This document shows positions 1-62,226 of a DNA stretch of 62,226 nt, piece by piece (positions within the stretch are counted from its first letter, which is position 1; the number at the start of each line of letters is the position of its first letter). Below the pieces are notes generated by a model, which had not been told where the DNA came from, searched no databases, and saw only the letters and a program-made list of their open reading frames with translations. The DNA comes from Candidatus Gemmiger stercoravium. Lineage in GTDB: Bacteria > Bacillota > Clostridia > Oscillospirales > Ruminococcaceae. The DNA lies in contig DWWE01000095.1 in the NCBI GenBank assembly GCA_019119835.1, positions 1 through 62,226 of the forward strand, read 5' to 3'. Made by a program: the position numbers and the translations under genes.

Positions 1-2
1 AG

Positions 3-638
3 CCCCACCTGTCGGGCACCCTGCTGATCCTGGGCATCGGGGCGGTGCTGATGTTCGTGGGGGGCACCGGCCTGAAGTGGTTCGGCCTGGCGGGGGCGCT
101 GGGGGCCGGGGCCATCGCGGCGGCGCTGGTCTTCCTGCCCGACCTGGTGCCCTATGCCATGGACCGGCTGGCCTCCTGGCGGGACCCCTTTGCCGACCCG
201 CTGGGGGAGGGCCACCAGACCATCCAGAGCCTGTATGCCATCGCCTCCGGCGGGGTGATGGGGCTGGGGCTGGGCAACAGCCGGCAGAAATACCTGTATG
301 TGCCCGAACCCCAGAACGACTTCATCTTCTCGATCCTGTGCGAAGAACTGGGCTTTGTAGGGGCAGCGGCGGTCATCGTGCTGTTCCTGGCGCTGTTTCT
401 GCGGGGTATGACGGTGGCGGTGCGTGCCCGGGACAAATTCGGTGCGCTGCTGGTGGTGGGGTTCGTCACCCAGGTCATCCTGCAGGCGGTGCTCAACATC
501 GCCGTGGTCACCAACACCATCCCCAACACCGGCATCAGCCTGCCCTTCTTCTCCTCCGGCGGCACCAGCCTGCTGATGCTTCTGGGGGAAATGGGGATCG
601 TCCTCTCGGTCTCCCGCCAGGCGGACGCCTGCGGATGA
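3..638 (+). CDS. FtsW/RodA/SpoVE family peptidoglycan glycosyltransferase, C-terminal part (5' end outside window)
   Basis: This is the last 211 codons of a polytopic SEDS-family protein, the membrane glycosyltransferases that polymerise lipid II at the septum or side wall. The reading frame is open to the window edge, so the true start lies upstream. Visible hallmarks are PHLSGT near the start of the fragment, a periplasmic-loop stretch ending in LGNSRQKYLYVPEPQNDFIF, and the C-terminal signature NTGISLPFFSSGGTS. Several hydrophobic segments lie between them. The fragment ends in a short hydrophilic tail. The signature fits FtsW or SpoVE better than RodA, but the subtype cannot be settled from this part alone. 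Confidence 0.93.
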   Translation, partial: PHLSGTLLILGIGAVLMFVGGTGLKWFGLAGALGAGAIAAALVFLPDLVPYAMDRLASWRDPFADPLGEGHQTIQSLYAIASGGVMGLGLGNSRQKYLYVPEPQNDFIFSILCEELGFVGAAAVIVLFLALFLRGMTVAVRARDKFGALLVVGFVTQVILQAVLNIAVVTNTIPNTGISLPFFSSGGTSLLMLLGEMGIVLSVSRQADACG

Positions 639-652
639 CACATCCTTTTCAC

Positions 653-681
653 TTGTTTACACCCCGGCGGTGTGGTATACT
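653..681 (+). promoter_or_regulatory. Sigma-A type promoter with extended -10
   Basis: TTGTTT (653-658), a 17-base spacer and TATACT (676-681), preceded by TGG, form an extended -10 promoter. It lies between the FtsW-like gene and the start at 744, so the membrane protein and the LCP gene probably form a separate transcription unit. Confidence 0.7.
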
Positions 682-743
682 ATTGCTGTATCTGCGCCGG
701 TCCGCCGCGGCGGCGCAGGCAGGAAAGGAGGGCGACACCGCCG

Positions 744-2075
744 ATGCAGCCCAAACCAACCCCCCGCACGCCGGCCTTCCTGGGCCGCTGTGCGCTGGCC
801 TTCCTCCTAAGCTGGGCGGCGCTGTTTCTGCTGCTGCTGGGGGCCTGCGCCCTGCCCGGGGAACCGGTGCGCCGCAACCTGGCGCGCTCGGTGCCGGGGC
901 TGCAGCAGGAGGGGATGTACCCCGAATACTTCGGCTTCAAGCTGTTCCAGATGGACAACTACACCGACACCATCATGCTGTTTGAGGCGGCCAGCGCCGA
1001 TGAGACCGACCCGCTGACCGCCGCCATGACCAACACCGCCTACAACATCGACAACTTTTCCACCCTGGCCGACGACCTGGGGACCTACCTGGAAGCCCGG
1101 GCCGCCGGCACCCCGCTGCCCGCCGACCTCGAACCCTTCTCCTACGCCCGGTACTGGCACGGGTATCTGATCTGGCTGCGGCCGCTGCTCTGCCTGATGC
1201 CCTACCAGGGGGTGCGGGTGGTGCAGTACCTGGTGCTGGCGGTGCTGCTGGCCGGGGTGCTGTGGGGGCTGCGCCGCCGCGCAGGCCTGCGGCCGATGCT
1301 CTGGTTTGCGGCCAGCCAGCTGCTGGTCGCGGTCTTTTTCGTGCCCCGGCAGGTGCAGTTTTTCACCTGCTTCCTCATCGCCTACGCCGGCTGCGCCTGG
1401 GTGCTGGCCCGGCCCCGCACGGTCTGGCAGCTGGGCACGGCGCTGGTGGTGCTGGGCGCCGCCACCGCCTTCTGCGACCTGCTGGTCACCCCCATCCTCA
1501 CGCTGGGGCTGCCGGTGGCGGTCTGGCTGGTCTGCCTGCCCCAGCGGCTGGCGGCCGGGGGGCGGCAGTGTGCCGCGGTGGCTGCCGGGTCGCTGTGCTG
1601 GGGCGCCGGCTACGGACTGTGCTGGAGCCTGAAATGGGTGCTGGCCGGCCTTGTTACCGGTCAGGATGTGATCGGCGACGCTCTGCACCAGGCGGCGGTG
1701 CGCACCGGCGATAACACCTGGCACGGTATGGAGCTCACCTGGGGCAACATCCTGCGCTTTGTGCTGGATACCCTGAGCAGCCGCCGCCTGCTGGTCCCGC
1801 TGCTGGCGGCGGCGGTGCTGGCCGCGGCCGCCTTCGCCCTCTGTTTGCGGGGCAAACGGGAACTGCTGGGCGCGCTGCCGCTGGGCCTGACCGCCCTGAT
1901 GGCCCCGGCCTGGTTCGTGCTGCTGCGGTCCCACTCCATCCAGCACGGCTGGTTCACCTGGCGGGCGCTGGGGGTCACCCTGTTTGCGGGGCTGGCCTTC
2001 CTCAGCTACGCCTGCAGCCCCCGGGCAGGTCTGCGCCGGCTGCGCCGCCTGCGCGGCGGGGGGACCGCCCCCTGA
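744..2075 (+). CDS. Polytopic membrane protein of unknown function
   Basis: A 443-residue protein, not recognised. The start at 744 is chosen because AAAGGAGG (724-731) lies just upstream and because the -10 element of the promoter at 653-681 covers the longer alternative start at 672. Residues about 12-34 are a first membrane segment. Next comes a roughly 120-residue soluble region rich in Asp, Thr and Tyr, probably extracytoplasmic, followed by eight or more hydrophobic segments from about residue 145 to the end. A hydrophilic loop followed by a run of membrane helices resembles GT-C-type glycosyltransferases or surface-polymer proteins, but no catalytic motif was found. It lies 54 bases upstream of an LCP gene, so a role in wall polymers is only an inference from context. 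Confidence 0.75.
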   Translation: MQPKPTPRTPAFLGRCALAFLLSWAALFLLLLGACALPGEPVRRNLARSVPGLQQEGMYPEYFGFKLFQMDNYTDTIMLFEAASADETDPLTAAMTNTAYNIDNFSTLADDLGTYLEARAAGTPLPADLEPFSYARYWHGYLIWLRPLLCLMPYQGVRVVQYLVLAVLLAGVLWGLRRRAGLRPMLWFAASQLLVAVFFVPRQVQFFTCFLIAYAGCAWVLARPRTVWQLGTALVVLGAATAFCDLLVTPILTLGLPVAVWLVCLPQRLAAGGRQCAAVAAGSLCWGAGYGLCWSLKWVLAGLVTGQDVIGDALHQAAVRTGDNTWHGMELTWGNILRFVLDTLSSRRLLVPLLAAAVLAAAAFALCLRGKRELLGALPLGLTALMAPAWFVLLRSHSIQHGWFTWRALGVTLFAGLAFLSYACSPRAGLRRLRRLRGGGTAP

Positions 2076-2129
2076 ACCGCCCGCTGGATCCTGCCCGTTC
2101 ACCATCTGCATAACCGAGGTTCAAAGCCC

Positions 2130-4844
2130 ATGGAAGAGGAAAAAAAGCTGACCGAACCCACCACCCCGTCCCCGGCCGGGCACAAGCGCCGCCGGGGCAC
2201 GCGCAAGCATAAAGGCCGCGGCAACCGGGGCAAGGCCCCCGCCGCCCTACATACCCCGGACGGCAGCCCGGCCGCCGAACCGGCGCCCGAGGCCCCGCAA
2301 GTCCCGGAAGAACCAAAGACCACCCCGCCGCAGACCGACGCCCCGCCCCAGGATCAGGAAACGTCCGCCCCGGCGGAAACGCCCGCCCCGGCGCCTTCCG
2401 AAACGGAACCCCCCGCCCCGCCGGCGGAAATGCCGGAATCGCCCGCCCCCGACCCGACCCGGGAAGCATCCGACCCGGCCGGGACGCCCACCCCGGCGCC
2501 TTCCGAAACGGGGGAGAGCGCCCCGCCGGCTCCCCGGCGGGGGCTGACCCGGCTGCCGCTGCCGCTGCGCATCCTGCTGGGGGTGTTCTGTGTGGTGGCG
2601 GTGCTGGTGGGGCTGGCCGTGGCCTACGTCAACGGCAAGCTGGACCTGATCCGCTACAACGACGGCACGGTGGACAGCATCGGCACCATCGGCGCCGAGG
2701 AGGACCAGGACCTGGACGGCACCGGCCTGGAACACAGCGATGGGGAGATGGTCATGCCCGAGGGCAGCCCCTTCGCCGACGATTCGGTACTCAACGTGCT
2801 GCTCATCAGCACCGACGAGCGCACCGAGGCGGTCAACGACGCCGACGCCTTCACCCATCTGGACCAGCTGGACGGTACGGCGGACACCACCGAATTCAGC
2901 GAGGACGCCCGGGCCGACAGCCTGATCCTCGCTTCGCTGAACATCGAACAGGACACCATCAAGCTCGTCTCCATCGAGCGGGCCACCGGCGTGCCCGTCC
3001 TGCTGGACGAGTATGAAGGGGAGTATGACTGGATCACCCACACCTTCCGCTACGGCGGCGCCAGGCTGACGATGGACACGGTGGAGACCTGCTTCAACGT
3101 CCAGGTGGACCACTACGTCCGCTTCAACTTCAACTCCTTCGTGCAGATCGTGGACGCGGTGGGCGGCATCGACGTGGAGCTCACCGAGACCGAGGCGGCC
3201 GCCCTCAACTGGGAAGTGCCCTCCAACTCCATGCTGATCGTCAACAAGGTACACGCCGGGCTCAACCATTTCGATGGCTACACCGCGCTGCAGTACGCCC
3301 GCCTGCGCTCCATCGACAGCGACTGGAAGCGCATCGAGCGCCAGCGCACCGTGATCCAGGCGGTGCTGGACCAGATCCGCAACGCCTCGGTGACCGAGCT
3401 GGACAACCTGCTCAACACCGCGCTGCCGCTGGTGCAGACCAACTTCACCAAGTCGGAGATCGCCGCGCTGCTGGTGCAGCTGCCCGGCTTCCTGGGCGTC
3501 CAGACCGAGCAGATGTCCATGCCGGTGGAGGGTACCTACGGCGTGCGCACCGGCATGGATAACCGCACAATGTACGACCCGGACTGGCAGGTGGAAAGCG
3601 AGATCCTGCAGGATTTCCTGTACAACGGCCTGTCGGCCGAACAGGCCATCGCCGCCCATGTGGCCACCCCCGAATCGGCCGAGCCCGCGGCCACCGCGGC
3701 ACCGGAACAGGCGGGCGGCTACCTGGCCGCCTACACCCAGCCCCTCACCGAAGGGCAGACCCTCTCGGCCGACGGCTTCGGCGAGACCGCCTACCGGGCT
3801 TTCCTGGCCGGCGGGCTGACCGACCAGGCCGAGACCTGGCAGGCAGCCGCCGCCCTGCTGCAGTCGCTGCACGAACAGCAAGGGGTCAATGGGCTGCTCT
3901 ACGACTGCGGCCCCGCTTCGGCCCTGGCCCTCAATGAGCAGCTGGCCGACGGCGAGACGTCGGCGGCTGCCAGCGAGGAGGAAGCCGCCTTCTGGGATTG
4001 GCTGGTGGAGTATAACGCCACCCAGACCCAGGACGATGTCATCCGGCTGGTCGGCATCGGGGAGGAAGACCCCCAGCTGGCGCTGGCCGGCCTGCGCACC
4101 CTGCTGGCCGACACCCTGCCGGCCATTGACCCGGACACCCTTACCTGCACCCAGGCCCGCACGGTCTGGCGCCGTTTGCAGGATGAACAGACCTACCGCA
4201 GCCCGGCGCTGTGCCAGACCACCCTGACCATGCTGCAGAACCTTGCCGGGACCGAAGGGGCCGACAGCGACCTGTACCAGTTCTTCAGCGGCAATGTGAG
4301 CCGGGCCACCGCCCTCATCGAGACTTTGTCCATCCAGGGCAGCGACACCGACGCCCAGCTGGCCCGGCTTAACGCCCTCTGGCAGTATTACAGCGGTCAG
4401 AACTTCTTCGCCCTGCGCACCCAGCAGGAGGTGCTGCTCACCGGCGATACCTTCGCCGCCGCCCTCAACGGCGCCGATTCGCCGCTGGCCGGGCGGGTCT
4501 GCTCGGTGCTGCTGTGCTACCTGGACCCCGCCGGCAGCGCCGACCAGCCTGACGTGCTGGACGCCGCCGCCCTGTACGAGCAGGCCGAGACCGCCCTGGC
4601 CGAAGCCGCCGAAACGCCGGCGGAGCAGGACGAGACGGCCCCGACCCCCGCGCCCACCGCGACCCCCGACCCGGACACCCCGGCGCCGGTCCTCTTCCTG
4701 GCGCTGGACGGCACCGACAGCCCCTACGCCGACCTGCCGGTGCAGAAGGCTGTGCTGATCCCCGAATCCTCCGCCGTCACCGACATCACCCCGGAGGAGG
4801 AAGCGGCGGACTCCGCCGCGCAAACCTACGATGGAGCGGCATAA
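2130..4844 (+). CDS. LytR-CpsA-Psr (LCP) family protein with long N- and C-terminal extensions
   Basis: A 904-residue membrane-anchored protein. LCP enzymes transfer undecaprenyl-linked polymers such as teichoic acids or capsule to peptidoglycan. Residues 1-140 are a basic, then Pro/Ala/Glu-rich cytoplasmic tail. A 21-base direct repeat (2386-2406 and 2491-2511) encodes the repeated PAPSET segments. Residues about 145-167 form the single membrane helix. The LCP domain spans about 220-410 (VLNVLLISTDER, RADSLILASLN, then VDAVGGIDVEL and ALQYARLR). The usual PRD motif reads IERAT here, keeping the Arg. Residues about 500-904 are an Ala/Glu/Leu-rich helical extension not typical of the family, ending in a Pro/Thr-rich stretch. 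Typical LCP proteins have 300-500 residues. Confidence 0.9.
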   Translation: MEEEKKLTEPTTPSPAGHKRRRGTRKHKGRGNRGKAPAALHTPDGSPAAEPAPEAPQVPEEPKTTPPQTDAPPQDQETSAPAETPAPAPSETEPPAPPAEMPESPAPDPTREASDPAGTPTPAPSETGESAPPAPRRGLTRLPLPLRILLGVFCVVAVLVGLAVAYVNGKLDLIRYNDGTVDSIGTIGAEEDQDLDGTGLEHSDGEMVMPEGSPFADDSVLNVLLISTDERTEAVNDADAFTHLDQLDGTADTTEFSEDARADSLILASLNIEQDTIKLVSIERATGVPVLLDEYEGEYDWITHTFRYGGARLTMDTVETCFNVQVDHYVRFNFNSFVQIVDAVGGIDVELTETEAAALNWEVPSNSMLIVNKVHAGLNHFDGYTALQYARLRSIDSDWKRIERQRTVIQAVLDQIRNASVTELDNLLNTALPLVQTNFTKSEIAALLVQLPGFLGVQTEQMSMPVEGTYGVRTGMDNRTMYDPDWQVESEILQDFLYNGLSAEQAIAAHVATPESAEPAATAAPEQAGGYLAAYTQPLTEGQTLSADGFGETAYRAFLAGGLTDQAETWQAAAALLQSLHEQQGVNGLLYDCGPASALALNEQLADGETSAAASEEEAAFWDWLVEYNATQTQDDVIRLVGIGEEDPQLALAGLRTLLADTLPAIDPDTLTCTQARTVWRRLQDEQTYRSPALCQTTLTMLQNLAGTEGADSDLYQFFSGNVSRATALIETLSIQGSDTDAQLARLNALWQYYSGQNFFALRTQQEVLLTGDTFAAALNGADSPLAGRVCSVLLCYLDPAGSADQPDVLDAAALYEQAETALAEAAETPAEQDETAPTPAPTATPDPDTPAPVLFLALDGTDSPYADLPVQKAVLIPESSAVTDITPEEEAADSAAQTYDGAA

Positions 4845-4889
4845 AGCGGAAGGCTATTCAAAACTGCACAAAAAAATACGCCCGGGCCC

Positions 4890-4918
4890 TTGACAAACTG
4901 GCGGGTCTGTGCTATCTT
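4890..4918 (+). promoter_or_regulatory. Promoter of the T-box-controlled ABC transporter operon
   Basis: A consensus TTGACA (4890-4895), 17-base spacer and TATCTT (4913-4918). The transcript would begin at about 4925, just before the T-box Stem I. Confidence 0.8.
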
Positions 4919-4920
4919 TG

Positions 4921-5202
4921 ACTAAACCGTTGAAGCGAAAGTAAAACTGCCGGCGCACCCACAGAGAGCCCCCGAGGCTGGGAACGGGGCGGAGAGCGGG
5001 GCAGACAAATGGTTCGCTGAGGGCGCGGGGAAAAGGCCGCCTGGCCTTGCGTATCCGCTGCCGGCTGCCCCCGTTACCGGGCAGGGGAGTGTTGGCTCTC
5101 CGCAGAGTGGCTGCGGTATTTCCGCGGCAAGCAAGGTGGCACCACAGGATAAAACTTCCTGCCCTTGCACAGAAGATGTTTCTGTGCAGGGGCAGTTTTT
5201 TT
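4921..5202 (+). ncRNA. T-box leader, probably tRNA-Trp-responsive, with terminator
   Basis: A complete T-box architecture is visible. Stem I carries GCGAA/TTCGC and CTGCC/GGCAG pairings enclosing an AGTA bulge, with the specifier strand ACAAATGG at 5005-5012. AGAGAG and GGGAAC-type distal elements lie between. The conserved antiterminator core AAGGTGGCACCACAGG is at 5133-5148. An intrinsic terminator follows: stem 5159-5172 with 5182-5195, then seven T. The specifier can be read as TGG (Trp, 5010-5012) or ATG (Met, 5009-5011). The T-box bulge UGGC pairs with a tRNA ending GCCA, so it expects discriminator G, as in tRNA-Trp; tRNA-Met would need UGGU. Together with the downstream TrpXYZ-type transporter this favours tryptophan control. 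Confidence 0.9.
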
Positions 5203-5371
5203 GTTCCCGGCACCGGAACAACACCGAAAAGCCGCCCCGCCCGGGACGGCCGTGCCAAGAAAGAAGGGAAGACAGATGACGATCCGGTTAAAAGAGCGAT
5301 GGCGCCGCACAGACAACGTCCGCAGGCCCCGCGCCAACCCACCTCGACCGACACAGAAAGGAAGCTCTGTT

Positions 5372-6406
5372 ATGAAAAAGACCATCGCCATGCTGACCGC
5401 CGCCGCCCTGACCCTCTCCCTCGCCGCCTGTTCGAGCGCCCCTGCCTCCTCGGCGGACAGCGCCGCCTCCTCCGGGAGCAGCGCCGCCTCCACCGCCGAG
5501 CAGAGCGCCGCCGACAGCGTGCGCATCGCCATTGTCCAGCAGATGGACCACGCCAGCCTGGACCAGATCCGCGCCGCCATCGAAGCCGAGCTGGACGCCC
5601 AGGCGGCCGAGCAGGGCATCACCATCGAATATGAGCTGTTCAACGGCCAGAACGATACCACCACCCTGAACCAGATCGGCACCCAGGTGGTGGGCGACGG
5701 ATACGACGCCATCATCCCCATCGCCACGCTGGCGGCCCAGTGCATGGTCAACGCCGCCGCCGAAACCGAGACCCCGGTGATCTACGCCGCCATCTCCGAC
5801 CCGGCGGCCGCCGACCTCACCGACATCTCCTATGTCACCGGGACCTCCGACTATCTGGACACCGAATTCATCATGGAGATGATGTTCACCGCCAACCCGG
5901 ACATCCAGACCGTCGGGCTGCTCTACTCCAACTCCGAGCCCAACTCCGAAGCCGCCATCGCGGCCGCCCGGGCCTACCTGGATGAGAAGGGCGTCGCCTA
6001 TGTGGAAGCCACCGGCAACACCAACGACGAAGTGCTCGCCGCGGCGGTCACCCTGGCCGACCAGGCGGACGCCGTCTTCACCCCCACCGACAACGTGATC
6101 ATGGCGGCGGCGGGGGCGGTCTCCGCCACCTTCACCGAGGCGGGCATCCCCTACTACACCGGCGCCGACAGCTTTGTGACCGCCGGCGCGCTGGCCACCT
6201 GCGGCGTCAACTATGACGAGCTGGGCGCCGCCACCGCCGACCTGGCCCTGGAAGTGCTCCAGACCGGCACCGTGCCCGAATATCAGATCGTCCCCGGCGG
6301 CATCGTCACCGTCAACACCGAGACCGCCGCGGCGCTGGGCCTTGACCCCCACGTCTTTGACTCGCTGGGCGGCACCCTGGTGGAAGTCACCACCGCCGCC
6401 GAGTAA
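5372..6406 (+). CDS. trpX: ABC transporter substrate-binding lipoprotein, TrpX-like
   Basis: A 344-residue lipoprotein of the ABC_sub_bind family (COG2984 type), which captures substrate outside the membrane. The start at 5372 follows AGAAAGGAAG. It gives a classical lipoprotein signal: MKK, a hydrophobic core, then LAAC with the lipidated Cys near residue 19, followed by a Ser/Ala-rich linker. The rest is a two-lobed periplasmic-binding-like fold containing VRIAIVQQMDHASLDQIR and IPIATLAAQ. It is the first gene after the T-box. Family knowledge links T-box-regulated transporters of this composition to tryptophan uptake. The substrate is inferred from the leader, not from residues in the protein. 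Confidence 0.85.
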   Translation: MKKTIAMLTAAALTLSLAACSSAPASSADSAASSGSSAASTAEQSAADSVRIAIVQQMDHASLDQIRAAIEAELDAQAAEQGITIEYELFNGQNDTTTLNQIGTQVVGDGYDAIIPIATLAAQCMVNAAAETETPVIYAAISDPAAADLTDISYVTGTSDYLDTEFIMEMMFTANPDIQTVGLLYSNSEPNSEAAIAAARAYLDEKGVAYVEATGNTNDEVLAAAVTLADQADAVFTPTDNVIMAAAGAVSATFTEAGIPYYTGADSFVTAGALATCGVNYDELGAATADLALEVLQTGTVPEYQIVPGGIVTVNTETAAALGLDPHVFDSLGGTLVEVTTAAE

Positions 6407-6462
6407 CCTTTGCCCGATCCGCTGACCCTGTATCTCATCGAAAGGCAGGCGCCCATCCCACC

Positions 6463-7374
6463 ATGTTCTCCCTCTCCATCCTGCAAAGCGCCCTGGAACT
6501 GGGCTGCATCTACGCGCTGGTCGCGCTGGCGCTGTTTCTGAGCTTCCGCGTGCTCAACATCGCGGATATGACCACCGACGGGGCCTTCACGCTGGGCTGC
6601 GCGGTCTCGGCCACCGCCGCCGTGGCGGGCCACCCCTTCCTGGGGCTGGTCCTGGCCATGGCGGCCGGGGCGGCGGCCGGCGCCATCACCGCCCTGCTCC
6701 AGACCCGGCTGGGGGTGCCCTCCATCCTGGCGGGCATCGTCACCAACACCGGGCTGTACACCGTCAACCTGGCCATCATGGGCTTTTCCTCCAATGTGCC
6801 GATGCTCAAGACCACCACGGTCTTCACCCTTCTGCAGGATGTTCTCGGCAAGGACTCCCCCTACAAGCTCCTCATCGCGGTGGCGGTGGCGGCGCTGGCC
6901 TGCGGGGCGCTGATCCTGTTCCTGGGCACCCGGCTGGGGCTGTCCATCCGGGCCACCGGCGACAACCCCGACATGGTCCGGGCCAGCTCCATCAACACTG
7001 CCTTCACCATTCTGGTGGGCCTGTGCGTGTCCAACAGCCTCACCGCCCTGTCCGGCGCCGTGCTGGCCCAGTACCAGCGCTCGGCCGACATCAACCTGGG
7101 CACCGGCATGGTGGTCATCGGCCTGGCCTCCCTCATCATCGGCGAAACCATCTTCGCCAGGGGCGGGCTGTGGGTCAAGGCGATCGGCGCGGTGGGCGGC
7201 TCGATCCTCTACCGCTTCATCATCGCCCTGGCGCTGCGGGCCAACTTCCCCTCGGAATGCCTCAAGCTGCTGTCCGCCATCATCGTGGGGCTGGCCATCG
7301 CCGCCCCCACCATCCGCGGCAAGGTGGCCTTTGCCAACCGCCGCCGCGCTGCCAAACGGGAAGGGGGCCGCTGA
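6463..7374 (+). CDS. trpY: ABC transporter permease, TrpY-like
   Basis: A 303-residue integral membrane protein of the COG4120 / branched-chain permease-like group. It has about eight hydrophobic segments, including ALVALALFLSFRVLNIADM near the N-terminus, a stretch characteristic of this permease class. It forms the channel of the importer with the ATPase that follows. Its stop (7372-7374) lies one base before the ATPase start, consistent with translational coupling. The C-terminus is basic and cytoplasmic (FANRRRAAKREGGR). Confidence 0.88.
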   Translation: MFSLSILQSALELGCIYALVALALFLSFRVLNIADMTTDGAFTLGCAVSATAAVAGHPFLGLVLAMAAGAAAGAITALLQTRLGVPSILAGIVTNTGLYTVNLAIMGFSSNVPMLKTTTVFTLLQDVLGKDSPYKLLIAVAVAALACGALILFLGTRLGLSIRATGDNPDMVRASSINTAFTILVGLCVSNSLTALSGAVLAQYQRSADINLGTGMVVIGLASLIIGETIFARGGLWVKAIGAVGGSILYRFIIALALRANFPSECLKLLSAIIVGLAIAAPTIRGKVAFANRRRAAKREGGR

Positions 7375-7375
7375 T

Positions 7376-8188
7376 ATGCTGGACCTTGTCAATGTGGGGA
7401 AGGTCTTCAACCCCGGCACCGTCAATGAAAAAAAGGCGCTGTCCGGTGTGAACCTCCATCTGGAAGAAGGCGATTTCGCCACCATCGTGGGTTCCAACGG
7501 CGCGGGCAAGTCCACGCTGTTCAACGCCATCGCCGGCAGCTTCATCCCGGACACCGGCACCATCACGCTGGCCGGGCAGGACATCACCTTCCTGCCCGAT
7601 TACCGCCGCAGCAAGTTCATCGGCCGCATGTTCCAGGACCCCCTCAAGGGCACCGCCCCCCACATGACCATCGAGGAAAACCTCGCCCTGGCCTTCCTGC
7701 GGGCTTCGGGCAACACCTCGCCCTTCTCCCGCATCTCCCGGGCCGACCGGGCCCTGTTTGCCGAGCGGCTGGCCGCGCTGGGCCTGGGGCTGGAAGACCG
7801 GATGAAACAGCCGGTGGGCCTGCTTTCGGGCGGTCAGCGCCAGGCGCTGACCCTGCTCATGGCCACCCTGGTCACCCCCAAACTGCTGCTGCTGGACGAG
7901 CACACCGCCGCTCTGGACCCGGCCACCGCCGACAAGGTGCTGGAGCTGACCAAGAAGATCGTGGCCGAACACCGCATCACCTGCCTGATGATCACCCACA
8001 ACATGCACGACGCGCTGGCCCTGGGCAACCGCACCCTGATGATGGACGGCGGCCGCATCGTACTGGACATCGCAGGGCCGGAACGGTCGGGCCTGACCGT
8101 CTCCTCGCTGCTGACCCGCTTCGCCAAACAGGCCGGCCACGACCTGGCCGACGACCGGGTGCTGCTCAGCGGGACCAAACAGCCCTGA
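7376..8188 (+). CDS. trpZ: ABC transporter ATP-binding protein, TrpZ-like
   Basis: A 270-residue ATPase (COG1101 type) that powers the importer. It carries Walker A GSNGAGKST (about residues 38-46), signature LSGGQRQ, Walker B LLLLDEHTAALD and the switch histidine in MITHNMHD. The start at 7376 is chosen over the in-frame start at 7331, which lies inside the permease gene. The gene ends the T-box operon and is followed by a strong intrinsic terminator at 8240-8279. Length and motif order are normal for the family. Confidence 0.92.
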   Translation: MLDLVNVGKVFNPGTVNEKKALSGVNLHLEEGDFATIVGSNGAGKSTLFNAIAGSFIPDTGTITLAGQDITFLPDYRRSKFIGRMFQDPLKGTAPHMTIEENLALAFLRASGNTSPFSRISRADRALFAERLAALGLGLEDRMKQPVGLLSGGQRQALTLLMATLVTPKLLLLDEHTAALDPATADKVLELTKKIVAEHRITCLMITHNMHDALALGNRTLMMDGGRIVLDIAGPERSGLTVSSLLTRFAKQAGHDLADDRVLLSGTKQP

Positions 8189-8239
8189 ATGCGGCAAAGG
8201 CCCGGCCGCACCGCCGGCGCCCGCCCCACCCCGACGACC

Positions 8240-8279
8240 CGCCCCCAACCGAAGCCGCTTCGGTTGGGGGCGTTTTTTT
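8240..8279 (+). terminator. Intrinsic terminator of the trpXYZ-like operon
   Basis: A perfect 15-bp stem (8240-8254 with 8258-8272) with a three-base loop, followed by seven T (8273-8279). Confidence 0.92.
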
Positions 8280-8359
8280 GCGCCGGGGCCGGGCACACCC
8301 CGGCATCCCGGCGCCCACCGAAAAAATTGGCCCGGGGGGGCTTGCGCCGCTTTCCCACC

Positions 8360-8476
8360 GGCTTTGAAGCGCTGATACGGACCGCGGACGCCCCGGCCTT
8401 CGCCGGCCTGGACCTGGAACCCGCGTCCATCGACGAGATCCTCGTATTCACCAACAGGGAGGGGGAGGAAGAATGA
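8360..8476 (+). pseudogene. C-terminal remnant of an ABC-type ATP-binding protein (tentative)
   Basis: The frame ending at 8476 reads like a genuine protein C-terminus (GFEALIRTADAPAFAGLDL, then EPASIDEILVFTNREGEEE). The ending resembles the tails of ABC-2-type ATPases, which typically finish with a PSLDEIFL-like motif. No start codon or ATPase core precedes it: upstream is the terminator of the previous operon. Its stop overlaps an ATG in the ATGA arrangement typical of coupled ABC genes. It is best read as debris of a deleted ABC operon; the family assignment is an inference. Confidence 0.4.
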
Positions 8477-8523
8477 CAGACACCTGGAAATCGGCGCGTG
8501 TCCGCCGCCAGCGACGATTTTAG
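8473..8523 (+). pseudogene. N-terminal remnant of a gene coupled to the ABC ATPase remnant
   Basis: An ATG at 8473 overlaps the preceding stop (ATGA) and follows GGGAGGGGGAGGAAGA, a good ribosome binding site. It encodes only 16 codons (MTDTWKSARVRRQRRF) before a stop. The frame runs directly into the dispersed repeat that starts at 8500, so the gene appears to have been cut off at the repeat. The expected product would be the partner permease, which is an inference from position only. Confidence 0.35.
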
Positions 8524-8541
8524 ACTTTTTCGACAATCTGA
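8500..8541 (+). repeat. Dispersed 42-bp repeat, copy A
   Basis: Matches 26499-26540 at 39 of 42 positions by manual alignment (differences at positions 9, 11 and 18). The last 24 bases are identical, ending TCGACAATCTGA. It sits immediately after the truncated ABC gene remnants and immediately before a GC-rich hairpin at 8542-8570. Confidence 0.75.
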
Positions 8542-8570
8542 AGGAGCCGGAGGCATCGCCTCCGGCTCCT
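8542..8570 (+). terminator. Hairpin with weak T tract between convergent units
   Basis: A 12-bp stem (8542-8553 with 8559-8570), loop CATCG, followed by GTTTTGTTG. The T tract is on the plus strand. The 3' end of glyS (minus strand) lies 39 bases further on. Confidence 0.6.
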
Positions 8571-8608
8571 GTTTTGTTGCTGTTTGTCGGCTGTGATTCC
8601 GGGACGGA

Positions 8609-10036
8609 TCAGAACGCGACCTTCTTCGCAATGTAGTCGCGCAGTTCGGCAATGGGCATCCGCACCTGCTCCATCGTGTCGCGGTCGCGCACGGTCACGC
8701 AGTTGTCGGCTTCCTTGCCCTTTTCCGGGTCGCCCACCGTGTCAAAGTCCACGGTAATGCACATCGGGGTGCCGATCTCGTCCTGGCGGCGGTACCGCTT
8801 GCCGATGCTGCCGGCCTCGTCGAAGTCCACCATAAAGTCCTTGGCCAGCTCGTTGCGGATCTCCATGGCCTTGTCGGACAGCTTTTTGGACAGCGGCAGC
8901 ACCGCACACTTGAAGGGCGCCAGGAACGGGTGCAGGTGCAGCACGGTGCGCACGTCCTCCTTGCCCTTGGCGTCCACCAGATGCTCCTCATCATAGGCTT
9001 CGCACAGGAAGGCCAGCGCCACCCGGTCGCAGCCCAGCGAAGGCTCGATCACATAGGGGATGTAGCGCTCGTTGGTCTCGGGGTCAAAGTACTCAAGGCT
9101 CTTGCCCGAAGCCTCCTGATGGCGGCCCAGGTCGTAGTCGGTGCGGTCGGCAATGCCCCACAGCTCGCCCCAGTCGGTGAAGGGGAAGGCATACTCGATG
9201 TCGGTGGTGGCGCGGGAGTAGAAGGCCAGCTCGGCGGCCTCGTGGTCGCGCAGGCGCAGGTTTTCCTCCCGGATGCCAAGGCTCAGCAGCCAGTTCTTGC
9301 AGAAGTCCTTCCAGTAGGCGAACCATTCCAGGTCGGTGCCCGGCTTGCAGAAGAACTCGCACTCCATCTGCTCGAACTCCCGGGTGCGGAAGGTGAAGTT
9401 GCCGGGGGTGATCTCGTTGCGGAACGCCTTGCCCACCTGGCAGACGCCGAAGGGCAGCTTGCGGCGGGTGGTGCGCTGGATGTTGGCAAAGTTCACAAAG
9501 ATGCCCTGGGCGGTCTCGGGCCGCAGATAGCAGGTGGAGGAGGAATCCTCGGTCACGCCGATGGCGGTCTTGAACATCAGGTTGAACTTGCGGATGGGGG
9601 TGAAGTCATGCTTGCCGCACACCGGGCAGACCACCTCGGGGTGGCTGGCGATGAAGGCGTCCATCTCGTCAAAGGTCATGGCGTCCACATCCACGCTCTG
9701 GCCCTGCTCGCAGTCGGCGATCAGCTTGTCGGCCCGGTGGCGGCTCTTGCAGGCGCGGCAGTCCAGCAGCGGGTCGGAAAAACTGGCCACATGGCCGGTG
9801 GTCACCCAGGTCTGCGGGTTCATCAGGATGGCGGCGTCCAGCCCCACGTTGTAGGGGCTTTCCTGCACGAACTTCTTCAGCCAGGCTTTCTTGACGTTGT
9901 TCTTGAACTCAACGCCCAGGGGCCCGTAGTCCCAGCTGTTGGCCAGGCCGCCGTAGATCTCGCTGCCCGGGTAGATGAACCCGCGGTTCTTGCACAGGTT
10001 CACGATCATGTCCAGTGTCTTTTCGCTGTTTTTCAT
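8609..10036 (-). CDS. glyS: Glycine--tRNA ligase, dimeric class II type
   Basis: A 475-residue enzyme that charges tRNA-Gly. It is the alpha2-type glycyl-tRNA synthetase (GlyQS/GRS1 form), with N-terminal [20 protein letters not shown], the class II motif 2 region [20 protein letters not shown] (residues about 215-235), motif 3 [13 protein letters not shown] and a C-terminal anticodon-binding domain. Four Cys in CRAC...CPVC pairs within the insertion suggest zinc binding. The start at 10036 (MKNSEKTLD) is preferred to the ATG six bases upstream, because GGGAG lies only two bases from that ATG but about eight from this one. No T-box precedes it. Confidence 0.96.
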
Positions 10037-10140
10037 ATCCATTCTCCCTCCGCGTGGCTGGCTGCCACGCAAGTGTTTCTCTGCGGTCCGGCGCCCCGGG
10101 GCCGGGGCCCGCCCGCCCTGCCGGAAAGGACAGTGTCTTT

Positions 10141-10169
10141 ATCATAGCACACATGGGCGGCCAGGGCAA
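10141..10169 (-). promoter_or_regulatory. Promoter of glyS
   Basis: On the minus strand, TTGCCC (10169-10164), a 17-base spacer and TATGAT (10146-10141). This leaves a leader of about 95 nucleotides that is GC-rich but shows no T-box elements. Confidence 0.75.
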
Positions 10170-10195
10170 TAAGATGGGGTAAAGTTCTTGCGGCC

Positions 10196-10429
10196 TTACA
10201 GCAGCTGCGCGGCGATCTGCCGCGCCAGCCGCAGCAGCGTCTTGCGCCCGCGCAGGCTGGGGTCGGCGCAGGCCAGCGCCTGCAGTTCCTGCATCACCCG
10301 CGGGGCCTTGCGGGCGGGGATGCCCAGCCGCCCCAGGTCCTGCAGCGTGATGTCCACCGGCGGGTACTGCCGCCCGGCGGTGCGCAGGGCATGGGGGTCA
10401 AACCCGTAAATCAGGCTGGAACGTTTCAT
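10196..10429 (-). CDS. Small hypothetical protein (77 aa)
   Basis: A 77-residue protein of unknown function. The ATG is preceded on the minus strand by AAGGAGAACTT, a strong ribosome binding site, so the gene is likely real. The middle (DITLQDLGRLGIPARKAPRV followed by a helical MQELQALACADPSLRG) loosely resembles the C-terminal helical segment of bacterial tRNA nucleotidyltransferases, but none of the catalytic domain is present. It lies upstream of glyS in the same direction, and the glyS promoter sits in the 27 bases before its stop codon. No signal peptide or membrane segment is seen. Confidence 0.65.
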   Translation of the reverse strand: MKRSSLIYGFDPHALRTAGRQYPPVDITLQDLGRLGIPARKAPRVMQELQALACADPSLRGRKTLLRLARQIAAQLL

Positions 10430-10528
10430 AAGTTCTCCTTTTTCCTTTCAGGGCCGGTCACAGCGCGGCAATCCGCCGGGATTCCGGCCGCTTTTTCATC
10501 CATATTTACCAAAATTTGCAGAAAACAG

Positions 10529-10557
10529 TTTATTTTGCGGCGGAAAAATACTATAAT
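10529..10557 (+). promoter_or_regulatory. Promoter of murC
   Basis: A perfect -10 TATAAT (10552-10557) lies 17 bases after a weak -35 TTTATT (10529-10534), in an AT-rich stretch that stands out from its surroundings. Confidence 0.65.
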
Positions 10558-10596
10558 ATTATATCACAAAACGTGATCGTTGTAACGGGAACGAAC

Positions 10597-10621
10597 GCCC
10601 GCCCGCGGGCCGGCTTTTTTT
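10597..10621 (+). terminator. Possible attenuator hairpin in the murC leader
   Basis: GCCCGCCC and GGGCCGGC (10597-10604 and 10607-10614) can pair with one mismatch, and seven T follow (10615-10621). This lies between the promoter and the ribosome binding site of murC, so it could be a leader terminator rather than an operon end. Confidence 0.35.
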
Positions 10622-10634
10622 GAGGTGAAGACCA

Positions 10635-12008
10635 ATGCCTTTTTACAGCACATACGACCCCAACCTGCTGGACCATGTCCGCCACATCCACCTGATCGGC
10701 TGCGGCGGCTCCGGCATGTATCCGCTGATCCAGATTCTGCACAGCCGGGGCTTTGTCCTCACCGGCTCGGATGTGGAAAGCACCAAGATCACCGACGCCG
10801 AACAGAAGATGGGGATGACCGTCATCTTCGGCCATGACGCCGCCAACCTGGGCGACGCCGACCTGGTCGTGTACAGCGCGGCCATCCACCCCGGCAACCC
10901 GGAGCTGGACGCCGCCCGGGCCCGCGGCATCAAGGCGGTGGAGCGCAGCGTCCTGCTGGGCTATGTCAGCCGCCTGTACCCCCAGAGCATCGGGGTGGCC
11001 GGCACCCACGGCAAAACCACCACCACCGGCATGATCACCACCCTGCTGGAACTGGCCGGCCGGGACCCGGCCGCCGTCATCGGGGGCAAGCTGCCGTTGA
11101 TCGGCGGCTACGGCAAGGCGGGCAGCGGCTCCGCCGCCGTCATCGAAGCCTGCGAATACAGCGAGACCTTCCTGCAGCTGACCCCCTTCATCGGCATCAT
11201 CCTGAACATCGACCACGACCATCTGGACTACTACCACACCATGGGCAAGCTCAAGCTGGCTTTCCAGAAGTTCGCGCTGCTCTCCCGCACCGTTGTTTTC
11301 AATATGGACGACCGCAACACGCTGGACGTGATGAACTCCATCGACCGGCCGGTCCTCTCCTTCGGCATCGAGGAGGAAGCCCGCTTCCGGGCTGTCAACA
11401 TCCGGGAATACCGCCCCGGCTTCTATGAGTTTGATGTGGAGGAACTGGGCGACCATTTCGCCCACCTGCGCCTGGGGGTGCCCGGGCGGCACAACATCTA
11501 CAACGCGCTGGCCATGTGCTGCTGCGTGCGGCCGCTGGGCCTGACCCCCGCCGATGCCGAGCGGGCGGCCGAGTCCTTCACCGGCACCGGCCGCCGGTTC
11601 GAGATCAAGGGCGAGTGCAACGGCGCCGTCATTGTGGACGACTACGCCCACCACCCGGCCGAGATGGCCGCCACCCTGGCCACCGCCCGCCAGCTGGGCT
11701 ATGACCGGGTCATCGCGGTCCACCAGCCCTTCACCTACAGCCGCACCCGGGAACTGATGGCGGACTTTGCCGCCGTGCTCAACACCGCCGACGCCTGCGT
11801 GCTGCTGCCGATCATGGGCAGCCGCGAGGTGGACGACGGCAGCGTGAAGACCGAGGATCTGGCCGCCCGGGTGCCCGGGTCGGTGGTGGTGGACGGCCTG
11901 GAAAGCGCCGCCGCCTGGGTCCGGGCCAACGCAAAACAGGGGGACCTGGTGGTCTGCATGAGCTGCGGCGACCTGTACAAGGCGGCCGACCTGATGGTCC
12001 GGGGCTGA
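10635..12008 (+). CDS. murC: UDP-N-acetylmuramate--L-alanine ligase
   Basis: A 457-residue cytoplasmic Mur ligase that adds L-Ala to UDP-MurNAc, the first peptide step of peptidoglycan synthesis. The N-terminal Rossmann-like domain has HLIGCGGSGM (residues about 19-28). The ATP-binding loop is GVAGTHGKTTTT (about 121-132). The central domain has EACEYSETFLQL and NIDHDHLDYYH, the metal and substrate residues of the family. The C-terminal domain has VDDYAHHPAEM and VHQPFTYSRTR. The length is normal. It is transcribed alone: its own promoter lies upstream and a strong terminator downstream. Confidence 0.95.
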   Translation: MPFYSTYDPNLLDHVRHIHLIGCGGSGMYPLIQILHSRGFVLTGSDVESTKITDAEQKMGMTVIFGHDAANLGDADLVVYSAAIHPGNPELDAARARGIKAVERSVLLGYVSRLYPQSIGVAGTHGKTTTTGMITTLLELAGRDPAAVIGGKLPLIGGYGKAGSGSAAVIEACEYSETFLQLTPFIGIILNIDHDHLDYYHTMGKLKLAFQKFALLSRTVVFNMDDRNTLDVMNSIDRPVLSFGIEEEARFRAVNIREYRPGFYEFDVEELGDHFAHLRLGVPGRHNIYNALAMCCCVRPLGLTPADAERAAESFTGTGRRFEIKGECNGAVIVDDYAHHPAEMAATLATARQLGYDRVIAVHQPFTYSRTRELMADFAAVLNTADACVLLPIMGSREVDDGSVKTEDLAARVPGSVVVDGLESAAAWVRANAKQGDLVVCMSCGDLYKAADLMVRG

Positions 12009-12033
12009 AGGGCCGTATCAAGACCGTATCCGC

Positions 12034-12087
12034 AGGGGCGGGGCTCAGCGTGTCAATTTTCTCGGCACGCTGAGCCCCGCCCCTTTT
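12034..12087 (+). terminator. Intrinsic terminator of murC
   Basis: A 19-bp GC-rich stem (12034-12052 with 12066-12083 and adjoining bases) with a 13-base loop, followed by TTTT. The flanking A/T residues are symmetric. Confidence 0.88.
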
Positions 12088-12112
12088 GTTTGCCGGGCGA
12101 ATGGTGTATACT
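12084..12112 (+). promoter_or_regulatory. Promoter of the M29 aminopeptidase gene
   Basis: A clear -10 TATACT (12107-12112) lies 17 bases after the weak -35 TTTTGT (12084-12089), which overlaps the murC terminator tail. Confidence 0.55.
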
Positions 12113-12167
12113 GAATTCATGCCGTGCCCCCGCCGGGGGCAAATCCAACAGGAAAGGAACAAATCCC

Positions 12168-13403
12168 ATGAACAAGACTTATCTGCAGCTGTATGCCGAT
12201 TTCATCGTCAAGGTGGGCGTCAACGTCCGCCCGCGCCAGACCCTGCTGGTGCGCTGCCCCGTGACCATGCCGGAATTCGCCCACGCCTGCGTCAAGGCCG
12301 GGTACGAAGCCGGCGCCAAGGAGGTCATCGTCCGCTGGGAGGATGAAAAGCTCGAGCGCATCCGCCTGGAGATGGGCGCCGAAGCCGACCTGTGCGCCCA
12401 CAAACCCAGCGAGCTGCGCAGCTGGCTGGACTATGCCGAAGACCCCGACGGCTGCTGCACGCTGGCCATCCATGCCGCCGACCCCGAAGCCTACGCGGGG
12501 CTGGACGCCGGCAAGCTGAACCGGGTCAGCCTGGCCCGCCGCACCTTCATGAAATCCTGGCAGGAATACACGATGAACGACCGCATCCAGTGGTGCGTCG
12601 TGGCGGTGCCCGCCCCCGGCTGGGCCAAAAAGGTCTTCCCCGACCTGCCCGAAGCCGAGGCGGTGGAAAAGCTGTGGTCGGTGATTTTTGATGTCTGCCG
12701 CGTCTCCACCGGCGACCCGGTCGCCGCCTGGCGGGAGCATGTGGCCAAAACCAAGGCCCGGCGCGACCAGCTCAACGCCTGGGACCTGGACCGGGTGCGG
12801 CTGCAGAGCGCCAACGGCACCGACCTGACCATCGGCCTGGCCGAAGACGCCAGCTGGGAGGGGGCTTCCAGCGTGGCCGAAAACGGCGCCGAATTCATCG
12901 CCAACGTCCCCACCGAGGAGGTGTTCTGCGCCCCCCACCGGGACCGGGTGAACGGCACGGTCTGCGGCACAAAGCCCTACGTCTACAACGGCCAGCTCAT
13001 CGAAGGCTGGCACGTTACCTTCCGGGACGGCAAGGTCGTCGAGCATGGCGCCGACAAAAACGGCGAACTGCTGGGCGAGCTGCTCACCACCGACGAAAAC
13101 GCAGACCGCATCGGCGAGATCGCCTTTGTGCCGGCTTCCAGCCCCATCAACCGCAGCGGGGTGCTCTTCTTCAACACTTTGTTTGACGAAAACGCCGCCT
13201 GCCACATCGCCTTCGGCGCCGGCTACCCCACCAACATCCGGGGCGGCGCAAAGCTGACCCGCGCCCAGCTGATGGAAAAGGGCCTGAACGATTCCGCCAT
13301 CCACGAGGACGTGATGATCGGCGCCCCCGACACCCGCATCACCGGCGTGCGCAAAAACGGGGAGGAGGTCACCATCTTCGAAAACGGCGAGTGGGCGTTC
13401 TGA
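12168..13403 (+). CDS. M29 family aminopeptidase (AmpS/PepS type)
   Basis: A 411-residue cytosolic metallo-aminopeptidase that trims N-terminal residues from peptides. Family features are an N-terminal domain (AKEVIVRWEDEKLERIRL), the middle motif MNDRIQWCVVAVPAPGWAKK, and the C-terminal catalytic part with ANVPTEEVFCAPHRDRVNGT, the Glu/His/Asp metal region around DENADRIGEIAF, and the final IHEDVMIG segment. The start at 12168 follows AGGAAAGGAAC. The longer frame from 12090 would begin upstream of the -10 element and is rejected. The stop is 24 bases before the sigma factor gene, so read-through into that gene is possible. Confidence 0.9.
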   Translation: MNKTYLQLYADFIVKVGVNVRPRQTLLVRCPVTMPEFAHACVKAGYEAGAKEVIVRWEDEKLERIRLEMGAEADLCAHKPSELRSWLDYAEDPDGCCTLAIHAADPEAYAGLDAGKLNRVSLARRTFMKSWQEYTMNDRIQWCVVAVPAPGWAKKVFPDLPEAEAVEKLWSVIFDVCRVSTGDPVAAWREHVAKTKARRDQLNAWDLDRVRLQSANGTDLTIGLAEDASWEGASSVAENGAEFIANVPTEEVFCAPHRDRVNGTVCGTKPYVYNGQLIEGWHVTFRDGKVVEHGADKNGELLGELLTTDENADRIGEIAFVPASSPINRSGVLFFNTLFDENAACHIAFGAGYPTNIRGGAKLTRAQLMEKGLNDSAIHEDVMIGAPDTRITGVRKNGEEVTIFENGEWAF

Positions 13404-13427
13404 TCCGCCCGGAAAGGGAGGTTCCCC

Positions 13428-13973
13428 ATGCTGGACGCCTGCCTGGCCCTGCTGGATACCGAGGAGGAAAAGCAGCGGTTCACCGAAGTCTACCACGCAA
13501 ACAAACGCCTGGTCCACTATGTGGCGTACCGGGTGCTCGGGGACGAGCACCTGGCCGAGGATGTGGTGCAGGACGTGTTTTTGCGGCTGGCCGAAAATTT
13601 CACAAAATTATCACAAAAGGACAGTCACAAACTCAGGGCCTGGTGCGTCATAACAGGCAGAAACCGGGCCATTGACCTGCTGCGCCGGCGGCGGGAGCTG
13701 CCCGCCGAGCCGGAGGAACGGCAGACCAGCCCCGACCCTGTGCCGGAGGATGCGGTCACCGCGCTGGACAACGCCCGCCGGCTGATGGAGCTGGTGGCCG
13801 CGCTGCCCGACCGGTACGCGGCGCCGCTGCGGCTGCTGGCCCAGGGGTATACCTGCCCGGAGATCGCCGCGGCGCTGGACCTGACCGAAGCCGCGGTGCG
13901 CCAGCGCATCCACCGGGGCCGGGCCCTGCTTTGGAAGGAGTTGAACCGGGATGCCGAACCCCACGAGCCCTGA
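13428..13973 (+). CDS. ECF-type RNA polymerase sigma factor
   Basis: A 181-residue sigma-70 family protein containing only regions 2 and 4. Region 2 includes HLAEDVVQDVFLRLAENF and AWCVITGRNRAIDLLRRRRE (residues about 42-92). Region 4 includes LPDRYAAPLRLLAQGYTCPE and the helix-turn-helix IAAALDLTEAAVRQRIHRG (about 125-170). AAAGGGAGG precedes the start. Its last 23 bases overlap the following gene, the arrangement usual for an ECF factor with its membrane-bound regulator. The signal it answers to is unknown. The only ECF-like promoter sequence seen nearby is the orphan at 14827-14854. Confidence 0.92.
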   Translation: MLDACLALLDTEEEKQRFTEVYHANKRLVHYVAYRVLGDEHLAEDVVQDVFLRLAENFTKLSQKDSHKLRAWCVITGRNRAIDLLRRRRELPAEPEERQTSPDPVPEDAVTALDNARRLMELVAALPDRYAAPLRLLAQGYTCPEIAAALDLTEAAVRQRIHRGRALLWKELNRDAEPHEP

Positions 13974-14709
13974 CCCCCGGGGGCGGACGCTGGTCGCTTT
14001 CGACACCCTGCTCACCCTGGCGTTGCAGGAGCAGACCTGCCGGGACCTGGACGCCCTGCCCGGGCCGGACGAGCTGGCCCGCCTGTACCCGGACACCGCC
14101 CGCTGGGACAAACGGCTGCGCCGGGCCCTGCGGGACCGCCGCAGGGCCCGGCCGCCGGCCGGTCCCCGGCGGATGACGCTGCGCCGCCTGGCGCTGGTCA
14201 TGGCGGTGCTGGTTTTGCTGATGACCTGCGCCCTGGCCACCAGCGCCGAGGTGCGCTATGCGGTCCGGCAGGCGGTTCTGCAGTGGACCGACCGGGAACT
14301 GCGCCTGACCTATGCCACCGAAGGCGCCCCCGACCCCGCCGCCCTGACCCTGCCCGAAGGCTTTTCCGACCACTATGTGCCGGAAGGTTTTGTGATGGAT
14401 GAGGAAAATAGTTTGGATTATACAGACTTTTTCTTCCATGCCTATTACGATTCGGAAAATCCGTATAATACCTATTCGGTTACTTGTTATGCGATTCAGC
14501 CAACGGGGCAAATTGAAACATTCGATAATGAGCACACCGTTTATGAAACCATTGATTTGCATGGTATAGAAGCAACCCTTGGAACAAGCTCAAATTTTGA
14601 TGGGAGCACAAGTTATTATCTGTTTTGGGAAGAAGATGGTATCCACTACACGGTTCATGGTAATTTGATGCTTGAAACAATTGTGGAGATTGCAAACGGT
14701 ATCTCATAG
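13951..14709 (+). CDS. Membrane-anchored probable anti-sigma factor with C-terminal DUF4367-like domain; chimeric composition
   Basis: A 252-residue protein, probably the regulator of the overlapping ECF sigma factor. Residues 1-70 are cytosolic and Arg-rich. Residues about 74-93 (RRLALVMAVLVLLMTCALAT) form one membrane helix. The outside domain ends in LFWEEDGIHYTVHGNL and EIANGIS, which is how DUF4367-type domains end. The DNA is split. Up to about 14390 it is as GC-rich as its neighbours. From about 14395 to the stop it is plainly AT-rich (near 40% GC by eye), with codons such as AAT, TTT, GAA and ATA that the neighbours avoid. The frame is unbroken, so the gene looks like a recombinant with an imported extracytoplasmic domain. 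Confidence 0.8.
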   Translation: MPNPTSPDPRGRTLVAFDTLLTLALQEQTCRDLDALPGPDELARLYPDTARWDKRLRRALRDRRRARPPAGPRRMTLRRLALVMAVLVLLMTCALATSAEVRYAVRQAVLQWTDRELRLTYATEGAPDPAALTLPEGFSDHYVPEGFVMDEENSLDYTDFFFHAYYDSENPYNTYSVTCYAIQPTGQIETFDNEHTVYETIDLHGIEATLGTSSNFDGSTSYYLFWEEDGIHYTVHGNLMLETIVEIANGIS

Positions 14710-14735
14710 GCAAGTGGTGCTTACCCACCTGATCG

Positions 14736-14772
14736 GCGCCCGAATTTGTACATTGCGTGCAAATTCGGGCGC
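14736..14772 (+). terminator. Terminator-like hairpin after the anti-sigma gene
   Basis: A perfect 13-bp stem (14736-14748 with 14760-14772), an 11-base loop and the moderately T-rich tail TTCATTTAT. Confidence 0.7.
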
Positions 14773-15094
14773 TTCATTTATGCACAATCACATATTTAGT
14801 AAAATGCAAAAATCTTTTGAAAAAACTTGTCACACAACAACCCCCTCATCCGTCATATAGGGCAAAGAGGCAGGACCAACCATCCGAAAGGGGGATCGCC
14901 GTGAGGGCATGTAAAGACAATGGCCGCGACTCCGAAGAAAACTTTGTGAGATCCTATAGAATCCCGCCGGAAAGCCTGTGAAAAAGAACGAAACATGCGT
15001 CCCCATCACTCTGAAAATGGAAGATTGATGCCGGGCGCGGGGCGGGAACGGAGGGGAAATTCGACGTTCTTTAACAAATTTTAGTCGGGAAGAA
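14773..15094. other. Atypical non-coding stretch with possible mini-ORFs
   Basis: About 320 bases with no convincing gene, lower in GC than the surroundings for most of its length. Two tiny frames with starts are visible. GTG 14901-14981 encodes 26 residues after GAAAGGGGGATCGCC. A second GTG at 14978 overlaps its stop and encodes MKKNETCVPITLKMED. Neither is recognised. They could be the truncated start of a foreign operon. An ECF-like promoter precedes them (14827-14854). Confidence 0.4.
14827..14854 (+). promoter_or_regulatory. Candidate ECF-sigma-dependent promoter
   Basis: TTGTCACAC (14827-14835) and CGTC (14851-14854), followed by ATATAG, are spaced like the -35 and -10 of ECF promoters, whose -10 commonly contains CGTC. 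No sigma-A elements coincide. It points at the atypical mini-ORF region, not at an intact gene. Confidence 0.4.
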
Positions 15095-15124
15095 TTGCAC
15101 TTGCATGGCCCCGTCTGATATAAT
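15095..15124 (+). promoter_or_regulatory. Promoter of the 15181 gene
   Basis: TTGCAC (15095-15100), an 18-base spacer and a perfect TATAAT (15119-15124). Confidence 0.7.
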
Positions 15125-15180
15125 AAAACAAATCAGAATCAGCTGTTTCCGGCGCAGATTCAATCGAAAGGGTGCGTGAT

Positions 15181-15765
15181 ATGACACAGAGCAACCAGGA
15201 CAAAACGACCGTACAGGAGGGACATGCGGCCGGGCCGCTGCGCACCGTCCTCTGGATTTTTGCGGCGCTGGGCAGCCTGCTCCTTGTGGTTGCCTTGCGA
15301 ACCGTCTTCCTCCACACCCACACTGCGCCGCTCACCCCGGAACGGCTGCAGGAACTGCCCTATTTCCGCGGCAGTGAAGTGCTGGAGATCGCAGGCACCC
15401 CGATGGAGGAAACCCGCCCCATCGGCGGCAAAACCGACCCCAACTGGGTGCTGTACCGCACGGCGGAGGGCGAGACCCATGCCGTGCGGCTGGAATGGGA
15501 CCTGTACCTGCCCCGCTTCCGGGTCGAGAAGGGGACCGACACCCTGATCCCGGCCGAGGAAGTCTCCTACACCTTCACGGCGCGGGACTACCTTGGCACA
15601 AACACCCTCACCGTGCGCCAGCAGACATGGATCACCAAGTTTGACCGCACCGGCGCCTACCGCCAGCAATCCACCATCCAGACAATGACCATGCTCTGGG
15701 CGCTGGGCCTGCTGGTCGCAGTGGCCGCCGTCTGCCGCCTGGTCAGGAAAGCCCGCCGGACCTGA
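15181..15765 (+). CDS. Hypothetical protein with two membrane segments
   Basis: A 194-residue protein of unknown function. The ATG at 15181 is preceded by GAAAGGGTG; an in-frame GTG at 15172 is the alternative. A membrane segment lies at about 22-42 (VLWIFAALGSLLLVVALRTV) and another near the C-terminus (MLWALGLLVAVAAVCRLV, about 168-188). The roughly 125-residue region between them is rich in Thr, Asp and aromatic residues and would lie on one side of the membrane, probably outside. It is followed 37 bases later by a lipoprotein gene in the same direction, so the two may be co-transcribed. Confidence 0.7.
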   Translation: MTQSNQDKTTVQEGHAAGPLRTVLWIFAALGSLLLVVALRTVFLHTHTAPLTPERLQELPYFRGSEVLEIAGTPMEETRPIGGKTDPNWVLYRTAEGETHAVRLEWDLYLPRFRVEKGTDTLIPAEEVSYTFTARDYLGTNTLTVRQQTWITKFDRTGAYRQQSTIQTMTMLWALGLLVAVAAVCRLVRKARRT

Positions 15766-15802
15766 AAACAGGGAAGGCGTTGATAAAAAGGAGGAACCAC
15801 CC

Positions 15803-16177
15803 ATGGAAAGAAGCAAGCAGACCCTGCTGGCGCTGTCCCTGGCCGCCGTGATGCTGGCGTCCCTGGCCGGCTGCTCCGCCCAGACCCAGAGCGAACCGGC
15901 TTCGCCCCCTGCCTCCAGCGCTGCGGAGGCGGCGCAGGAATCCTCCGCCGCCGAAACGACGGCTCAAACGCCGGAGGACGCGGAGGAGACGGGCGGCGAC
16001 ATGACCCGGGAGGAACTGGAACAGCTGGAGGAGGAACTTGGCGAACTGGCCTCCTCGGCGATCGAAGGGGGAACGCAGGCCGCCGAATCGCTGGATCCCG
16101 AGCTGCAGGAACAGATGGACAAGCTCGTAGAGAATGTGGACGATCATCTGCAGTCGATGGTGGCCGACACCGAGTGA
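15803..16177 (+). CDS. Small lipoprotein of unknown function
   Basis: A 124-residue protein with a lipoprotein signal: MERSK, a hydrophobic core and the lipobox LAGC, placing the lipidated Cys at about residue 23. The mature part is almost entirely Ala, Ser, Glu and Thr with no predicted globular core. It ends in an acidic helical stretch (LEQLEEELGELASSAIEG) that could form a coiled coil. AAAAAGGAGG upstream of the ATG gives a strong ribosome binding site. No domain is recognised. The neighbouring genes also encode surface or secreted proteins. Confidence 0.72.
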   Translation: MERSKQTLLALSLAAVMLASLAGCSAQTQSEPASPPASSAAEAAQESSAAETTAQTPEDAEETGGDMTREELEQLEEELGELASSAIEGGTQAAESLDPELQEQMDKLVENVDDHLQSMVADTE

Positions 16178-16280
16178 GGCGGACCGCGCCCGGCTTCGGC
16201 AGGATGTTGGAAATCCGGCGCTGAAAGTTGGAGGATCTTCCGAAAATCTCAGAATTCGCCAAAACCTATCTGCAAGCTAT

Positions 16281-16308
16281 TTGCGGGCCGAAAGTCGTAT
16301 GGTATACT
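16281..16308 (+). promoter_or_regulatory. Promoter with extended -10
   Basis: TTGCGG (16281-16286), a 16-base spacer and TATACT (16303-16308), preceded by TGG. Confidence 0.7.
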
Positions 16309-16358
16309 ACATATAGAGTCATATCGGCATACGGTGACAAGGCAGGAGGCGAGACAGA

Positions 16359-17351
16359 ATGATGTATAAACACGCTGCGGCAAACGGCAAACGACGGGCC
16401 GCCGCAGGGCTGCTGGCGGCGGCTCTGCTCTTCCTGTCTGCGCACCCGGCTTCGGCGGCTGCGGACCAGCCCCTGTGCCCTGTCTGCACCCAGGGCTGGG
16501 GCCGCACCTGGCAGGTGCCCATCAGCCGCACCACGGTGGGGGAGAGCCCCTGCACCCACGGCGACGGCACAGCCACCGACTACATTGTGAAAGTTCAATA
16601 TCAGGAGATGGTCACCTGCACCCACTGCGGGGCGGTCAAGACCGGCGAACCCTATACGGTGGAGGAAGTCTCCTGCTCGCTGGAATTCCCGGCAGCCGCC
16701 ACCCCTGCCCCGGAAGGGGAGGCGGCACAGCCCGCGGCCGACTCGCATTCGCTGGCCGAGGACCTGACCGCCCAGGCCCGGGCGGCCGGCCTGCAGCCGG
16801 ACGAACGGATGGTGGCCGGGCATAACGGGTCGCTGTATCTGGTCCGGTATGCGCCGCCCGTGACCGATTGGGCTGCCTGGCAGACGACCGAGGCCGGCGG
16901 CCTGTTCCCCCGGTCTTTGGGGGATACCGCCTGGCAGCAGGGCGCCTTGGATGCAAACGCCGGCGGCCTTGACCTGCTGGAGGCGGGGGTGGCCTGCCGC
17001 CCGCTCCATGACTTTGAAGACTGGTCGGCCGGTGAGATCGTCGAGCAGGACCTGCCGGCCGCCGTCATCAGCGCCGCCTACCAGCGGCAGGACCTGCTGG
17101 CCTTCACGCTGACGCTGCGCCGCGCCCCCGCGCCCGACATGATCGGCGAGACCTTTGCGCAGGGGGATGTGACGCTGTACCGCCAGTACACCCGGGACGG
17201 CGCGCTGCGCCGGATCTGGTGGCAGGACGCCGAGACCGGCACGGTGCTGGAACTGACCCCCTATGCCTATACCGAAGCCCGGGGCGCCGAACTGCTGGCC
17301 GGGCTGGTGGACGCCCACGCGGCCGACTACACCGCCTGGGCCGCCGCCTGA
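16359..17351 (+). CDS. Secreted Cys-motif protein of unknown function
   Basis: A 330-residue exported protein. Residues about 11-33 form a signal peptide (Arg-rich n-region, then GLLAAALLFLSAHPASA) with a likely cleavage after ASA. The mature N-terminus has a CPVC motif, then CTHG, then CTHCG and a later single Cys, spaced like a small metal- or disulfide-stabilised domain (residues about 38-105). A Pro/Ala/Glu linker follows, then a mixed alpha/beta region without known motifs. AGGAGG at 16344-16349 supports the start, with a second ATG three bases later. It stands alone between its own promoter and a terminator. Function unknown. Confidence 0.75.
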   Translation: MMYKHAAANGKRRAAAGLLAAALLFLSAHPASAAADQPLCPVCTQGWGRTWQVPISRTTVGESPCTHGDGTATDYIVKVQYQEMVTCTHCGAVKTGEPYTVEEVSCSLEFPAAATPAPEGEAAQPAADSHSLAEDLTAQARAAGLQPDERMVAGHNGSLYLVRYAPPVTDWAAWQTTEAGGLFPRSLGDTAWQQGALDANAGGLDLLEAGVACRPLHDFEDWSAGEIVEQDLPAAVISAAYQRQDLLAFTLTLRRAPAPDMIGETFAQGDVTLYRQYTRDGALRRIWWQDAETGTVLELTPYAYTEARGAELLAGLVDAHAADYTAWAAA

Positions 17352-17372
17352 ACTTCTCTGCAAAGATCGACA

Positions 17373-17409
17373 CGCTCCCCGGGCTGCCTTGCCCCGGGGG
17401 CGTTTTTTT
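17373..17409 (+). terminator. Intrinsic terminator
   Basis: A GC-rich stem (17373-17383 with 17392-17402, one imperfect pair) followed by seven T. The -35 of the next promoter lies inside this hairpin. Confidence 0.85.
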
Positions 17410-17417
17410 GGTATAAT
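17389..17417 (+). promoter_or_regulatory. Promoter of the MBOAT/AlgJ-like operon
   Basis: TTGCCC (17389-17394), a 17-base spacer and a perfect TATAAT (17412-17417) with TGG before it. The element overlaps the preceding terminator. Confidence 0.75.
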
Positions 17418-17473
17418 CGGGTCGATCGACAAAGGGGGACCCTCCCTTACTTTTTGTGGAAAGCGGTGCGCGG

Positions 17474-18883
17474 ATGGGGTTTTCATCAGTTCAGTTTCTG
17501 TTTGTGTTTCTGCCGCTGGCACTGGCGGTGTATCACCTGCTGCCGGCCCGGGCACGCAATGGGGTGCTGGCGGCCTTCAGTCTGCTCTTCTGCCTCTGGG
17601 CGGGGGTGCGGTATGCGCTGCTGCTGGCGGTCTTCGCGCTGGTCCACTGGGCTTTCGGCCTGGCGCTGGCCCGCCTGGCCCGCCCCCGCGGGCTGCTGGC
17701 GCTGGCGGTGGTGCTGGACCTGGCACTGCTGGCCTTTTTCAAGTACGAAGGCTTTTTTGCCGCCAACCTCAACGCCCTGCTGCCCGGGGCGCTGCCGGTG
17801 CTGGAACTGGCCCTGCCGCTGGGGCTCAGCTTTTACACCTTCCAGGGCATCAGCTACTGCGTGGACGTGGCCCGGGGGGAGGTTGCCCCCGAGCGCAACC
17901 CGCTGCGGCTCTACCTCTATCTGGCTTTCTTCGCCCATGTCAGCTCGGGGCCCATCCTGCGCTACGGCGACCAGGCGGCGGCGCTGGACCCGGCCTCGGC
18001 GCAGCGCCGGGTGGACGCCGACCGCTTCGCCTACGGCATCAAGCGGTTCGTGCTGGGTCTGGCCAAAAAGACGCTGATCGCCGACCAGCTGGCCCTGCTC
18101 CACGGCGCTGTGGCCGGCACCGACGCCGCCGGCCTGCCCGCCCCGGCGCTGCTGCTGGGGTATGCGGCCTATGCGGTGCAGCTGTACTACGACTTTTCCG
18201 GCTACAGCGACATGGCGGTGGGCCTGGGCGAAATGTTCGGCCTGGCCATGCCCGAAAACTTCGACTATCCCTTCCTTTCCCGCTCGGTGGGGGAATTCTG
18301 GCGCCGCTGGCACATCACGCTGGGGGCCTGGTTCCGCCGCTACCTCTACTTTCCGCTGGGCGGCAGCCGCTGTTCGCTGCCCCGCACCTGCCTGAACCTG
18401 CTGGTGGTCTTCCTGGCCACCGGGCTGTGGCACGGCGCGGCCTGGCAGTACCTGGCCTTCGGGCTGTGGCACGGGGTCTGGATCTGCGCCGAGCGGCTGG
18501 GCCTTTCCAAACTGCTGGACCGGCTGCCCCGGGCGGTCTCCCACCTGTATCTGGTGCTGGTCATGCAGGTCGGTTTCGTCTTTTTCGGCGCGCCGGGGCT
18601 GGCCCAGGCGCTGGTCGCCCTGCGGGGCATCTTCACCTGGCAGGCCGGGGCCCCAGGCATGACGCTGGCCCCTTTTGCCGACCCCAAACTGCTGCTGTTG
18701 CTGGCGGCGGGCATCGCCCTCAGCGGTCCGGTGCAGGCGCTGGCGCCCAAGCTGCGGGGCTGGCTGCGGGGCCGGGCCGCCCCCGGGGCCGCGGGCGCCG
18801 CGGTGCTGCTGTTGCTGCTGCTGGCGGGCATCATGCGCAGCACGGCGGGCAACTACACGGCCTTTATCTATTTCCAGTTCTGA
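17474..18883 (+). CDS. MBOAT family O-acyltransferase (AlgI/DltB-like)
   Basis: A 469-residue polytopic membrane protein that would move acyl groups, usually acetyl, across the membrane onto a polysaccharide or teichoic acid. MBOAT hallmarks are the N-terminal MGFSSVQFLFVFLPLALAVY, GLSFYTFQGISYCVDV, YYDFSGYSDMAVGLGEMFG, the WRRWHITLGAWFRRYLYFPL block, and the catalytic-histidine motif ATGLWHGAAWQYLAFGLWHG. The start at 17474 is chosen because it yields the standard family N-terminus; an in-frame GTG at 17456 is possible. It lies 15 bases upstream of an AlgJ/AlgX-like gene, the usual partner for polymer O-acetylation. The acceptor polymer is unknown. Confidence 0.92.
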   Translation: MGFSSVQFLFVFLPLALAVYHLLPARARNGVLAAFSLLFCLWAGVRYALLLAVFALVHWAFGLALARLARPRGLLALAVVLDLALLAFFKYEGFFAANLNALLPGALPVLELALPLGLSFYTFQGISYCVDVARGEVAPERNPLRLYLYLAFFAHVSSGPILRYGDQAAALDPASAQRRVDADRFAYGIKRFVLGLAKKTLIADQLALLHGAVAGTDAAGLPAPALLLGYAAYAVQLYYDFSGYSDMAVGLGEMFGLAMPENFDYPFLSRSVGEFWRRWHITLGAWFRRYLYFPLGGSRCSLPRTCLNLLVVFLATGLWHGAAWQYLAFGLWHGVWICAERLGLSKLLDRLPRAVSHLYLVLVMQVGFVFFGAPGLAQALVALRGIFTWQAGAPGMTLAPFADPKLLLLLAAGIALSGPVQALAPKLRGWLRGRAAPGAAGAAVLLLLLLAGIMRSTAGNYTAFIYFQF

Positions 18884-18898
18884 AAAGGGGGACTCCGC

Positions 18899-19951
18899 AT
18901 GGCAAAAAAATGGCTGATCGGGCTGTTCTGCGCCATTCTGGGCGGCAGCTTCCTGGTGTTCAACGTCTTCAGTAAACAGCTCTCGGGCGACAACCACGAA
19001 AACCGCCTGCTCACCACCCTGCCCTCGGTGCTGCAGGGGCCGCTTTCCGGGCTGATTGCCCGGCTGGACAGCTTTTTTGTGGACAACTCGCCCTTCCGCT
19101 ACCAGCTCACCGCGCTGGACGCCGGGCTGGACTACATCCTGTTCGGCACCACCCAGAGCGACCAGGTGCTGACCGGCCGGGACGGCTGGCTCTTTTACAA
19201 GGATGGCCCCGATGCGGCCCATCCGGTGGCCAACTACCAGGGACTGCCCTCGACCTTTGACAGCGAGGAGACCCTTGCCGCGGCGGCCGCTTCGCTGCAG
19301 CGGCTGGGGGACACCCTGGCCGCCCGGGGCTGCACCCTGGTGCTGGACCTGGCCCCCAGCAAGGACCGGGTCTACCGGGAGCAGATGCCCACCGGCTACC
19401 CCATCGTCAACGACGAGAACCGCACCGACCGGCTGGCCGCCTACCTGGCCGAACACACCACCGTGCCGGTGAACTGGAGCTATGCGGCGGTCCGCGCCCA
19501 GGCCCTGGCCGACCCGGACACACTCCTCTATTTCAAGACCGACACCCACTGGAACCACGCCGGGGCCCTGTTCGGGCTGGACGGCGCCCTGGCCGCCGCC
19601 GGCGTCGAGACGCTGCCCTTTTCGGCCTACGAACTGGGGGACAACGGGGTGCAGACCGGCGACCTGGCCAACGTGGCCGCCCTGTATGCCGTTCTGCCCG
19701 ACGAACACGACCTGGCGGCCGTCAACTATGCATCGCTGTATGAAGCCGACCCCCGCACCGTCGGGGTGGTGGGGGACAGCTTCAGCGGTTACTACCAGCT
19801 CTATCTGCAGCAGCGGTTTGCCGGCAGCTGGTATCAGGAGCCCGAGACCCTCACCCCCGAACTGGCCGCCGAACCCGGCTGCGACATCCTGATCCTTTCG
19901 GTCACCGAGCGGAATCTGGACCTGCTGCTCACCCTGCTGGGCCGGTTCTGA
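18899..19951 (+). CDS. AlgJ/AlgX-like SGNH acetyltransferase-type protein
   Basis: A 350-residue protein with an N-terminal signal anchor (WLIGLFCAILGGSFLVFNVF, residues about 4-23) and an extracytoplasmic SGNH-like domain. Family signatures are GRDGWLFYKDG (about 97-107), LDLAPSKDRVYREQMP, the catalytic Asp-His pair in FKTDTHWNHAGA (about 209-220), and the serine motif VVGDSFSGYY (about 283-292). Such proteins work with MBOAT partners to place acetyl groups on exported polysaccharide, and the partner is directly upstream. A strong AAAAGGGGG ribosome site precedes the ATG. The acceptor is unknown. Confidence 0.88.
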   Translation: MAKKWLIGLFCAILGGSFLVFNVFSKQLSGDNHENRLLTTLPSVLQGPLSGLIARLDSFFVDNSPFRYQLTALDAGLDYILFGTTQSDQVLTGRDGWLFYKDGPDAAHPVANYQGLPSTFDSEETLAAAAASLQRLGDTLAARGCTLVLDLAPSKDRVYREQMPTGYPIVNDENRTDRLAAYLAEHTTVPVNWSYAAVRAQALADPDTLLYFKTDTHWNHAGALFGLDGALAAAGVETLPFSAYELGDNGVQTGDLANVAALYAVLPDEHDLAAVNYASLYEADPRTVGVVGDSFSGYYQLYLQQRFAGSWYQEPETLTPELAAEPGCDILILSVTERNLDLLLTLLGRF

Positions 19952-20006
19952 GGGGGGTCCCCGGCGTCCAAACGGACAAAATCGCCTCGTTTGCGGGCCG
20001 GAAAGG

Positions 20007-20025
20007 CCGCTCTTGAGCGGTTTTT
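20007..20025 (+). terminator. Short intrinsic terminator
   Basis: CCGCTC and GAGCGG separated by TT, followed by five T. It closes the MBOAT/AlgJ-like operon. Confidence 0.7.
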
Positions 20026-20037
20026 GCACAAAAACGC

Positions 20038-20066
20038 TTGCATTTTCCGCGGCGATGTGCTATATT
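20038..20066 (+). promoter_or_regulatory. Promoter of the rimP-nusA-infB operon
   Basis: TTGCAT (20038-20043), a 17-base spacer and TATATT (20061-20066). Confidence 0.75.
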
Positions 20067-20091
20067 CTTACTGTTCGATGATGTTTGTATG

Positions 20092-20122
20092 GAAAGTGGG
20101 CCGTCCGGTCCGCTTTCTTTTT
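20092..20122 (+). promoter_or_regulatory. Leader hairpin before rimP
   Basis: GAAAGTGG and CCGCTTTC (20092-20099 with 20110-20117) form a stem with one G-T pair, followed by five T. It sits between the promoter and the rimP ribosome binding site, so it may act as a transcription attenuator for the operon. NusA, encoded in the operon, affects such hairpins; autoregulation is an inference. Confidence 0.5.
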
Positions 20123-20141
20123 ATGATAGGGAGGTTCATTC

Positions 20142-20633
20142 ATGGCAAAAGCCAAGCAGAGCCCCGGCGGGGCGGCCGCTGCAGTGGAGGAGATCGTCCG
20201 CCCGGTGGTGGAGGGCATGGGTCTGCGCCTGTGGGACGTGCGCTTTGAGAAGGAAGGCCCCGACTGGTTCCTGCGGGTGCTGATCGACCGGGATGAGCCG
20301 CTGGATACCGACACCTGCGAGGCGGTGTCCCGGGCCATCGACCCGCTGCTGGACGCCGCCGACCCCATCGAGCAGAGCTATTACCTGGAAGTGGGCAGCC
20401 CCGGCCTTGGCCGCCGGCTGACCCGGCCGGAACATTTCGCCGCGCTGGCGGGCCAGAAATGCGCCGCCCGCCTGATCCGCCCCGACGAGCAGGGCCGCCG
20501 GGACCTGGAAGGCACCCTGGTGGGTCTGCAGGACGGGGTGGTCACCCTGCGCAGCGGGGAGGAGGAACTCTCCTTCCCGCTGAAAGCCGCCGGCTTCGTC
20601 AAGCTGTGCGATGACGAGGACCTGTTTGCATAA
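20142..20633 (+). CDS. rimP: Ribosome maturation factor RimP
   Basis: A 163-residue cytosolic factor for 30S subunit maturation. The N-terminal half shows the family pattern AVEEIVRPVVEGMGLRLWDV, followed by FLRVLIDRDEPLDTDTCEAV and EVGSPGLGRRLTRPEHF (about 84-100), the most conserved RimP signature. The C-terminal half is a small beta-barrel-like domain. GGGAGG precedes the start. It is the first gene of the conserved rimP-nusA-ylxR-ylxQ-infB-rbfA order, which supports the call independently. Confidence 0.95.
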   Translation: MAKAKQSPGGAAAAVEEIVRPVVEGMGLRLWDVRFEKEGPDWFLRVLIDRDEPLDTDTCEAVSRAIDPLLDAADPIEQSYYLEVGSPGLGRRLTRPEHFAALAGQKCAARLIRPDEQGRRDLEGTLVGLQDGVVTLRSGEEELSFPLKAAGFVKLCDDEDLFA

Positions 20634-20710
20634 AATTTCCCTGTCAGCGCCGCCCGTCGGGCGGTGCGCCGGGGCAAGGAAGGCGCCCGGATCTTTTGAC
20701 ATTTTTTGGA

Positions 20711-20739
20711 TCGGCCCGGGGGAAACGGCCCGGGGCCGA
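20711..20739 (+). other. GC-rich hairpin between rimP and nusA
   Basis: TCGGCCC and GGGCCGA (20711-20717 with 20733-20739) enclose a further partly paired segment. No T tract follows, so it is not a typical terminator. It could be an RNA-processing or stability element within the operon. The rest of this 140-base gap holds only a good AGGA-type ribosome site for nusA. Confidence 0.4.
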
Positions 20740-20775
20740 AACACCTGATAGAATTTTTGGGAGGAAACCGGACAA

Positions 20776-21849
20776 ATGGCTACTGCAACCAACAACGAAT
20801 TCTTTGAAGCGCTCGCGGCCCTGGAAAAGGAGCGCGGCTTGCCGGAGGACTACCTGATCGACAAGATCAAGGCGGCCATCGTCATCGCGGTCAAGAAGGA
20901 CTACAATGTCGAGGATGAGAACGTCATCGTGGACATCGACCCCGAACTGGGGACCTTCCGCGCCAGCCTGGCCCAGGAGATCGTGGAGGAGGTCGAAAAC
21001 CCCTACACCCAGGTCAGCCTGGAGGACGCCCAGCGGGTGCGCAAGACCTACCGGGTGGGCCAGCGGATGATCACGGCGCTCAAGACCAAGGAATTCGGCC
21101 GCATCGCCGCCCAGACCGCCAAGCATGTGATCCGCCAGGGCCTGCGGGAAGGCGAGCGCAGCCTGCAGTACAACGAGATGCAGTCCCGCGCCCATGAGAT
21201 CATCTCGGCCACCGTCGTTTCCATCGACCCGGAGCGCGGCAACGTGGTGCTGGACCTGGGCAAGGGCGGCAGCGCCGTGCTGCCCCGCAACGAGCAGGTC
21301 CCCGGCGAATCCTTCACCGAAGGCCAGGTCGTGCAGGTGTATGTGGTGGATGTCATCGCCACCGAGCGGGGCCCCCGCATCACCATCAGCCGCACCCATC
21401 CGGGCCTTGTCAAGCGGATGTTCGAACTGGAAGTGCCCGAGATCTACGACGGCACCGTCGAGGTCAAGGCCATCGCCCGCGAGGCCGGCGCCCGCACCAA
21501 GATGGCGGTCTACAGCAAGGACCCCAACGTGGACCCGGTGGGGGCCTGCATCGGCGCCCACGGTTCCCGCGTGGAGAAGATCGTCTCCGAGCTGGGCGGC
21601 GAGAAAATCGACATCATCCGCTGGAGCGAGGACATCACCGCCTTCATCTCGGCGGCGCTGAGCCCGGCGAAGGTGGTCAAGGTGGAACTGCTGCCCGGCG
21701 AGACCAAGAGCTGCCGGGTCACCGTGCCCGACCACCAGCTCAGCCTGGCCATCGGCAACAAGGGCCAGAACGTGCGCCTGTGCGCCCACCTGACCGGCTA
21801 TAATATTGACATCCGCCCCGAATCGGGCTATTACGGCGAGGACGAATGA
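20776..21849 (+). CDS. nusA: Transcription termination/antitermination factor NusA
   Basis: A 357-residue RNA polymerase-associated factor that modulates pausing, termination and antitermination. The N-terminal RNAP-binding domain covers residues about 1-130 (FFEALAALEKERGLPEDYLI). The S1 domain is about 135-200 (ISATVVSIDPERGNVVLDLG). KH1 carries DPVGACIGAHGSRVEKIVSE (about 253-272). KH2 carries LSLAIGNKGQNVRLCAHLTG (about 322-341). The C-terminal acidic repeats of proteobacterial NusA are absent, as in other Firmicutes. The start is preceded by GGGAGGAAA. Confidence 0.97.
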   Translation: MATATNNEFFEALAALEKERGLPEDYLIDKIKAAIVIAVKKDYNVEDENVIVDIDPELGTFRASLAQEIVEEVENPYTQVSLEDAQRVRKTYRVGQRMITALKTKEFGRIAAQTAKHVIRQGLREGERSLQYNEMQSRAHEIISATVVSIDPERGNVVLDLGKGGSAVLPRNEQVPGESFTEGQVVQVYVVDVIATERGPRITISRTHPGLVKRMFELEVPEIYDGTVEVKAIAREAGARTKMAVYSKDPNVDPVGACIGAHGSRVEKIVSELGGEKIDIIRWSEDITAFISAALSPAKVVKVELLPGETKSCRVTVPDHQLSLAIGNKGQNVRLCAHLTGYNIDIRPESGYYGEDE

Positions 21850-21886
21850 TCCTCCCCGCCCATCCTTCCTGAAAAGAGGTTTCGCC

Positions 21887-22198
21887 TTGCAGCAGCAAAG
21901 ACAGAAAAAAATCCCGGTGCGCCGGTGTGTGGGCTGTAACGCCCAAAAGCCCAAGCGGGAGCTGGTGCGCATCGTCCGCAGCCCGGACGGCCAGATCAGC
22001 CTGGACCTGACCGGCAAAAAGTCCGGCCGGGGGGCCTACCTGTGCCCGTCGGCGGCCTGCCTGGCCAAAGCCCAGAAGGCGCGCCGGCTGGAACGTGCGC
22101 TGGACCAGCCCGTGCCGGAGGAAGTCTACGCCCGCCTGGCGCAGCAGATCGCCTGCGCCGAACAACAGGCAAAGGAGGCGGTGGACGATGCACAGTGA
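21887..22198 (+). CDS. ylxR: YlxR family RNA-binding protein (DUF448), TTG start
   Basis: A 103-residue small protein of the nusA-infB operon. The family motif PVRRCVGCNAQKPKRELVRI is at the N-terminus, with SGRGAYLCPSAACLAKA about 40 residues later. The Cys residues and basic patches fit nucleic-acid binding. A TTG start at 21887 is chosen because AGAGG (21876-21880) is correctly spaced and because translation from there gives the normal N-terminus (QQQRQKKIPVRRCVGC). The longer frame from 21806 would overlap nusA and has no ribosome site. Its last 11 bases overlap the next gene. Confidence 0.9.
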   Translation: MQQQRQKKIPVRRCVGCNAQKPKRELVRIVRSPDGQISLDLTGKKSGRGAYLCPSAACLAKAQKARRLERALDQPVPEEVYARLAQQIACAEQQAKEAVDDAQ

Positions 22199-22496
22199 AA
22201 GCTCCGGCCTGCTGGGCGCGCTGGGACTGTGCCGCAAAGCCGGCAAACTCCTGTACGGGTACGACCGTGTGGAGGAAGCCGTGCTGCGGGGCAAGGTCAG
22301 CCTGGTGCTGCTGGCCTGCGATGCCAGTGCCCGCACCGCACAGCACATGATGGATACCTGCGAAGGCACCGTAGCCTGCGAGGTCATGCCCCTGACCGGC
22401 GAAGAACTGGCCCTGCTGACCCCCAGGCCAGCCGCCGTCTTTGCGGTAACGGAAGCGAACCTTGCGCGCCTGTGCGCCAACTACCTGACCCGATAA
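22188..22496 (+). CDS. ylxQ: L7Ae/L30e-like ribosomal protein (YlxQ)
   Basis: A 102-residue putative RNA-binding protein of the L7Ae/L30e/S12e fold. The pattern GLLGALGLCRKAGKLLYGYD, then VEEAVLRGKVSLVLLACDAS, and a C-terminal VFAVTEANLARLC is typical. AAGGAGG at 22172-22178 sets the start at 22188, inside the end of ylxR. Its fixed position between ylxR and infB is conserved in Firmicutes. Kink-turn RNA binding is known for the family; the actual target here is unknown. Confidence 0.88.
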   Translation: MHSESSGLLGALGLCRKAGKLLYGYDRVEEAVLRGKVSLVLLACDASARTAQHMMDTCEGTVACEVMPLTGEELALLTPRPAAVFAVTEANLARLCANYLTR

Positions 22497-22508
22497 GGAG
22501 GAACGTTC

Positions 22509-24929
22509 ATGGATTTTAAGTATAAAATTGCCGATGTGGCCAAAGATTTCGGCATCAGCGCCAAGCGCGCCATCGACACGGTGGCGGCGGTGACCGGCGA
22601 GACCCGCAAGCCCGGCGGCACCTTTGAGGAGAGCGAAGTCAACGGCCTGCTGGAAGCCCTGACCCGGGAGACCGCCGTAGACAGCCTGGAGGAGTACCTG
22701 GCCTCGGGCAAAAAGCAGCCGGAGCCCAAGCCCGCGCCCAAAAAGGCCGAAGCCAAGCCCCAGCCCGCCAAAAAGCAGGAAAAACCTGCCGCCGAGCCCA
22801 AGCCCCAGCCGGAGGCCCGCAAGCCCCAGCCCCGCAAGCCCGAGCGCCCGGCCGAGCGCCGCAAGGAGAAGAGCGTCACCATGCAGGAGCTGGCGGCGGA
22901 CACCGGCATCAAAAAGCCGGTGACCACCGAGCAGGTCCAGGTCAACCGCGCCCAGGTGCAGGTGGATACCCGCACCGTGGATGTGAACGTGGATAAGTTC
23001 AGCGCCCGGTACGACGATCTGGCCGACAGCCGCAACATGCCCTCCAAGCGCAAAAAGCAGCCGGCGGGCAACAAGCAGAAGTTCCAGAACCGGAACAAAA
23101 ACCGCAACCCCTACCAGCGCCGCCGGGAGACCGAGGCCGAGCGCCTGCAGCGCATCCAGCTGGAAAAAGCCCGCAACGCCCAGCTCAAGATCACCATTCC
23201 CGACGAGATCACGGTCAGCGAGCTGGCCACCCGCCTGAAGCAGAACGTGGCCAAGGTCGTGGCCAAGTTCATGCAGATGGGCGAGATGCACGCGGCGTCC
23301 GACGTGGTGGATTTCGACTCCGCCGCGCTGGTGGCCGAGGAATTCCACGCCAAGGTGGAGCGGGAAGTCCATGTCTCCATCGAAGAGCGCCTCTTCGTGC
23401 AGGAGGAGGACGCCGCCGAGGATCTCAAGGCCCGCCCGCCGGTCGTGGTGGTCATGGGCCATGTTGACCACGGCAAGACCTCCATCCTGGACGCCATCCG
23501 CAAGACCAACGTGACCGCGGGCGAAGCCGGCGGCATCACCCAGGCCATCGGCGCTTACCAGGTCAAGGCCAACGACAGCGTCATCACCTTCCTGGATACC
23601 CCGGGCCACGAAGCCTTCACCGCCATGCGCGCCCGCGGCGCCAACATGACCGACATCGCCGTGCTGGTGGTGGCGGCCGACGACGGCATCATGCCCCAGA
23701 CCATCGAGTCCATCAACCACGCCAAGGCGGCCAACGTCAAACTCATCGTGGCCGTCAACAAGATGGATAAACCCACCGCCAACCCCGAGCGGGTCAAGGA
23801 GCAGCTGACCAAGTACGAGATCATCCCCGAAGACTGGGGCGGCGATGTGGCCTGCATCCCGGTGTCCGCCGTCACCGGCATGGGCATCCAGGATCTGCTG
23901 GAGCGCATCGCGCTGGAAGCCGAGGTCATGGAACTCAAGGCCAACCCCAACCGCCGCGCCAAGGGCGCCGTGGTGGAAGCCCGGCTGGACAAGGGCCAGG
24001 GCCCTGTGACCACCCTGCTGGTCCAGAACGGCACGCTGCACCGGGGCGACTGCCTGATCGCCGGCACCGCCGTGGGCCATGTGCGCACCATGCGCAACGA
24101 CAAAGGCCAGGAGATCACCGAGGCCGGCCCCTCCATGCCTGTGGAGATCACCGGCCTGACCGAAGTGCCCACCGCCGGCGACATCTTCGAAGCGGTGGAG
24201 GACGAGCGCCTGGCCCGCGAACTGGCCGACAAGCGCACCAATGAGGCCAAGGAGAAGCAGTTCGCCGCCTACACCAAGGTCACGCTGGATAACCTGTTCG
24301 ACCAGATGGCCCAGAACGACATGAAGGAACTGCCCATCGTCGTCAAGGCCGACGTGCAGGGCTCGGCCGAAGCGGTCAAGCAGAGCCTGGAAAAGATCTC
24401 CAACGACGAGGTCCGCGTCCGGGTTATCCATGCGGGCGTCGGCGCCATCAGCAAGTCGGACGTGAGCCTGGCCGACGCCTCCAACGCCATCATCATCGGC
24501 TTCAACGTCCGCCCCGACCCGGTGGCCAAGGCCGAAGCCGAGCAGACCGGCGTGGAGATGCGGATGTACCGGGTGATCTACGACGCCATCAACGACGTGA
24601 CCGACGCCATGAAGGGCATGCTGGCCCCCAAGATCCGCGAAGTCGCCCTGGGCGAAGCGCAGGTCCGCCAGGTCTACAAGATCTCCAGCGTCGGCACCGT
24701 GGCCGGCTGCCGTGTCACCCGCGGCAAGATCACCCGCGACGCCAAGCTGCGTCTGGTGCGTGACGGCATTGTCATCACCGAGGACGCCATCGCCTCCCTC
24801 AAGCGTTTCAAGGACGACGCCAAGGAGGTGGCCGAAGGCTTCGAGTGCGGCATCACGCTGGAGAAATTCTCCGACATCAAAGAGGGCGATGTCTTCGAGT
24901 GCTTCAAACTGGAAGAGTACCGCGAGTGA
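22509..24929 (+). CDS. infB: Translation initiation factor IF-2
   Basis: An 806-residue GTPase that delivers fMet-tRNA to the 30S subunit. Residues 1-50 form an IF2 N-domain ([20 protein letters not shown]). Residues about 65-120 are a Lys/Pro/Ala/Glu-rich linker. A second N-domain lies at about 225-290. The G domain begins at about 310, with G1 GHVDHGKT, G2 region [11 protein letters not shown]3 DTPGHEAF, G4 NKMD and G5 SAVTGMG. Domains II-IV follow, including the C-terminal [10 protein letters not shown]. The length is on the short side for IF-2, mainly because of the linker. Confidence 0.97.
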
Positions 24930-24955
24930 CCCGCCTACCATAAAGAGGAACGACT

Positions 24956-25324
24956 ATGCCAACCAAGAACCAGGGCCGCATGGCCCAGGATATGAAGCGG
25001 GAACTCATCGCCATCATCGGCGGTATGAAGGACCCCCGCATCACCGGCGGCCTGCTGACCGTCACCCGCCTGGATGTCACCCCCGACCTGGATGTGGCCA
25101 AGGTGTACATCAGCGTGATGGGGCGCGAGGGCGGCTGCGCGCCGGTGGTCAAGGCGCTGAACAAGGCCAGCGGGCATATCCGCACCGAGATCAGCCGCCG
25201 GATGCACATTCGCAAGGCGCCCCGCTACATCTTTGTGGAGGATGACGGCGCCGCCTACGCCGCGCACATCAGCGAGGTGCTGCGCGGCCTTGAAACCGAT
25301 ACCGGTGACCCGCAGGGGGAGTGA
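24956..25324 (+). CDS. rbfA: Ribosome-binding factor A
   Basis: A 122-residue KH-fold protein that assists late 30S maturation near helix 1 of 16S rRNA. Family features are the N-terminal GRMAQDMKRELIAIIGGMKD, PRITGGLLTVTRLDVTPDLD, VAKVYISVMG, and the C-terminal RMHIRKAPRYIFVEDD with ISEVL. It begins 26 bases after infB with AAAGAGGAA as its ribosome site, in the expected operon position. The length is normal. Confidence 0.95.
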   Translation: MPTKNQGRMAQDMKRELIAIIGGMKDPRITGGLLTVTRLDVTPDLDVAKVYISVMGREGGCAPVVKALNKASGHIRTEISRRMHIRKAPRYIFVEDDGAAYAAHISEVLRGLETDTGDPQGE

Positions 25325-25412
25325 GCCCCCCTGTGCAGGGGCGGCGGGCTGACCCAGCGCCCCTGCCGGCAAATATCGCAACGGCACCCTGCCGCTGGAA
25401 AAGAGGTTAGTT

Positions 25413-26399
25413 ATGACAGAATCTGTGGACCGGCAAACAGCCGTCATGCGGCTCCGCTCGGCCCAGGATATCCTGATCCTGTGCCACAAGAACCCGGACG
25501 GTGACACCATCGGATGCGCAGGTGCGCTGTACCTGGCGCTGAAGTCTCTGGGGAAAAACGCGGCCATTCTCTGCAGCGACCCGATCCCCAGCCTGTACGG
25601 GTATATGGAGCTGCGCCTGTACGACGCCAGCTTCACCCCCGGTTTCGTGGTGGCGGTGGACGTGGCCAGCATCCAGCTGTTCGGCGACCGCAACAATGTG
25701 CAGAAATACGCGGCCCATGTGGACCTGTGCATCGACCACCATGCCAGCAACAGCGGCTATGCCTACGAAACGCTGCTGGACCCCGGCGCCGCCGCGGCCT
25801 GTGAGCTCATGATCGACGTGATCGAGGAGATGGGCGTCACCCTGGACCCCTCCATCGCGTCCTGCCTGTACACCGGCATCGCCACCGACACCGGCTGCTT
25901 CCGCTTTTCCAGCACCACCGCCCACACCCATCAGGCGGCGGCCCGCCTGATCGAAGCCGGGGCCGACTTGGCGATGCTCAACGCCCGGCTGTTCGAATCC
26001 CGTTCCCGCGCCCGCATCGAGATCGAGCGGATGGCGCTGGAAAGCCTCGAATACTTCTTCGACGGCCGCTGCGCCATGATCTACCTCACCTGGGACCAGA
26101 TCGTCACCTCCGGCGTGCCCGGGGCCGAGCTGGAGGACCTGACCAGCCTGCCCCGCTCCATCGAAGGGGTGGAGGTGGGCCTGACCCTGCGCCAGCAGAA
26201 GGACGGCAGCTACAAAATCAGCATCCGCACCGCCGGCACGGTGGATGCCTGCGCCGTGGCCCGGCACCTGGGCGGCGGCGGGCATTCCCGCGCCGCCGGC
26301 TGCGAGATCAGCGGCAACCTGGACAACGCCCGCTTCGCCGTGCTGGAGGAAGTGCGCAAGGAGCTGGAGCGCTGGGGCCTGCTGGATGCGGCGCGTTGA
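25413..26399 (+). CDS. nrnA: DHH/DHHA1 phosphoesterase, NrnA-type oligoribonuclease/pAp phosphatase
   Basis: A 328-residue phosphoesterase that in the NrnA family degrades short RNA oligomers and dephosphorylates 3'-phosphoadenosine-5'-phosphate. Metal-binding motifs are HKNPDGDTIG (residues about 28-37), AVDVAS, and the DHH signature in LCIDHHASNSGYAY (about 106-119), with TDTGCFRFSSTT further on. The DHHA1 domain ends with GGGGHSRAAGCEI (about 289-301). It is in the usual place between rbfA and truB. It lacks a membrane segment, unlike the GdpP branch of the DHH family. Confidence 0.92.
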   Translation: MTESVDRQTAVMRLRSAQDILILCHKNPDGDTIGCAGALYLALKSLGKNAAILCSDPIPSLYGYMELRLYDASFTPGFVVAVDVASIQLFGDRNNVQKYAAHVDLCIDHHASNSGYAYETLLDPGAAAACELMIDVIEEMGVTLDPSIASCLYTGIATDTGCFRFSSTTAHTHQAAARLIEAGADLAMLNARLFESRSRARIEIERMALESLEYFFDGRCAMIYLTWDQIVTSGVPGAELEDLTSLPRSIEGVEVGLTLRQQKDGSYKISIRTAGTVDACAVARHLGGGGHSRAAGCEISGNLDNARFAVLEEVRKELERWGLLDAAR

Positions 26400-26416
26400 G
26401 CGCCTTCCCTGTCGGT

Positions 26417-26540
26417 GTCGCCGTCGTCGGCGCACTGCGCCCGCAGGCGTGTTTCGGAGGCCAACCGGGCCGTAGGCCCGGCTCTTAGGCCGGAGATTGT
26501 CCGCCGACGGCGACGGTTTTAGACTTTTTCGACAATCTGA
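26417..26540 (+). repeat. Snap-back repeat element carrying copy B of the dispersed repeat
   Basis: The 153-base gap between nrnA and truB is filled by an element with inverted arms (26417-26432 with 26502-26514, 13 pairs with a three-base bulge) and an inner hairpin (CCGGGCC...GGCCCGG, 26465-26481). Its right end, 26499-26540, is the 42-bp repeat also found at 8500-8541. It is transcribed within the operon. It resembles a miniature non-autonomous element or a REP-like unit. Confidence 0.6.
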
Positions 26541-26552
26541 GGTATTTATACA

Positions 26553-27455
26553 ATGACCAAGCTGCAAAACGGCGTTCTGCCGGTGGACAAACCGGCGGGG
26601 TGGACCAGCTTCGACGTGCTGGCCAAGCTCCGCGGTGCCCTGGGGACCCGGCGGCTGGGGCATACGGGCACACTGGACCCTATGGTCACCGGTGTGCTCG
26701 TTGTGCTTATCGGCCCGGCCACGGCGGCGGCCGACCGCCAGCCCGACCAGGACAAAACCTATGAGGGCACCCTGCGTCTGGGCCTTGCCACCGACACCGG
26801 CGACCTGACCGGCACCGTGCTGCGCACCGCGCCGGTCACGGCGGGGGAGAGGGAGCTGCTGGCCGTGCTGCCCCGGTTTGTCGGCAACATCCGCCAGCTG
26901 CCGCCGATGTACTCGGCCGTCAAGGTGAACGGCCAGCCGCTGTACAAGGCGGCCCGCCAGGGCAAAACGGTGGAGCGCACCCCCCGCCCGGTCACCATCC
27001 ACGCCATCGACTACCTGGGCAGCCCGGCCCCCGGCGATTTCACGCTGCGGGTCCGCTGCTCCAAGGGCACCTACATCCGCACACTGTTCGAGGAGATCGG
27101 CGCCGCCATGGGCCAGCCGGCCACGATGGCCTGGCTGCGGCGGGTGCAGGCCGGCCCCTTCACGATCGACCAGTGCCACCCGCTGCCCGACATCCTGGCC
27201 GCCGCCCAGGACGGCACGCTGGCCCAAAAGGGCTGGGTGCTGGGGGTGGACTCGGCGTTTTCCACCCTGCCTGCGCTGACGGTGGGGGAGCCGGCCCGCA
27301 CCCACCTGTTCAACGGCTGCCCCACCAGCCGCTACCCGGCTGAGGACGGACGCTACCGGGTGTATGACGAGACCGGCGGCTTCCTGGGGCTGGCCGTGGT
27401 GGAACAAGGGGTGCTGCGGGTGGAAAAACTGTTTTGTGACAGGGAAAGGACCTGA
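26553..27455 (+). CDS. truB: tRNA pseudouridine(55) synthase
   Basis: A 300-residue enzyme converting U55 in the T-loop of tRNAs to pseudouridine. The N-terminal GVLPVDKPAGWTSFDVLAKL, the catalytic aspartate in GHTGTLDPMVTGVL (residues about 37-50), KTYEGTLRLG, and LPPMYSAVKVNGQPLYKAAR are all present. FTLRVRCSKGTYIRTLFEEI marks the end of the catalytic domain, and a short PUA-like C-terminal tail follows. The ATG at 26553 follows the repeat element closely and has only a weak GAGG ribosome site (26540-26543). Confidence 0.95.
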   Translation: MTKLQNGVLPVDKPAGWTSFDVLAKLRGALGTRRLGHTGTLDPMVTGVLVVLIGPATAAADRQPDQDKTYEGTLRLGLATDTGDLTGTVLRTAPVTAGERELLAVLPRFVGNIRQLPPMYSAVKVNGQPLYKAARQGKTVERTPRPVTIHAIDYLGSPAPGDFTLRVRCSKGTYIRTLFEEIGAAMGQPATMAWLRRVQAGPFTIDQCHPLPDILAAAQDGTLAQKGWVLGVDSAFSTLPALTVGEPARTHLFNGCPTSRYPAEDGRYRVYDETGGFLGLAVVEQGVLRVEKLFCDRERT

Positions 27456-27460
27456 ACCAG

Positions 27461-28408
27461 ATGCAACGCATGGAACTGCACATTACCGAAACCGTTGAGC
27501 CGGTCGCCGCGCCCCATGGCAGTGCGGTGGCGCTGGGCTTTTTTGACGGGGTCCACCTGGGGCATCGGGCGGTCATCGGGGCGGCGGTCGCCGCCGCCCG
27601 CCGCGCCGGGCTCACCCCGGCCGTTTTCACCTTCGAACTGCCGGAAGGCAATACCCTGAAAGGCGGGCGCATCCTCTCCCGCACCCAGAAACATCGCCGC
27701 ATGGCCGAACTGGGCGCCCGCGAGGTCATGGACCCGCCTTTTTCGGCGTTCTGCAACCTGTCCCCCGAAGCCTTTGTGGAGCGCATCCTGGTGGACTGCT
27801 TCGGGGCGCGGCAGGTCTTCTGCGGGGACAATTTCACCTTTGGCGCCCGCGCCGCCGGCAACGTGGAATCTCTCCAGGCGCTGTGTGCCCGGCGGGGCAT
27901 CGGGGTCACGGTGGTGGAGATGGCCGGCTATGGCGGCAAGACCGTCTCCTCCACCCGCATCCGCGCCGCGCTGGAGGAAGGCCGCCTGGACGACGCCAAC
28001 GCGATGCTCGGCGCCCCTTATGCCATCGACTGGACCGTCCGCCACGGCAAGGGGGTCGGCACCAGCCGGCTGGGCACCCCGACCATCAACCAGAACTACC
28101 CGGCGGGGACGCTGCAGCCCTGCTGCGGGGTCTACCTGACCCGCATCCGGCTGCAGGACCGCTGGTGGCCCGCGGCCACCGGCATCAGCCGCCGCCCCAC
28201 CGTGGACAAGGCCGGTGCGCCGGTCAGCTGCGAAACCTATGTGCCGGGCTTCTCGGGGGATGTCTACGGAACGAACCCCACGCTGGAATTCCACAAATAC
28301 CTCTGCCCGATCCGCAAGTTCGACTCCCTGCAGGCGCTTTCCGATCTCATCACCACGGCGGCTGCACGCAGCTGCGCGTATTTTCAGGGGCTGGAGGACC
28401 GGATCTGA
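27461..28408 (+). CDS. ribF: Bifunctional riboflavin kinase/FAD synthetase
   Basis: A 315-residue enzyme that phosphorylates riboflavin to FMN and adenylylates FMN to FAD. The N-terminal FAD-synthetase domain has ALGFFDGVHLGHRAVIGAAV (residues about 22-41), FCGDNFTFGARAAG and TVSSTRIRAALEEG (about 162-175). The C-terminal kinase domain has GRTLGTPT-like SRLGTPTINQNYPAGTLQP and the ETYVPGFSGDVYG segment. The start at 27461 follows GGGAAAGGACC; an ATG nine bases later is an alternative. This is the last gene of the rimP operon. Confidence 0.94.
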   Translation: MQRMELHITETVEPVAAPHGSAVALGFFDGVHLGHRAVIGAAVAAARRAGLTPAVFTFELPEGNTLKGGRILSRTQKHRRMAELGAREVMDPPFSAFCNLSPEAFVERILVDCFGARQVFCGDNFTFGARAAGNVESLQALCARRGIGVTVVEMAGYGGKTVSSTRIRAALEEGRLDDANAMLGAPYAIDWTVRHGKGVGTSRLGTPTINQNYPAGTLQPCCGVYLTRIRLQDRWWPAATGISRRPTVDKAGAPVSCETYVPGFSGDVYGTNPTLEFHKYLCPIRKFDSLQALSDLITTAAARSCAYFQGLEDRI

Positions 28409-28414
28409 CCCGGA

Positions 28415-28443
28415 TTTACAACCCGGGCGGAATGTCGTATAAT
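28415..28443 (+). promoter_or_regulatory. Promoter of the M16 peptidase operon
   Basis: TTTACA (28415-28420), a 17-base spacer and a perfect TATAAT (28438-28443). It rules out the longer start at 28442 for the next gene. Confidence 0.75.
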
Positions 28444-28504
28444 GGGGTTCATGCGGCCGGGCTGCCCCGGCGCCACATTGTCTTGTGAGAGGGAGGACCA
28501 CCCC

Positions 28505-29788
28505 TTGTTTGAACGAAAAATGCTGGCGCCCGGCGTGTATATCACCACGCTGGACGCCGAAAAATTCAACCGCTGCCGCATTGCGATCCACCTGCGCTAC
28601 ACCCCGCTGCGCCGCACGGCCACCGACGCCGCGGTGCTGCCGCTGGTGCTGGAACGGGGCTATGCCCAGTGCCCGGATATGACCGCCCTGTCCCGCAAGC
28701 TGGCCCGGCTGTACGGGGCCGACCTGGGGGTGGACCTGGGAACTGCGGGCACCGACCGGGTGCTCACCGTGGACATCTGCGGCATCAAGGACCGCTTCGC
28801 CCTGGCCGGCGAGGACCTGACCCGGGCCTACGCCGACATCGCCTTCGGCATCGTCTTTGACCCCTACCTGGTGGACGGCCTGTTCGACCCCGAGGCCGTG
28901 CGCATCGAAAAGGAAACGCTGGACCGCCGCCTGCAGGCGGAGTTCAACAACAAGCGCCTGTACTGCGTGCGCCAGGCCCGCCGCCGCTTTTACGGCGATT
29001 CCCCGGCGGGCATCGAGCTGGGGGGCTACCGGTCCGACCTGCCCGGCGTCACCCCGGCCACCCTCAAGGCCGAATACGACCGCATCCTGCGCACCGCCTC
29101 CATCGACGTGATGGTCCAGGGGGCCGACGCCGACAACGTGGCCGAGCGGCTGCTCCAGGCGCTTCAGGCGGTGCCCCGCGCCCCCCGGGACTTTGCCGGG
29201 GCCATGGCCATGCCGGTCACCGAACCCCGCCATTACTGCGAGGCCATCCCCGGGCTGACCCAGGCCAAGCTCTGTATGCTGTTCACCACCGGCACGCCGG
29301 AGGACCTGCCCTCCATCAACCTGCTGCGCATGGCCATGTCGGTGTTCGGCGGGTCCACCACCAGCCGGCTGTTCCGCAACGTGCGGGAAAAGCAGAGCCT
29401 GTGCTACTACTGCGGCGCCACCGCGCTGCGGGCCACCGGCGTCATGATGGTGGATTCCGGCGTGGAGCCCGGCCGGGAAGAACAGGCCGAGGCCGCCATC
29501 CTGAAGGAATGGCAGGACCTGTGCCGCGGCCCCGTCACCCGGGAGGAGATGGAAGACTGCCGCCGCAGCCTGCTTTCCGGCATGGACGCGCTGGGCGACA
29601 GCCTGGCCGGGCTGGAAAGCTGGTACTACGGCCAGATCACCCGCGGCGAAGCCCTGGCCCCGCCGGAGTACGGCCGGGTGCTCATCAACGCCGTCACCGC
29701 CGACCAGGTGCGGGAGCAGCTGAACAGCTACCACTATTCGGTCTGTTATACCCTGACCCGGGCCGGGGAAGGAGGGGAACCCGCATGA
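28505..29788 (+). CDS. M16 family peptidase-like protein, YfmF type; TTG start
   Basis: A 427-residue protein of the insulinase-like M16 fold. It lacks the HXXEH zinc motif, as YfmF-type partners do; the corresponding region reads LPLVLERGYAQCPD. The late signature NVREKQSLCYYCG is present. The TTG at 28505 is the likely start: GGGAGG is suitably spaced and the product begins FERKMLAPGVYITTL. A frame from 28442 would begin inside the -10 element. It overlaps the catalytic M16 gene that follows (ATGA), suggesting a heteromeric complex. Databases link such pairs to EF-P modification. The peptide substrate is unknown. Confidence 0.85.
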   Translation: MFERKMLAPGVYITTLDAEKFNRCRIAIHLRYTPLRRTATDAAVLPLVLERGYAQCPDMTALSRKLARLYGADLGVDLGTAGTDRVLTVDICGIKDRFALAGEDLTRAYADIAFGIVFDPYLVDGLFDPEAVRIEKETLDRRLQAEFNNKRLYCVRQARRRFYGDSPAGIELGGYRSDLPGVTPATLKAEYDRILRTASIDVMVQGADADNVAERLLQALQAVPRAPRDFAGAMAMPVTEPRHYCEAIPGLTQAKLCMLFTTGTPEDLPSINLLRMAMSVFGGSTTSRLFRNVREKQSLCYYCGATALRATGVMMVDSGVEPGREEQAEAAILKEWQDLCRGPVTREEMEDCRRSLLSGMDALGDSLAGLESWYYGQITRGEALAPPEYGRVLINAVTADQVREQLNSYHYSVCYTLTRAGEGGEPA

Positions 29789-31068
29789 ACAGCCAGTCCG
29801 ACGCACTGCGCCGCAAAACCGCCGAAGCCATCCGCTGTGAAAGCACCCGGCTGGACAGCGGCCTGACCGTGCTCTGCCGCACAATGCCGGGGTACAGCAC
29901 GGTCCACGCCTTCTATGTGACCCGTTTCGGCTCGGTCTGCCGGGACTTCACCCTCGACGGCCGCAGCTATCATCTGCCCGCCGGCACCGCCCACTTCCTG
30001 GAGCACAAGATGTTCGAGTCGGAGGAGGGGGACGCCTTCAGCCTCTATGCCAAGACCGGCGCGTCCTCCAACGCCTTCACCAGTTTTGACCGCACCGGCT
30101 ACTACTTCTCCGCCACCGACCGGATCGACCGCAATCTGGACATTCTGCTGGGGATGGTGGGGCAACCCTGGTTCACCGAAGCCACCATCGCCAAGGAGCA
30201 GGGCATCATCGGCCAGGAGATCAAGATGTATGACGACAGCCCCGACTGGCGGCTGCTCACCGGGCTGTTCCGCTGCCTGTACCGCAGCCACCCCATCCGG
30301 GATGACATCGCCGGCACGGTGGAAAGCATCGCCCGGCTCACGCCGGAACTGCTCTATGCCTGTACCGAAGCGTTTTACCGCCCCGCAAACATGGTGCTGT
30401 CGGTGGCCGGGGACATCACGCTGGACCAGGCGGTGGCGGCCTGCCGCCGCGCCGGGCTGGACCGCCCCGCCGCCCCCCACGCCGTGACCCCCGCCCCCTT
30501 CGCCCCCGAAAACGAGACCTGCCGGCGGGAACTGCAGTTCACGATGCCGGTGAACAAGCCCTGCTTTGCGCTGGGCTTCCGGGAACAGCCGATCCCTTAC
30601 GGCGATGCCCGGGCCGACATCCTGGCCGACCTGCTGCCCGAACTGATCTGCGGCGGCCTGACCGACCTGTACCGCAAACTGTATGACGAAGGGCTGGTCA
30701 ACCCCGAGTTCAACGGCGAGACCATCTCGGTGGACGGCGCCTGCACCGTCGTGTTCACCGGCGAGAGCGCCACCCCCCGCCAGGTGGTGGAGCTGCTGCA
30801 GGCGGAGATCCGCCGGCTGCGCCGGGACGGGGTGGACCCCGAACTTTTCACCCTGGTCAAGAACCAGATGTACGGCGAGATGCTGGCCAACGTGGAAGGG
30901 GTGGACGATGCCGCCGAATCCCTGGCCGGCGCCTGGCTCAGCGGCTACACCCTGGCCGAGGAGGTGCAGGCCCTGGCCACCCTGACGGCGCAGGATGTGA
31001 ACGACGCACTGCAGCGGATGCTGCGGGAGGAAAACGCCGCCTACGTTGAGATCCAGCCGCAGGGCTGA
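29785..31068 (+). CDS. M16 family zinc peptidase, YfmH type
   Basis: A 427-residue partner of the preceding protein, with the inverted zinc motif HXXEH in AHFLEHKMFESEEGDAF (residues about 70-86) and the downstream Glu within VESIARLTPELLYACTEAFY. Further features are ASSNAFTSFDRTGYYFSATD and FTLVKNQMYGEMLANVEG near the end. The start at 29785 overlaps the upstream stop by four bases. A longer frame beginning at 29401 lies inside the upstream gene and is rejected. There is no signal peptide, so it acts in the cytosol. Confidence 0.88.
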   Translation: MNSQSDALRRKTAEAIRCESTRLDSGLTVLCRTMPGYSTVHAFYVTRFGSVCRDFTLDGRSYHLPAGTAHFLEHKMFESEEGDAFSLYAKTGASSNAFTSFDRTGYYFSATDRIDRNLDILLGMVGQPWFTEATIAKEQGIIGQEIKMYDDSPDWRLLTGLFRCLYRSHPIRDDIAGTVESIARLTPELLYACTEAFYRPANMVLSVAGDITLDQAVAACRRAGLDRPAAPHAVTPAPFAPENETCRRELQFTMPVNKPCFALGFREQPIPYGDARADILADLLPELICGGLTDLYRKLYDEGLVNPEFNGETISVDGACTVVFTGESATPRQVVELLQAEIRRLRRDGVDPELFTLVKNQMYGEMLANVEGVDDAAESLAGAWLSGYTLAEEVQALATLTAQDVNDALQRMLREENAAYVEIQPQG

Positions 31069-31133
31069 GCGGCGCCCCGCCGGACCAAAGGGGCTGCTGC
31101 GCACCGCTGCGGCGCAATAGGGAGGAACTTCCC

Positions 31134-32297
31134 ATGGGAACCATTTTTCATGTCCAGTTTCCGGGCCTCGGCCTGGAATTCACCCTCGACCGCGTGGCGC
31201 TCTCGCTGGGCGGGTTCAACATCTACTGGTACGGCGTCCTCATCGCCCTGGGGCTCATCCTGGGCATGGCGCTGGCCTTCCACTATGCGCCGGACTTCGG
31301 CCTCAACGCCGACCGCCTGGTGGACGTGGTGGTGGTCGGCACCATCATGGGCATCGTCTGCGCCCGCATCGCCTATGTGGCCATGGCGCCCTTTGAGTAC
31401 GAGTCCATCTGGGATATGATCGCGGTGCGGGACGGCGGCCTGGCCATCTACGGCGGCGTCATCGGCGCGTTCGTCTTCGGCGGGCTGGCCGCCCGCTGGC
31501 GCCGGGTCCCGCTGCTGCCCCTCTTCGACGTGGTGGCCATGGGCTTCCTGGTGGGCCAGGGCATCGGCCGCTGGGGCAACTTTGTCAATCAGGAAGCCTT
31601 CGGCACCAACACCACCCTGCCCTGGGGCATGTACAGCGAGGGCACCTACAACTACCTGACCGGCGTCCAGGCCACCCTGGCCGCCCAGGGCATTACGGTG
31701 GACCCGACCCAGCCGGTCCACCCCACCTTCCTGTACGAAAGCCTCTGGTGCCTGTTCGGGCTGCTGGTGCTCTGGCTGTACCGGCGGCACCGCCGCTTCC
31801 ACGGCCAGCTGTTCCTGATGTATATTATCTGGTACGGCCTGGGCCGCTACTGGATCGAGGGCCTGCGCACCGACTCGCTGCTCATCGGGGACACCGGGCT
31901 GCGGTTCAGCCAGATCGTGGCGCTGGTCTCGGTGGCGGCGGCCGTCACGCTGATGGTCTACGGGCTGCAGCGCTCCCGCGGGCGCACCCTGCTGGTGCCG
32001 CTGGCGGTGGAAGACATCAAAAAGCAGGACCGGGCCGGCGACCGCTTCACCCCCGACCGCCTGCCCGCCTCCGCCCCGCACCGGGAGTTTGTGGCCGCCA
32101 CCGCCGCCATGAACAAGCGGCTGGCCGACCTGGACCTGGACGCCCCGGCCGGGACCGCCGAACCGGACCGGGCTCCTGAACCGGCCGCCCCGGAACAGCA
32201 GGCCGAACCGGCCGCCCCGGCGCAGAAAGACGCCCCGGCCGAACCGGCCCGCACCCCCGAAGTCTCCGACACCCCCGAAGCGGGGGACAACCCGTAA
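31134..32297 (+). CDS. lgt: Prolipoprotein diacylglyceryl transferase with acidic Ala/Pro tail
   Basis: A 387-residue membrane enzyme that transfers diacylglycerol to the lipobox cysteine of prolipoproteins. Seven hydrophobic segments and the Lgt signature GQGIGRWGNFVNQEAFG (residues about 141-157) are present, along with the essential His in QPVHPTFLYESLWC and the final GLRFSQIVALVS. Residues about 290-387 extend past the usual end as a disordered tail rich in Ala, Pro and Glu, with repeated EPAAP-like segments. The tail would be cytoplasmic. The lipoproteins at 5372 and 15803 are likely substrates. It has a good GGGAGG ribosome site. Confidence 0.94.
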   Translation: MGTIFHVQFPGLGLEFTLDRVALSLGGFNIYWYGVLIALGLILGMALAFHYAPDFGLNADRLVDVVVVGTIMGIVCARIAYVAMAPFEYESIWDMIAVRDGGLAIYGGVIGAFVFGGLAARWRRVPLLPLFDVVAMGFLVGQGIGRWGNFVNQEAFGTNTTLPWGMYSEGTYNYLTGVQATLAAQGITVDPTQPVHPTFLYESLWCLFGLLVLWLYRRHRRFHGQLFLMYIIWYGLGRYWIEGLRTDSLLIGDTGLRFSQIVALVSVAAAVTLMVYGLQRSRGRTLLVPLAVEDIKKQDRAGDRFTPDRLPASAPHREFVAATAAMNKRLADLDLDAPAGTAEPDRAPEPAAPEQQAEPAAPAQKDAPAEPARTPEVSDTPEAGDNP

Positions 32298-32324
32298 ACG
32301 GCGTCAGCCGGAAAGGAGAACGCT

Positions 32325-33206
32325 ATGAGCGCTGCCATCATTGACGGAAAGATTCTGGCCGCCCAGGTCAAGCAGGAGGCCGCCGCGGCGGTCCGCGCCC
32401 TGCAGCAGTGGGGCAAAGCGACCCCCTGCCTGGCCGTGCTGCTGGTGGGGGAGGACCCCGCCAGCCAGGTGTATGTCCGCGGCAAGGAAAGTGACTGCGC
32501 GGCCTGCGGCATCGAGAGCCGGGTCTGCCGCCTGCCCGAAACCACCACCCAGGCCGAACTGCTGGACCGGTTGGCCGCCCTGGCCGCCGACCCGGCGGTC
32601 CACGGCATCCTTGTCCAGCTGCCGCTGCCCCGCCACATCGACCCGGCCGCGGTCATTGCGGCCATCCCGCCCGAGAAGGATGTGGACGGCTTCACCCCCG
32701 TCAACGCCGGCAACCTGCTCACCGGCGGGAGCTGCTTTGTCCCCTGCACCCCGGCGGGCTGCCTGCGGATGATCCGCTCCACCGGGCTGGACCTGGCCGG
32801 CAAACAGGCCGTGGTGGTGGGCCGCTCCAACATTGTGGGCAAGCCGGCGGCGCTGCTGCTTCTGCAGCAGAACGCCACCGTCACCGTCTGCCATTCCCGC
32901 ACGCAGGGGCTGGCCGAGATCTGCCGCCGGGCGGATGTCCTGGTGGCCGCGGTGGGCAAGGCCGGCTTCATCACCGGCGATATGATCAAGCCCGGGGCGG
33001 TGGTCATTGATGTGGGCATCAACCGGGGCGCGGACGGCAAGCTCCGCGGGGATGTGGACTTTGCTTCCGCCCGGGAGGTGGCCGGCTTTATCACCCCGGT
33101 GCCCGGCGGCGTGGGGCTCATGACCCGGGCGATGCTCATGTGGAACACCGTGCTGGCCGCCGCCCGGCAAAGCGGCGTGGACCTGGGGGTCTCCCGCAAG
33201 GGCTGA
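32325..33206 (+). CDS. folD: Bifunctional methylenetetrahydrofolate dehydrogenase/cyclohydrolase
   Basis: A 293-residue cytosolic enzyme interconverting 5,10-methylene- and 10-formyl-tetrahydrofolate. Family marks are the catalytic region [20 protein letters not shown] (residues about 36-55), [29 protein letters not shown], the NADP-binding [20 protein letters not shown] (about 160-179), and [14 protein letters not shown] near the end. It works in the same one-carbon pathway as fhs at the end of the window. AAAGGAGAA precedes the ATG, 27 bases after lgt. Confidence 0.96.
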
Positions 33207-33254
33207 AACGGCCAAAAGCTCACGCAAAAAGGTCAAAAAGTACCGCACGGGGCC

Positions 33255-33283
33255 TTGACTTTGCCCCGCGGATATGGTATGCT
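33255..33283 (+). promoter_or_regulatory. Promoter of rplU-rpmA
   Basis: TTGACT (33255-33260), a 17-base spacer and TATGCT (33278-33283), with TGG before the -10. Confidence 0.8.
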
Positions 33284-33289
33284 TACTAA

Positions 33290-33376
33290 GCCGCATGGTA
33301 TGGGCTCTCCAAGTGTGCCCTTTTGTAAAGCGCACCGCCCCACATCCAGCGAGACTTATTGAAAGAGGTTTGCATC
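33290..33376 (+). ncRNA. Probable ribosomal protein L21 leader
   Basis: A leader of about 85 bases between the promoter and rplU. It contains the run CCAAGTGTGCCC, then GCGCACC, and GGGCTC/GCCCCAC segments that can pair across it. Firmicute rplU genes usually carry a structured autoregulatory leader at this position. The assignment rests on position and partial resemblance; the consensus was not checked. Confidence 0.5.
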
Positions 33377-33688
33377 ATGTACGCAGTTATCAAAACCGGT
33401 GGCAAGCAGTACAGCGTCAAGGTCGGCGACACCATCTTCGTGGAAAAGCTGAACGCTGAGGCCGATACCGAAGTCACCTTCGATCAGGTCCTGGCTGTTG
33501 GCGAGGAGGGCGCTGTCAAGGTCGGCGCCCCGCTGGTGGACGGCGCTTCGGTCGTCGCCAAGGTCGTCAAGAACGGCAAGGGCAAGAAGCTGAACATCCT
33601 GACCTATCGTCCCAAGAAGGGCAGCATGGTCCGCAAGGGTCATCGTCAGCCCTACACCAAGGTGGAGATCACCGCGATCAACGGCTAA
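33377..33688 (+). CDS. rplU: 50S ribosomal protein L21
   Basis: A 103-residue 23S-rRNA-binding protein. The canonical N-terminus [18 protein letters not shown], then [16 protein letters not shown], and the C-terminal [19 protein letters not shown] are present. The ATG at 33377 follows AAGAGG and matches the family start exactly; an upstream in-frame start at 33359 would add six atypical residues. Codon use is slightly less GC-biased than in the neighbours, as expected for a highly expressed gene. Only 15 bases separate it from rpmA. Confidence 0.98.
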
Positions 33689-33703
33689 GGAGGTACAACA
33701 ACA

Positions 33704-33955
33704 ATGGCACACAAAAAAGGCGTAGGTTCTACCAAAAACGGCCGTGATTCCGAGTCCAAGCGTCTGGGCGTGAAGCGCGGCGACGGTCAGTACGTTCTGG
33801 CCGGTAACATCCTGGTCCGTCAGCGCGGCACCCACATCCATCCGGGTGAGGGCGTCGGCATCGGCAGCGACGACACTCTGTTCGCTCTGGTGGATGGCCG
33901 CGTTCATTTCGAGCGCATGGGCCGCGACCGCAAGCGCTGCACCGTGAAGCAGTAA
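33704..33955 (+). CDS. rpmA: 50S ribosomal protein L27 without the Firmicute N-terminal extension
   Basis: An 83-residue ribosomal protein whose N-terminal arm reaches the peptidyl transferase centre. The sequence begins [20 protein letters not shown], so the conserved [13 protein letters not shown] starts right after the initiator. In most Firmicutes L27 is made with a roughly nine-residue extension removed by the protease Prp, whose gene sits between rplU and rpmA. Here both the extension and the gene are absent: the gap is 15 bases. The rest is standard, including [25 protein letters not shown] precedes the start. Confidence 0.97.
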
Positions 33956-33966
33956 AACCAAAAGGG

Positions 33967-33993
33967 GCGGGCCGGACGGCCCGCTCTTTTTTT
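33967..33993 (+). terminator. Intrinsic terminator of rplU-rpmA
   Basis: GCGGGCC and GGCCCGC (33967-33973 with 33978-33984), loop GGAC, then TC followed by seven T. Confidence 0.92.
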
Positions 33994-34093
33994 ACCCCGC
34001 GCCGGGGCCCTGTGTTTCCCCGGCCGCCATCCGCTGCATCGGGCAGCTTTCCCGGCAGCCTGCCGGAACCATTTACCCTAGGAAGGAGCCACT

Positions 34094-35377
34094 ATGCCTA
34101 CCACCAATTTTATTGATACCGCCACCATCTGGCTGCATGCCGGCAAGGGGGGCGACGGGGCCGTCAGCTTCCACCGCGAAAAGTTCGTCGCGGCGGGCGG
34201 GCCGGACGGCGGCGACGGCGGCCGCGGCGGGGACATCCTGTTTGTGGCGGACGACAACCTCTCCACCCTGATGGATTTCCGCTACAAGCGCAAATACACC
34301 GCCGACGCCGGCGAAAACGGCCGCGGCGCCCGCCAGAAGGGCAAGGACGCCGAGGACCTGGTCATCCGGGTGCCCCGGGGCACCGTTCTCAAACAGGCCG
34401 AGACCGGGCTGGTCGTGGCCGACATCTCGGGCGACGAGCCGGTCGTGGTGGCCAGGGGCGGCCGCGGCGGCTGGGGCAACGCACGGTTTGCCACCCCCAC
34501 CCGCCAGATCCCCCGTTTTGCCAAGCCCGGTCTGCCCGGCGAGGACCTGCATGTCACGCTGGAGCTCAAGGTCATTGCCGATGTGGGGCTCATCGGGTTC
34601 CCCAACGTGGGCAAGTCCACCCTGCTCAGCATGATCAGCGCGGCCCGCCCCAAGATCGCCAACTACCACTTCACCACCCTGACCCCGGTGCTGGGCGTCG
34701 TGCGGGTGGCGGAGGAACAGAACTTTGTCTGCGCGGACATCCCCGGCCTTATTGAAGGCGCCGCCGAGGGCGTCGGCCTGGGGCATGACTTCCTGCGCCA
34801 TGTGGAGCGCTGCCGCCTGCTGCTGCATGTGGTGGATGTCTCGGGCAGCGAGGGCCGCGACCCCAAGGCGGACTTTGCCCAGATCAACCACGAACTGGCC
34901 GCCTTCAGCGCCGAGCTGGCCCGCCGGCCCCAGATCGTGCTGGGCAACAAGTGCGACATCGCCGCCCCCGAACAGGTGGAAGCGTTCCGCGCCTTCATCG
35001 AGGAACAGGGTCTGACCTTCCTGCCCATCTCGGCGGCCACCCGCCAGGGCATCGACGGGCTGCCGGCCCTGGTCTACCGGCGTCTGCAGGACCTGCCGCC
35101 CGTCAAGGTCTTTGAGGCCGAGTACGTCCGGCCCGACCCGGCCGCCGCGCCCAAGCGCCCCTTCAGCTGCCGGCGCACCGGCGACCGCGAGTTCACGGTG
35201 GACGCCCCCTGGCTGGAGCGCATCCTGGCCGGCACCAATGTGGAGGATTACGAGAGCCTGCAGTATTTCCAGACCCAGCTGGGGGATTCCGGCATTCTGG
35301 ACGAGCTGGTCCGCCTGGGCGTCCAGGAGGACGACACCATCAAGATCGGGGAGTATGAGTTCGATTATGTCTACTGA
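34094..35377 (+). CDS. obg: GTPase Obg/CgtA
   Basis: A 427-residue GTPase involved in 50S assembly and stress responses. The Gly-rich Obg fold occupies residues 1-157 (LHAGKGGDGAVSFHREKFVA, GGPDGGDGGRGGD). The G domain follows, with GFPNVGKSTL (about 166-175), switch I around NYHFTTLTPVLG, DIPGLIEGAAEGVGLG and NKCD. The C-terminal OCT domain is present (EDYESLQYFQTQLGDSGILD, about 378-397). CTAGGAAGGAGCC gives a strong ribosome site. It overlaps mrnC by 11 bases. Confidence 0.97.
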   Translation: MPTTNFIDTATIWLHAGKGGDGAVSFHREKFVAAGGPDGGDGGRGGDILFVADDNLSTLMDFRYKRKYTADAGENGRGARQKGKDAEDLVIRVPRGTVLKQAETGLVVADISGDEPVVVARGGRGGWGNARFATPTRQIPRFAKPGLPGEDLHVTLELKVIADVGLIGFPNVGKSTLLSMISAARPKIANYHFTTLTPVLGVVRVAEEQNFVCADIPGLIEGAAEGVGLGHDFLRHVERCRLLLHVVDVSGSEGRDPKADFAQINHELAAFSAELARRPQIVLGNKCDIAAPEQVEAFRAFIEEQGLTFLPISAATRQGIDGLPALVYRRLQDLPPVKVFEAEYVRPDPAAAPKRPFSCRRTGDREFTVDAPWLERILAGTNVEDYESLQYFQTQLGDSGILDELVRLGVQEDDTIKIGEYEFDYVY

Positions 35378-35807
35378 TTCACCCGCCATGCTGCCGGTCC
35401 AGCGGCCGGACGTTGATCTGCGGGAAATGTCCCCGCTGGCGCTGGCCTTTGTGGGGGACGCGGTGCTGGAACTGCTGGTCCGGGCCCGGCTGGTGGGCTC
35501 CACCCGGCTGCCCCCCGGGCGCCTGCACGCCGAAGCCACCCGCTATGTCTCGGCCAAGGCCCAGTTCCGGGAACTGAGCGCCCTGGAACCCCTGCTTACC
35601 GAAGCTGAGGCCGCCGTGCTCCGCCGGGGCAAAAACGCCAGCAAGGCCACGGTGGCCAAACACGCCACCGCCCAGGAATACCGCGCTTCCACCGGGCTGG
35701 AATGCCTGTTGGGCTGGCTCTACCTGCAAGGGGAGCTGGACCGGGTGGGCCAGCTGTTTGAGGCGCTGTGGCAGGCGGGGGGGGACCCCGCCCGGGCCGA
35801 AAGCTGA
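35367..35807 (+). CDS. mrnC: Mini-ribonuclease III
   Basis: A 146-residue RNase III-like catalytic domain without the double-stranded-RNA-binding domain, the MrnC type that matures 23S rRNA. The active-site region LALAFVGDAVLELLVRARLV (residues about 23-42) contains the conserved GDAVLE. RGKNASKATVAKHATAQEYR and ASTGLECLLGWLYLQG, with the second acidic site, follow. The ATG at 35367 lies inside the obg end. No strong ribosome site is seen, so coupling to obg is likely. In other Firmicutes mrnC usually sits beside cysS; here it follows obg. Confidence 0.92.
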   Translation: MSTDSPAMLPVQRPDVDLREMSPLALAFVGDAVLELLVRARLVGSTRLPPGRLHAEATRYVSAKAQFRELSALEPLLTEAEAAVLRRGKNASKATVAKHATAQEYRASTGLECLLGWLYLQGELDRVGQLFEALWQAGGDPARAES

Positions 35808-35854
35808 ACACATGTACGGGGCGGGGCCTGCCCCCGCCCGGGGGTAAACAGCCG

Positions 35855-36010
35855 TTACTGCTTGTTCTGGCTGCCGGCGGTCTTGTTCTGGGTGGTGTTG
35901 GCCGCCTTGTTCTGGGTGCCGTTGGCCGCCTTCTTGGCGGTGGTGCGGTTCTGGGTGTTGTTCTGGGCGCTGCGGTTGGTGCCGCTGCAGTCTTTTGCAT
36001 TGCGTGCCAT
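35855..36010 (-). CDS. Tiny Asn/Thr/Gln/Lys-rich protein (51 aa)
   Basis: A 51-residue minus-strand gene. The start is preceded by GAAAGGAGCAGACATC, a strong ribosome binding site. The protein opens MARNAKDCSGTNRSAQNNTQ and then repeats short units of the form NTQNK or GTQNK separated by AAN; there are no aromatic and no long hydrophobic residues. It must be disordered and basic. The composition recalls small DNA- or RNA-coating proteins such as SASP-like or ribosome-associated peptides, but no family is recognised. The single Cys (residue 8) is notable. It lies alone between mrnC and the rRNA methyltransferase, in the opposite direction to both. Confidence 0.7.
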   Translation of the reverse strand: MARNAKDCSGTNRSAQNNTQNRTTAKKAANGTQNKAANTTQNKTAGSQNKQ

Positions 36011-36183
36011 GATGTCTGCTCCTTTCGGTCGCTTTGGTGGGTTGGGGCCGTCCGCCGGTCCCTGCCTGTAGTTTGCCCGCCCGGGGGCGGCTTATACAGC
36101 CCCCGCCGCCCCGCCGCGGAAAAAAACGCCGCGGCCGGGCCTTCGATTCGTCAGCCAAGTCTGCCATAGGAAAGGTGATCGGT

Positions 36184-37557
36184 TTGTCCTGTCTGCCCGC
36201 TGCTTTTGAACAGCGCGAACGTGCGCTGCTGGGCCCGAGGTTTGAAGCCCTCTTTGCCGCCCCCGGCCCGGCCCCGGCCCGGGGGCTGACCGTCAACACG
36301 CTGCGCTGCACCCCCGGGCAGGTGGCCCGGGGCGCCGGCCTGCCGCTGGAACCCTCGCCCTTCTGCGCCCGGGCCTTCCGGCTGACCGACCCGGACCTGC
36401 GCCCGGGCCGCCACCCCTGGCACCACGCCGGAGCCTTCTATGTGCAGGAACCCAGCGCCGCGGCCCCGGCCGCCCTGCTGGGGGTGCGCCCCGGTATGCG
36501 GGTGGCGGACCTGTGCGCCGCGCCCGGCGGCAAGTCCAGCCAGCTGGCGGCGGCGCTGGCCGGCCAGGGGCTGCTGCTGTCCAACGAGTACGACCCGGCC
36601 CGGGCCGAGATCCTGCGCCAGAACCTGGAGCGGATGGGGGTGACCAACGCGGTCATCACCAACGAGGACACCGCCCGCCTGGCCGCCGCCCTGCCGGAAC
36701 TGTTCGACTGCGTGCTGGTGGACGCCCCCTGCTCGGGCGAGGGGATGTTCCGCAAGGAGGCCGCCGCCGTCGCCCAGTACGAGCCGGCGCTGGTGGAACA
36801 CTGTGCGGCGCTGGGGGCGTCCATCCTGGACAACGCCGCCGCCCTGGTCGCCCCCGGGGGCTGGCTGATGCTCTCCACCTGCACCTTTGCCCCCGCCGAG
36901 GATGAAGGCCAGGCGGCGGCCTTCCTGGCCCGCCACCCGGAGTTCGCACAGTGCGACCTGTCCGGCTGCGGCTTCGGCCGCCCCGGCGAGGCCAACCGCG
37001 CCCCCGGCGCCCCGCCGAACTTCGACGCCGCCCGCTGCCGGCGGATCTGGCCGGCCGATGGGGGAGAGGGGCACTTTATGGCGCTGCTGCAGAAACAGGC
37101 GGACACGCCCGGGGCCACCCGCCCCGGCAAGCCTTGGCGCCGGAGCAAGCCGCCCCGGGAATGGCTGGCCTTTGCCGGCGATCTCTTCCCGGCGCTGACC
37201 GACGCGCCCTGCCGCGCTGTGGGCGAACTGTGGATGCTGCTGCCCGAGACCGCCCTGCCCGAGACGAAACTGCACATCCTGCGGGCCGGGGTGCCTGCAG
37301 GCCGGGTGACCAAGGGCCGGTTCGAACCCGCCCACGCGCTGTTCATGGCCTACGGCGCCGACTGCCGGAATCAGGAACGCCTGACCCTGGATGACCCCCG
37401 CACCGCCGCCTGGCTGCGGGGCGAGGAGATCCCGGCCAGCACCGCGGCGCCCGGCTGGTGCGCGGTGCTGGTGGACGGAATGCCCCTGGGCGGGGGCAAG
37501 GTCAGCGGCGGCCGGGTCAAAAACCATTATCCCAAGGCGCTGCGCAACAAAAACTAG
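36184..37557 (+). CDS. RsmF/YebU-type rRNA (cytosine-5-)-methyltransferase; TTG start
   Basis: A 457-residue SAM-dependent RNA m5C methyltransferase of the NOL1/NOP2/Sun family. SAM-binding VADLCAAPGGKSSQLAAALA (residues about 103-122), the PC motif in VLVDAPCSGEGMFRKEA (about 179-195) and the TC motif in LMLSTCTFAPAEDEGQ (about 228-243) give both family cysteines. The C-terminal part, past residue 300, is PUA-like as in RsmF. The TTG at 36184 is chosen because AGGAAAGGTGA lies about eight bases upstream. A longer frame from 36034 runs into the promoter side of the 51-residue gene. An in-frame GTG at 36175 is less well placed. Confidence 0.88.
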   Translation: MSCLPAAFEQRERALLGPRFEALFAAPGPAPARGLTVNTLRCTPGQVARGAGLPLEPSPFCARAFRLTDPDLRPGRHPWHHAGAFYVQEPSAAAPAALLGVRPGMRVADLCAAPGGKSSQLAAALAGQGLLLSNEYDPARAEILRQNLERMGVTNAVITNEDTARLAAALPELFDCVLVDAPCSGEGMFRKEAAAVAQYEPALVEHCAALGASILDNAAALVAPGGWLMLSTCTFAPAEDEGQAAAFLARHPEFAQCDLSGCGFGRPGEANRAPGAPPNFDAARCRRIWPADGGEGHFMALLQKQADTPGATRPGKPWRRSKPPREWLAFAGDLFPALTDAPCRAVGELWMLLPETALPETKLHILRAGVPAGRVTKGRFEPAHALFMAYGADCRNQERLTLDDPRTAAWLRGEEIPASTAAPGWCAVLVDGMPLGGGKVSGGRVKNHYPKALRNKN

Positions 37558-37615
37558 AAATTGCTCCGATATTGCCCGGGCGCCGGATCGCCGGCCCTGC
37601 CGCCCGGGGCGCGGC

Positions 37616-37644
37616 TTGAAATAATCGGCCAAACGTGGTATAAT
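37616..37644 (+). promoter_or_regulatory. Promoter of yebC
   Basis: TTGAAA (37616-37621), a 17-base spacer and a perfect TATAAT (37639-37644), with TGG before it. Confidence 0.8.
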
Positions 37645-37733
37645 AAACCGTTCATGTATAACCGGCGGCGGTTTGGCGGTCTGAACAGGGCCGCCGCCGC
37701 CCACACTATCCATATTGAGGGGGATTCGATTCC

Positions 37734-38471
37734 ATGTCCGGACATAGCAAGTGGAACAACATCAAACGCAAGAAGGAAAAGACGGACGGCGCCCGCGCCA
37801 AGGTCTTCACCAAGATCGGCCGCGAGATCAGCGTGGCCGTGCGGGAAGGCGGCGGCGACCCCAACTCCAACAGCAAGCTGGCCGCCCTCATCAGCAAGGC
37901 CAAGGCCAACAACGTGCCCAACGACAACATCCAGCGCATCATCAAGCGGGCCGAGGGCGGCGACAAGACCGAGTATGAGGCCATGACCTATGAAGGGTAC
38001 GGCCCCGGCGGCATTGCGGTCATGGTGGATACCCTGACCGACAACCGCAACCGCACCGCGGCCAACATGCGCCATTACTTTGACAAGTTCGGCGGCAACC
38101 TGGGCCAGATGGGCTGCGTGGGCTTCCTGTTCACCCAGAAAGGGGTCATCGTTGTGGACCTGGAGGACAAGGACCCCGACGCCGTCATGATGGACGCCCT
38201 GGAAGCCGGCGCCGAGGACTTTGACGCCGGTGAGGACGCCGCCGAGGTCACCACCACCCCCGACAACTTCACCGCCGTCTGCGATGCGCTGAAGGAGAAG
38301 GGGTACGAGTTCCTCTCGGCCGATGTGGCGCAGGTGCCCGCCACCACCACCGCTTTGTCCGACGCCGACCAGATGGCCAACATGGCCAAGCTGCTGGACG
38401 CCCTGGAGGACGATGACGACGTGCAGAACGTCTGGCACAACCTGGAAAACGAGGACGAACTGGACCGATAA
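37734..38471 (+). CDS. yebC: YebC/PmpR family protein
   Basis: A 245-residue member of the YebC (TACO1-related) family. Older work treats it as a DNA-binding regulator; newer work ascribes a role in relieving ribosome stalling. The family start SGHSKWNNIKRKKEKTDGAR is textbook, followed by KIGREISVAVREGGGDPNSN, NVPNDNIQRIIKRAEGG, and EGYGPGGIAVMVDTLTDNRN. The C-terminus is acidic. It has its own promoter and is followed by an imperfect terminator-like hairpin. Confidence 0.95.
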   Translation: MSGHSKWNNIKRKKEKTDGARAKVFTKIGREISVAVREGGGDPNSNSKLAALISKAKANNVPNDNIQRIIKRAEGGDKTEYEAMTYEGYGPGGIAVMVDTLTDNRNRTAANMRHYFDKFGGNLGQMGCVGFLFTQKGVIVVDLEDKDPDAVMMDALEAGAEDFDAGEDAAEVTTTPDNFTAVCDALKEKGYEFLSADVAQVPATTTALSDADQMANMAKLLDALEDDDDVQNVWHNLENEDELDR

Positions 38472-38501
38472 GTTCAAAATAGCCCTGCCCCTGGCAGGCA
38501 G

Positions 38502-38560
38502 GAAAAAGCAGCACACTTGGCCGGCGCAACACCCCAACCCCAGCGTGGTGCTTTTTCTTT
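38502..38560 (+). terminator. Imperfect terminator-like hairpin after yebC
   Basis: GAAAAAGCAGCAC (38502-38514) pairs with GTGGTGCTTTTTC (38545-38557) with one mismatch around a long GC-rich loop. The tail is T-rich (CTTTTTCTTTTG). Confidence 0.55.
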
Positions 38561-38617
38561 TGGGGAAAGGCGCGCCCCGCGCAAAAGCCGCCGATCAGAA
38601 GGGAGCCGTAGTCTACG

Positions 38618-40279
38618 ATGAAGCCGTCCATTGATTTTTGCCCCTATTGTCTGGAACCGCTGGAAGGCGGCTTTCAGCAGAACTGCCCCCACTGCGGCAA
38701 AAGCCTGGCCAACCGCAACCCCGAAGGCGCCCTGCCGCTGGGCACCCAGCTGGGCGGGCGCTACACGGTGGGGGACTACCTCAGTGCCGACGGCGACGGC
38801 CTGGCCTACCGCGGGGTGGAAAATGCAACCAAGCGGTTCGTGCTCATCAAGGAATACTTCCCGGTCACGCTGTGCAACGGCCGCAGCCCGGAAGGCGCCC
38901 TGATGCCCAAGGAGGGCAGGGAAGTGCTCTTCAAGACCAGCCGGATGGACTTCAAGGATCTGTACGATGATCTGTGCCGGCTGACCCCCGCCACCGGCCT
39001 GTCCCAGATCCTGGATGTGCTGGAGGAGAACAACACCGTCTACGCGGTGGAGGAAAGCGAAAAGGGGATGACCCTGACCCATTATCTCACGCTGCGCTCC
39101 CGCAACCTGACCCCCGCCGAGGCCCGCACCCTGCTGCAGCCGGTGATGGAAGGGGTCACGCTGCTGCACAAGGCGGGGCTGATCCACCGGGGCATCTGTC
39201 CGGACAACATCCTGCTGCCCATCGACGGCAGCGCCCGGCTGACCGGCTACGGCACGCTGGCGCTGCGCACCGGCGGCAGCGAGCTGAAAAGCCAGCTCTA
39301 CCCCGGCTATGCAGCGCCGGAGCAGTACTCGGCCTCGGAATTTTCCGGCCGGTACACCGATGTCTACGCCCTGGCCGCCGTGACCTACCGGCTGGTCACC
39401 GGCCAGGTGCCGGTGGCGGCGCCCCAGCGCAAGGTGCGGGACAGCCTGGAAAGCGCCCACAGCCTGGAAAACGGGGTGCCCACCTACTTCTCCCAGGTGC
39501 TGGCCTGCGCCATGCGGCTGGACCCGGCCAAGCGGATGCAGACGGTGCCGGAACTCATGAGCGCCCTCACCGACCCCAGCATCGCCAACGCGATGTTCGA
39601 GCGGGGGGACAACCAGATCTCCACCAAAAAGATCCTGGGCGCCTCGCTGGTGGTCATCTTCGTGCTGGTGGCGCTGCTGCTCTGGAGCCTGACCGGCCGT
39701 CTGTCCGGCGGGGACCGCCCCGGGGCGTCCTCCGCCTCCTCCGAGCCGGCTCCCTCGGCTTCGCCGGCCGCCACCCCGACCGATGAGAACATCTCGATCA
39801 TCCCCGATCTGGTGGGCCGGGACTACGAAACCGAGATCAAGGGCAGTACCCTGTACCAGAACTACCGCATCATGATGACCGAGACCCATTCCTCCACGGT
39901 GGAGGAGGGCAAGGTTATCAGCCAGGAACCCATGGCCGGCACCCTGCAGACCCAGCAGAGCCCCATCATCCAGATCGTCGTGAGCAGCGGCCCGATGCTG
40001 GTGGACATGCCGGACATCATCGGCTTTACCCAGGACAACGCCAGCAAACTGCTGGATGCCGAGGGGATCCAGTACCGCATGGAGATCATGGAAAACGACG
40101 GTTCCTACGCCGAAGGGTGCGTGGCCTACTGCGAACTGGACGGCGAGCCGCTGGCCGCCGGCACGGAGTTGGATGCCGGCACGGCCGTGGTGACCATCTA
40201 TATCGCCGGCGAACGGGACGACAGCCCCCAGGTGGACCCGTCCCTGCTGGCTTCCGGCAGCACCGACACCGGCGAATAA
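38618..40279 (+). CDS. Membrane pseudokinase with N-terminal zinc ribbon and extracellular PASTA domains
   Basis: A 553-residue protein built like a PknB-type receptor kinase but with a dead kinase domain. Residues 8-27 carry CPYC and CPHC, a likely zinc ribbon. The kinase-like domain spans about 45-305. The ATP-lysine is present (VLIKEYFP, K78), but the glycine loop is lost, the HRD catalytic Asp is Gly (HRGICPDN, 180-187), and the DFG position reads TGYG (209-212). YAAPEQY (221-227) keeps the substrate-lobe signature. A membrane helix lies at about 338-358, then a Ser/Pro/Ala linker and two PASTA-like repeats (about 393-535). PASTA domains sense muropeptides or lipid II in the PknB family. 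A signalling or scaffold role is inferred. Confidence 0.87.
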   Translation: MKPSIDFCPYCLEPLEGGFQQNCPHCGKSLANRNPEGALPLGTQLGGRYTVGDYLSADGDGLAYRGVENATKRFVLIKEYFPVTLCNGRSPEGALMPKEGREVLFKTSRMDFKDLYDDLCRLTPATGLSQILDVLEENNTVYAVEESEKGMTLTHYLTLRSRNLTPAEARTLLQPVMEGVTLLHKAGLIHRGICPDNILLPIDGSARLTGYGTLALRTGGSELKSQLYPGYAAPEQYSASEFSGRYTDVYALAAVTYRLVTGQVPVAAPQRKVRDSLESAHSLENGVPTYFSQVLACAMRLDPAKRMQTVPELMSALTDPSIANAMFERGDNQISTKKILGASLVVIFVLVALLLWSLTGRLSGGDRPGASSASSEPAPSASPAATPTDENISIIPDLVGRDYETEIKGSTLYQNYRIMMTETHSSTVEEGKVISQEPMAGTLQTQQSPIIQIVVSSGPMLVDMPDIIGFTQDNASKLLDAEGIQYRMEIMENDGSYAEGCVAYCELDGEPLAAGTELDAGTAVVTIYIAGERDDSPQVDPSLLASGSTDTGE

Positions 40280-40348
40280 GCGGAGCGCCGCAGCCATGAA
40301 ATACAGCACCGACTTGTACAAAAACGATATAACGCCATAGATGAACCG

Positions 40349-40391
40349 ACCCGCAGAGGAAGCCTGAGCAGCTTCCTCTGCGGGTTGGTTT
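40349..40391. terminator. Bidirectional terminator between the pseudokinase gene and cysE
   Basis: A 15-bp stem (40349-40363 with 40371-40385) with loop CTGAGCA, followed by TGGTTTT on the plus strand. The convergent cysE ends 38 bases further on. Confidence 0.78.
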
Positions 40392-40429
40392 TGTGTTTCC
40401 GGGCAGGCGATCCGGCCGCCCGGCCTCTG

Positions 40430-41140
40430 TCATTTTCCGGGGGGCGTTTCGGGGGCTTCCGCCTCCCGCCCACGCACCCGGAACCGGTCGCTTTCGTCCC
40501 GGTCGGGCGGGTATTCCCCCTGCAGCCGGGCTTCCAGCCGGCTCAGCCGGGCCTCCAGCTGGGCGATGCGCTGCTCCTGCAGGTCGGGCAGGTCCTGCTG
40601 GTCCAGGTCGTCGGCCGGGCAGCAGCGCTCCCGGTTGATCCGCACCACCTCGGCGGGCACACCCACGGCGGTGGCGTTGGCGGGGATGTTGTGCAGCACC
40701 ACGCTGCCCGCGCCGATGCGCACATTGTCCCCGATGAACACCGGCCCCAGCACCTTGGCCCCGGCACCGATCAGCACATTGTTGCCAAGGGTCGGGTGGC
40801 GCTTGCCCACATCCTTGCCGGTGCCGCCCAGCGTGACCCCGTGGTAGATCGTGCAGTTGTCGCCCACCTCGGTGGTCTCGCCGAACACGATGCCCATGCC
40901 GTGGTCGATGAACAGCCGCTGGCCGATCCGGGCGCCGGGATGGATCTCGATGCCGGTCAGGTGCCGGGACAGCTGGCTGACGAACCGGGCCAGAAACAGC
41001 AGCCGGTGCCGGTAAAGGAAGTGGGCGATCCGGTGGGTGACCAGCACATGGAACCCCGGATAGAGCAGGATCACCTCCAGCACGTTGCGGGCAGCGGGGT
41101 CCTTGTCCCGTATATTTTTGGCGTCCGCCCAAAGTCCCAT
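40430..41140 (-). CDS. cysE: Serine O-acetyltransferase
   Basis: A 236-residue enzyme making O-acetyl-L-serine, the precursor of cysteine. It has the N-terminal helices typical of EpsC-type serine acetyltransferases ([20 protein letters not shown]), then left-handed beta-helix hexapeptide repeats ([50 protein letters not shown]). The catalytic His lies in FIDHGMGIV and YHGVTLGG. Residues about 185-215 add an acidic heptad segment ([20 protein letters not shown]) that could be a coiled coil. The start at 41140 follows GGAAGGAGACAGGGACC on the minus strand. Confidence 0.94.
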
Positions 41141-41192
41141 GGTCCCTGTCTCCTTCCGGCTGCCGGCCTTTTGCCGGTTTTTGCTTTCCTCC

Positions 41193-41221
41193 ATTATGCC
41201 ACGTTTGCCGCCGCTTTGCAA
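41193..41221 (-). promoter_or_regulatory. Promoter of cysE
   Basis: On the minus strand, TTGCAA (41221-41216), a 17-base spacer and CATAAT (41198-41193), with TGG before the -10. Confidence 0.65.
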
Positions 41222-41369
41222 CCGCCGGCCGCACCGGGCAAAATGCGGCGGGTCCTCTTCCCCCCGGCGGCAAAATATGTTATAATAAACTGGTATATGG
41301 CCTGGCGGCATGGCCCCGGGCTTTCGCAAGGCACAAACAGGATGGTACGACCAGCAGGGAGGTACCGCT

Positions 41370-43340
41370 ATGACTCGTACAGAAGCACTGGAAGAATACG
41401 TTCACGCGCAGCGGCGCGCACAGCGGGAGTATCGGGAAAAGATTGCCGCGGGGCAGTATCCCTACCTGCCGGTGCTGGACGATATTCTGGAAAAAGCCAA
41501 TGTGGAAAACCAGCTGCCGATCGGCCTGGTGGAAGTGCCGATGGAGCTGCTGGTGGGGACCAAAACGGCGGGGCGCACCGCGGCGTTTGCCGCCAACTTC
41601 ATGCCGCTGCTGGGGGCCAACACCGAGTTCGCCAGCAAGTGGGTCTCGCTCTGCCAGGCCCATGTGGAGGAAGGCATCCGCGACCCGATCCGCTGCTTTG
41701 AATATATGGGCCGCTTTTATGTCCAGGAGGGCAACAAGCGGGTCAGCGTGCTGAAATATTTCCAGGCCGACTCCATCACCGCCAACGTCACCCGGGTCAT
41801 GCCCAAGTACAGCGACAGCCCCGAAGTGCGCCTGTACTATGAATTTGTGGAGTATTACCCGCTGTGCGGCATGTATACCCTCACCTTCACCCAGGAGGGC
41901 AGCTTTGCCCGTCTGCAGAAAGCGCTCGGCAAGGCCCCCGGCGAAAAGTGGACCGAGGATGACCGGGCCGAGATCCTTTCCCTGTACAACTGGGTCAAAA
42001 AAGCCTATTTTGCCCGGGGCGGCGCTTCGATGCGCCCCACCCCCGGGGATGTGCTGCTGCTGCTCGTGCGGTTCTACACCCTGGCCGACCTGAAAAAGCG
42101 TTCCCCGGCCGAGCTGACCAAAGCCCTGGACGCCATCTGGGACGATGTGCTGGCCATCGAAAAGCCGGTCCCGGTCAAGCTCAGCACCAAGCCGGCCGAA
42201 CCGGGCCAGGCCAAGCTCATCGACCGGATCCTGCCGGCGGTCATCCGCCCCGGCGCGGCCCGCAAAAAGATCAAGGTGGCCTTTGTCAACGAGCGCACCC
42301 CCGAGACCAGCACCTGGACCAGCCAGCATGAATTCGGCCGCAGCCAGCTGGACGAGGTGTTCGCCGGCCAGGTGGAGACCAGGGCCTACTACAACGCCGT
42401 CGCCGGGGAAAACGCCGACGAACTGGTGGAGCAGGCCATTGCCGAAGGCGCCGACATCGTCTTCACCACCAGCCCCAAACTGGTGGGCGCCTCGCTGCGG
42501 GCGGCCCTCAAACATCCCGAGTCCCGTATCCTCAACTGCTCGGTGGATATGCCCTACACCAGCATCCGCACCTACTACACCCGCGTGTACGAGGCCAAGT
42601 TCATCAGCGGCGCCATCGCCGGCGCCATGAGCACCGGCAACCGCATCGGCTATGTGGCCGACTATCCCAACTTCGGCACCCCGGCCAACATCAACGCCTT
42701 TGCGCTGGGCGCCCGGATGGTCAACCCCCGGGTCCGGGTGGATCTGCAGTGGACCTGCCTGCCCGGCGAACCCATCAGGAACTTCACGGCCCAGGGCATC
42801 ACGGTGGTGTCCGGGCGGGACACCCCCACCCCCAACCGCCCCTCCCGGGAGTTCGGCATCTTCCAGATCCGCCCCGGCGGTATGCTGGAGGACCTGGCCT
42901 CTCCCTTCTGGCACTGGGGCCAGTTCTATGAAAACGTCGTGCGCAGCGTGCTCAACGGCGCCTGGAGCAAGGACCAGGAAGGCGACGAGCGCCGCGCCGT
43001 GAACTACTGGTGGGGGATGAACAGCGGCGTGATGGACGTGCTGTTCAGCCGGGAACTGCCCCACGATGTCCGCCATCTGGCCAACATTCTGCGCCAGGGC
43101 ATCATCTCCGGTTCCATCGACCCCTTCGCCTGCCACATCATCGCCCGGGACGGCACCCTCATGAACGAGGGGCACCAGGGCTTCACCCCCGAACAGATCC
43201 TGCACATGGACTGGCTGTGCGACGCGGTGGACGGCCACATCCCCGAATATGACGAACTCACCGAGATCGCCAAGCCGATGTACCGGATGCAGGGCATCCA
43301 CCGGGACCGTCTGCCGGTGGAGAAGGAGGCTGATCTATGA
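41370..43340 (+). CDS. Leaderless ParB-like/BMP (PnrA-type) fusion protein
   Basis: A 656-residue protein in two parts. Residues about 45-150 resemble a ParB/Srx-like fold: a strand [12 protein letters not shown], helices, and the GxxR-type box [17 protein letters not shown] followed by ITANVTRV. Residues about 300-640 are a basic membrane protein (BMP/PnrA-type nucleoside-binding) domain: [12 protein letters not shown], the [15 protein letters not shown] strand-helix, [40 protein letters not shown] and [15 protein letters not shown] proteins are normally exported lipoproteins, but this one has no signal peptide or lipobox, so it should be cytosolic. GGGAGG (41357-41362) fixes the start. A TATAAT at 41281-41286 is a likely -10. 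It overlaps the phosphoesterase gene by four bases. Function unknown. Confidence 0.82.
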
Positions 43341-43987
43341 AGATCCTGGCCGTTGCGGACGAGGAATCCAAGTACCTGTGGGATTTCTACGAACCGGAAA
43401 AGCTGCGCGGCTATGACCTGATCATCGGCTGCGGCGACCTGAATATCCACTACCTGACCTTTCTGGCCAGCGTGGCGCCGATCCCGGTGATCTATGTCCA
43501 TGGCAACCACGACGAGGTGTACGACCAGTGCCCGCCGTCCGGGGCCCTGTGCATCGACGACGATGTGTTCTGCTACAAAGGGTATCGCTTCCTGGGGCTG
43601 GGCGGCAGCTGCCGCTACCGCACCGGCGCCTGGCAGTTCACCGAAGCCGAGATGCGCCGGCGCATCCGCCGGGTGCGGGGCAAGGTCACCCACGCCGGCG
43701 GGGTGGATGTCCTGGTCACCCATGCGCCGCTGCACGGCTACGGCGACCTGAACGACCTGCCCCACCGGGGATTCACCGTCTTTCAGGAGGTGCTCAACGC
43801 CTACAAGCCGGCGGTGATGCTGCACGGGCATGTTCACCTGAACTACAATCCCAGCCTCCCGCGGGAACAGCAATATGGCCAGACCCGTATCATCAATGCG
43901 TTTGAACGCTATACCATCGAACTGCCGGAACGTCCGGAGCTGCCCGTGCGCCAGAGCCTGCTGGCCCGGTGGCGGGCCGGGCGCTGA
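43337..43987 (+). CDS. Calcineurin-like metallophosphoesterase coupled to the ParB/BMP fusion
   Basis: A 216-residue cytosolic phosphoesterase. Metal-site motifs run in order: DEES near the N-terminus (where DxH is usual; [16 protein letters not shown]), IIGCGDLNIHYL (residues about 29-40), VHGNHDEVYD (about 54-63), LVTHAPLHGYGD and MLHGHVHLNYN. The change of the first DxH to DEE weakens that metal ligand, so activity should not be assumed. Its start overlaps the stop of the fusion gene (ATGA), so the two are probably made in fixed ratio. Nucleotide or phosphoester substrates are possible, but none can be named. Confidence 0.87.
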   Translation: MKILAVADEESKYLWDFYEPEKLRGYDLIIGCGDLNIHYLTFLASVAPIPVIYVHGNHDEVYDQCPPSGALCIDDDVFCYKGYRFLGLGGSCRYRTGAWQFTEAEMRRRIRRVRGKVTHAGGVDVLVTHAPLHGYGDLNDLPHRGFTVFQEVLNAYKPAVMLHGHVHLNYNPSLPREQQYGQTRIINAFERYTIELPERPELPVRQSLLARWRAGR

Positions 43988-44067
43988 ACCCGGCAGTCCT
44001 CATTCTGCGGCCGCCGGGCGGCCGACTATCAAGCGCTGGGGCAGCCCCGGCGGGAAAGTGTGGAGAC

Positions 44068-45078
44068 ATGACAAAACAGAAAATCGGCGTACTGGGCGCC
44101 GGGACCTGGGGCACCGCCCTGGCCCGGCTGCTGGCGGAAAACGGCCATGATGTGACCATCTGGAGCGCTTTGCCTGAAGAACTCAAGAGTATGGCCACCA
44201 CCCACCGCCACCCCAACCTGCCGGGGATGCAGCTGCCCGCCGCCCTGCACTATACCGCCGACATGGCCGACATCTGCGCCGGGCGGGACCTGCTGGTCTT
44301 TGCGGTGCCCTCGGTTTTTGTGCGGTCCACAGCCAAAAAGGCCGCCCGCTACCTGCCCGACGGCCAGCTGATCGTGGATGTGGCCAAGGGCATTGAGGAG
44401 AAGACCCTCTTCACCCTGTCCGAAGTCATCGAATCGGAACTGCACGCCCGCCCCGGGCATGAGGGCTGCCGGGTGGTGGCCCTGTCCGGCCCCACCCACG
44501 CCGAGGAGGTTGCCCGCGACCTGCCCACCCTGATCGTGGCGGCCGCCCGGGAGGAAGCCGACGCCCAGAAGGTGCAGCACATCTTCACCAACCCGAACTT
44601 CCGGGTCTACACCAACACCGACCGCCGGGGCGTCGAGCTGGGCGGCGCGGTCAAGAACGTCATCGCGCTGGCGGTGGGGGTGGCCCTGGGGCTGGACTAC
44701 GGCGACAACGCCAAGGCCGCCCTCATCACCCGCGGCAACGCCGAACTGGCCCGCCTGGGGGTGGCCATGGGCTGCCAGGCCGCCACCTTTGCGGGGCTGT
44801 CCGGCATGGGGGACCTGATCGTTACCTGCACAAGCATGCACAGCCGCAACCTGCACGCCGGGATGCTCATTGGCCGCGGCATGGACGTGGAGACGGCCAA
44901 GAAGGAGGTCGGCCAGGTGGTGGAGGGCATCAACGCCCTGCCGGCCGCCCGCAGGCTGGCCAAAAAATACAAGGTGGAAATGCCCATTGTCGAGGCGATG
45001 GGCGCCATCCTGGACGGACGCCTGTCGGCCCGCAGCGCGGTGGCGACCCTGATGGGGCGCGACCTCAAGCGGGAGTGA
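44068..45078 (+). CDS. gpsA: NAD(P)-dependent glycerol-3-phosphate dehydrogenase
   Basis: A 336-residue enzyme reducing dihydroxyacetone phosphate to sn-glycerol-3-phosphate for phospholipid synthesis. The N-terminal Rossmann motif is GVLGAGTWGTALARLLAENG (residues about 7-26). The catalytic lysine lies in GGAVKNVIALAVGVALGLDY (about 190-209). SGPTHAEEVARDLPT and GLSGMGDLIVTCTSMHSRN are diagnostic. The start at 44068 is the one that gives the family N-terminus; upstream sequence adds only low-complexity residues. A short GGAG ribosome site is present. A perfect terminator follows at 45111. Confidence 0.96.
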   Translation: MTKQKIGVLGAGTWGTALARLLAENGHDVTIWSALPEELKSMATTHRHPNLPGMQLPAALHYTADMADICAGRDLLVFAVPSVFVRSTAKKAARYLPDGQLIVDVAKGIEEKTLFTLSEVIESELHARPGHEGCRVVALSGPTHAEEVARDLPTLIVAAAREEADAQKVQHIFTNPNFRVYTNTDRRGVELGGAVKNVIALAVGVALGLDYGDNAKAALITRGNAELARLGVAMGCQAATFAGLSGMGDLIVTCTSMHSRNLHAGMLIGRGMDVETAKKEVGQVVEGINALPAARRLAKKYKVEMPIVEAMGAILDGRLSARSAVATLMGRDLKRE

Positions 45079-45110
45079 CGGCCGGGCCACCCGCCCATAC
45101 ATGGTTCAGC

Positions 45111-45133
45111 AGCCGGGGATCCCGGCTTTTTTT
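45111..45133 (+). terminator. Intrinsic terminator of gpsA
   Basis: AGCCGGG and CCCGGCT separated by GAT (45111-45127), then six further T. Confidence 0.9.
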
Positions 45134-45183
45134 GCGCGCAATTCTCTGCGCCCGGCGGGGCGCTGCGGAGGGGAAAGCTTGGT

Positions 45184-46569
45184 ATGAGACAGGAAAACGA
45201 CCTGGGGAAAGACCCCATCGGCCGGCTGGTGCTGCGGGTGGCGGTCCCCAGCATGCTGGCCCAGTTTGTCAATGTGCTGTACAGCATTGTGGACCGCATG
45301 TACATCGGCAACATTGCCGGGGTGGGGGAGCTGGCGCTGGCCGGCGTGGGCATCTGCGGCCCGGTCATCACGATGATCGGCTCGGTGGCGTCGCTGGTGG
45401 GCATCGGCGGCGCACCGCTGATGAGCATTCGCCTGGGGGAAGGCAAAAAGGAGGAAGCCCGGGCCATCCTGGCCAACGCCTTCCTGATGCTCTGCACCCT
45501 GTCGCTGGTCCTCACCGGCATCCTGTACGCCATCCGCCGGCCGATGCTGCTCTTTTTCGGCGCCAGCGCCGACACCATCCCCTATGCCGAGACCTACTTT
45601 TCCTGCTATGTGGCGGGTACGATCTTCGCGCTGCTCTCCACCGGCATGAGCCAGTTCATCATCTGCCAGGGCTACGCCAAGATCGCTATGTTCTCGGTGG
45701 TATTGGGGGCGGTGCTCAACATCCTGCTGGACCCCGTCTTCATCTTTGTGCTGCGGATGGGGGTGGCCGGCGCGGCCATTGCCACGGTGCTGTCCCAGCT
45801 GGCCAGCTGCTGCTTTGTGCTGCGGTTCCTGTTCGGGCCCTGGCCGCCGGTGTCCATCAGCTTCGGCGGCTACCGCTGGCGGATCATCCGCCGCATCCTG
45901 GTCATCGGCTTCACCCCTTTTGCGATCATTGCGGTGGACAACATCATGATCATCGCCATGAACATGGTGCTGCAGCACTACGGCGGCCCCGACCGGGGCG
46001 ACCTCCTGGTCACCTGCGCCACCATTGCCCAGAGCTTCATGCTGGTGGTCACGATGCCGCTGGGCGGCATCACCGGCGGCACCCAGTCCATCCTCAGCTT
46101 CAACTACGGCGCCCGGCATGTGCGGCGGGTGCGGGCGGGGCAGCGGCGGATCTTCGGGCTTTGCCTGGCCTTCACCGCCGTCATGACGCTGGCGGCCTGG
46201 CTGGGGGGCCACGGCTTCGTCCGCCTGTTTACCGACGACCCCGAGGTGGCGCGCCAGGCCCGGTGGGCCATCCGGGTCTGCACCCTCTCGCTGCTGCCGC
46301 TGGGCCTGCAGTATGAGATCGTGGACGGCTTCACCGCCATCGGTCAGGTGCGCTATTCGCTGACCCTGTCCTTCTGGCGCAAGTTCGTCTACTTTGTGGC
46401 GCTGTTCGCCTGCCCGGCCATCTGGGGGGCCGAGGCCGCCTTTTTTGCCGAGCCGGTCTCCGACCTGCTGGGCCCGGTGGTCTCCATCCTCGTCTACCTG
46501 CTGGCCATGAACCGAATCCTGAAAAAGCGGCTGCAGACCCCCGACCCCGCCCCGGCGGAAACGACCTGA
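45184..46569 (+). CDS. MATE family efflux transporter
   Basis: A 461-residue, 12-helix multidrug/toxin exporter driven by Na+ or H+. The start shows the MATE pattern PIGRLVLRVAVPSMLAQFVN, VLYSIVDRMYIGNIAGVGEL, GIGGAPLMSIRLGEGKKEEA, and the second-half repeat PLGGITGGTQSILSFNYGAR. The length is normal. The substrate cannot be deduced. It is separated from gpsA by a terminator and ends in a long bidirectional terminator shared with the convergent fucosidase. Confidence 0.93.
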   Translation: MRQENDLGKDPIGRLVLRVAVPSMLAQFVNVLYSIVDRMYIGNIAGVGELALAGVGICGPVITMIGSVASLVGIGGAPLMSIRLGEGKKEEARAILANAFLMLCTLSLVLTGILYAIRRPMLLFFGASADTIPYAETYFSCYVAGTIFALLSTGMSQFIICQGYAKIAMFSVVLGAVLNILLDPVFIFVLRMGVAGAAIATVLSQLASCCFVLRFLFGPWPPVSISFGGYRWRIIRRILVIGFTPFAIIAVDNIMIIAMNMVLQHYGGPDRGDLLVTCATIAQSFMLVVTMPLGGITGGTQSILSFNYGARHVRRVRAGQRRIFGLCLAFTAVMTLAAWLGGHGFVRLFTDDPEVARQARWAIRVCTLSLLPLGLQYEIVDGFTAIGQVRYSLTLSFWRKFVYFVALFACPAIWGAEAAFFAEPVSDLLGPVVSILVYLLAMNRILKKRLQTPDPAPAETT

Positions 46570-46579
46570 CTGCATAGGG

Positions 46580-46637
46580 AAAGACCCGGCAGACCGGTGA
46601 CAGAGTCCACGCTCTGCCGGCGGTCTGCCGGGTCTTT
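46580..46637. terminator. Bidirectional terminator between the MATE and fucosidase genes
   Basis: A 17-bp stem (46580-46596 with 46621-46637), with AAAG and CTTT at its two ends. The fucosidase gene, on the minus strand, ends at 46663. Confidence 0.8.
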
Positions 46638-46662
46638 GTCCTTCGGTTGGTTTGCTGCGGCG

Positions 46663-48138
46663 TCAGGCCAGTTCCAGGCGGAAAACCACCGGCTTGTCGG
46701 TGGCGACCCCCTCGACCCGGACATGCAGGCCGGCCTCGTCCCGGGTCCAGCGGCAGGGGGCGTCAAAGCCCAGCACCGTCACATCCTGCAGGATGCCCGC
46801 AAAGTTCGGCGCGTGGGAGGCATCCTGCCGCCCCAGGGCGGGGAAGGTGTACTGCCCGTCCCCGGCGCAGCGCAGCGCAATGGCGTACAGTCGGCCGCCG
46901 CTCATCGTGTAGCGGATGTCGTCGGGGGTGAAGTCCTTGGGAATGCCGTCGGAGAACTGCCCCTCCACCACCCGGGTGGGCCCCTCGCCGTATCGGCGCC
47001 AGGGGCGGCTGCCGTAGATCGCCTCGCCGTTCACCCGCAGCCAGTCGCCGATCTCCCGCAGGATGGCCGCGTCCTCTTCGGGAATGGTGCCGTCCGCCCG
47101 GGGGCCGATGTTCAGCAGCAGGTTGCCGTTTTTGCTCACGATGTCCACCAGGTCGCAGAGCAGCTCCGCCGCTGTGCGGTACCGGTTGCCCTCGGTGTAG
47201 CACCAGGAGTTCAGCGCCACCGCCATGTCGGTCTGCCAGTAATAGGGCTTGGCTTCGGCAAACTGGCCCCGTTCAATGTCCACCAGGGCGGTCCCGAACA
47301 GGAAGGCGTCGTGCTTGTAGGCGATGACCACCTCCTGCCCCCACTCGGCGGCCCGGTTGTAGTAGTAGGCCGCGAGCTTTTTCAGGCAGGGCCGGAATGC
47401 CTGATGCTGGATCCACCAGTCAAAGTACAGGATCTTCGGGCGGTAGTTGTCGATCAGTTCGCAGGTGCGGCTCAGCCAGTCCTGCAGGAATTCCTCACTG
47501 GGGGCCGGTTCGCTGCACAGGTCGTAGTGGTCGGGTTCGGGCATGGCGGGCCAGTAGAAATCCCCGCGGTGCATCGGCTCCCGGATGTCGCTGTCAAAGT
47601 CCTTGCCGTGCCCCATGAAAAACCAGTGCTCGGCCCGGTGGCTGGACGCCCCGTTCACCAGCCCGTGGCGGGCAAAGGCGCCGCACAGTTCGCCCAGCGT
47701 GTCCCGTTTCGGGCCCATCTCGGCGGCGTTCCAGTGGGAAAGCTCGCTTTTGTACATCTGGAACCCGTCATGGTGTTCGGCCACCGGCACCACATACCGG
47801 GCGCCGGCCGCTTCAAACAGGCCGGCCCAGGCTTCGGGGTCGAACTTTTCGGCCTTGAACATCGGGATAAAGTCCTTGTAGCCGAACTCCTTGTGGGGGC
47901 CGTAGGTCCGGACGTGATGCGCAAACTCCGGCGAACCCTGGATGTACATGTTGCGGGAATACCACTCGCTGCCGAACGCCGGCACGCTGTAGACCCCCCA
48001 GTGGAGGAAGATGCCGAACTTGGCGTCCCGAAACCAGCGGGGGACCTGGTAGCCGCTCAGCGACTCCCAGCTGTCCCGATACGGTCCCTGGGCGATCACC
48101 GCCTCGATTTTTTGCATCCATTCCTGCAGATCCTTCAT
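46663..48138 (-). CDS. Alpha-L-fucosidase, GH29, cytosolic
   Basis: A 491-residue glycoside hydrolase that releases alpha-linked L-fucose. GH29 features are WFRDAKFGIFLHWGVYSVPA near residue 30, the active-site region VVPVAEHHDGFQMYKSELSH, the nucleophile segment YRPKILYFDWWIQH (Asp, residues about 240-255) and NGNLLLNIGPRADGTIPEED. There is no signal peptide, so it acts on imported oligosaccharides. The start at 48138 is placed by CAGGG on the minus strand; the 28 extra residues of the longer frame look like leader sequence. It has its own promoter. No sugar-transport gene lies beside it. Confidence 0.93.
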   Translation of the reverse strand: MKDLQEWMQKIEAVIAQGPYRDSWESLSGYQVPRWFRDAKFGIFLHWGVYSVPAFGSEWYSRNMYIQGSPEFAHHVRTYGPHKEFGYKDFIPMFKAEKFDPEAWAGLFEAAGARYVVPVAEHHDGFQMYKSELSHWNAAEMGPKRDTLGELCGAFARHGLVNGASSHRAEHWFFMGHGKDFDSDIREPMHRGDFYWPAMPEPDHYDLCSEPAPSEEFLQDWLSRTCELIDNYRPKILYFDWWIQHQAFRPCLKKLAAYYYNRAAEWGQEVVIAYKHDAFLFGTALVDIERGQFAEAKPYYWQTDMAVALNSWCYTEGNRYRTAAELLCDLVDIVSKNGNLLLNIGPRADGTIPEEDAAILREIGDWLRVNGEAIYGSRPWRRYGEGPTRVVEGQFSDGIPKDFTPDDIRYTMSGGRLYAIALRCAGDGQYTFPALGRQDASHAPNFAGILQDVTVLGFDAPCRWTRDEAGLHVRVEGVATDKPVVFRLELA

Positions 48139-48193
48139 AACTGTCACCCTGCCTTTCCTGGCGGGCCCGGTACGCCCGGACCCGGACAAGGTC

Positions 48194-48222
48194 ACTATAC
48201 AGGAAAACCCGCCCGCCGTCAA
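48194..48222 (-). promoter_or_regulatory. Promoter of the fucosidase gene
   Basis: On the minus strand, TTGACG (48222-48217), a 17-base spacer and TATAGT (48199-48194). Confidence 0.8.
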
Positions 48223-48240
48223 TCACCCGGGACAACAAAA

Positions 48241-48267
48241 AATCCCGAATGCACAGCATTCGGGATT
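48241..48267 (-). terminator. Terminator of tRNA-Leu
   Basis: An 11-bp stem (48241-48251 with 48257-48267) right after the tRNA 3' end. On the minus strand it is followed by a T-rich tail ending TTTTTTGTTG. Confidence 0.85.
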
Positions 48268-48268
48268 T

Positions 48269-48355
48269 TGGTGCGGATGAAGGGATTTGAACCCACACTC
48301 TTTTAAGGGAACTAGAACCTGAATCTAGCGCGTCTGCCAGTTCCGCCACATCCGC
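48269..48355 (-). tRNA. tRNA-Leu(CAG)
   Basis: The minus-strand RNA folds into a class II tRNA: acceptor GCGGATG with CATCCGC, D-stem GCG/CGC, anticodon stem CTAGA/TCTAG with loop TTCAGGT (anticodon CAG, for CTG codons), a variable arm as in Leu tRNAs, and T-arm GTGGGTTCAAATCCC. CCA is encoded (48269-48271). CTG is by far the dominant Leu codon in this region, which fits a dedicated CAG tRNA. Confidence 0.96.
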
Positions 48356-48383
48356 ATATCGGTCGCTTTCGGCGACGGGTATT

Positions 48384-48412
48384 ATTATAGCACCGGCCGC
48401 CTGCAATGTCAA
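48384..48412 (-). promoter_or_regulatory. Consensus promoter of tRNA-Leu
   Basis: On the minus strand, perfect TTGACA (48412-48407), a 17-base spacer and perfect TATAAT (48389-48384). Confidence 0.92.
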
Positions 48413-48518
48413 CAGTTTTTTTGAAAAAATCCGGGCGCGGGCCCGAACGCCGGCGCAGCCAAAAAAGGTGCGCCGCAGCCCCGCCGCCTTTTTCGGGAAA
48501 GAGCGGCCAAAACCGGTG

Positions 48519-48547
48519 TTTCCCTGATGCGCACCATGTGGTATACT
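48519..48547 (+). promoter_or_regulatory. Promoter of the TetR gene
   Basis: A weak -35 TTTCCC (48519-48524), a 17-base spacer and TATACT (48542-48547) with TGG before it. Confidence 0.6.
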
Positions 48548-48571
48548 GGACCTGTGAAAGGAGGAAGGCGG

Positions 48572-49138
48572 ATGTCCCAACTTACCAAGCGGGCCCTGGC
48601 TGCGTCGCTGAAAAAGCTGCTGGCCCGGAAACCCCTGTCCAAAATCACGATCGCCGACATCACGGAGGACTGCGGCATGAACCGCATGACCTTCTACTAT
48701 CACTTCCAGGACATCTACGACCTCATCGACTGGATCTGCCAGGAAGAGGGGGAGCGTGCCTTCCAGGGTCGGAAAGACTACGACACCTGGCAGGAGGGGT
48801 TCATCGCCCTGTGCCATGCGGTGATCGAGAACCGGGCTTTCATCCTCGGGGTTTACCGCTCCGTCCAGCGGGAGCAGGTGGAGAACTACCTGGGCCGGGT
48901 GGTCTACGGGCTGCTGCTCGATGTGGTGGAGGAACTGTCCGCCCCCTACTCCCTCCCGGAGCAGGACCGGGCGTATATCACCAACTTCTACAAGTATGCC
49001 TTTGTGGGGGTCATGCTGGACTGGGTGCGGGACGGTATGCAGCAGCCGCCGGAGGAGGTGGTGGGCCGGGTCAGCCGGATGACGCGCGGCCAGCTGCTTC
49101 TGGCCATCCAGAACCTGGCGGACAGCCCGCGCCCCTGA
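48572..49138 (+). CDS. TetR family transcriptional regulator (DhaS/TetR_C-like)
   Basis: A 188-residue regulator. The N-terminal helix-turn-helix spans about residues 8-50 (ALAASLKKLLARKPLSKITI, ITEDCGMNRMTFYYHFQDIY). The C-terminal ligand domain resembles the TetR_C_7/DhaS group (DWICQEEGERAFQGRKDY, YRSVQREQVENYLGRVVY, DRAYITNFYKYAFVGVMLDW). AAAGGAGG (48558-48565) sets the start at 48572. It is in tandem with the oleate hydratase gene 122 bases downstream, so it is the likely regulator of that gene. The ligand is unknown; long-chain fatty acids are a reasonable guess. Confidence 0.88.
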   Translation: MSQLTKRALAASLKKLLARKPLSKITIADITEDCGMNRMTFYYHFQDIYDLIDWICQEEGERAFQGRKDYDTWQEGFIALCHAVIENRAFILGVYRSVQREQVENYLGRVVYGLLLDVVEELSAPYSLPEQDRAYITNFYKYAFVGVMLDWVRDGMQQPPEEVVGRVSRMTRGQLLLAIQNLADSPRP

Positions 49139-49153
49139 GACAGATCTATACAA

Positions 49154-49192
49154 ACCGCCCCGGATGATGGAAGTTTTATCATCCGGGGCGGT
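49154..49192 (+). terminator. Perfect inverted repeat between tetR and oleate hydratase
   Basis: A perfect 15-bp stem (49154-49168 with 49178-49192) with a nine-base loop. No T tract follows (CTGCTGATTG), so it may be a weak terminator or an operator; it lies just upstream of the next promoter. Confidence 0.55.
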
Positions 49193-49199
49193 CTGCTGA

Positions 49200-49228
49200 T
49201 TGTGAAACCGACCTTCCAGACTTACAAT
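49200..49228 (+). promoter_or_regulatory. Promoter of the oleate hydratase gene
   Basis: TTGTGA (49200-49205), a 17-base spacer and TACAAT (49223-49228). Confidence 0.7.
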
Positions 49229-49260
49229 GGGGGCAACCCAATAACAAGGAGGTCGCTTTC

Positions 49261-51036
49261 ATGTACTATTCCAGTGGCAACTACGAAGCCTTTGTCCGGC
49301 CCGTCAAGCCGGAGGGGGTGGAACGCAAATCCGCCTACATCGTGGGCACCGGCCTGGCGGCCCTGTCCGCCGCTTGCTACCTGGTGCGGGACGGGCAGAT
49401 GCCCGGCAGGCACATCCACATTTTCGAGAAGGACCCCATCCCCGGCGGGGCCTGCGACGGGTGGGAGTACCCGGGGCTGGGCTATGTGATGCGGGGCGGC
49501 CGGGAGATGGACAACCACTTCGAGGTCATGTGGGATCTGTTCCGCTCCATCCCCTCCATCGAGGACCCGGACCTGAGCGTTCTGGATGAATACTACTACC
49601 TGAACAAGCGGGACCCCAACTACTCCCTTTGCCGGGCCACGGTGGACCGGGGGCAGGACGCCCGCACCGATGGAAAGTTCGGCTTGTCCGACAAGGGCGC
49701 CATGGAGATCATGCGGCTGTTCTTCACCCCGGACGAGGCACTTTATGACCGGCCCATCACCGACTTTTTCAGCGACGAGGTGCTGGGCAGCAACTTCTGG
49801 CTCTATTGGCGCACGATGTTCGCCTTCGAAAACTGGCACAGCGCCCTGGAGATGAAGCTCTACATCCGCCGCTACATCCATCACATCGGCGGTCTGCCCG
49901 ATTTCAGCGCCCTGCGCTTCACCCGGTACAACCAGTATGAATCCATGATCCTGCCCATGGTGAAGTACCTGGAGCGGGCAGGGGTGCAGTTCCACTACAA
50001 CACCAGGGTGGCGGACATCGGCTTTGAGATCTCTGCCGGGAAAAAGATCGCCCGGCAGCTGCAGCTGCTCACCCGGGAGGGAAAACAGGACATCCAGCTG
50101 ACGGAGGACGACCTGGTATTCTTCACGCCCGGCGGATGTGTGGAAAATTCCGCCCTGGGCTCCCAGGAAAGCCCGGCCGCCTACGCCACCGACCTGAAAG
50201 AAGGGGGCGGCTGGGATCTGTGGCGGCGTGTCGCCGCCCAGGACCCGTCCTTCGGCAACCCTGACAAGTTCTGCTCCGACCCGGAAAAGACCAACTGGAT
50301 GAGCGCCACCGTCACCACACTGGATGACAGGATCCCGCCCTACATCCAGCAGATCTGCAAGCGGGACCCCTTCAGCGGCAAGGTGGTGACCGGGGGCATC
50401 GTGACGGTGAAGGACTCCAACTGGCTGCTGAGCTGGACCTTTAACCGCCAGCCCCAGTTCCGCAGCCAGCCCAAGGGCCAGTTGGTGGGCTGGATCTACG
50501 GCCTGTTCAGCGACCGGCCGGGCAACTTTGTGAAAAAGCCCATGCGGGCGTGTACCGGCAGGGAGATCTGCATGGAGTGGCTCTACCACCTGGGGGTGCC
50601 CGAGGACCAGATCGAAGATCTGGCCGCCCACAGCGCCAACACGATCCCCTGCATGATGCCCTACATCACCGCCTTCTTCATGCCCCGGGCCAAGGGGGAC
50701 CGGCCCGATGTGGTGCCGGAAGGGGCCGTCAACTTCGCCTTCATCGGCCAGTTTGCCGAGACGCCCCGGGACACCATCTTCACCACCGAGTATTCCATGC
50801 GCACCGGCATGGAGGCGGTCTACACCCTGCTGGACATCGACCGGGGCGTCCCGGAAGTGTGGGGCAGCATGTACGATGTGCGGGACCTGCTGAACGCCGC
50901 GGTGAAACTCCGGGACGGGAAAAAGATCACCGACCTGAACCTGGGGCTCAAGGAGCGGCTGGCCCTGAAAGAAGCCCTGAAAGCCATCGCCGGTTCCGAC
51001 GCAGAAAAGCTGATGCGGGAATATCATGTGATCTGA
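49261..51036 (+). CDS. ohyA: Oleate hydratase (MCRA family)
   Basis: A 591-residue FAD-dependent enzyme that hydrates the cis-9 double bond of oleate to 10-hydroxystearate, a detoxification reaction of gut and skin bacteria. The N-terminal dinucleotide fold AYIVGTGLAALSAACYLVRD, the FAD loop HIFEKDPIPGGACDGWEYPG, and YVMRGGREMDNHFEVMWDLF are diagnostic of the family. FFTPGGCVENSALGSQ and CTGREICMEWLYHLGVPEDQ follow. The length is normal. AAGGAGG precedes the start. Codon use is a little less GC-biased than in the flanking genes. The TetR gene lies directly upstream. It probably acts peripherally at the membrane. Confidence 0.95.
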   Translation: MYYSSGNYEAFVRPVKPEGVERKSAYIVGTGLAALSAACYLVRDGQMPGRHIHIFEKDPIPGGACDGWEYPGLGYVMRGGREMDNHFEVMWDLFRSIPSIEDPDLSVLDEYYYLNKRDPNYSLCRATVDRGQDARTDGKFGLSDKGAMEIMRLFFTPDEALYDRPITDFFSDEVLGSNFWLYWRTMFAFENWHSALEMKLYIRRYIHHIGGLPDFSALRFTRYNQYESMILPMVKYLERAGVQFHYNTRVADIGFEISAGKKIARQLQLLTREGKQDIQLTEDDLVFFTPGGCVENSALGSQESPAAYATDLKEGGGWDLWRRVAAQDPSFGNPDKFCSDPEKTNWMSATVTTLDDRIPPYIQQICKRDPFSGKVVTGGIVTVKDSNWLLSWTFNRQPQFRSQPKGQLVGWIYGLFSDRPGNFVKKPMRACTGREICMEWLYHLGVPEDQIEDLAAHSANTIPCMMPYITAFFMPRAKGDRPDVVPEGAVNFAFIGQFAETPRDTIFTTEYSMRTGMEAVYTLLDIDRGVPEVWGSMYDVRDLLNAAVKLRDGKKITDLNLGLKERLALKEALKAIAGSDAEKLMREYHVI

Positions 51037-51160
51037 GGAAAACGCAGCGGCGAAACGCAGACAATGCGGCGGCCGGGGCCTTCGGCGCTTCCGGGCGCGC
51101 ACCCCTGGCCTTGTGCCCCGGGTGACCGCAGACCGCCGGACGCGCACAGATAACAGAAAA

Positions 51161-51190
51161 GGAGAAAGCCCGGAACCCAGGGCTTTCTCC
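51161..51190 (-). terminator. Minus-strand terminator hairpin downstream of tRNA-Gly
   Basis: An 11-bp stem (51161-51171 with 51180-51190). On the minus strand it is followed by TTTTCTG. Confidence 0.6.
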
Positions 51191-51201
51191 CGGACAAAAC
51201 A

Positions 51202-51251
51202 AGGCAGGAGCATGGGACAGCCCGAAACAGCTGTTCAATGCTCCTGCCTTT
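51202..51251. terminator. Terminator between ohyA and tRNA-Gly
   Basis: A 13-bp stem (51202-51214 with 51238-51250) with a 23-base loop. T-rich tails on both sides suggest it serves ohyA and the convergent tRNA. Confidence 0.7.
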
Positions 51252-51258
51252 GTTCATC

Positions 51259-51333
51259 TGGAGCAGGTGAAGGGAGTCGAACCCTCGTCCTCAGCTTGGA
51301 AGGCTGATGTACTGGCCGTTGTACGACACCTGC
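51259..51333 (-). tRNA. tRNA-Gly(TCC)
   Basis: The minus-strand RNA folds as a class I tRNA: acceptor GCAGGTG with CACCTGC, D-stem GTAC/GTAC, anticodon stem TCAGC/GCTGA with loop CTTCCAA (anticodon TCC), and T-arm AGGGTTCGACTCCCT. CCA is encoded (51259-51261). Confidence 0.96.
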
Positions 51334-51344
51334 ACAGCACGTCT

Positions 51345-51373
51345 ATTATACCCGGGTCGGCCGGGCTTGTCAA
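51345..51373 (-). promoter_or_regulatory. Consensus promoter of tRNA-Gly
   Basis: On the minus strand, perfect TTGACA (51373-51368), a 17-base spacer and perfect TATAAT (51350-51345). Confidence 0.92.
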
Positions 51374-51438
51374 GCCGGCCAACGCCAAAAGCCCCGCCCG
51401 CATCCCGGTGGGGGTGCAGGCGGGGCAGGGGGCGGCGC

Positions 51439-52104
51439 TCACCGTACTTTGTTGCGGTAGATGGCCGTGCTGACCAGCCAGCTGATGAAGAACAGCACAA
51501 GGGAGATCGCCAGGAAGGCGAGGAGCACCAGGAACACGCCCAGGGCGCTGTCCACCGGGATCAGGTTGATCTGCTCCGCATCGCTGGTCCGGAGGAGCTG
51601 GCCGATCCCCAGCACGGAGACCCCCACGAGCACCCCCGTCGCCACGATGGTGACCGAGCGGGCCTTGGCGGCGCCGAACTTGTAGGAAAGCGGCAGGGTC
51701 AGGGCGTTATAGAGGAAGACCAGGGCGGTGGCGGCCAGGTTGCCGGCCAGATAGTTGTGCCACTGGTCGGCCAGGTTCCCGCGGGCCAGCCCGCTGAGCG
51801 AGCAGAGCGATTGGGACAGCAGGAAGCAGATCAGGGTCCAGGCCACCGACAGCAGGTACTTGCTGCCCACGATCTGCGCGGCGGTCACCGGCAGGGTGCG
51901 GGCGTAGGTGTCCCACTGGCTCTGCTCATCCAGGGTCAGGGTACTGCTGACGTACAGCCCGCCCAGAAAAATCAGCGCGTACATCACAAAAATCAAACTG
52001 TCCGAGGCAAAGATCATGGCGGTGTAGCACAGCAGCACCACCAGAAAGTTTTTGTTGTAGGTGGTCCACAGCAGTGTCTGATCCTTACGCAGCAAACCGA
52101 TCAT
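51439..52104 (-). CDS. ABC-2 type transporter permease (YtrABC-like operon)
   Basis: A 221-residue membrane protein with six hydrophobic segments. LLYTAMIFASDSLIFVM-like helices follow MIGLLRKDQTLLWTTYNKNF, the start pattern of the ABC2_membrane_5 group. DEQSQWDTYARTLPVTAAQI, the short amphipathic loop before helix 3, is typical. The start at 52104 is set by GGGAGGGACGAAAA and overlaps the ATPase stop by four bases (ATGA). Together with the ATPase it forms a small exporter or signalling unit. The substrate is unknown; related systems respond to cell-wall-active antimicrobials. Confidence 0.85.
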   Translation of the reverse strand: MIGLLRKDQTLLWTTYNKNFLVVLLCYTAMIFASDSLIFVMYALIFLGGLYVSSTLTLDEQSQWDTYARTLPVTAAQIVGSKYLLSVAWTLICFLLSQSLCSLSGLARGNLADQWHNYLAGNLAATALVFLYNALTLPLSYKFGAAKARSVTIVATGVLVGVSVLGIGQLLRTSDAEQINLIPVDSALGVFLVLLAFLAISLVLFFISWLVSTAIYRNKVR

Positions 52105-52961
52105 TTTTCGTCCCTCCCTGCAGTAAAACGCATGATGTCGTCGATCTTGGCGGGGTCGCACACCGCCCGGGGCAGCGCGGCGCACACGGCCTGCCGCTCT
52201 TTGACCAGGCTTTCGCAGCCGAAGGCGCCCCGGCGGGTGGCCACCACGACCCCGGCGGGCAGGCCGGAAAGGTCGGCCTCGCTGCAGTGCAGCACGCCGT
52301 ACTCCTCCAGCAGCCGGTCCTTGTCCTCCTGGAACAGCAGCCGGCCTTTGTGCAGGTAGGCGATGGAGTCCGCCACCTGCTCCAGGTCGCTGGTGATGTG
52401 GCTGCTCAGCAGGATGCTGTGCCGCTCGTCCTGGATGTATTCCAGGAACAGGTCCAGGATCTCGCCCCGCATCACCGGGTCCAGCCCGGCGGTGGGCTCA
52501 TCCAGCACCAGCAGCTCGGGGGCGTGGGCCAGCGCGGCGGCCAGGTTCAGCTTCATCCGCATCCCGCGGCTGAACTCCTTCATCTTCTGCCGGGGGTCCA
52601 GCCCGAACCGCTCCAGCAGCGCCTCATAATGGTCCGCCTGCCACGCTGCCCGGAACATCCCGGCCATGCAGCGGCCGATCTGGGCCGGGGTCATCCCCAT
52701 AAAGAAGGTGGCGTCCTCAAACACCACCCCCACCCGGGCGCGGGCGGCCGGGTCCTCCGGGCGGCTGCCCAGCAGCTCCACCCGGCCGGCGTCCGGCCGG
52801 GTCACCCCGGTCAGGATCTTGAGGGTGGTGGTCTTGCCGGCTCCGTTTTCGCCCACCAGCCCCACAATGCTGCCCGCCGGCACCACCAGATCAATGGGCC
52901 CCAGGGTGAATTTTTTGTAATGCTTCTCCACCCCTTGCAGGGCGGCGGTTGCGGTCGTCAT
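52101..52961 (-). CDS. ABC transporter ATP-binding protein (YtrB-like)
   Basis: A 286-residue ATPase with Walker A GLVGENGAGKTTTLKILTG (residues about 35-53), Q-loop region VVFEDATFFMGMTPAQIG, signature FSRGMRMKLNLAAALAHAPE (about 130-149, FSRGM in place of LSGGQ, as in this subgroup), Walker B LLVLDEPTAGLDP and the switch His in LLSSHITSDLEQV. The start at 52961 lies two bases past the GntR stop and uses GGGAGGGTTAAGT inside that gene. Its C-terminal region is the variable domain of ABC-2 ATPases. Confidence 0.9.
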   Translation of the reverse strand: MTTATAALQGVEKHYKKFTLGPIDLVVPAGSIVGLVGENGAGKTTTLKILTGVTRPDAGRVELLGSRPEDPAARARVGVVFEDATFFMGMTPAQIGRCMAGMFRAAWQADHYEALLERFGLDPRQKMKEFSRGMRMKLNLAAALAHAPELLVLDEPTAGLDPVMRGEILDLFLEYIQDERHSILLSSHITSDLEQVADSIAYLHKGRLLFQEDKDRLLEEYGVLHCSEADLSGLPAGVVVATRRGAFGCESLVKERQAVCAALPRAVCDPAKIDDIMRFTAGRDEK

Positions 52962-52963
52962 AC

Positions 52964-53335
52964 TTAACCCTCCCACAAAAGCTGTAAAGTCTCGCTCACT
53001 TCGGCCAGGGTAATGCCGCCGCGGCGGGCTGCATCCACGGCTTCCTGCAGGTGGCTCTCCACCTGTTTCAGGCTTTCCTCGCGGTGCAGCGCGGGGTTCT
53101 GGGGCGCCACAAAACTGCCTTTGCCCGGCATTGTGACGATGAACCCGGCGGCCTCCAGGTCTTCATAAGCGCGTTTGGTGGTGATCACGCTGATCCGCAG
53201 TTCCTTGGCCAGCAGCCGGATGCTGGGCAGCGCGTCGCCTTCTTTGAGTTCGCCGGACAGGATCTTGTCCTTGATCTGCCGCGTGATCTGCGCGTAGATC
53301 GGTTCCTGCCCGGTGTTGGAGATGTAAAGCTCCAT
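52964..53335 (-). CDS. GntR family regulator, YtrA subfamily
   Basis: A 123-residue regulator with an N-terminal winged helix (EPIYAQITRQIKDKILSGEL, LPSIRLLAKELRISVITTKR, YEDLEAAGFIVTMPGKGSFV) and only a short helical tail for dimerisation. This is the YtrA pattern, in which the protein represses its own ABC operon until a wall-active compound is present. AAGGAGGACCTGC precedes the ATG. It is the first gene of the operon, and a palindrome lies across its own -10 at 53438-53454, the expected operator. Confidence 0.9.
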   Translation of the reverse strand: MELYISNTGQEPIYAQITRQIKDKILSGELKEGDALPSIRLLAKELRISVITTKRAYEDLEAAGFIVTMPGKGSFVAPQNPALHREESLKQVESHLQEAVDAARRGGITLAEVSETLQLLWEG

Positions 53336-53436
53336 GCAGGTCCTCCTTGCTGTCGGGAAAGCCGGCGCCGCCCCGGGTGCTGTGCCGGTGCGGGCGGTTC
53401 CGCGATAAGACTGAACTGTTCATATCTTATGTACAC

Positions 53437-53465
53437 AGTATATACGATATATACACAGTTGTCAA
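53437..53465 (-). promoter_or_regulatory. Promoter of the GntR-ABC operon
   Basis: On the minus strand, perfect TTGACA (53465-53460), a 17-base spacer and TATACT (53442-53437). A palindrome overlaps the spacer and -10. Confidence 0.85.
53438..53454 (-). promoter_or_regulatory. Candidate GntR operator
   Basis: A perfect dyad GTATATA-CGA-TATATAC within the promoter spacer and -10. Repressor binding here would block polymerase. It also lies between two near-identical ACTGTGTA blocks on the minus strand. Confidence 0.65.
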
Positions 53466-53510
53466 GCGGTCGGGCCAAATTTTTTCAAAAAGACAAAAAA
53501 TAACGGCCCA

Positions 53511-53547
53511 ACAAAAGAAACAGTCCGCGCCGGCGGGCGCGGACTGT
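53511..53547 (-). terminator. Terminator of the DnaC-like/DnaD operon
   Basis: A perfect 12-bp stem (53520-53531 with 53536-53547), loop CCGG or GGCG depending on strand. On the minus strand it is followed by TTCTTTTG. Confidence 0.85.
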
Positions 53548-53574
53548 GTATATGGCGGCCGGTGCGGCCGGGCG

Positions 53575-54534
53575 TCAGGCCAGGCGCTGGTCCTGGCCGA
53601 AGAACTTGAACATCCGGCAGTTGCCCAGCATCCGGCTGGCCACCTTTTCGGTATAGCGGGCCTCAAAGATGGCCTGGTCGGTGATGTTGGTGGTGTAGAC
53701 GGTGGGCCGGTGGCAGAGCATCCGGGTGTTGATCAGCTCATACAGTACGCTGATGGTCAGGGCGGTGATGTGCTCGGTGCCCAGGTCATCCAGGATCAGC
53801 AAGTCGGCCTCCTTGCAGGCGTCCAGCCAGGTGTCCTCGCTGTCCCGGTCGAAATGTTCCCGCCCCAGCTGGGCGGCCAGGGCCGCGCTGCTGGTGTACA
53901 GCACATCGTACCCGCGCTCCAGCACGGCGTCGGCAATGGCCAGCGCCATGTGGGTCTTGCCCAGGCCGGCCCCGCCCATAAACAGCAGGTTGGGGCTCTG
54001 GGCGCTGAACTTTGCGGCGTAATCCCGGCAGTATTTCAGCACCCGGGCCATGTAGGCCCGGGGGGTCCCGCCCAGCTCGGGTTCGGGGGTGTCGGGGTAG
54101 CGGTCCACTTCAAAGGAGGAAAAGGAGCACAGGGCCAGCGGGCTGGCGGCGTTGATCTCCTCCCGCCGCAGCTTGCGGGCCACCTCGGCCACGCAGCGGC
54201 AGGGGGCGCCCCGGTACAGGCCGGTGTCCTGGCACAGGGGGCAGCGGTAGCGGGGGGCCAGCCCGTCGGGGGCGTACCCGGCGGCGGTCAGCGCGGCGTC
54301 CACCGCCTGGCCGGCGGCCTCCAGCCGGGCCCTGGCGGCCCCGGTGTCGCCGCCGCGGGCGGCAGCCATGGCCAGCGCCAGCCCGGCCTGGGTGCGGGCC
54401 TGCTCGGCAGCGGCCAGCTCCGGGTGGGCGGCCAGGGCGGCGGCACGCTGGCGCTGGGCTTCGGTCACGGCGCGCTGGCGCCGCCCGGCCACATGGCGCT
54501 GGGCTTCCCGAAACAGTTCATCCTTGGTACGCAT
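53575..54534 (-). CDS. DnaC/DnaI-like helicase-loader ATPase
   Basis: A 319-residue AAA+ protein that would load the replicative helicase. An N-terminal helical region rich in Ala and Arg is followed by a Cys cluster (YRCPLCQDTG with CRC 14 residues on, about 95-118) that probably binds zinc, as in DnaI. The ATPase has Walker A FMGGAGLGKTHMALAIADAV (about 191-210), Walker B DLLILDDLGTEH (about 245-256) and the sensor TVYTTNI. The arginine-finger region SRMLGNCRMFKFFGQDQR ends the protein, as in DnaC. It follows the DnaD gene by three bases. Confidence 0.9.
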   Translation of the reverse strand: MRTKDELFREAQRHVAGRRQRAVTEAQRQRAAALAAHPELAAAEQARTQAGLALAMAAARGGDTGAARARLEAAGQAVDAALTAAGYAPDGLAPRYRCPLCQDTGLYRGAPCRCVAEVARKLRREEINAASPLALCSFSSFEVDRYPDTPEPELGGTPRAYMARVLKYCRDYAAKFSAQSPNLLFMGGAGLGKTHMALAIADAVLERGYDVLYTSSAALAAQLGREHFDRDSEDTWLDACKEADLLILDDLGTEHITALTISVLYELINTRMLCHRPTVYTTNITDQAIFEARYTEKVASRMLGNCRMFKFFGQDQRLA

Positions 54535-54537
54535 GGC

Positions 54538-55437
54538 TTATCCCTCCGAGTCATCGTCGAAAACAGCGTTCCAATCGGCATGGAACAGGTCCTTTTTGGC
54601 GGCGGCGCCCGCCGGGCGCTGCCCGGTGGACAGGATGTTGCTGCCGGCCAGCTGGCCTTTGCCCCGCACGGCGGCCACGGTGGTCAGCCCCTGGGCCCGC
54701 CAGGACCGCAGGATGCCGTCCACATACCGCACGGTGCGGTGGGCCTCGGCGTGCAGCAGCGCTTCGTGGATCATGTCGGGGCCGAACCCCCATTCCTCAT
54801 ACCAGCGGGTGATGGCGCTGCGCTCCCACCGGGTCAGCTGGCCGGCCTCGGTGCCGAACAAAGCGGCGGTCTCGGCCCAGTGTTCGGCCCGCACGGCCTC
54901 CTGCTTGAGATACTTTTCGGCATCGGCGCCGGTCTCCACGCCGGCGTCCCGCCAACGCAGCAGCTCCCGGCTCACGGCGGCCGCGGTGGGCCGGCCCTGG
55001 CGGGCCACCTCCACACAGCAGGTCAGGATCACATCCGGCTGCCAGCCTTCGTTCAGGTACAAGCCCACCAGCCGCAGCATCTCGCTGCGGCCCAGCGCCC
55101 GGCCCAGCGCGGTCTGGGCCTCCTGGCAGAGCACCGCCACATAGGGGTCGTTCAGGCTGGCCAGGTCGATGGCCCTGGGCCGCTGTTCGGGGGCGGGGGC
55201 GGCGGCCTGGTCCCGCTCCAGCAGTCCGGCGCCGGCCCAGTACTGCAGCGCCCGCTTGGCCGCCTCCACACTCTTGAGCCCCAGGTCGTGGGCAATGGTG
55301 CGGGGGTCCGCCCCGCCGCCGGCCAGCAGGTACAGCGCCACCCGCACGGTGTCGCCGTCCGCCCGGCTCAGGTGGGAAAACACCACCTGGGGCACCGCCA
55401 CCTTCTCTCCGTTTTGTGCTGCCAGCCTGTAGCCCAT
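54538..55437 (-). CDS. DnaD domain protein (replication initiation)
   Basis: A 299-residue primosomal protein. The N-terminal half is a winged-helix-like region (VVFSHLSRADGDTVRVALYL, IAHDLGLKSVEAAKRALQYW). The C-terminal half matches DnaD domains (IDLASLNDPYVAVLCQEAQT is the linker, then the characteristic YEEWGFGPDMIHEALLHAEA and YVDGILRSWRAQGLTTVAA, about 210-275). Its position next to a DnaC-like gene is typical of Firmicute initiation modules. The start at 55437 follows GGAGGGCAAG. The longer frame from 55494 would start upstream, near the -10, and is rejected. Confidence 0.9.
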   Translation of the reverse strand: MGYRLAAQNGEKVAVPQVVFSHLSRADGDTVRVALYLLAGGGADPRTIAHDLGLKSVEAAKRALQYWAGAGLLERDQAAAPAPEQRPRAIDLASLNDPYVAVLCQEAQTALGRALGRSEMLRLVGLYLNEGWQPDVILTCCVEVARQGRPTAAAVSRELLRWRDAGVETGADAEKYLKQEAVRAEHWAETAALFGTEAGQLTRWERSAITRWYEEWGFGPDMIHEALLHAEAHRTVRYVDGILRSWRAQGLTTVAAVRGKGQLAGSNILSTGQRPAGAAAKKDLFHADWNAVFDDDSEG

Positions 55438-55459
55438 CTTGCCCTCCGTCACGGTTCGT

Positions 55460-55478
55460 CGGCGCAGAATCTGCGCCG
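55460..55478 (-). other. Hairpin in the leader of the DnaD operon
   Basis: A near-perfect palindrome (CGGCGCAGA and TCTGCGCCG) in the roughly 55-base leader of the minus-strand transcript. It could be an RNA element or a protein-binding site. The rest of the 305-base gap (55438-55743) holds the two divergent promoters. Confidence 0.4.
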
Positions 55479-55493
55479 GTAGTCTGTTTCCCA

Positions 55494-55522
55494 ATTATAC
55501 CATACTTGCCCGGTTCTGGCAA
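55494..55522 (-). promoter_or_regulatory. Promoter of the DnaD/DnaC-like operon
   Basis: On the minus strand, TTGCCA (55522-55517), a 17-base spacer and perfect TATAAT (55499-55494) with TGG before it. Confidence 0.85.
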
Positions 55523-55625
55523 AAGGGCCCCCGCCCCGGCCCCGGCGCGCCGCCGACAGGCGGTTTGGTGCAGAACAGACAAAAAAACGGGAAAAATCTT
55601 GGCTGTTTTTTTGCCAGGCGCTTGG

Positions 55626-55654
55626 TTGCGCTGAGCATGAAAACAATTTACAAT
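55626..55654 (+). promoter_or_regulatory. Promoter of the PyrE-like gene
   Basis: TTGCGC (55626-55631), a 17-base spacer and TACAAT (55649-55654). Confidence 0.7.
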
Positions 55655-55743
55655 AGACATATAGTCAACAATCGGACTCTTGACACGGCGCCGCCCCAAT
55701 CCGCCGCCGTCCAGGAAACCAGGAAAGAAGGAGTGATCGCCCC

Positions 55744-56382
55744 ATGGCCGTGAATCTGGTCAAGCTGCCCACCAAAAAGAAGGATCTGCTGCTGCGTGTG
55801 GCAAAGGGACATTTCGCCACCAGCCACAGCCACATCAACTATTACATTGATGTGACCATGCAGAAGACCCGCTTGTCCGAAGCCCGCGCCGTGGCGCAGG
55901 AGCTGGTCCGCCACTATGCCTCCACGACGGTGGTGGACACCGTCCTCTGCCTGGACGGCACCGAGGTCATCGGCGCCTGCCTGGCCACCGAGCTGACCCG
56001 CGGCGGCTACATCAACATGAACGCCCACCAGACCATCTATGTGGTCACGCCGGAGCATACCAGCGGCAGCCAGCTGCTTTTCCGGGAGAATACCGCACCG
56101 ATGATCCGCAACAAGCATGTGCTGATCCTGGCGGCCTCGGTCACCACCGGCTTCACCGCCCAGGCCGCGGTGGAAGCGGTGGACTACTACGGCGGGAACG
56201 TGGCCGGCATCACGGCGATCTTTGCCACGGTGGACAGCTGCGCCGGCTACCGGGTCACCTCCATCTTCGATCCCTCCACCCTGGGCGATTACCAGAGCTA
56301 TGATTCCCGCGAATGCCCCTGGTGCAAGCAGGGCAAACCGATCGACGCGCTGGTCAACAGTTTCGGCTATTCCAGCCTGTGA
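55744..56382 (+). CDS. Orotate-phosphoribosyltransferase-like protein
   Basis: A 212-residue phosphoribosyltransferase-fold protein. It has VDTVLCLDGTEVIGACLATE, YVVTPEHTSGSQLLFREN, and the PRPP-loop position HVLILAASVTTGFTAQAAVE. In canonical enzymes this loop reads VDDxxTTG with two acidic residues; here it is AASVTTG, so PRPP binding differs. A C-terminal CPWC motif (ECPWCKQGKP) could bind metal. Related clostridial proteins share these changes, so it is a family trait rather than decay. Annotation as PyrE is common but uncertain. It is transcribed alone, from its own promoter to a strong terminator. Confidence 0.8.
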   Translation: MAVNLVKLPTKKKDLLLRVAKGHFATSHSHINYYIDVTMQKTRLSEARAVAQELVRHYASTTVVDTVLCLDGTEVIGACLATELTRGGYINMNAHQTIYVVTPEHTSGSQLLFRENTAPMIRNKHVLILAASVTTGFTAQAAVEAVDYYGGNVAGITAIFATVDSCAGYRVTSIFDPSTLGDYQSYDSRECPWCKQGKPIDALVNSFGYSSL

Positions 56383-56398
56383 CCCCCTCTTTCAGACC

Positions 56399-56432
56399 AA
56401 AGCCCGGACCGGGAGCGGTCCGGGCTTTTTTT
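56399..56432 (+). terminator. Intrinsic terminator
   Basis: A perfect 11-bp stem (56401-56411 with 56416-56426), loop GGAG, followed by six more T. Confidence 0.92.
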
Positions 56433-56474
56433 GCCTGTTTGCCGGGCAGACTGTAAGGGGAAGGGCGGCTGCCG

Positions 56475-56503
56475 TTGCAACCGGTCGGATTTTGTGGTAT
56501 GCT
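56475..56503 (+). promoter_or_regulatory. Promoter of the exopolysaccharide gene pair
   Basis: TTGCAA (56475-56480), a 17-base spacer and TATGCT (56498-56503) with TGG before the -10. Confidence 0.75.
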
Positions 56504-56534
56504 GGAACGGAACACAGACAAAGGGGGAAAGGCC

Positions 56535-57284
56535 ATGCCGGAGGCCGGGCTGTTTGAGACCTGCGCCATCATGGGCGTGCAGGTGGCGGTGACCGATATG
56601 GACCGCACGCTGCAGCTTTTGCAGGACCATCTGGAGGACTGGCGCGGGCAGTATTTCTGCGTGGCCAACGTACACACGACGGTCACCGCCCACCGGGACG
56701 CCGGCTACCTTGCGGTGCAGAACGGCGCGGCCATGGTGCTGCCGGACGGCGGCCCGCTGTCCGCCTACAGCCGCCGCCACGGCTTCCCGGACGCCAGGCG
56801 GGTCACCGGCCCGGACCTGATGCGCCGGGTGCTGGCCGAGAGCGGCCGCACCGGCTGGACCCATTACTTTTACGGCGGTTCGCCCGAGACGCTGCGCCTG
56901 CTGGCCGACCGCCTGGCCGAGCGCTACCCCGGCGCCCGGGTGGTGGGGATGAAAAGCCCGCCCTACCGCCCGCTGACGCCGGAGGAGGACGCCGCCGACC
57001 TGGCCGAGATCAACGCCGCCCGCCCGGACTTTTTGTGGGTGGGACTGGGCGCGCCCAAGCAGGAGCGCTGGATGGCCGCCCACCGCGGCAAGGTCCCGGC
57101 GCTGATGCTGGGGGTCGGCGCCGCCTTTGACTATGAAGCCGGCAACATCCGCCGTGCGCCGGACTGGATGCAGCGCCATAACCTGGAATGGCTCTATCGG
57201 CTGCTGCAGGACCCGGCCCGGCTGTTCGGCCGGTATTTCTCCACCAATCTTCGCTTTCTTTTGTGGTCGGCGTTCGGGCGCTGA
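56535..57284 (+). CDS. WecG/TagA/CpsF family glycosyltransferase
   Basis: A 249-residue GT26-family enzyme that transfers a sugar (ManNAc-type in known members) to a lipid-linked sugar at the inner membrane face. Motifs are VANVHTTVTAHRDAGYLAVQ (residues about 40-59), MVLPDGGPLSAYSRRHGF, RVTGPDLMRRVL, HYFYGGSPETLRLLADRLAE, DFLWVGLGAPKQERWM (about 165-180) and a C-terminal RRAPDWMQRHNLEWLYRLLQ. The start at 56535 follows GGGGGAAAGG; an upstream ATG at 56499 lies in the -10. The downstream gene encodes a polyprenyl-phosphate sugar transferase, so both probably act in one polysaccharide pathway. Confidence 0.92.
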   Translation: MPEAGLFETCAIMGVQVAVTDMDRTLQLLQDHLEDWRGQYFCVANVHTTVTAHRDAGYLAVQNGAAMVLPDGGPLSAYSRRHGFPDARRVTGPDLMRRVLAESGRTGWTHYFYGGSPETLRLLADRLAERYPGARVVGMKSPPYRPLTPEEDAADLAEINAARPDFLWVGLGAPKQERWMAAHRGKVPALMLGVGAAFDYEAGNIRRAPDWMQRHNLEWLYRLLQDPARLFGRYFSTNLRFLLWSAFGR

Positions 57285-57341
57285 CCCTGGCGGCGCACGC
57301 CCGGAGGGGCGGCGCCAGCACCACCGAACGGGGGACCGCCT

Positions 57342-58787
57342 GTGGCAAAAAAGGATAAGATCCAATATGTTCTCAACTTTGCGGCCGACCTTCTCAGCCT
57401 CTGTGTCAGCGTGCTGCTGTCCTGGCTGGTCACCGACAAGGTCCTGCACGTCCTGTTGGACTACACCCAGGAGGATTGGGGCCAGTTCATCCTGATTCTG
57501 GCCTTCGCCTTCCTGGTGGTGTTTCTCGGCGGCAACGGGGCCTCGGGGCTCACCCGCCGCAGCTGGCGGGCGGAACTGTGGCTCTGCGTCAAAAACACGC
57601 TGCTGCTGGCCGCCGCGCTGGCGGTGGCGCTGCTGCTCACCAAGGCCACCATGCTGGAATCCCGCTATATGTATGTGGGGGTGCTGGGGCTGCATTTCGT
57701 GGGGCTGTTTGTGACCCACACCGCCCTGAAAACCTATCTCAACCGCTATTTTTACAAGGCCAACTTCGCCACCATGGTGGGCATCATCACCACCGTGGAC
57801 CGGGCCGAACCGCTGCTGCGGGACCTCAAGCAGGACTGGGCCAAAAAACTCCAGGGGGTCGTGCTGCTGGACGCGCCGGCCCCCGGCGGGCAGGTGGCCG
57901 GCATCCCGGTGGCGGCCACCTACGAGGGCGCCATGGACTGGATCCGCCGGGAACCGCTGGATGAGGTCTACGTCAGCGTGCCCTACCAGAGCGGCGACTC
58001 GCTGCGCCCGCTGCTCAGCGAGATGGAGAGCATGGGTCTGTGCGTCCACCTCAATGTCACGGTGCTGGAACCCTACACGGCCCCGGCCCGGGGGGACAGC
58101 CCCTGGTTCCCGCGGCTGCGCTCCCAGCTGGAGACCGCCGGCGGCGTGCCCTTTGTGACCATCGCCGCCGCCGAACACGACTTCGGCGCCATGCTTTTCA
58201 AGCGGTGCATCGACATCCTGGGGGCGCTGGTGGGGCTGGTCATCTCGGTGCCGATCATCGCGGTCACCGCCATCCCCCTCAAGCTGGAAAGTCCCGGCCC
58301 GCTGTTTTTCAAACAGAAGCGGGTGGGGCTCAACGGCCGGGTCTTTTCCATCTACAAACTGCGCAGCATGTATGTGGATGCCGAGCAGCGCAAGCAGGAG
58401 CTGATGGCAAAAAACAAGATGCAGGGGCTGATGTTCAAGATGGACGACGACCCCCGCATCACCCGGGTGGGGCGGTTCATCCGCCGGACTTCCATCGACG
58501 AGCTGCCCCAGTTCTGGAATGTGCTGCGGGGGGATATGAGCCTTGTGGGGACCCGCCCGCCCACACTGGACGAGTACGAGCAGTATGACAGCCACCACAA
58601 GCGCCGCCTGTCCATGAAGCCGGGCATCACGGGGCTGTGGCAGGTCAGCGGCCGCAGCGACATCCAGGACTTTGAGGAGGTCGTCAAGCTGGACGTGGCC
58701 TACATCGACCACTGGTCGCTGGCGCTGGATATGCGCATCCTGTTCAAAACGGTGGGGGTGGTGCTCCGCCGCACCGGGGCCGAATGA
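57342..58787 (+). CDS. Polyprenyl glycosylphosphotransferase (WcaJ/CpsE type); GTG start
   Basis: A 481-residue membrane enzyme that starts a polysaccharide unit by moving a sugar-phosphate to undecaprenyl phosphate. Residues about 10-145 hold four membrane helices. A CoA-binding-like domain follows (about 150-270). The catalytic bacterial sugar transferase domain starts at about 287: KRCIDILGALVGLVISVPII, ESPGPLFFKQKRVGLNGRVF, FKMDDDPRITRVGRFIRRTS, IDELPQFWNVLRGDMSLVGT, RPPTLDEYEQY and GITGLWQVSGRSD. GGGGGACC precedes the GTG at 57342. It is the second gene after the WecG/TagA-like transferase. Confidence 0.94.
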   Translation: MAKKDKIQYVLNFAADLLSLCVSVLLSWLVTDKVLHVLLDYTQEDWGQFILILAFAFLVVFLGGNGASGLTRRSWRAELWLCVKNTLLLAAALAVALLLTKATMLESRYMYVGVLGLHFVGLFVTHTALKTYLNRYFYKANFATMVGIITTVDRAEPLLRDLKQDWAKKLQGVVLLDAPAPGGQVAGIPVAATYEGAMDWIRREPLDEVYVSVPYQSGDSLRPLLSEMESMGLCVHLNVTVLEPYTAPARGDSPWFPRLRSQLETAGGVPFVTIAAAEHDFGAMLFKRCIDILGALVGLVISVPIIAVTAIPLKLESPGPLFFKQKRVGLNGRVFSIYKLRSMYVDAEQRKQELMAKNKMQGLMFKMDDDPRITRVGRFIRRTSIDELPQFWNVLRGDMSLVGTRPPTLDEYEQYDSHHKRRLSMKPGITGLWQVSGRSDIQDFEEVVKLDVAYIDHWSLALDMRILFKTVGVVLRRTGAE

Positions 58788-58790
58788 GAC

Positions 58791-58842
58791 AAACAGAAAA
58801 AAGCCGCTCTTCCCGGCAGGGGAGAGCGGCTTTTTTCTGTTT
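58791..58842. terminator. Bidirectional terminator
   Basis: A 20-bp stem (58791-58810 with 58823-58842) with A and T tracts on its outer arms. It serves the sugar transferase gene and the convergent polymerase-like gene. Confidence 0.88.
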
Positions 58843-58869
58843 TGGCATTGAGGGGATTGGGCCGCCGGC

Positions 58870-60129
58870 TCAGACCATGGCCGGCGTTTTCTCGGCCGGG
58901 GTCGCGGCGGGGCGGCAGAGCACCGGCAGCGGCGCGCCCCGCGGGGTCAGCAGGGCGCAGGGCAGCAGCAGGAACAGCGGGTTGGCCGACAGAAGAAAGA
59001 TCTTGTTTTCCATCAGCAGGTAAAAGAGCATCGCCACCAGGCAGAGCTGTTCGCCCACATGCCGCCCGCGGCTCAGCCGCCACAGCAGGAACAGCACCAC
59101 CCCGCCCACCAGCAGCGCCCCCAGCACCCCCTTGTTCATCGTCAGGGCCAGGTAGGTGTTGTCGATGGCGTGGTGTACGTCGCCGTCGGTGGGCAGCCCG
59201 CCCAGCAGGCTGACCACCGAGGGCATGTCCCCGTGGTACCAGGCCGCTGCGCCATCCTCCGCCGGGTGGGTGTAGGGGAAGGCCCAGTAGACATGGTGCC
59301 AGACCTCGAACCGGCCGGACAGCAGCGAGTTGAGCCTGGCCAGCAGCGGGGTGCGGCCGGGGTCGGCGGGGTCGAACAGATAGCCGGCCAGCAGGCTGCC
59401 GGCGGTCAGCAGCGGGTAGAGCGCCAGGGTCAGCCACTGCCAGGGGCGGCTCAGGAAGACCGCGGGCAGAAGCCGCTGGGCGGCAAAAAGCAGAAGCAGC
59501 AGGACCATGGCCATGCCGGCGCCGCGGCAGCCGGGGCCCAGCAGGGTATAGGCCGCCAGCGCCGTGAGCCCGGCCCAGTCGAACCAGCGCAGCCGGTCCC
59601 ACCGCAGCCAGCCCCAGGCGAAAAAGACCCCCAGCAGCCTGGCTCCGTAGCCGTTGTAGTGGCCGTAGCCGAAATCCCAGTTGCGGGCATAAAAGCGGAA
59701 GGGCACCAGCGGGGTGGCGTAGTGCAAAAGCTGAACGACCACCAGCCCGGCAGCCGCGGCGGCCAGGTAGACCCGCAGCGCCCGGCGCAGGTCCACCCCC
59801 TTGGCGGCGACGCCCGCCAGCACCGTCAGCAGGAACCAGACATCGTCGCCGTACCAGGCCGCAAACCCGCTGTAGCCGATGGCCGCGGCGGCCAGCGCCA
59901 TCTGGGCCCGGCTGTCATACCGGGTCCACAGCACACATTTTGCCAGCAGCAGCACCAGGGCGCCGCCGGTCAGCCCCAGCCGGGCCAGGTGGCTCAGGCC
60001 GGGCAGGGTGGACTGGATGTTGGAACTGAATACTTCGGAAAGGATCAGCAGCAGCACCAGTGCGGCGCCGAACAGCGCTTCGCCCACATCGGCGCGCTGG
60101 CGCAGCGGGCGGGTCGCGGTTGCTGTCAT
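58870..60129 (-). CDS. O-antigen polymerase/ligase-like (Wzy/WaaL) membrane protein
   Basis: A 419-residue protein with about 11 hydrophobic segments and one large hydrophilic loop (residues about 270-340: GRFEVWHHVYWAFPYTHPAE, DNTYLALTMNKGVLGALLVG). This topology and the short NTYL...G pattern are usual for O-antigen ligase/polymerase families, in which the big outer loop holds the active site. Sequence identity within the family is low, so the call rests on topology and context. The start at 60129 follows AAGGAGGAGTTCC. It lies beside two polysaccharide genes but is convergent with them, so it has separate regulation. Confidence 0.75.
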   Translation of the reverse strand: MTATATRPLRQRADVGEALFGAALVLLLILSEVFSSNIQSTLPGLSHLARLGLTGGALVLLLAKCVLWTRYDSRAQMALAAAAIGYSGFAAWYGDDVWFLLTVLAGVAAKGVDLRRALRVYLAAAAAGLVVVQLLHYATPLVPFRFYARNWDFGYGHYNGYGARLLGVFFAWGWLRWDRLRWFDWAGLTALAAYTLLGPGCRGAGMAMVLLLLLFAAQRLLPAVFLSRPWQWLTLALYPLLTAGSLLAGYLFDPADPGRTPLLARLNSLLSGRFEVWHHVYWAFPYTHPAEDGAAAWYHGDMPSVVSLLGGLPTDGDVHHAIDNTYLALTMNKGVLGALLVGGVVLFLLWRLSRGRHVGEQLCLVAMLFYLLMENKIFLLSANPLFLLLPCALLTPRGAPLPVLCRPAATPAEKTPAMV

Positions 60130-60159
60130 GGAACTCCTCCTTTGCAAGGGCCTGTCCAT

Positions 60160-60177
60160 CGTATGCAGACCCATACG
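60160..60177 (-). promoter_or_regulatory. Dyad between -10 and start of the polymerase-like gene
   Basis: CGTATG and CATACG separated by six bases, within the leader just downstream of the -10 (60184-60189). It could be an operator; nothing else supports this. Confidence 0.3.
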
Positions 60178-60183
60178 GGTAGT

Positions 60184-60189
60184 ATTATA
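60184..60189 (-). promoter_or_regulatory. Extended -10 of the polymerase-like gene
   Basis: On the minus strand, a perfect TATAAT preceded by TGG. No good -35 is visible at 16-18 bases. Confidence 0.6.
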
Positions 60190-60266
60190 CCATGCCGCCC
60201 CCCAAAAGGAAAGCCTGTCCGCCCGGCCAGATCCTGCCTGTCTTCGCGGCAAAACGCCGCAAAATC

Positions 60267-60295
60267 TTGTATTTCCCCCAAAAGTTTGCTACAAT
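60267..60295 (+). promoter_or_regulatory. Promoter of fhs
   Basis: TTGTAT (60267-60272), a 17-base spacer and TACAAT (60290-60295). A leader of about 70 bases with a GAGCC/GGCTC hairpin follows. Confidence 0.7.
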
Positions 60296-60371
60296 AAATT
60301 TTTAAGGGGCCGCTGCCCGGCGCAGAGCCGTTTGGCTCTCCCAGCGCCCAATGTGAAAGGAAGATGCGTTC

Positions 60372-62045
60372 ATGCTCACCGACATTCAGATCGCTCAAAG
60401 CGCCCAGATGCAGCCGATCACCCAGGTGGCGGCCCGGCTCGGCGTGCCGGAAGATCAGGTGATCCCCTACGGGCGGTACAAAGCCAAGCTCAGCCACAAA
60501 CTGGCCAAGGCCGAAGGGCCCCAGGGGCGGCTGATTTTGGTCACCGCCATCAGCCCCACGCCGGCGGGCGAGGGCAAGACCACCACCAGCGTGGGCCTGG
60601 CCGACGCCATGTGCGCCCTGGGGAAACGCACGATGCTCTGCCTGCGGGAACCCAGCCTCGGTCCGGTGTTCGGCATCAAGGGGGGCGCGGCCGGCGGCGG
60701 CTACGCCCAGGTGGTCCCCATGGAGGACATCAACCTCCACTTTACCGGCGACATCCACGCCATCGGCACCGCCAACAACCTGCTGGCGGCCATGATCGAC
60801 AACTCCATCCAGCAGGGCAACCCGCTGAACATCGACCCCCGCCGCATCACCTGGAAGCGCTGCATGGATATGAATGACCGGCAGCTCCGTTTCCTGGTGG
60901 ACGGGCTGGGCGGCAAGGTCAACGGCACCCCGCGGGAGGACGGCTTCGACATCACGGTGGCCAGCGAGATCATGGCCATCTTCTGCCTGGCCACCGACCT
61001 GAAGGACCTGAAGGAGCGGCTGTCCCGCATCGTCTGCGCCTATACCTATGACGGCAAACCGGTCACCGCCGGGCAGATCGGCGCGGCCGGCGCCATGACC
61101 GCCCTGCTCAAGGACGCCATCGACCCCAACCTGGTCCAGACGCTGGAAAACAACCCCGCCATCATCCACGGCGGTCCCTTTGCCAACATCGCCCACGGCT
61201 GCAACAGCGTCACCGCCACCCGGCTGAGCCTGAAACTGGCCGACTATGTGGTCACCGAGGCCGGCTTCGGCGCCGACCTGGGGGCGGAAAAATTCCTGGA
61301 CATCAAGTGCCGCTATGCGGGGCTGAACCCCTCGGCCGTGGTGCTGGTGGCGACGGTGCGGGCGCTGAAATACCACGGCGGCGTACCCAAGACCGAGCTG
61401 AACACCCCCGACCCCGAGGCCGTGCGCCGCGGCGCCGTCAACCTGGCCCGCCACATCGACAACCTGAAAAACGGCTTCGGCCTGCCGGTCTGCGTGGCCA
61501 TCAACGCCTTCCCCACCGACACGGAGGAGGAAAACGAGATCATCCGCGCCACCTGCGCCGCGGCCGGCGTGCCCTGCGCCCTGTCCGAAGTGTTCGCCAA
61601 GGGCGGCGAGGGCGGCAAAGCCCTGGCTGAGACCGTGCTCTCGCTGATCGAGCAGAACCCCGAGTCCCACCCGATCCGGTATACCTATGAGCTGGACGCC
61701 CCCCTGACCGACAAGATCGAGGCGGTGGCCAAAAAGATCTACCACGCGGACCGGGTCAGCTACGCCCCGGCCGCCAAAAAGATGCTGGCCGACCTGGAGG
61801 CGATGGGCTACGGCAAGCTGCCGGTCTGCATCGCCAAGACCCAGTATTCCTTCAGCGACGACGCCGGTCTGCTGGGCGCGCCGGAAGGCTTCGCCCTCAA
61901 CGTGCGGGAAGTCCGCCTGTCGGCGGGGGCCGGCTTTGTGGTGGTCATCTGCGGGTCCATCATGACCATGCCCGGTCTGCCCCGGCACCCGGCGGCCATG
62001 GACATCGACTGTGACGAGGAAGGCCGCATCACCGGCCTGTTCTGA
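60372..62045 (+). CDS. fhs: Formate--tetrahydrofolate ligase
   Basis: A 557-residue enzyme that joins formate to tetrahydrofolate using ATP, giving 10-formyl-THF. The P-loop region is [20 protein letters not shown] (residues about 59-78). Further signatures are [20 protein letters not shown] (about 97-116), [26 protein letters not shown], the [20 protein letters not shown] segment (about 296-315) and C-terminal [19 protein letters not shown]. The length is normal. It works with folD (32325) in one-carbon supply for purines and formylmethionine. AAAGGAAG precedes the start. Confidence 0.98.
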
Positions 62046-62098
62046 CCCCCCGCCGCTTCGGCCTGCGCCGGGCTCCGGAAAGAAAAAGGAAGAAGATA

Positions 62099-62130
62099 AA
62101 AAGCGCCGCCCCGGCCGGGGCGGCGCTTTT
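62099..62130. terminator. Bidirectional terminator after fhs
   Basis: A perfect 32-base palindrome with AAAA and TTTT ends (62099-62114 with 62115-62130). It fits a convergent gene just beyond. Confidence 0.85.
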
Positions 62131-62188
62131 GGCGTTTGTGGTGCTTGGCATCCTCAGGATGCAGCGGAAGGGGAAGGGGGAAAACGGC

Positions 62189-62226
62189 TCAGTCCACCAG
62201 GAAGAAGGCGGCGCTGGCGGCGGGCA
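62189..62226 (-). CDS. C-terminal end of an unidentified gene (rest outside window)
   Basis: On the minus strand one frame reads PAASAAFFLVD and then stops at 62189-62191. Only 11 residues are visible, so no function can be given. Support comes from the bidirectional terminator at 62099-62130, which implies a gene converging on fhs from this side. The other two frames are also open over so short a span, so the frame choice is tentative. Confidence 0.35.
   Translation of the reverse strand, partial: PAASAAFFLVD

Follow-up and report, generated by a model that had tools for sequence, protein, structure and literature searches.

The locus raises the question of what a BMP (PnrA-like) domain is doing in a protein that seems to stay in the cytosol, and why its gene runs into that of a metallophosphoesterase (MPE). 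The window, i.e., the whole 62,226-nt stretch analysed here (Candidatus Gemmiger stercoravium, contig DWWE01000095.1), carries on its plus strand a fusion gene at 41370..43340 (stop included). The ORF call, Pfam and structure models divide it into ParB/Srx, helical and BMP domains, and its product has 656 residues, the length given in the original prediction. A Shine-Dalgarno-like GGGAGG is found in the sequence 5' of the start codon (41357..41362, +). By eye, most of 37 fusion starts were preceded by purine-rich stretches. The claim that the protein has no signal peptide also held. The highest 15-residue hydropathy within the first 60 residues is 0.51 in the window fusion, and across 66 fusions (the fragment L028 omitted) this peak has a mean of 0.84 and a maximum of 1.64; the same scan detected no lipobox within the first 40 residues of the fusions. 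All 10 exported-type stand-alone BMP proteins of the comparison set peak at 2.4-3.5, and 9/10 have a lipobox-like motif within the first 90 residues. The window fusion has one in-frame upstream ATG, 20 codons away, and the resulting extension contains no hydrophobic stretch; in 17 of 37 rows (window included, L028 left out) there is no upstream in-frame start ahead of a stop. A missed signal peptide was rejected because of the low hydropathy, the absence of a lipobox and the non-hydrophobic extension. Judged by its sequence, the window fusion is probably cytosolic.

The N-terminal third had been said to resemble a ParB/Srx fold with an EGNKR box, and both parts of this statement were confirmed. 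The modelled ParB/Srx core comprises residues ~45-145 (41502..41804, +; AlphaFold2 model, Foldseek and a weak sulfiredoxin profile match). The AlphaFold2 model of the N-domain has a pLDDT of 88.5 and gave 182 Foldseek matches at E <=10, five of them at <0.001, all Noc or ParB, with Noc as the best (E 4e-5). Sulfiredoxin was matched at E 0.005 over 88 columns (rmsd 3.9, prob 1.00), and SbnI and 1vk1 were also among the matches. Among the best 50 of the 182, 45 were ParB-like or sulfiredoxin-type by title or known identity, and the other five were one uncharacterised protein, 2hwj; here we take 8qa9 to be KorB and 1vk1 to be SerK-like. The Noc/ParB alignments extend past the N-domain, over 216-241 columns, but at these lengths the rmsd is 14-20 A, and the match is secure for the N-domain only. 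No Pfam family was listed for window residues 1-290, and 41 fusion N-domains gave 19 weak families (E <=1), the commonest being ParB_N in four members (best E 0.0079), with none of the 41 reaching the PF02195 cut-off. A profile of the 41 N-domains had two PDB matches at E <=5, a designed protein (0.93) and sulfiredoxin (0.059), the latter in register, with EGNKR on SGCHR. Profile-profile alignment of 20 relatives with ParB was in register over 96 columns and not significant (E 0.069, probability 0.8%; control, MPE against ParB, 0.18).

The EGNKR box (residues 120-124; 41727..41741, +; conservation and alignment) is a GxxR P motif as defined for ParB-fold proteins (PMC12704722). E120, G121, K123 and R124 are kept in 67/67 sequences and N122 in 64/67. 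A C-motif-like helix and loop, EFASKW...GIRDP, is conserved over 67 rows at residues 86-106 (41625..41687, +); it was placed with the ParB alignment, which is not significant alone, and the C-motif description in PMC12704722. A putative helical domain follows at residues ~150-265 (41817..42164, +), assigned from model helices and from DUF4032 matches in stand-alone relatives, DUF4032 not being listed by Pfam for the fusions. In other ParB-fold proteins the GxxR R-to-A change is described as abolishing NTP binding, and 17/28 purified proteins of the PNAS survey did not bind NTP (PMC12704722). The same survey states that NTP specificity cannot be deduced from sequence, and we therefore propose no particular NTP for the fusion. 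A canonical ParB of a ParABS system was not found, since the Pfam listing for the 41 N-domains contains no helix-turn-helix family and there is no ParA among nine neighbouring window proteins.

The BMP domain comprises residues 299-640 (42264..43289, +; PF02608, 3s99, AtzT, Foldseek) and is preceded by a flexible linker in the model (residues 288-298, 42231..42263, +; pLDDT <50). The proposed check of residues 300-640 against PF02608 gave a match at E 9e-13 (48.3 bits against a cut-off of 24.1). The closest solved relatives of residues 294-626 were 3s99 (E 7e-33), with adenine (modelled), and AtzT (6pi5, E 4e-26), with guanine. Foldseek with the domain gave a best E of 1e-22 and listed the Bacillus halodurans comK activator 2hqb as a structural neighbour. 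The pocket contacts described for AtzT are Tyr45, Ser97, Glu165, Trp194, Asn218 and Asn220 (PMC6834077; numbering matched to the chain by position). The window protein has W, S, G, P, G and D at these positions; with Gly, Pro and Gly in place of Glu165, Trp194 and Asn218, an AtzT-type purine pocket is absent from it. The canonical purine contacts are lost in the window's clade, which makes a purine ligand doubtful there and leaves the purine nucleosides implied by the original prediction unsupported. Position 45, the stacking aromatic, is Trp in 67/67 fusions, and position 137 is Glu in all 67. Trp194 is kept in 10/67, and at position 165 the fusions have Gly (50), Asp (8), Glu (7) or Ser (2). 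Both Glu165 and Trp194 are kept in 11/11 stand-alone BMPs compared, a set that omits L001 and L003 of the window's own genome (failed 1e-5 filter). That genome (2.36 Mb) has three further BMP matches.

The split at position 165 follows gene arrangement. Gly is found in 50/50 fusions with a same-strand MPE, Glu or Asp in 14/14 with a convergent MPE and in L067, whose contig ends there, and Ser in the two fusions that have no MPE (L037, L040). A convergent-type protein with Glu or Asp at 165 and His at 218 would be predicted to bind purine bases, and the window protein not to. In a quick tree of 47/67 fusions and 13 other proteins, the fusions form one clade (SH-aLRT 100), within which the same-strand type together with L037 and L040 forms another (SH-aLRT 100). 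Taken with the position-165 split, the domain seems to have been recruited once, from exported purine-type binders, after which the pocket would have been rebuilt in the window's branch.

The second gene (43337..43987, +; 216 aa; PF12850, PF00149) shares its first 4 nt with the end of the fusion gene (43340), in agreement with the ATGA overlap noted earlier, and a Shine-Dalgarno-like AGGAGG lies within the fusion gene (43324..43329, +; sequence). Both Pfam matches passed their cut-offs (PF12850, E 2.5e-8; PF00149, E 2.5e-6), and by profile and metal motifs the predicted product is a calcineurin-like metallophosphoesterase. Its motif I is DxE in place of DxH (D8-E-E10; 43358..43366, +; conservation over 64 rows). 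The original prediction had read this motif correctly as DEE and called it degenerate, which is only partly right. Among BMP-linked relatives, D8 is kept in 64/64 and E10 in 62/64 (Pro in 2/64), and D34, N57, H58, H129, H165 and H167 are kept in 64/64. DxE is thus the norm among BMP-linked MPEs and not decay; of the metal ligands only the motif I His is replaced, and the residue in its place can itself bind metal. The best PDB profile matches were MPPED2 (1.6e-4) and RNA lariat debranching enzymes (6e-4), with partial coverage, and a single-sequence PDB search gave weak matches only. RNA lariat debranching enzymes also depart from DxH. The commonest NCBIfam matches of 27 MPEs were yfcE (24/27) and acc_ester (16/27); the window MPE is under the YfcE cut-off (17.9 vs 56.25 bits).

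The pair is conserved, as had been proposed. The MPE gene lies directly downstream of the fusion in 35/37 relatives, in 33 of them with a 4-nt overlap; the other two are L037 and L040. A survey covering 391 genomes from the class, the window's own among them (fusion threshold E <1e-70; the weaker N-domain hits G141 and G314 dropped) found the fusion in 39, the MPE in 41 and both in 38 (Fisher p 4e-48, with genomes treated as independent and kinship uncorrected). In G101, the one genome with a fusion and no MPE, the contig ends at the fusion, and three genomes have an MPE with no detected partner (G214, G238, G080). In 37 of the 38 the MPE lies within 467 nt of the fusion (largest gap in G096), and in G172 it is on a different contig. 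It is downstream on the same strand in 16, upstream on the same strand in one (G339) and convergent in 20. G260 and G311 have second fusion copies and a single MPE each, beside the other copy. Proximity that persists through rearrangement argues for a functional link.

Pfam assigned nine window neighbours to RsmF, YebC, PASTA protein kinase, hexapeptide transferase, glycerol-3-phosphate dehydrogenase, MatE, fucosidase, TetR and an MCRA-family protein; by eye, the hexapeptide transferase is serine acetyltransferase-like. None of the nine is an ABC permease or ATPase, as had been predicted. A wider operon was rejected, because past the pair no listed ORF cluster occurs in more than 5 of 31 wider distant loci plus the window. 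A mobile-element origin was also rejected, there being no systematic link across phage- and plasmid-collection records. Six phage-collection records had any match; one of them, a 10-kb 'Bacteriophage sp.' record without annotation that comes from human faeces, contains a full-length fusion at 38.5% and may be a piece of bacterial DNA. In the plasmid collection, 2/256 records, Subdoligranulum and Collinsella of strain-set TSDC17.2, matched the fusion over >80% of its length, and the Collinsella record also has ribosomal protein genes and tuf.

The N-domain and MPE profiles were also run on 198 other genomes of the phylum. The N-domain profile matched in 12/198 and the MPE profile in 13/198, including all 12 (Fisher p 2e-18, independence assumed and kinship uncorrected); the remaining genome, G411, has an MPE without detected ParB/Srx partner. 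Eleven of the 12 matches are ORFs of 308-361 aa without BMP domain and with the motif DGNHR or DGHHR, which aligns with the EGNKR of the fusions, and the twelfth (G426) is a 125-aa ORF with DGHHR, whose MPE is on another contig. In 11/12 the ParB/Srx gene is immediately preceded by the MPE gene on the same strand, with a spacing of -4 to 65 nt when first start codons are used, and motif I of these 11 is DxE in 6, DxV in 3, DxI in 1 and DxR in 1. The 11 BMP-less ORFs have 4 to 9 cysteines clustered by the C-terminus (L146 partly masked); of six scanned with Pfam, L142, L143, L144 and L145 passed the Fer4 cut-off, Fer4 was not listed for L138 and L139, and L143 and L145 passed that of DUF4032. 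A profile built from Tsukamurella and nine of the 11 ORFs, ten stand-alone domains in all, had 22 PDB matches at E <=1, of which 18 were ParB, SerK, 1vk1, Noc, sulfiredoxin or SbnI (ParB 0.002; SerK/1vk1 0.006-0.017; Noc 0.010 and 0.041; sulfiredoxin 0.12 and up; SbnI 0.43 and up). The helical part matched DUF4032 in 10/10 at E <=1 (best 1e-6).

The pair also occurs in other phyla. Tsukamurella tyrosinosolvens has an MPE and a 288-aa 'chromosome partitioning protein ParB' with an 11-nt overlap, and Cetobacterium somerae an MPE and a protein of 562 aa that shares the N-terminal domain and whose C-terminus is unrecognised by Pfam; the N-domain profiles match both partners (3e-10 and 5e-21, respectively). 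The former pair comes after a sugar ABC operon and the latter after a glycogen phosphorylase gene. The pair of Collinsella aerofaciens (Actinomycetota) is of the BMP type, and its two genes share 4 nt. Quick trees built from 45 pairs recovered the BMP clade for both the MPE (98) and the N-domain (100). Each tree also places Collinsella in a group with two Clostridia rows, L051 and L054 (96, 94), which suggests joint transfer. The N-domain tree unites the cysteine-cluster rows; the MPE tree does not. The branch that leads to the BMP fusions has a length of 3.77 for the N-domain vs 0.39 for the MPE, the tool having flagged long branches (L150, L151); on this branch the MPE changed little and the ParB/Srx domain strongly. 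With so long a branch and the change from DGNHR to EGNKR, NTP binding could have changed or been lost. As negative controls, Rhodococcus and Paenibacillus MPEs (~32% identical to a linked MPE) have no ParB/Srx match in the surrounding 5.5 kb, and they also lack the motif I His, so motif I alone does not mark the module. A Rubrobacter ParB-like 160-aa ORF has no adjacent MPE; another metallophosphoesterase lies 2.7 kb on. Because MPE and ParB/Srx pairs exist without BMP, the module did not start as a BMP protein to which partners were added. The predicted architecture of a cytosolic BMP domain fused to a further module and paired with a phosphoesterase stands, and BMP as its core does not; the old unit seems to be MPE plus ParB/Srx, with a C-terminal domain that can be exchanged.

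Folds, pairing, gene overlap and C-terminal domain change are shown by sequence and models. The window pair suggests a previously undescribed system of two parts for sensing or turnover inside the cell, and the small intracellular system originally proposed is thus plausible. We give about even chances to a two-protein cytosolic module in which a sensor-gated NTP-binding protein acts with the phosphoesterase. The first protein would consist of the ParB/Srx domain, the helical domain and an exchangeable C-terminal part, which is BMP here and elsewhere a cysteine/ferredoxin segment, an unrecognised domain or nothing, and the second would be the calcineurin-type phosphoesterase. A small ligand in the BMP cleft may alter how the ParB/Srx domain is loaded with nucleotide; its loading state may in turn control, or be reset by, the phosphoesterase, which would hydrolyse a phosphorylated small molecule, a nucleotide or a phosphoprotein. 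BMP would then derive from exported purine-base binders and have been re-tuned to serve as a ligand gate. The invariance of G121, K123 and R124, together with the need for the GxxR Arg in NTP binding elsewhere (PMC12704722), supports this module, as do the folds, the pairing with and without BMP, the kept MPE metal ligands and the predicted cytosolic location. The long N-domain branch, the loss of the purine contacts, the occurrence of each gene alone and the many ParB-fold proteins without NTP binding count against it.

The main rival is a metabolite kinase/phosphatase pair, in which a SerK/SbnI-like kinase is opposed by the MPE, which dephosphorylates, while supply or sensing of the substrate falls to the C-terminal domain. 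SerK-like ParB/Srx proteins are described as small-molecule kinases (PMC5120207), the better matches of the stand-alone profile include free serine kinase chains and 1vk1 (E 0.006-0.017), the DGNHR of the stand-alone relatives aligns on the DGHHR of 1vk1, SbnI and 1vk1 recur among the Foldseek matches, and a phosphatase neighbour fits an opposing pair. However, ParB and Noc score equal or better and the fusions have Lys where DGNHR has His, and we consider such a pair unlikely. The length of the Noc/ParB Foldseek alignments (216-241 columns, past the N-domain) and the structural nearness of 2hqb to the BMP domain would also suit a DNA-bound regulator, a ParB/Noc-like NTP clamp with BMP as effector domain, as in Med, and the MPE gene as target. 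Such a regulator is improbable given the rmsd of these alignments, the lack of a helix-turn-helix family among the 41 N-domains and the lack of any gene past the pair that recurs widely nearby. A mere habit of gene order, with MPE and fusion in separate pathways, would explain why each gene is sometimes alone (G214, G238, L037, L040), but proximity is kept in three arrangements and across the C-terminal domain change, and the pair is in records of three phyla in differing surroundings, which makes this quite improbable. An ordinary importer substrate-binding protein with a missed signal peptide is hardly credible: the Collinsella record is titled BMP family ABC transporter substrate-binding protein, but the window fusion has neither signal peptide nor lipobox, 290 conserved residues stand ahead of its BMP domain and no ABC genes were seen among the scanned window neighbours. 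The Collinsella pair does have ABC genes nearby, within some 2-4 kb.

Returning to the sensor-gated module, its broader form, a widespread undescribed two-gene signalling or metabolite-turnover module whose C-terminal sensor is swapped among lineages and whose BMP version is a cytosolic receptor derived from an importer's binding protein, has in our view somewhat less than an even chance. Overall, the cytosolic BMP-ParB/Srx fusion with a coupled phosphoesterase was borne out; a purine ligand was not supported for this clade, and 'degenerate' overstates the change in the MPE. Two proteins annotated under unrelated headings, importer binding protein and metallophosphoesterase, are united as one conserved unit, and the annotation 'BMP family ABC transporter substrate-binding protein' should be used with caution because it may cover a cytosolic fusion. 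The ParB fold has only recently been found to bind CTP, ATP or GTP, and the C-terminal swap on a constant core is a natural test of how it is wired to different inputs.

Among the papers listed by searches of open-licence PMC text, no title or abstract beginning described the pair or fusion. Compared with known systems, YfcE, acc_ester (TIGR03729), MPPED2 and the RNA lariat debranching enzyme share the metal motifs GD, GNHD, H and GHxH with the window MPE, and differ from its motif I, which is DxE. Med/ComK activator (2hqb) shares the intracellular use of the BMP fold; Med is not known to have a ParB/Srx domain or a phosphoesterase partner. AtzT and 3s99 are like the window BMP domain in fold and in the stacking aromatic position (Trp in the fusions), whereas the window protein is cytosolic and fused, and Glu165 and Trp194 are lost in its clade. 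The ParB-CTPase-fold fusions (Noc, ParB, SerK, DndB and archaeal ParB-CBS; PMC12704722) have the same ParB/Srx fold with a further domain, and also share the C-motif-like helix/loop and the GxxR P motif. The survey that describes them used PF02195, whose cut-off none of the 41 N-domains reached, as the query of its domain search, so it would probably miss these fusions, and Bmp, PnrA and phosphoesterase are absent from its main text (PMC12704722). Archaeal ParB-CBS, a ligand-sensing domain on an NTP module, is the closest idea (PMC12704722); unlike in the fusions of that survey, the further domain in the window is BMP and the protein is tied to a phosphoesterase.

Outside the compared genomes, a full-length fusion of the ParB/Srx and BMP domains (38.5% identity) is encoded at MT836456.1:1633-3534. 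This record was filed as Bacteriophage sp. with human faeces as the source, and its DNA is possibly bacterial in origin. The 562-aa protein of Cetobacterium somerae (L150:4106-5794) also carries an N-terminal ParB/Srx domain, and none of the Pfam models matches its C-terminal half.

The fusion and the metallophosphoesterase (MPE) were each found apart from the other. Two fusion paralogues without MPE are located at L037:8013-9929 and L040:719-2584; both are adjoined by carbohydrate ABC transporter genes and lie near a YesL-like gene on the opposite strand, these neighbours being named by eye. The MPE was likewise not found beside the second fusion copies of genomes G260 and G311 (loci L079 and L089). 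In genome G214 (locus L093), the fusion gene was not found and the MPE is retained, flanked by neighbours resembling those at related fusion loci. The MPE is also present in genome G411, where a ParB/Srx partner was not detected and, by eye, an adenine deaminase-like gene adjoins it (L155:6528-9046).

A Ser/Thr protein kinase gene, assigned by Pfam, lies no more than a few kb from the pair in the window (38618-40276); among the distant loci listed, L093, L099 and L101 have one, identified by eye, likewise no more than a few kb from the pair or the MPE. The cysteine-cluster pairs, in which the MPE directly precedes a stand-alone ParB/Srx protein, are followed by Sir2-like and endonuclease/exonuclease/phosphatase-like genes in five genomes of one family (L143, L145-L148), and by an endonuclease III-like gene in L139-L141, all named by eye. 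Among the fusion genomes, G339 (L091) alone has an MPE gene that precedes the fusion gene in the same orientation, which is the order of the cysteine-cluster pairs.
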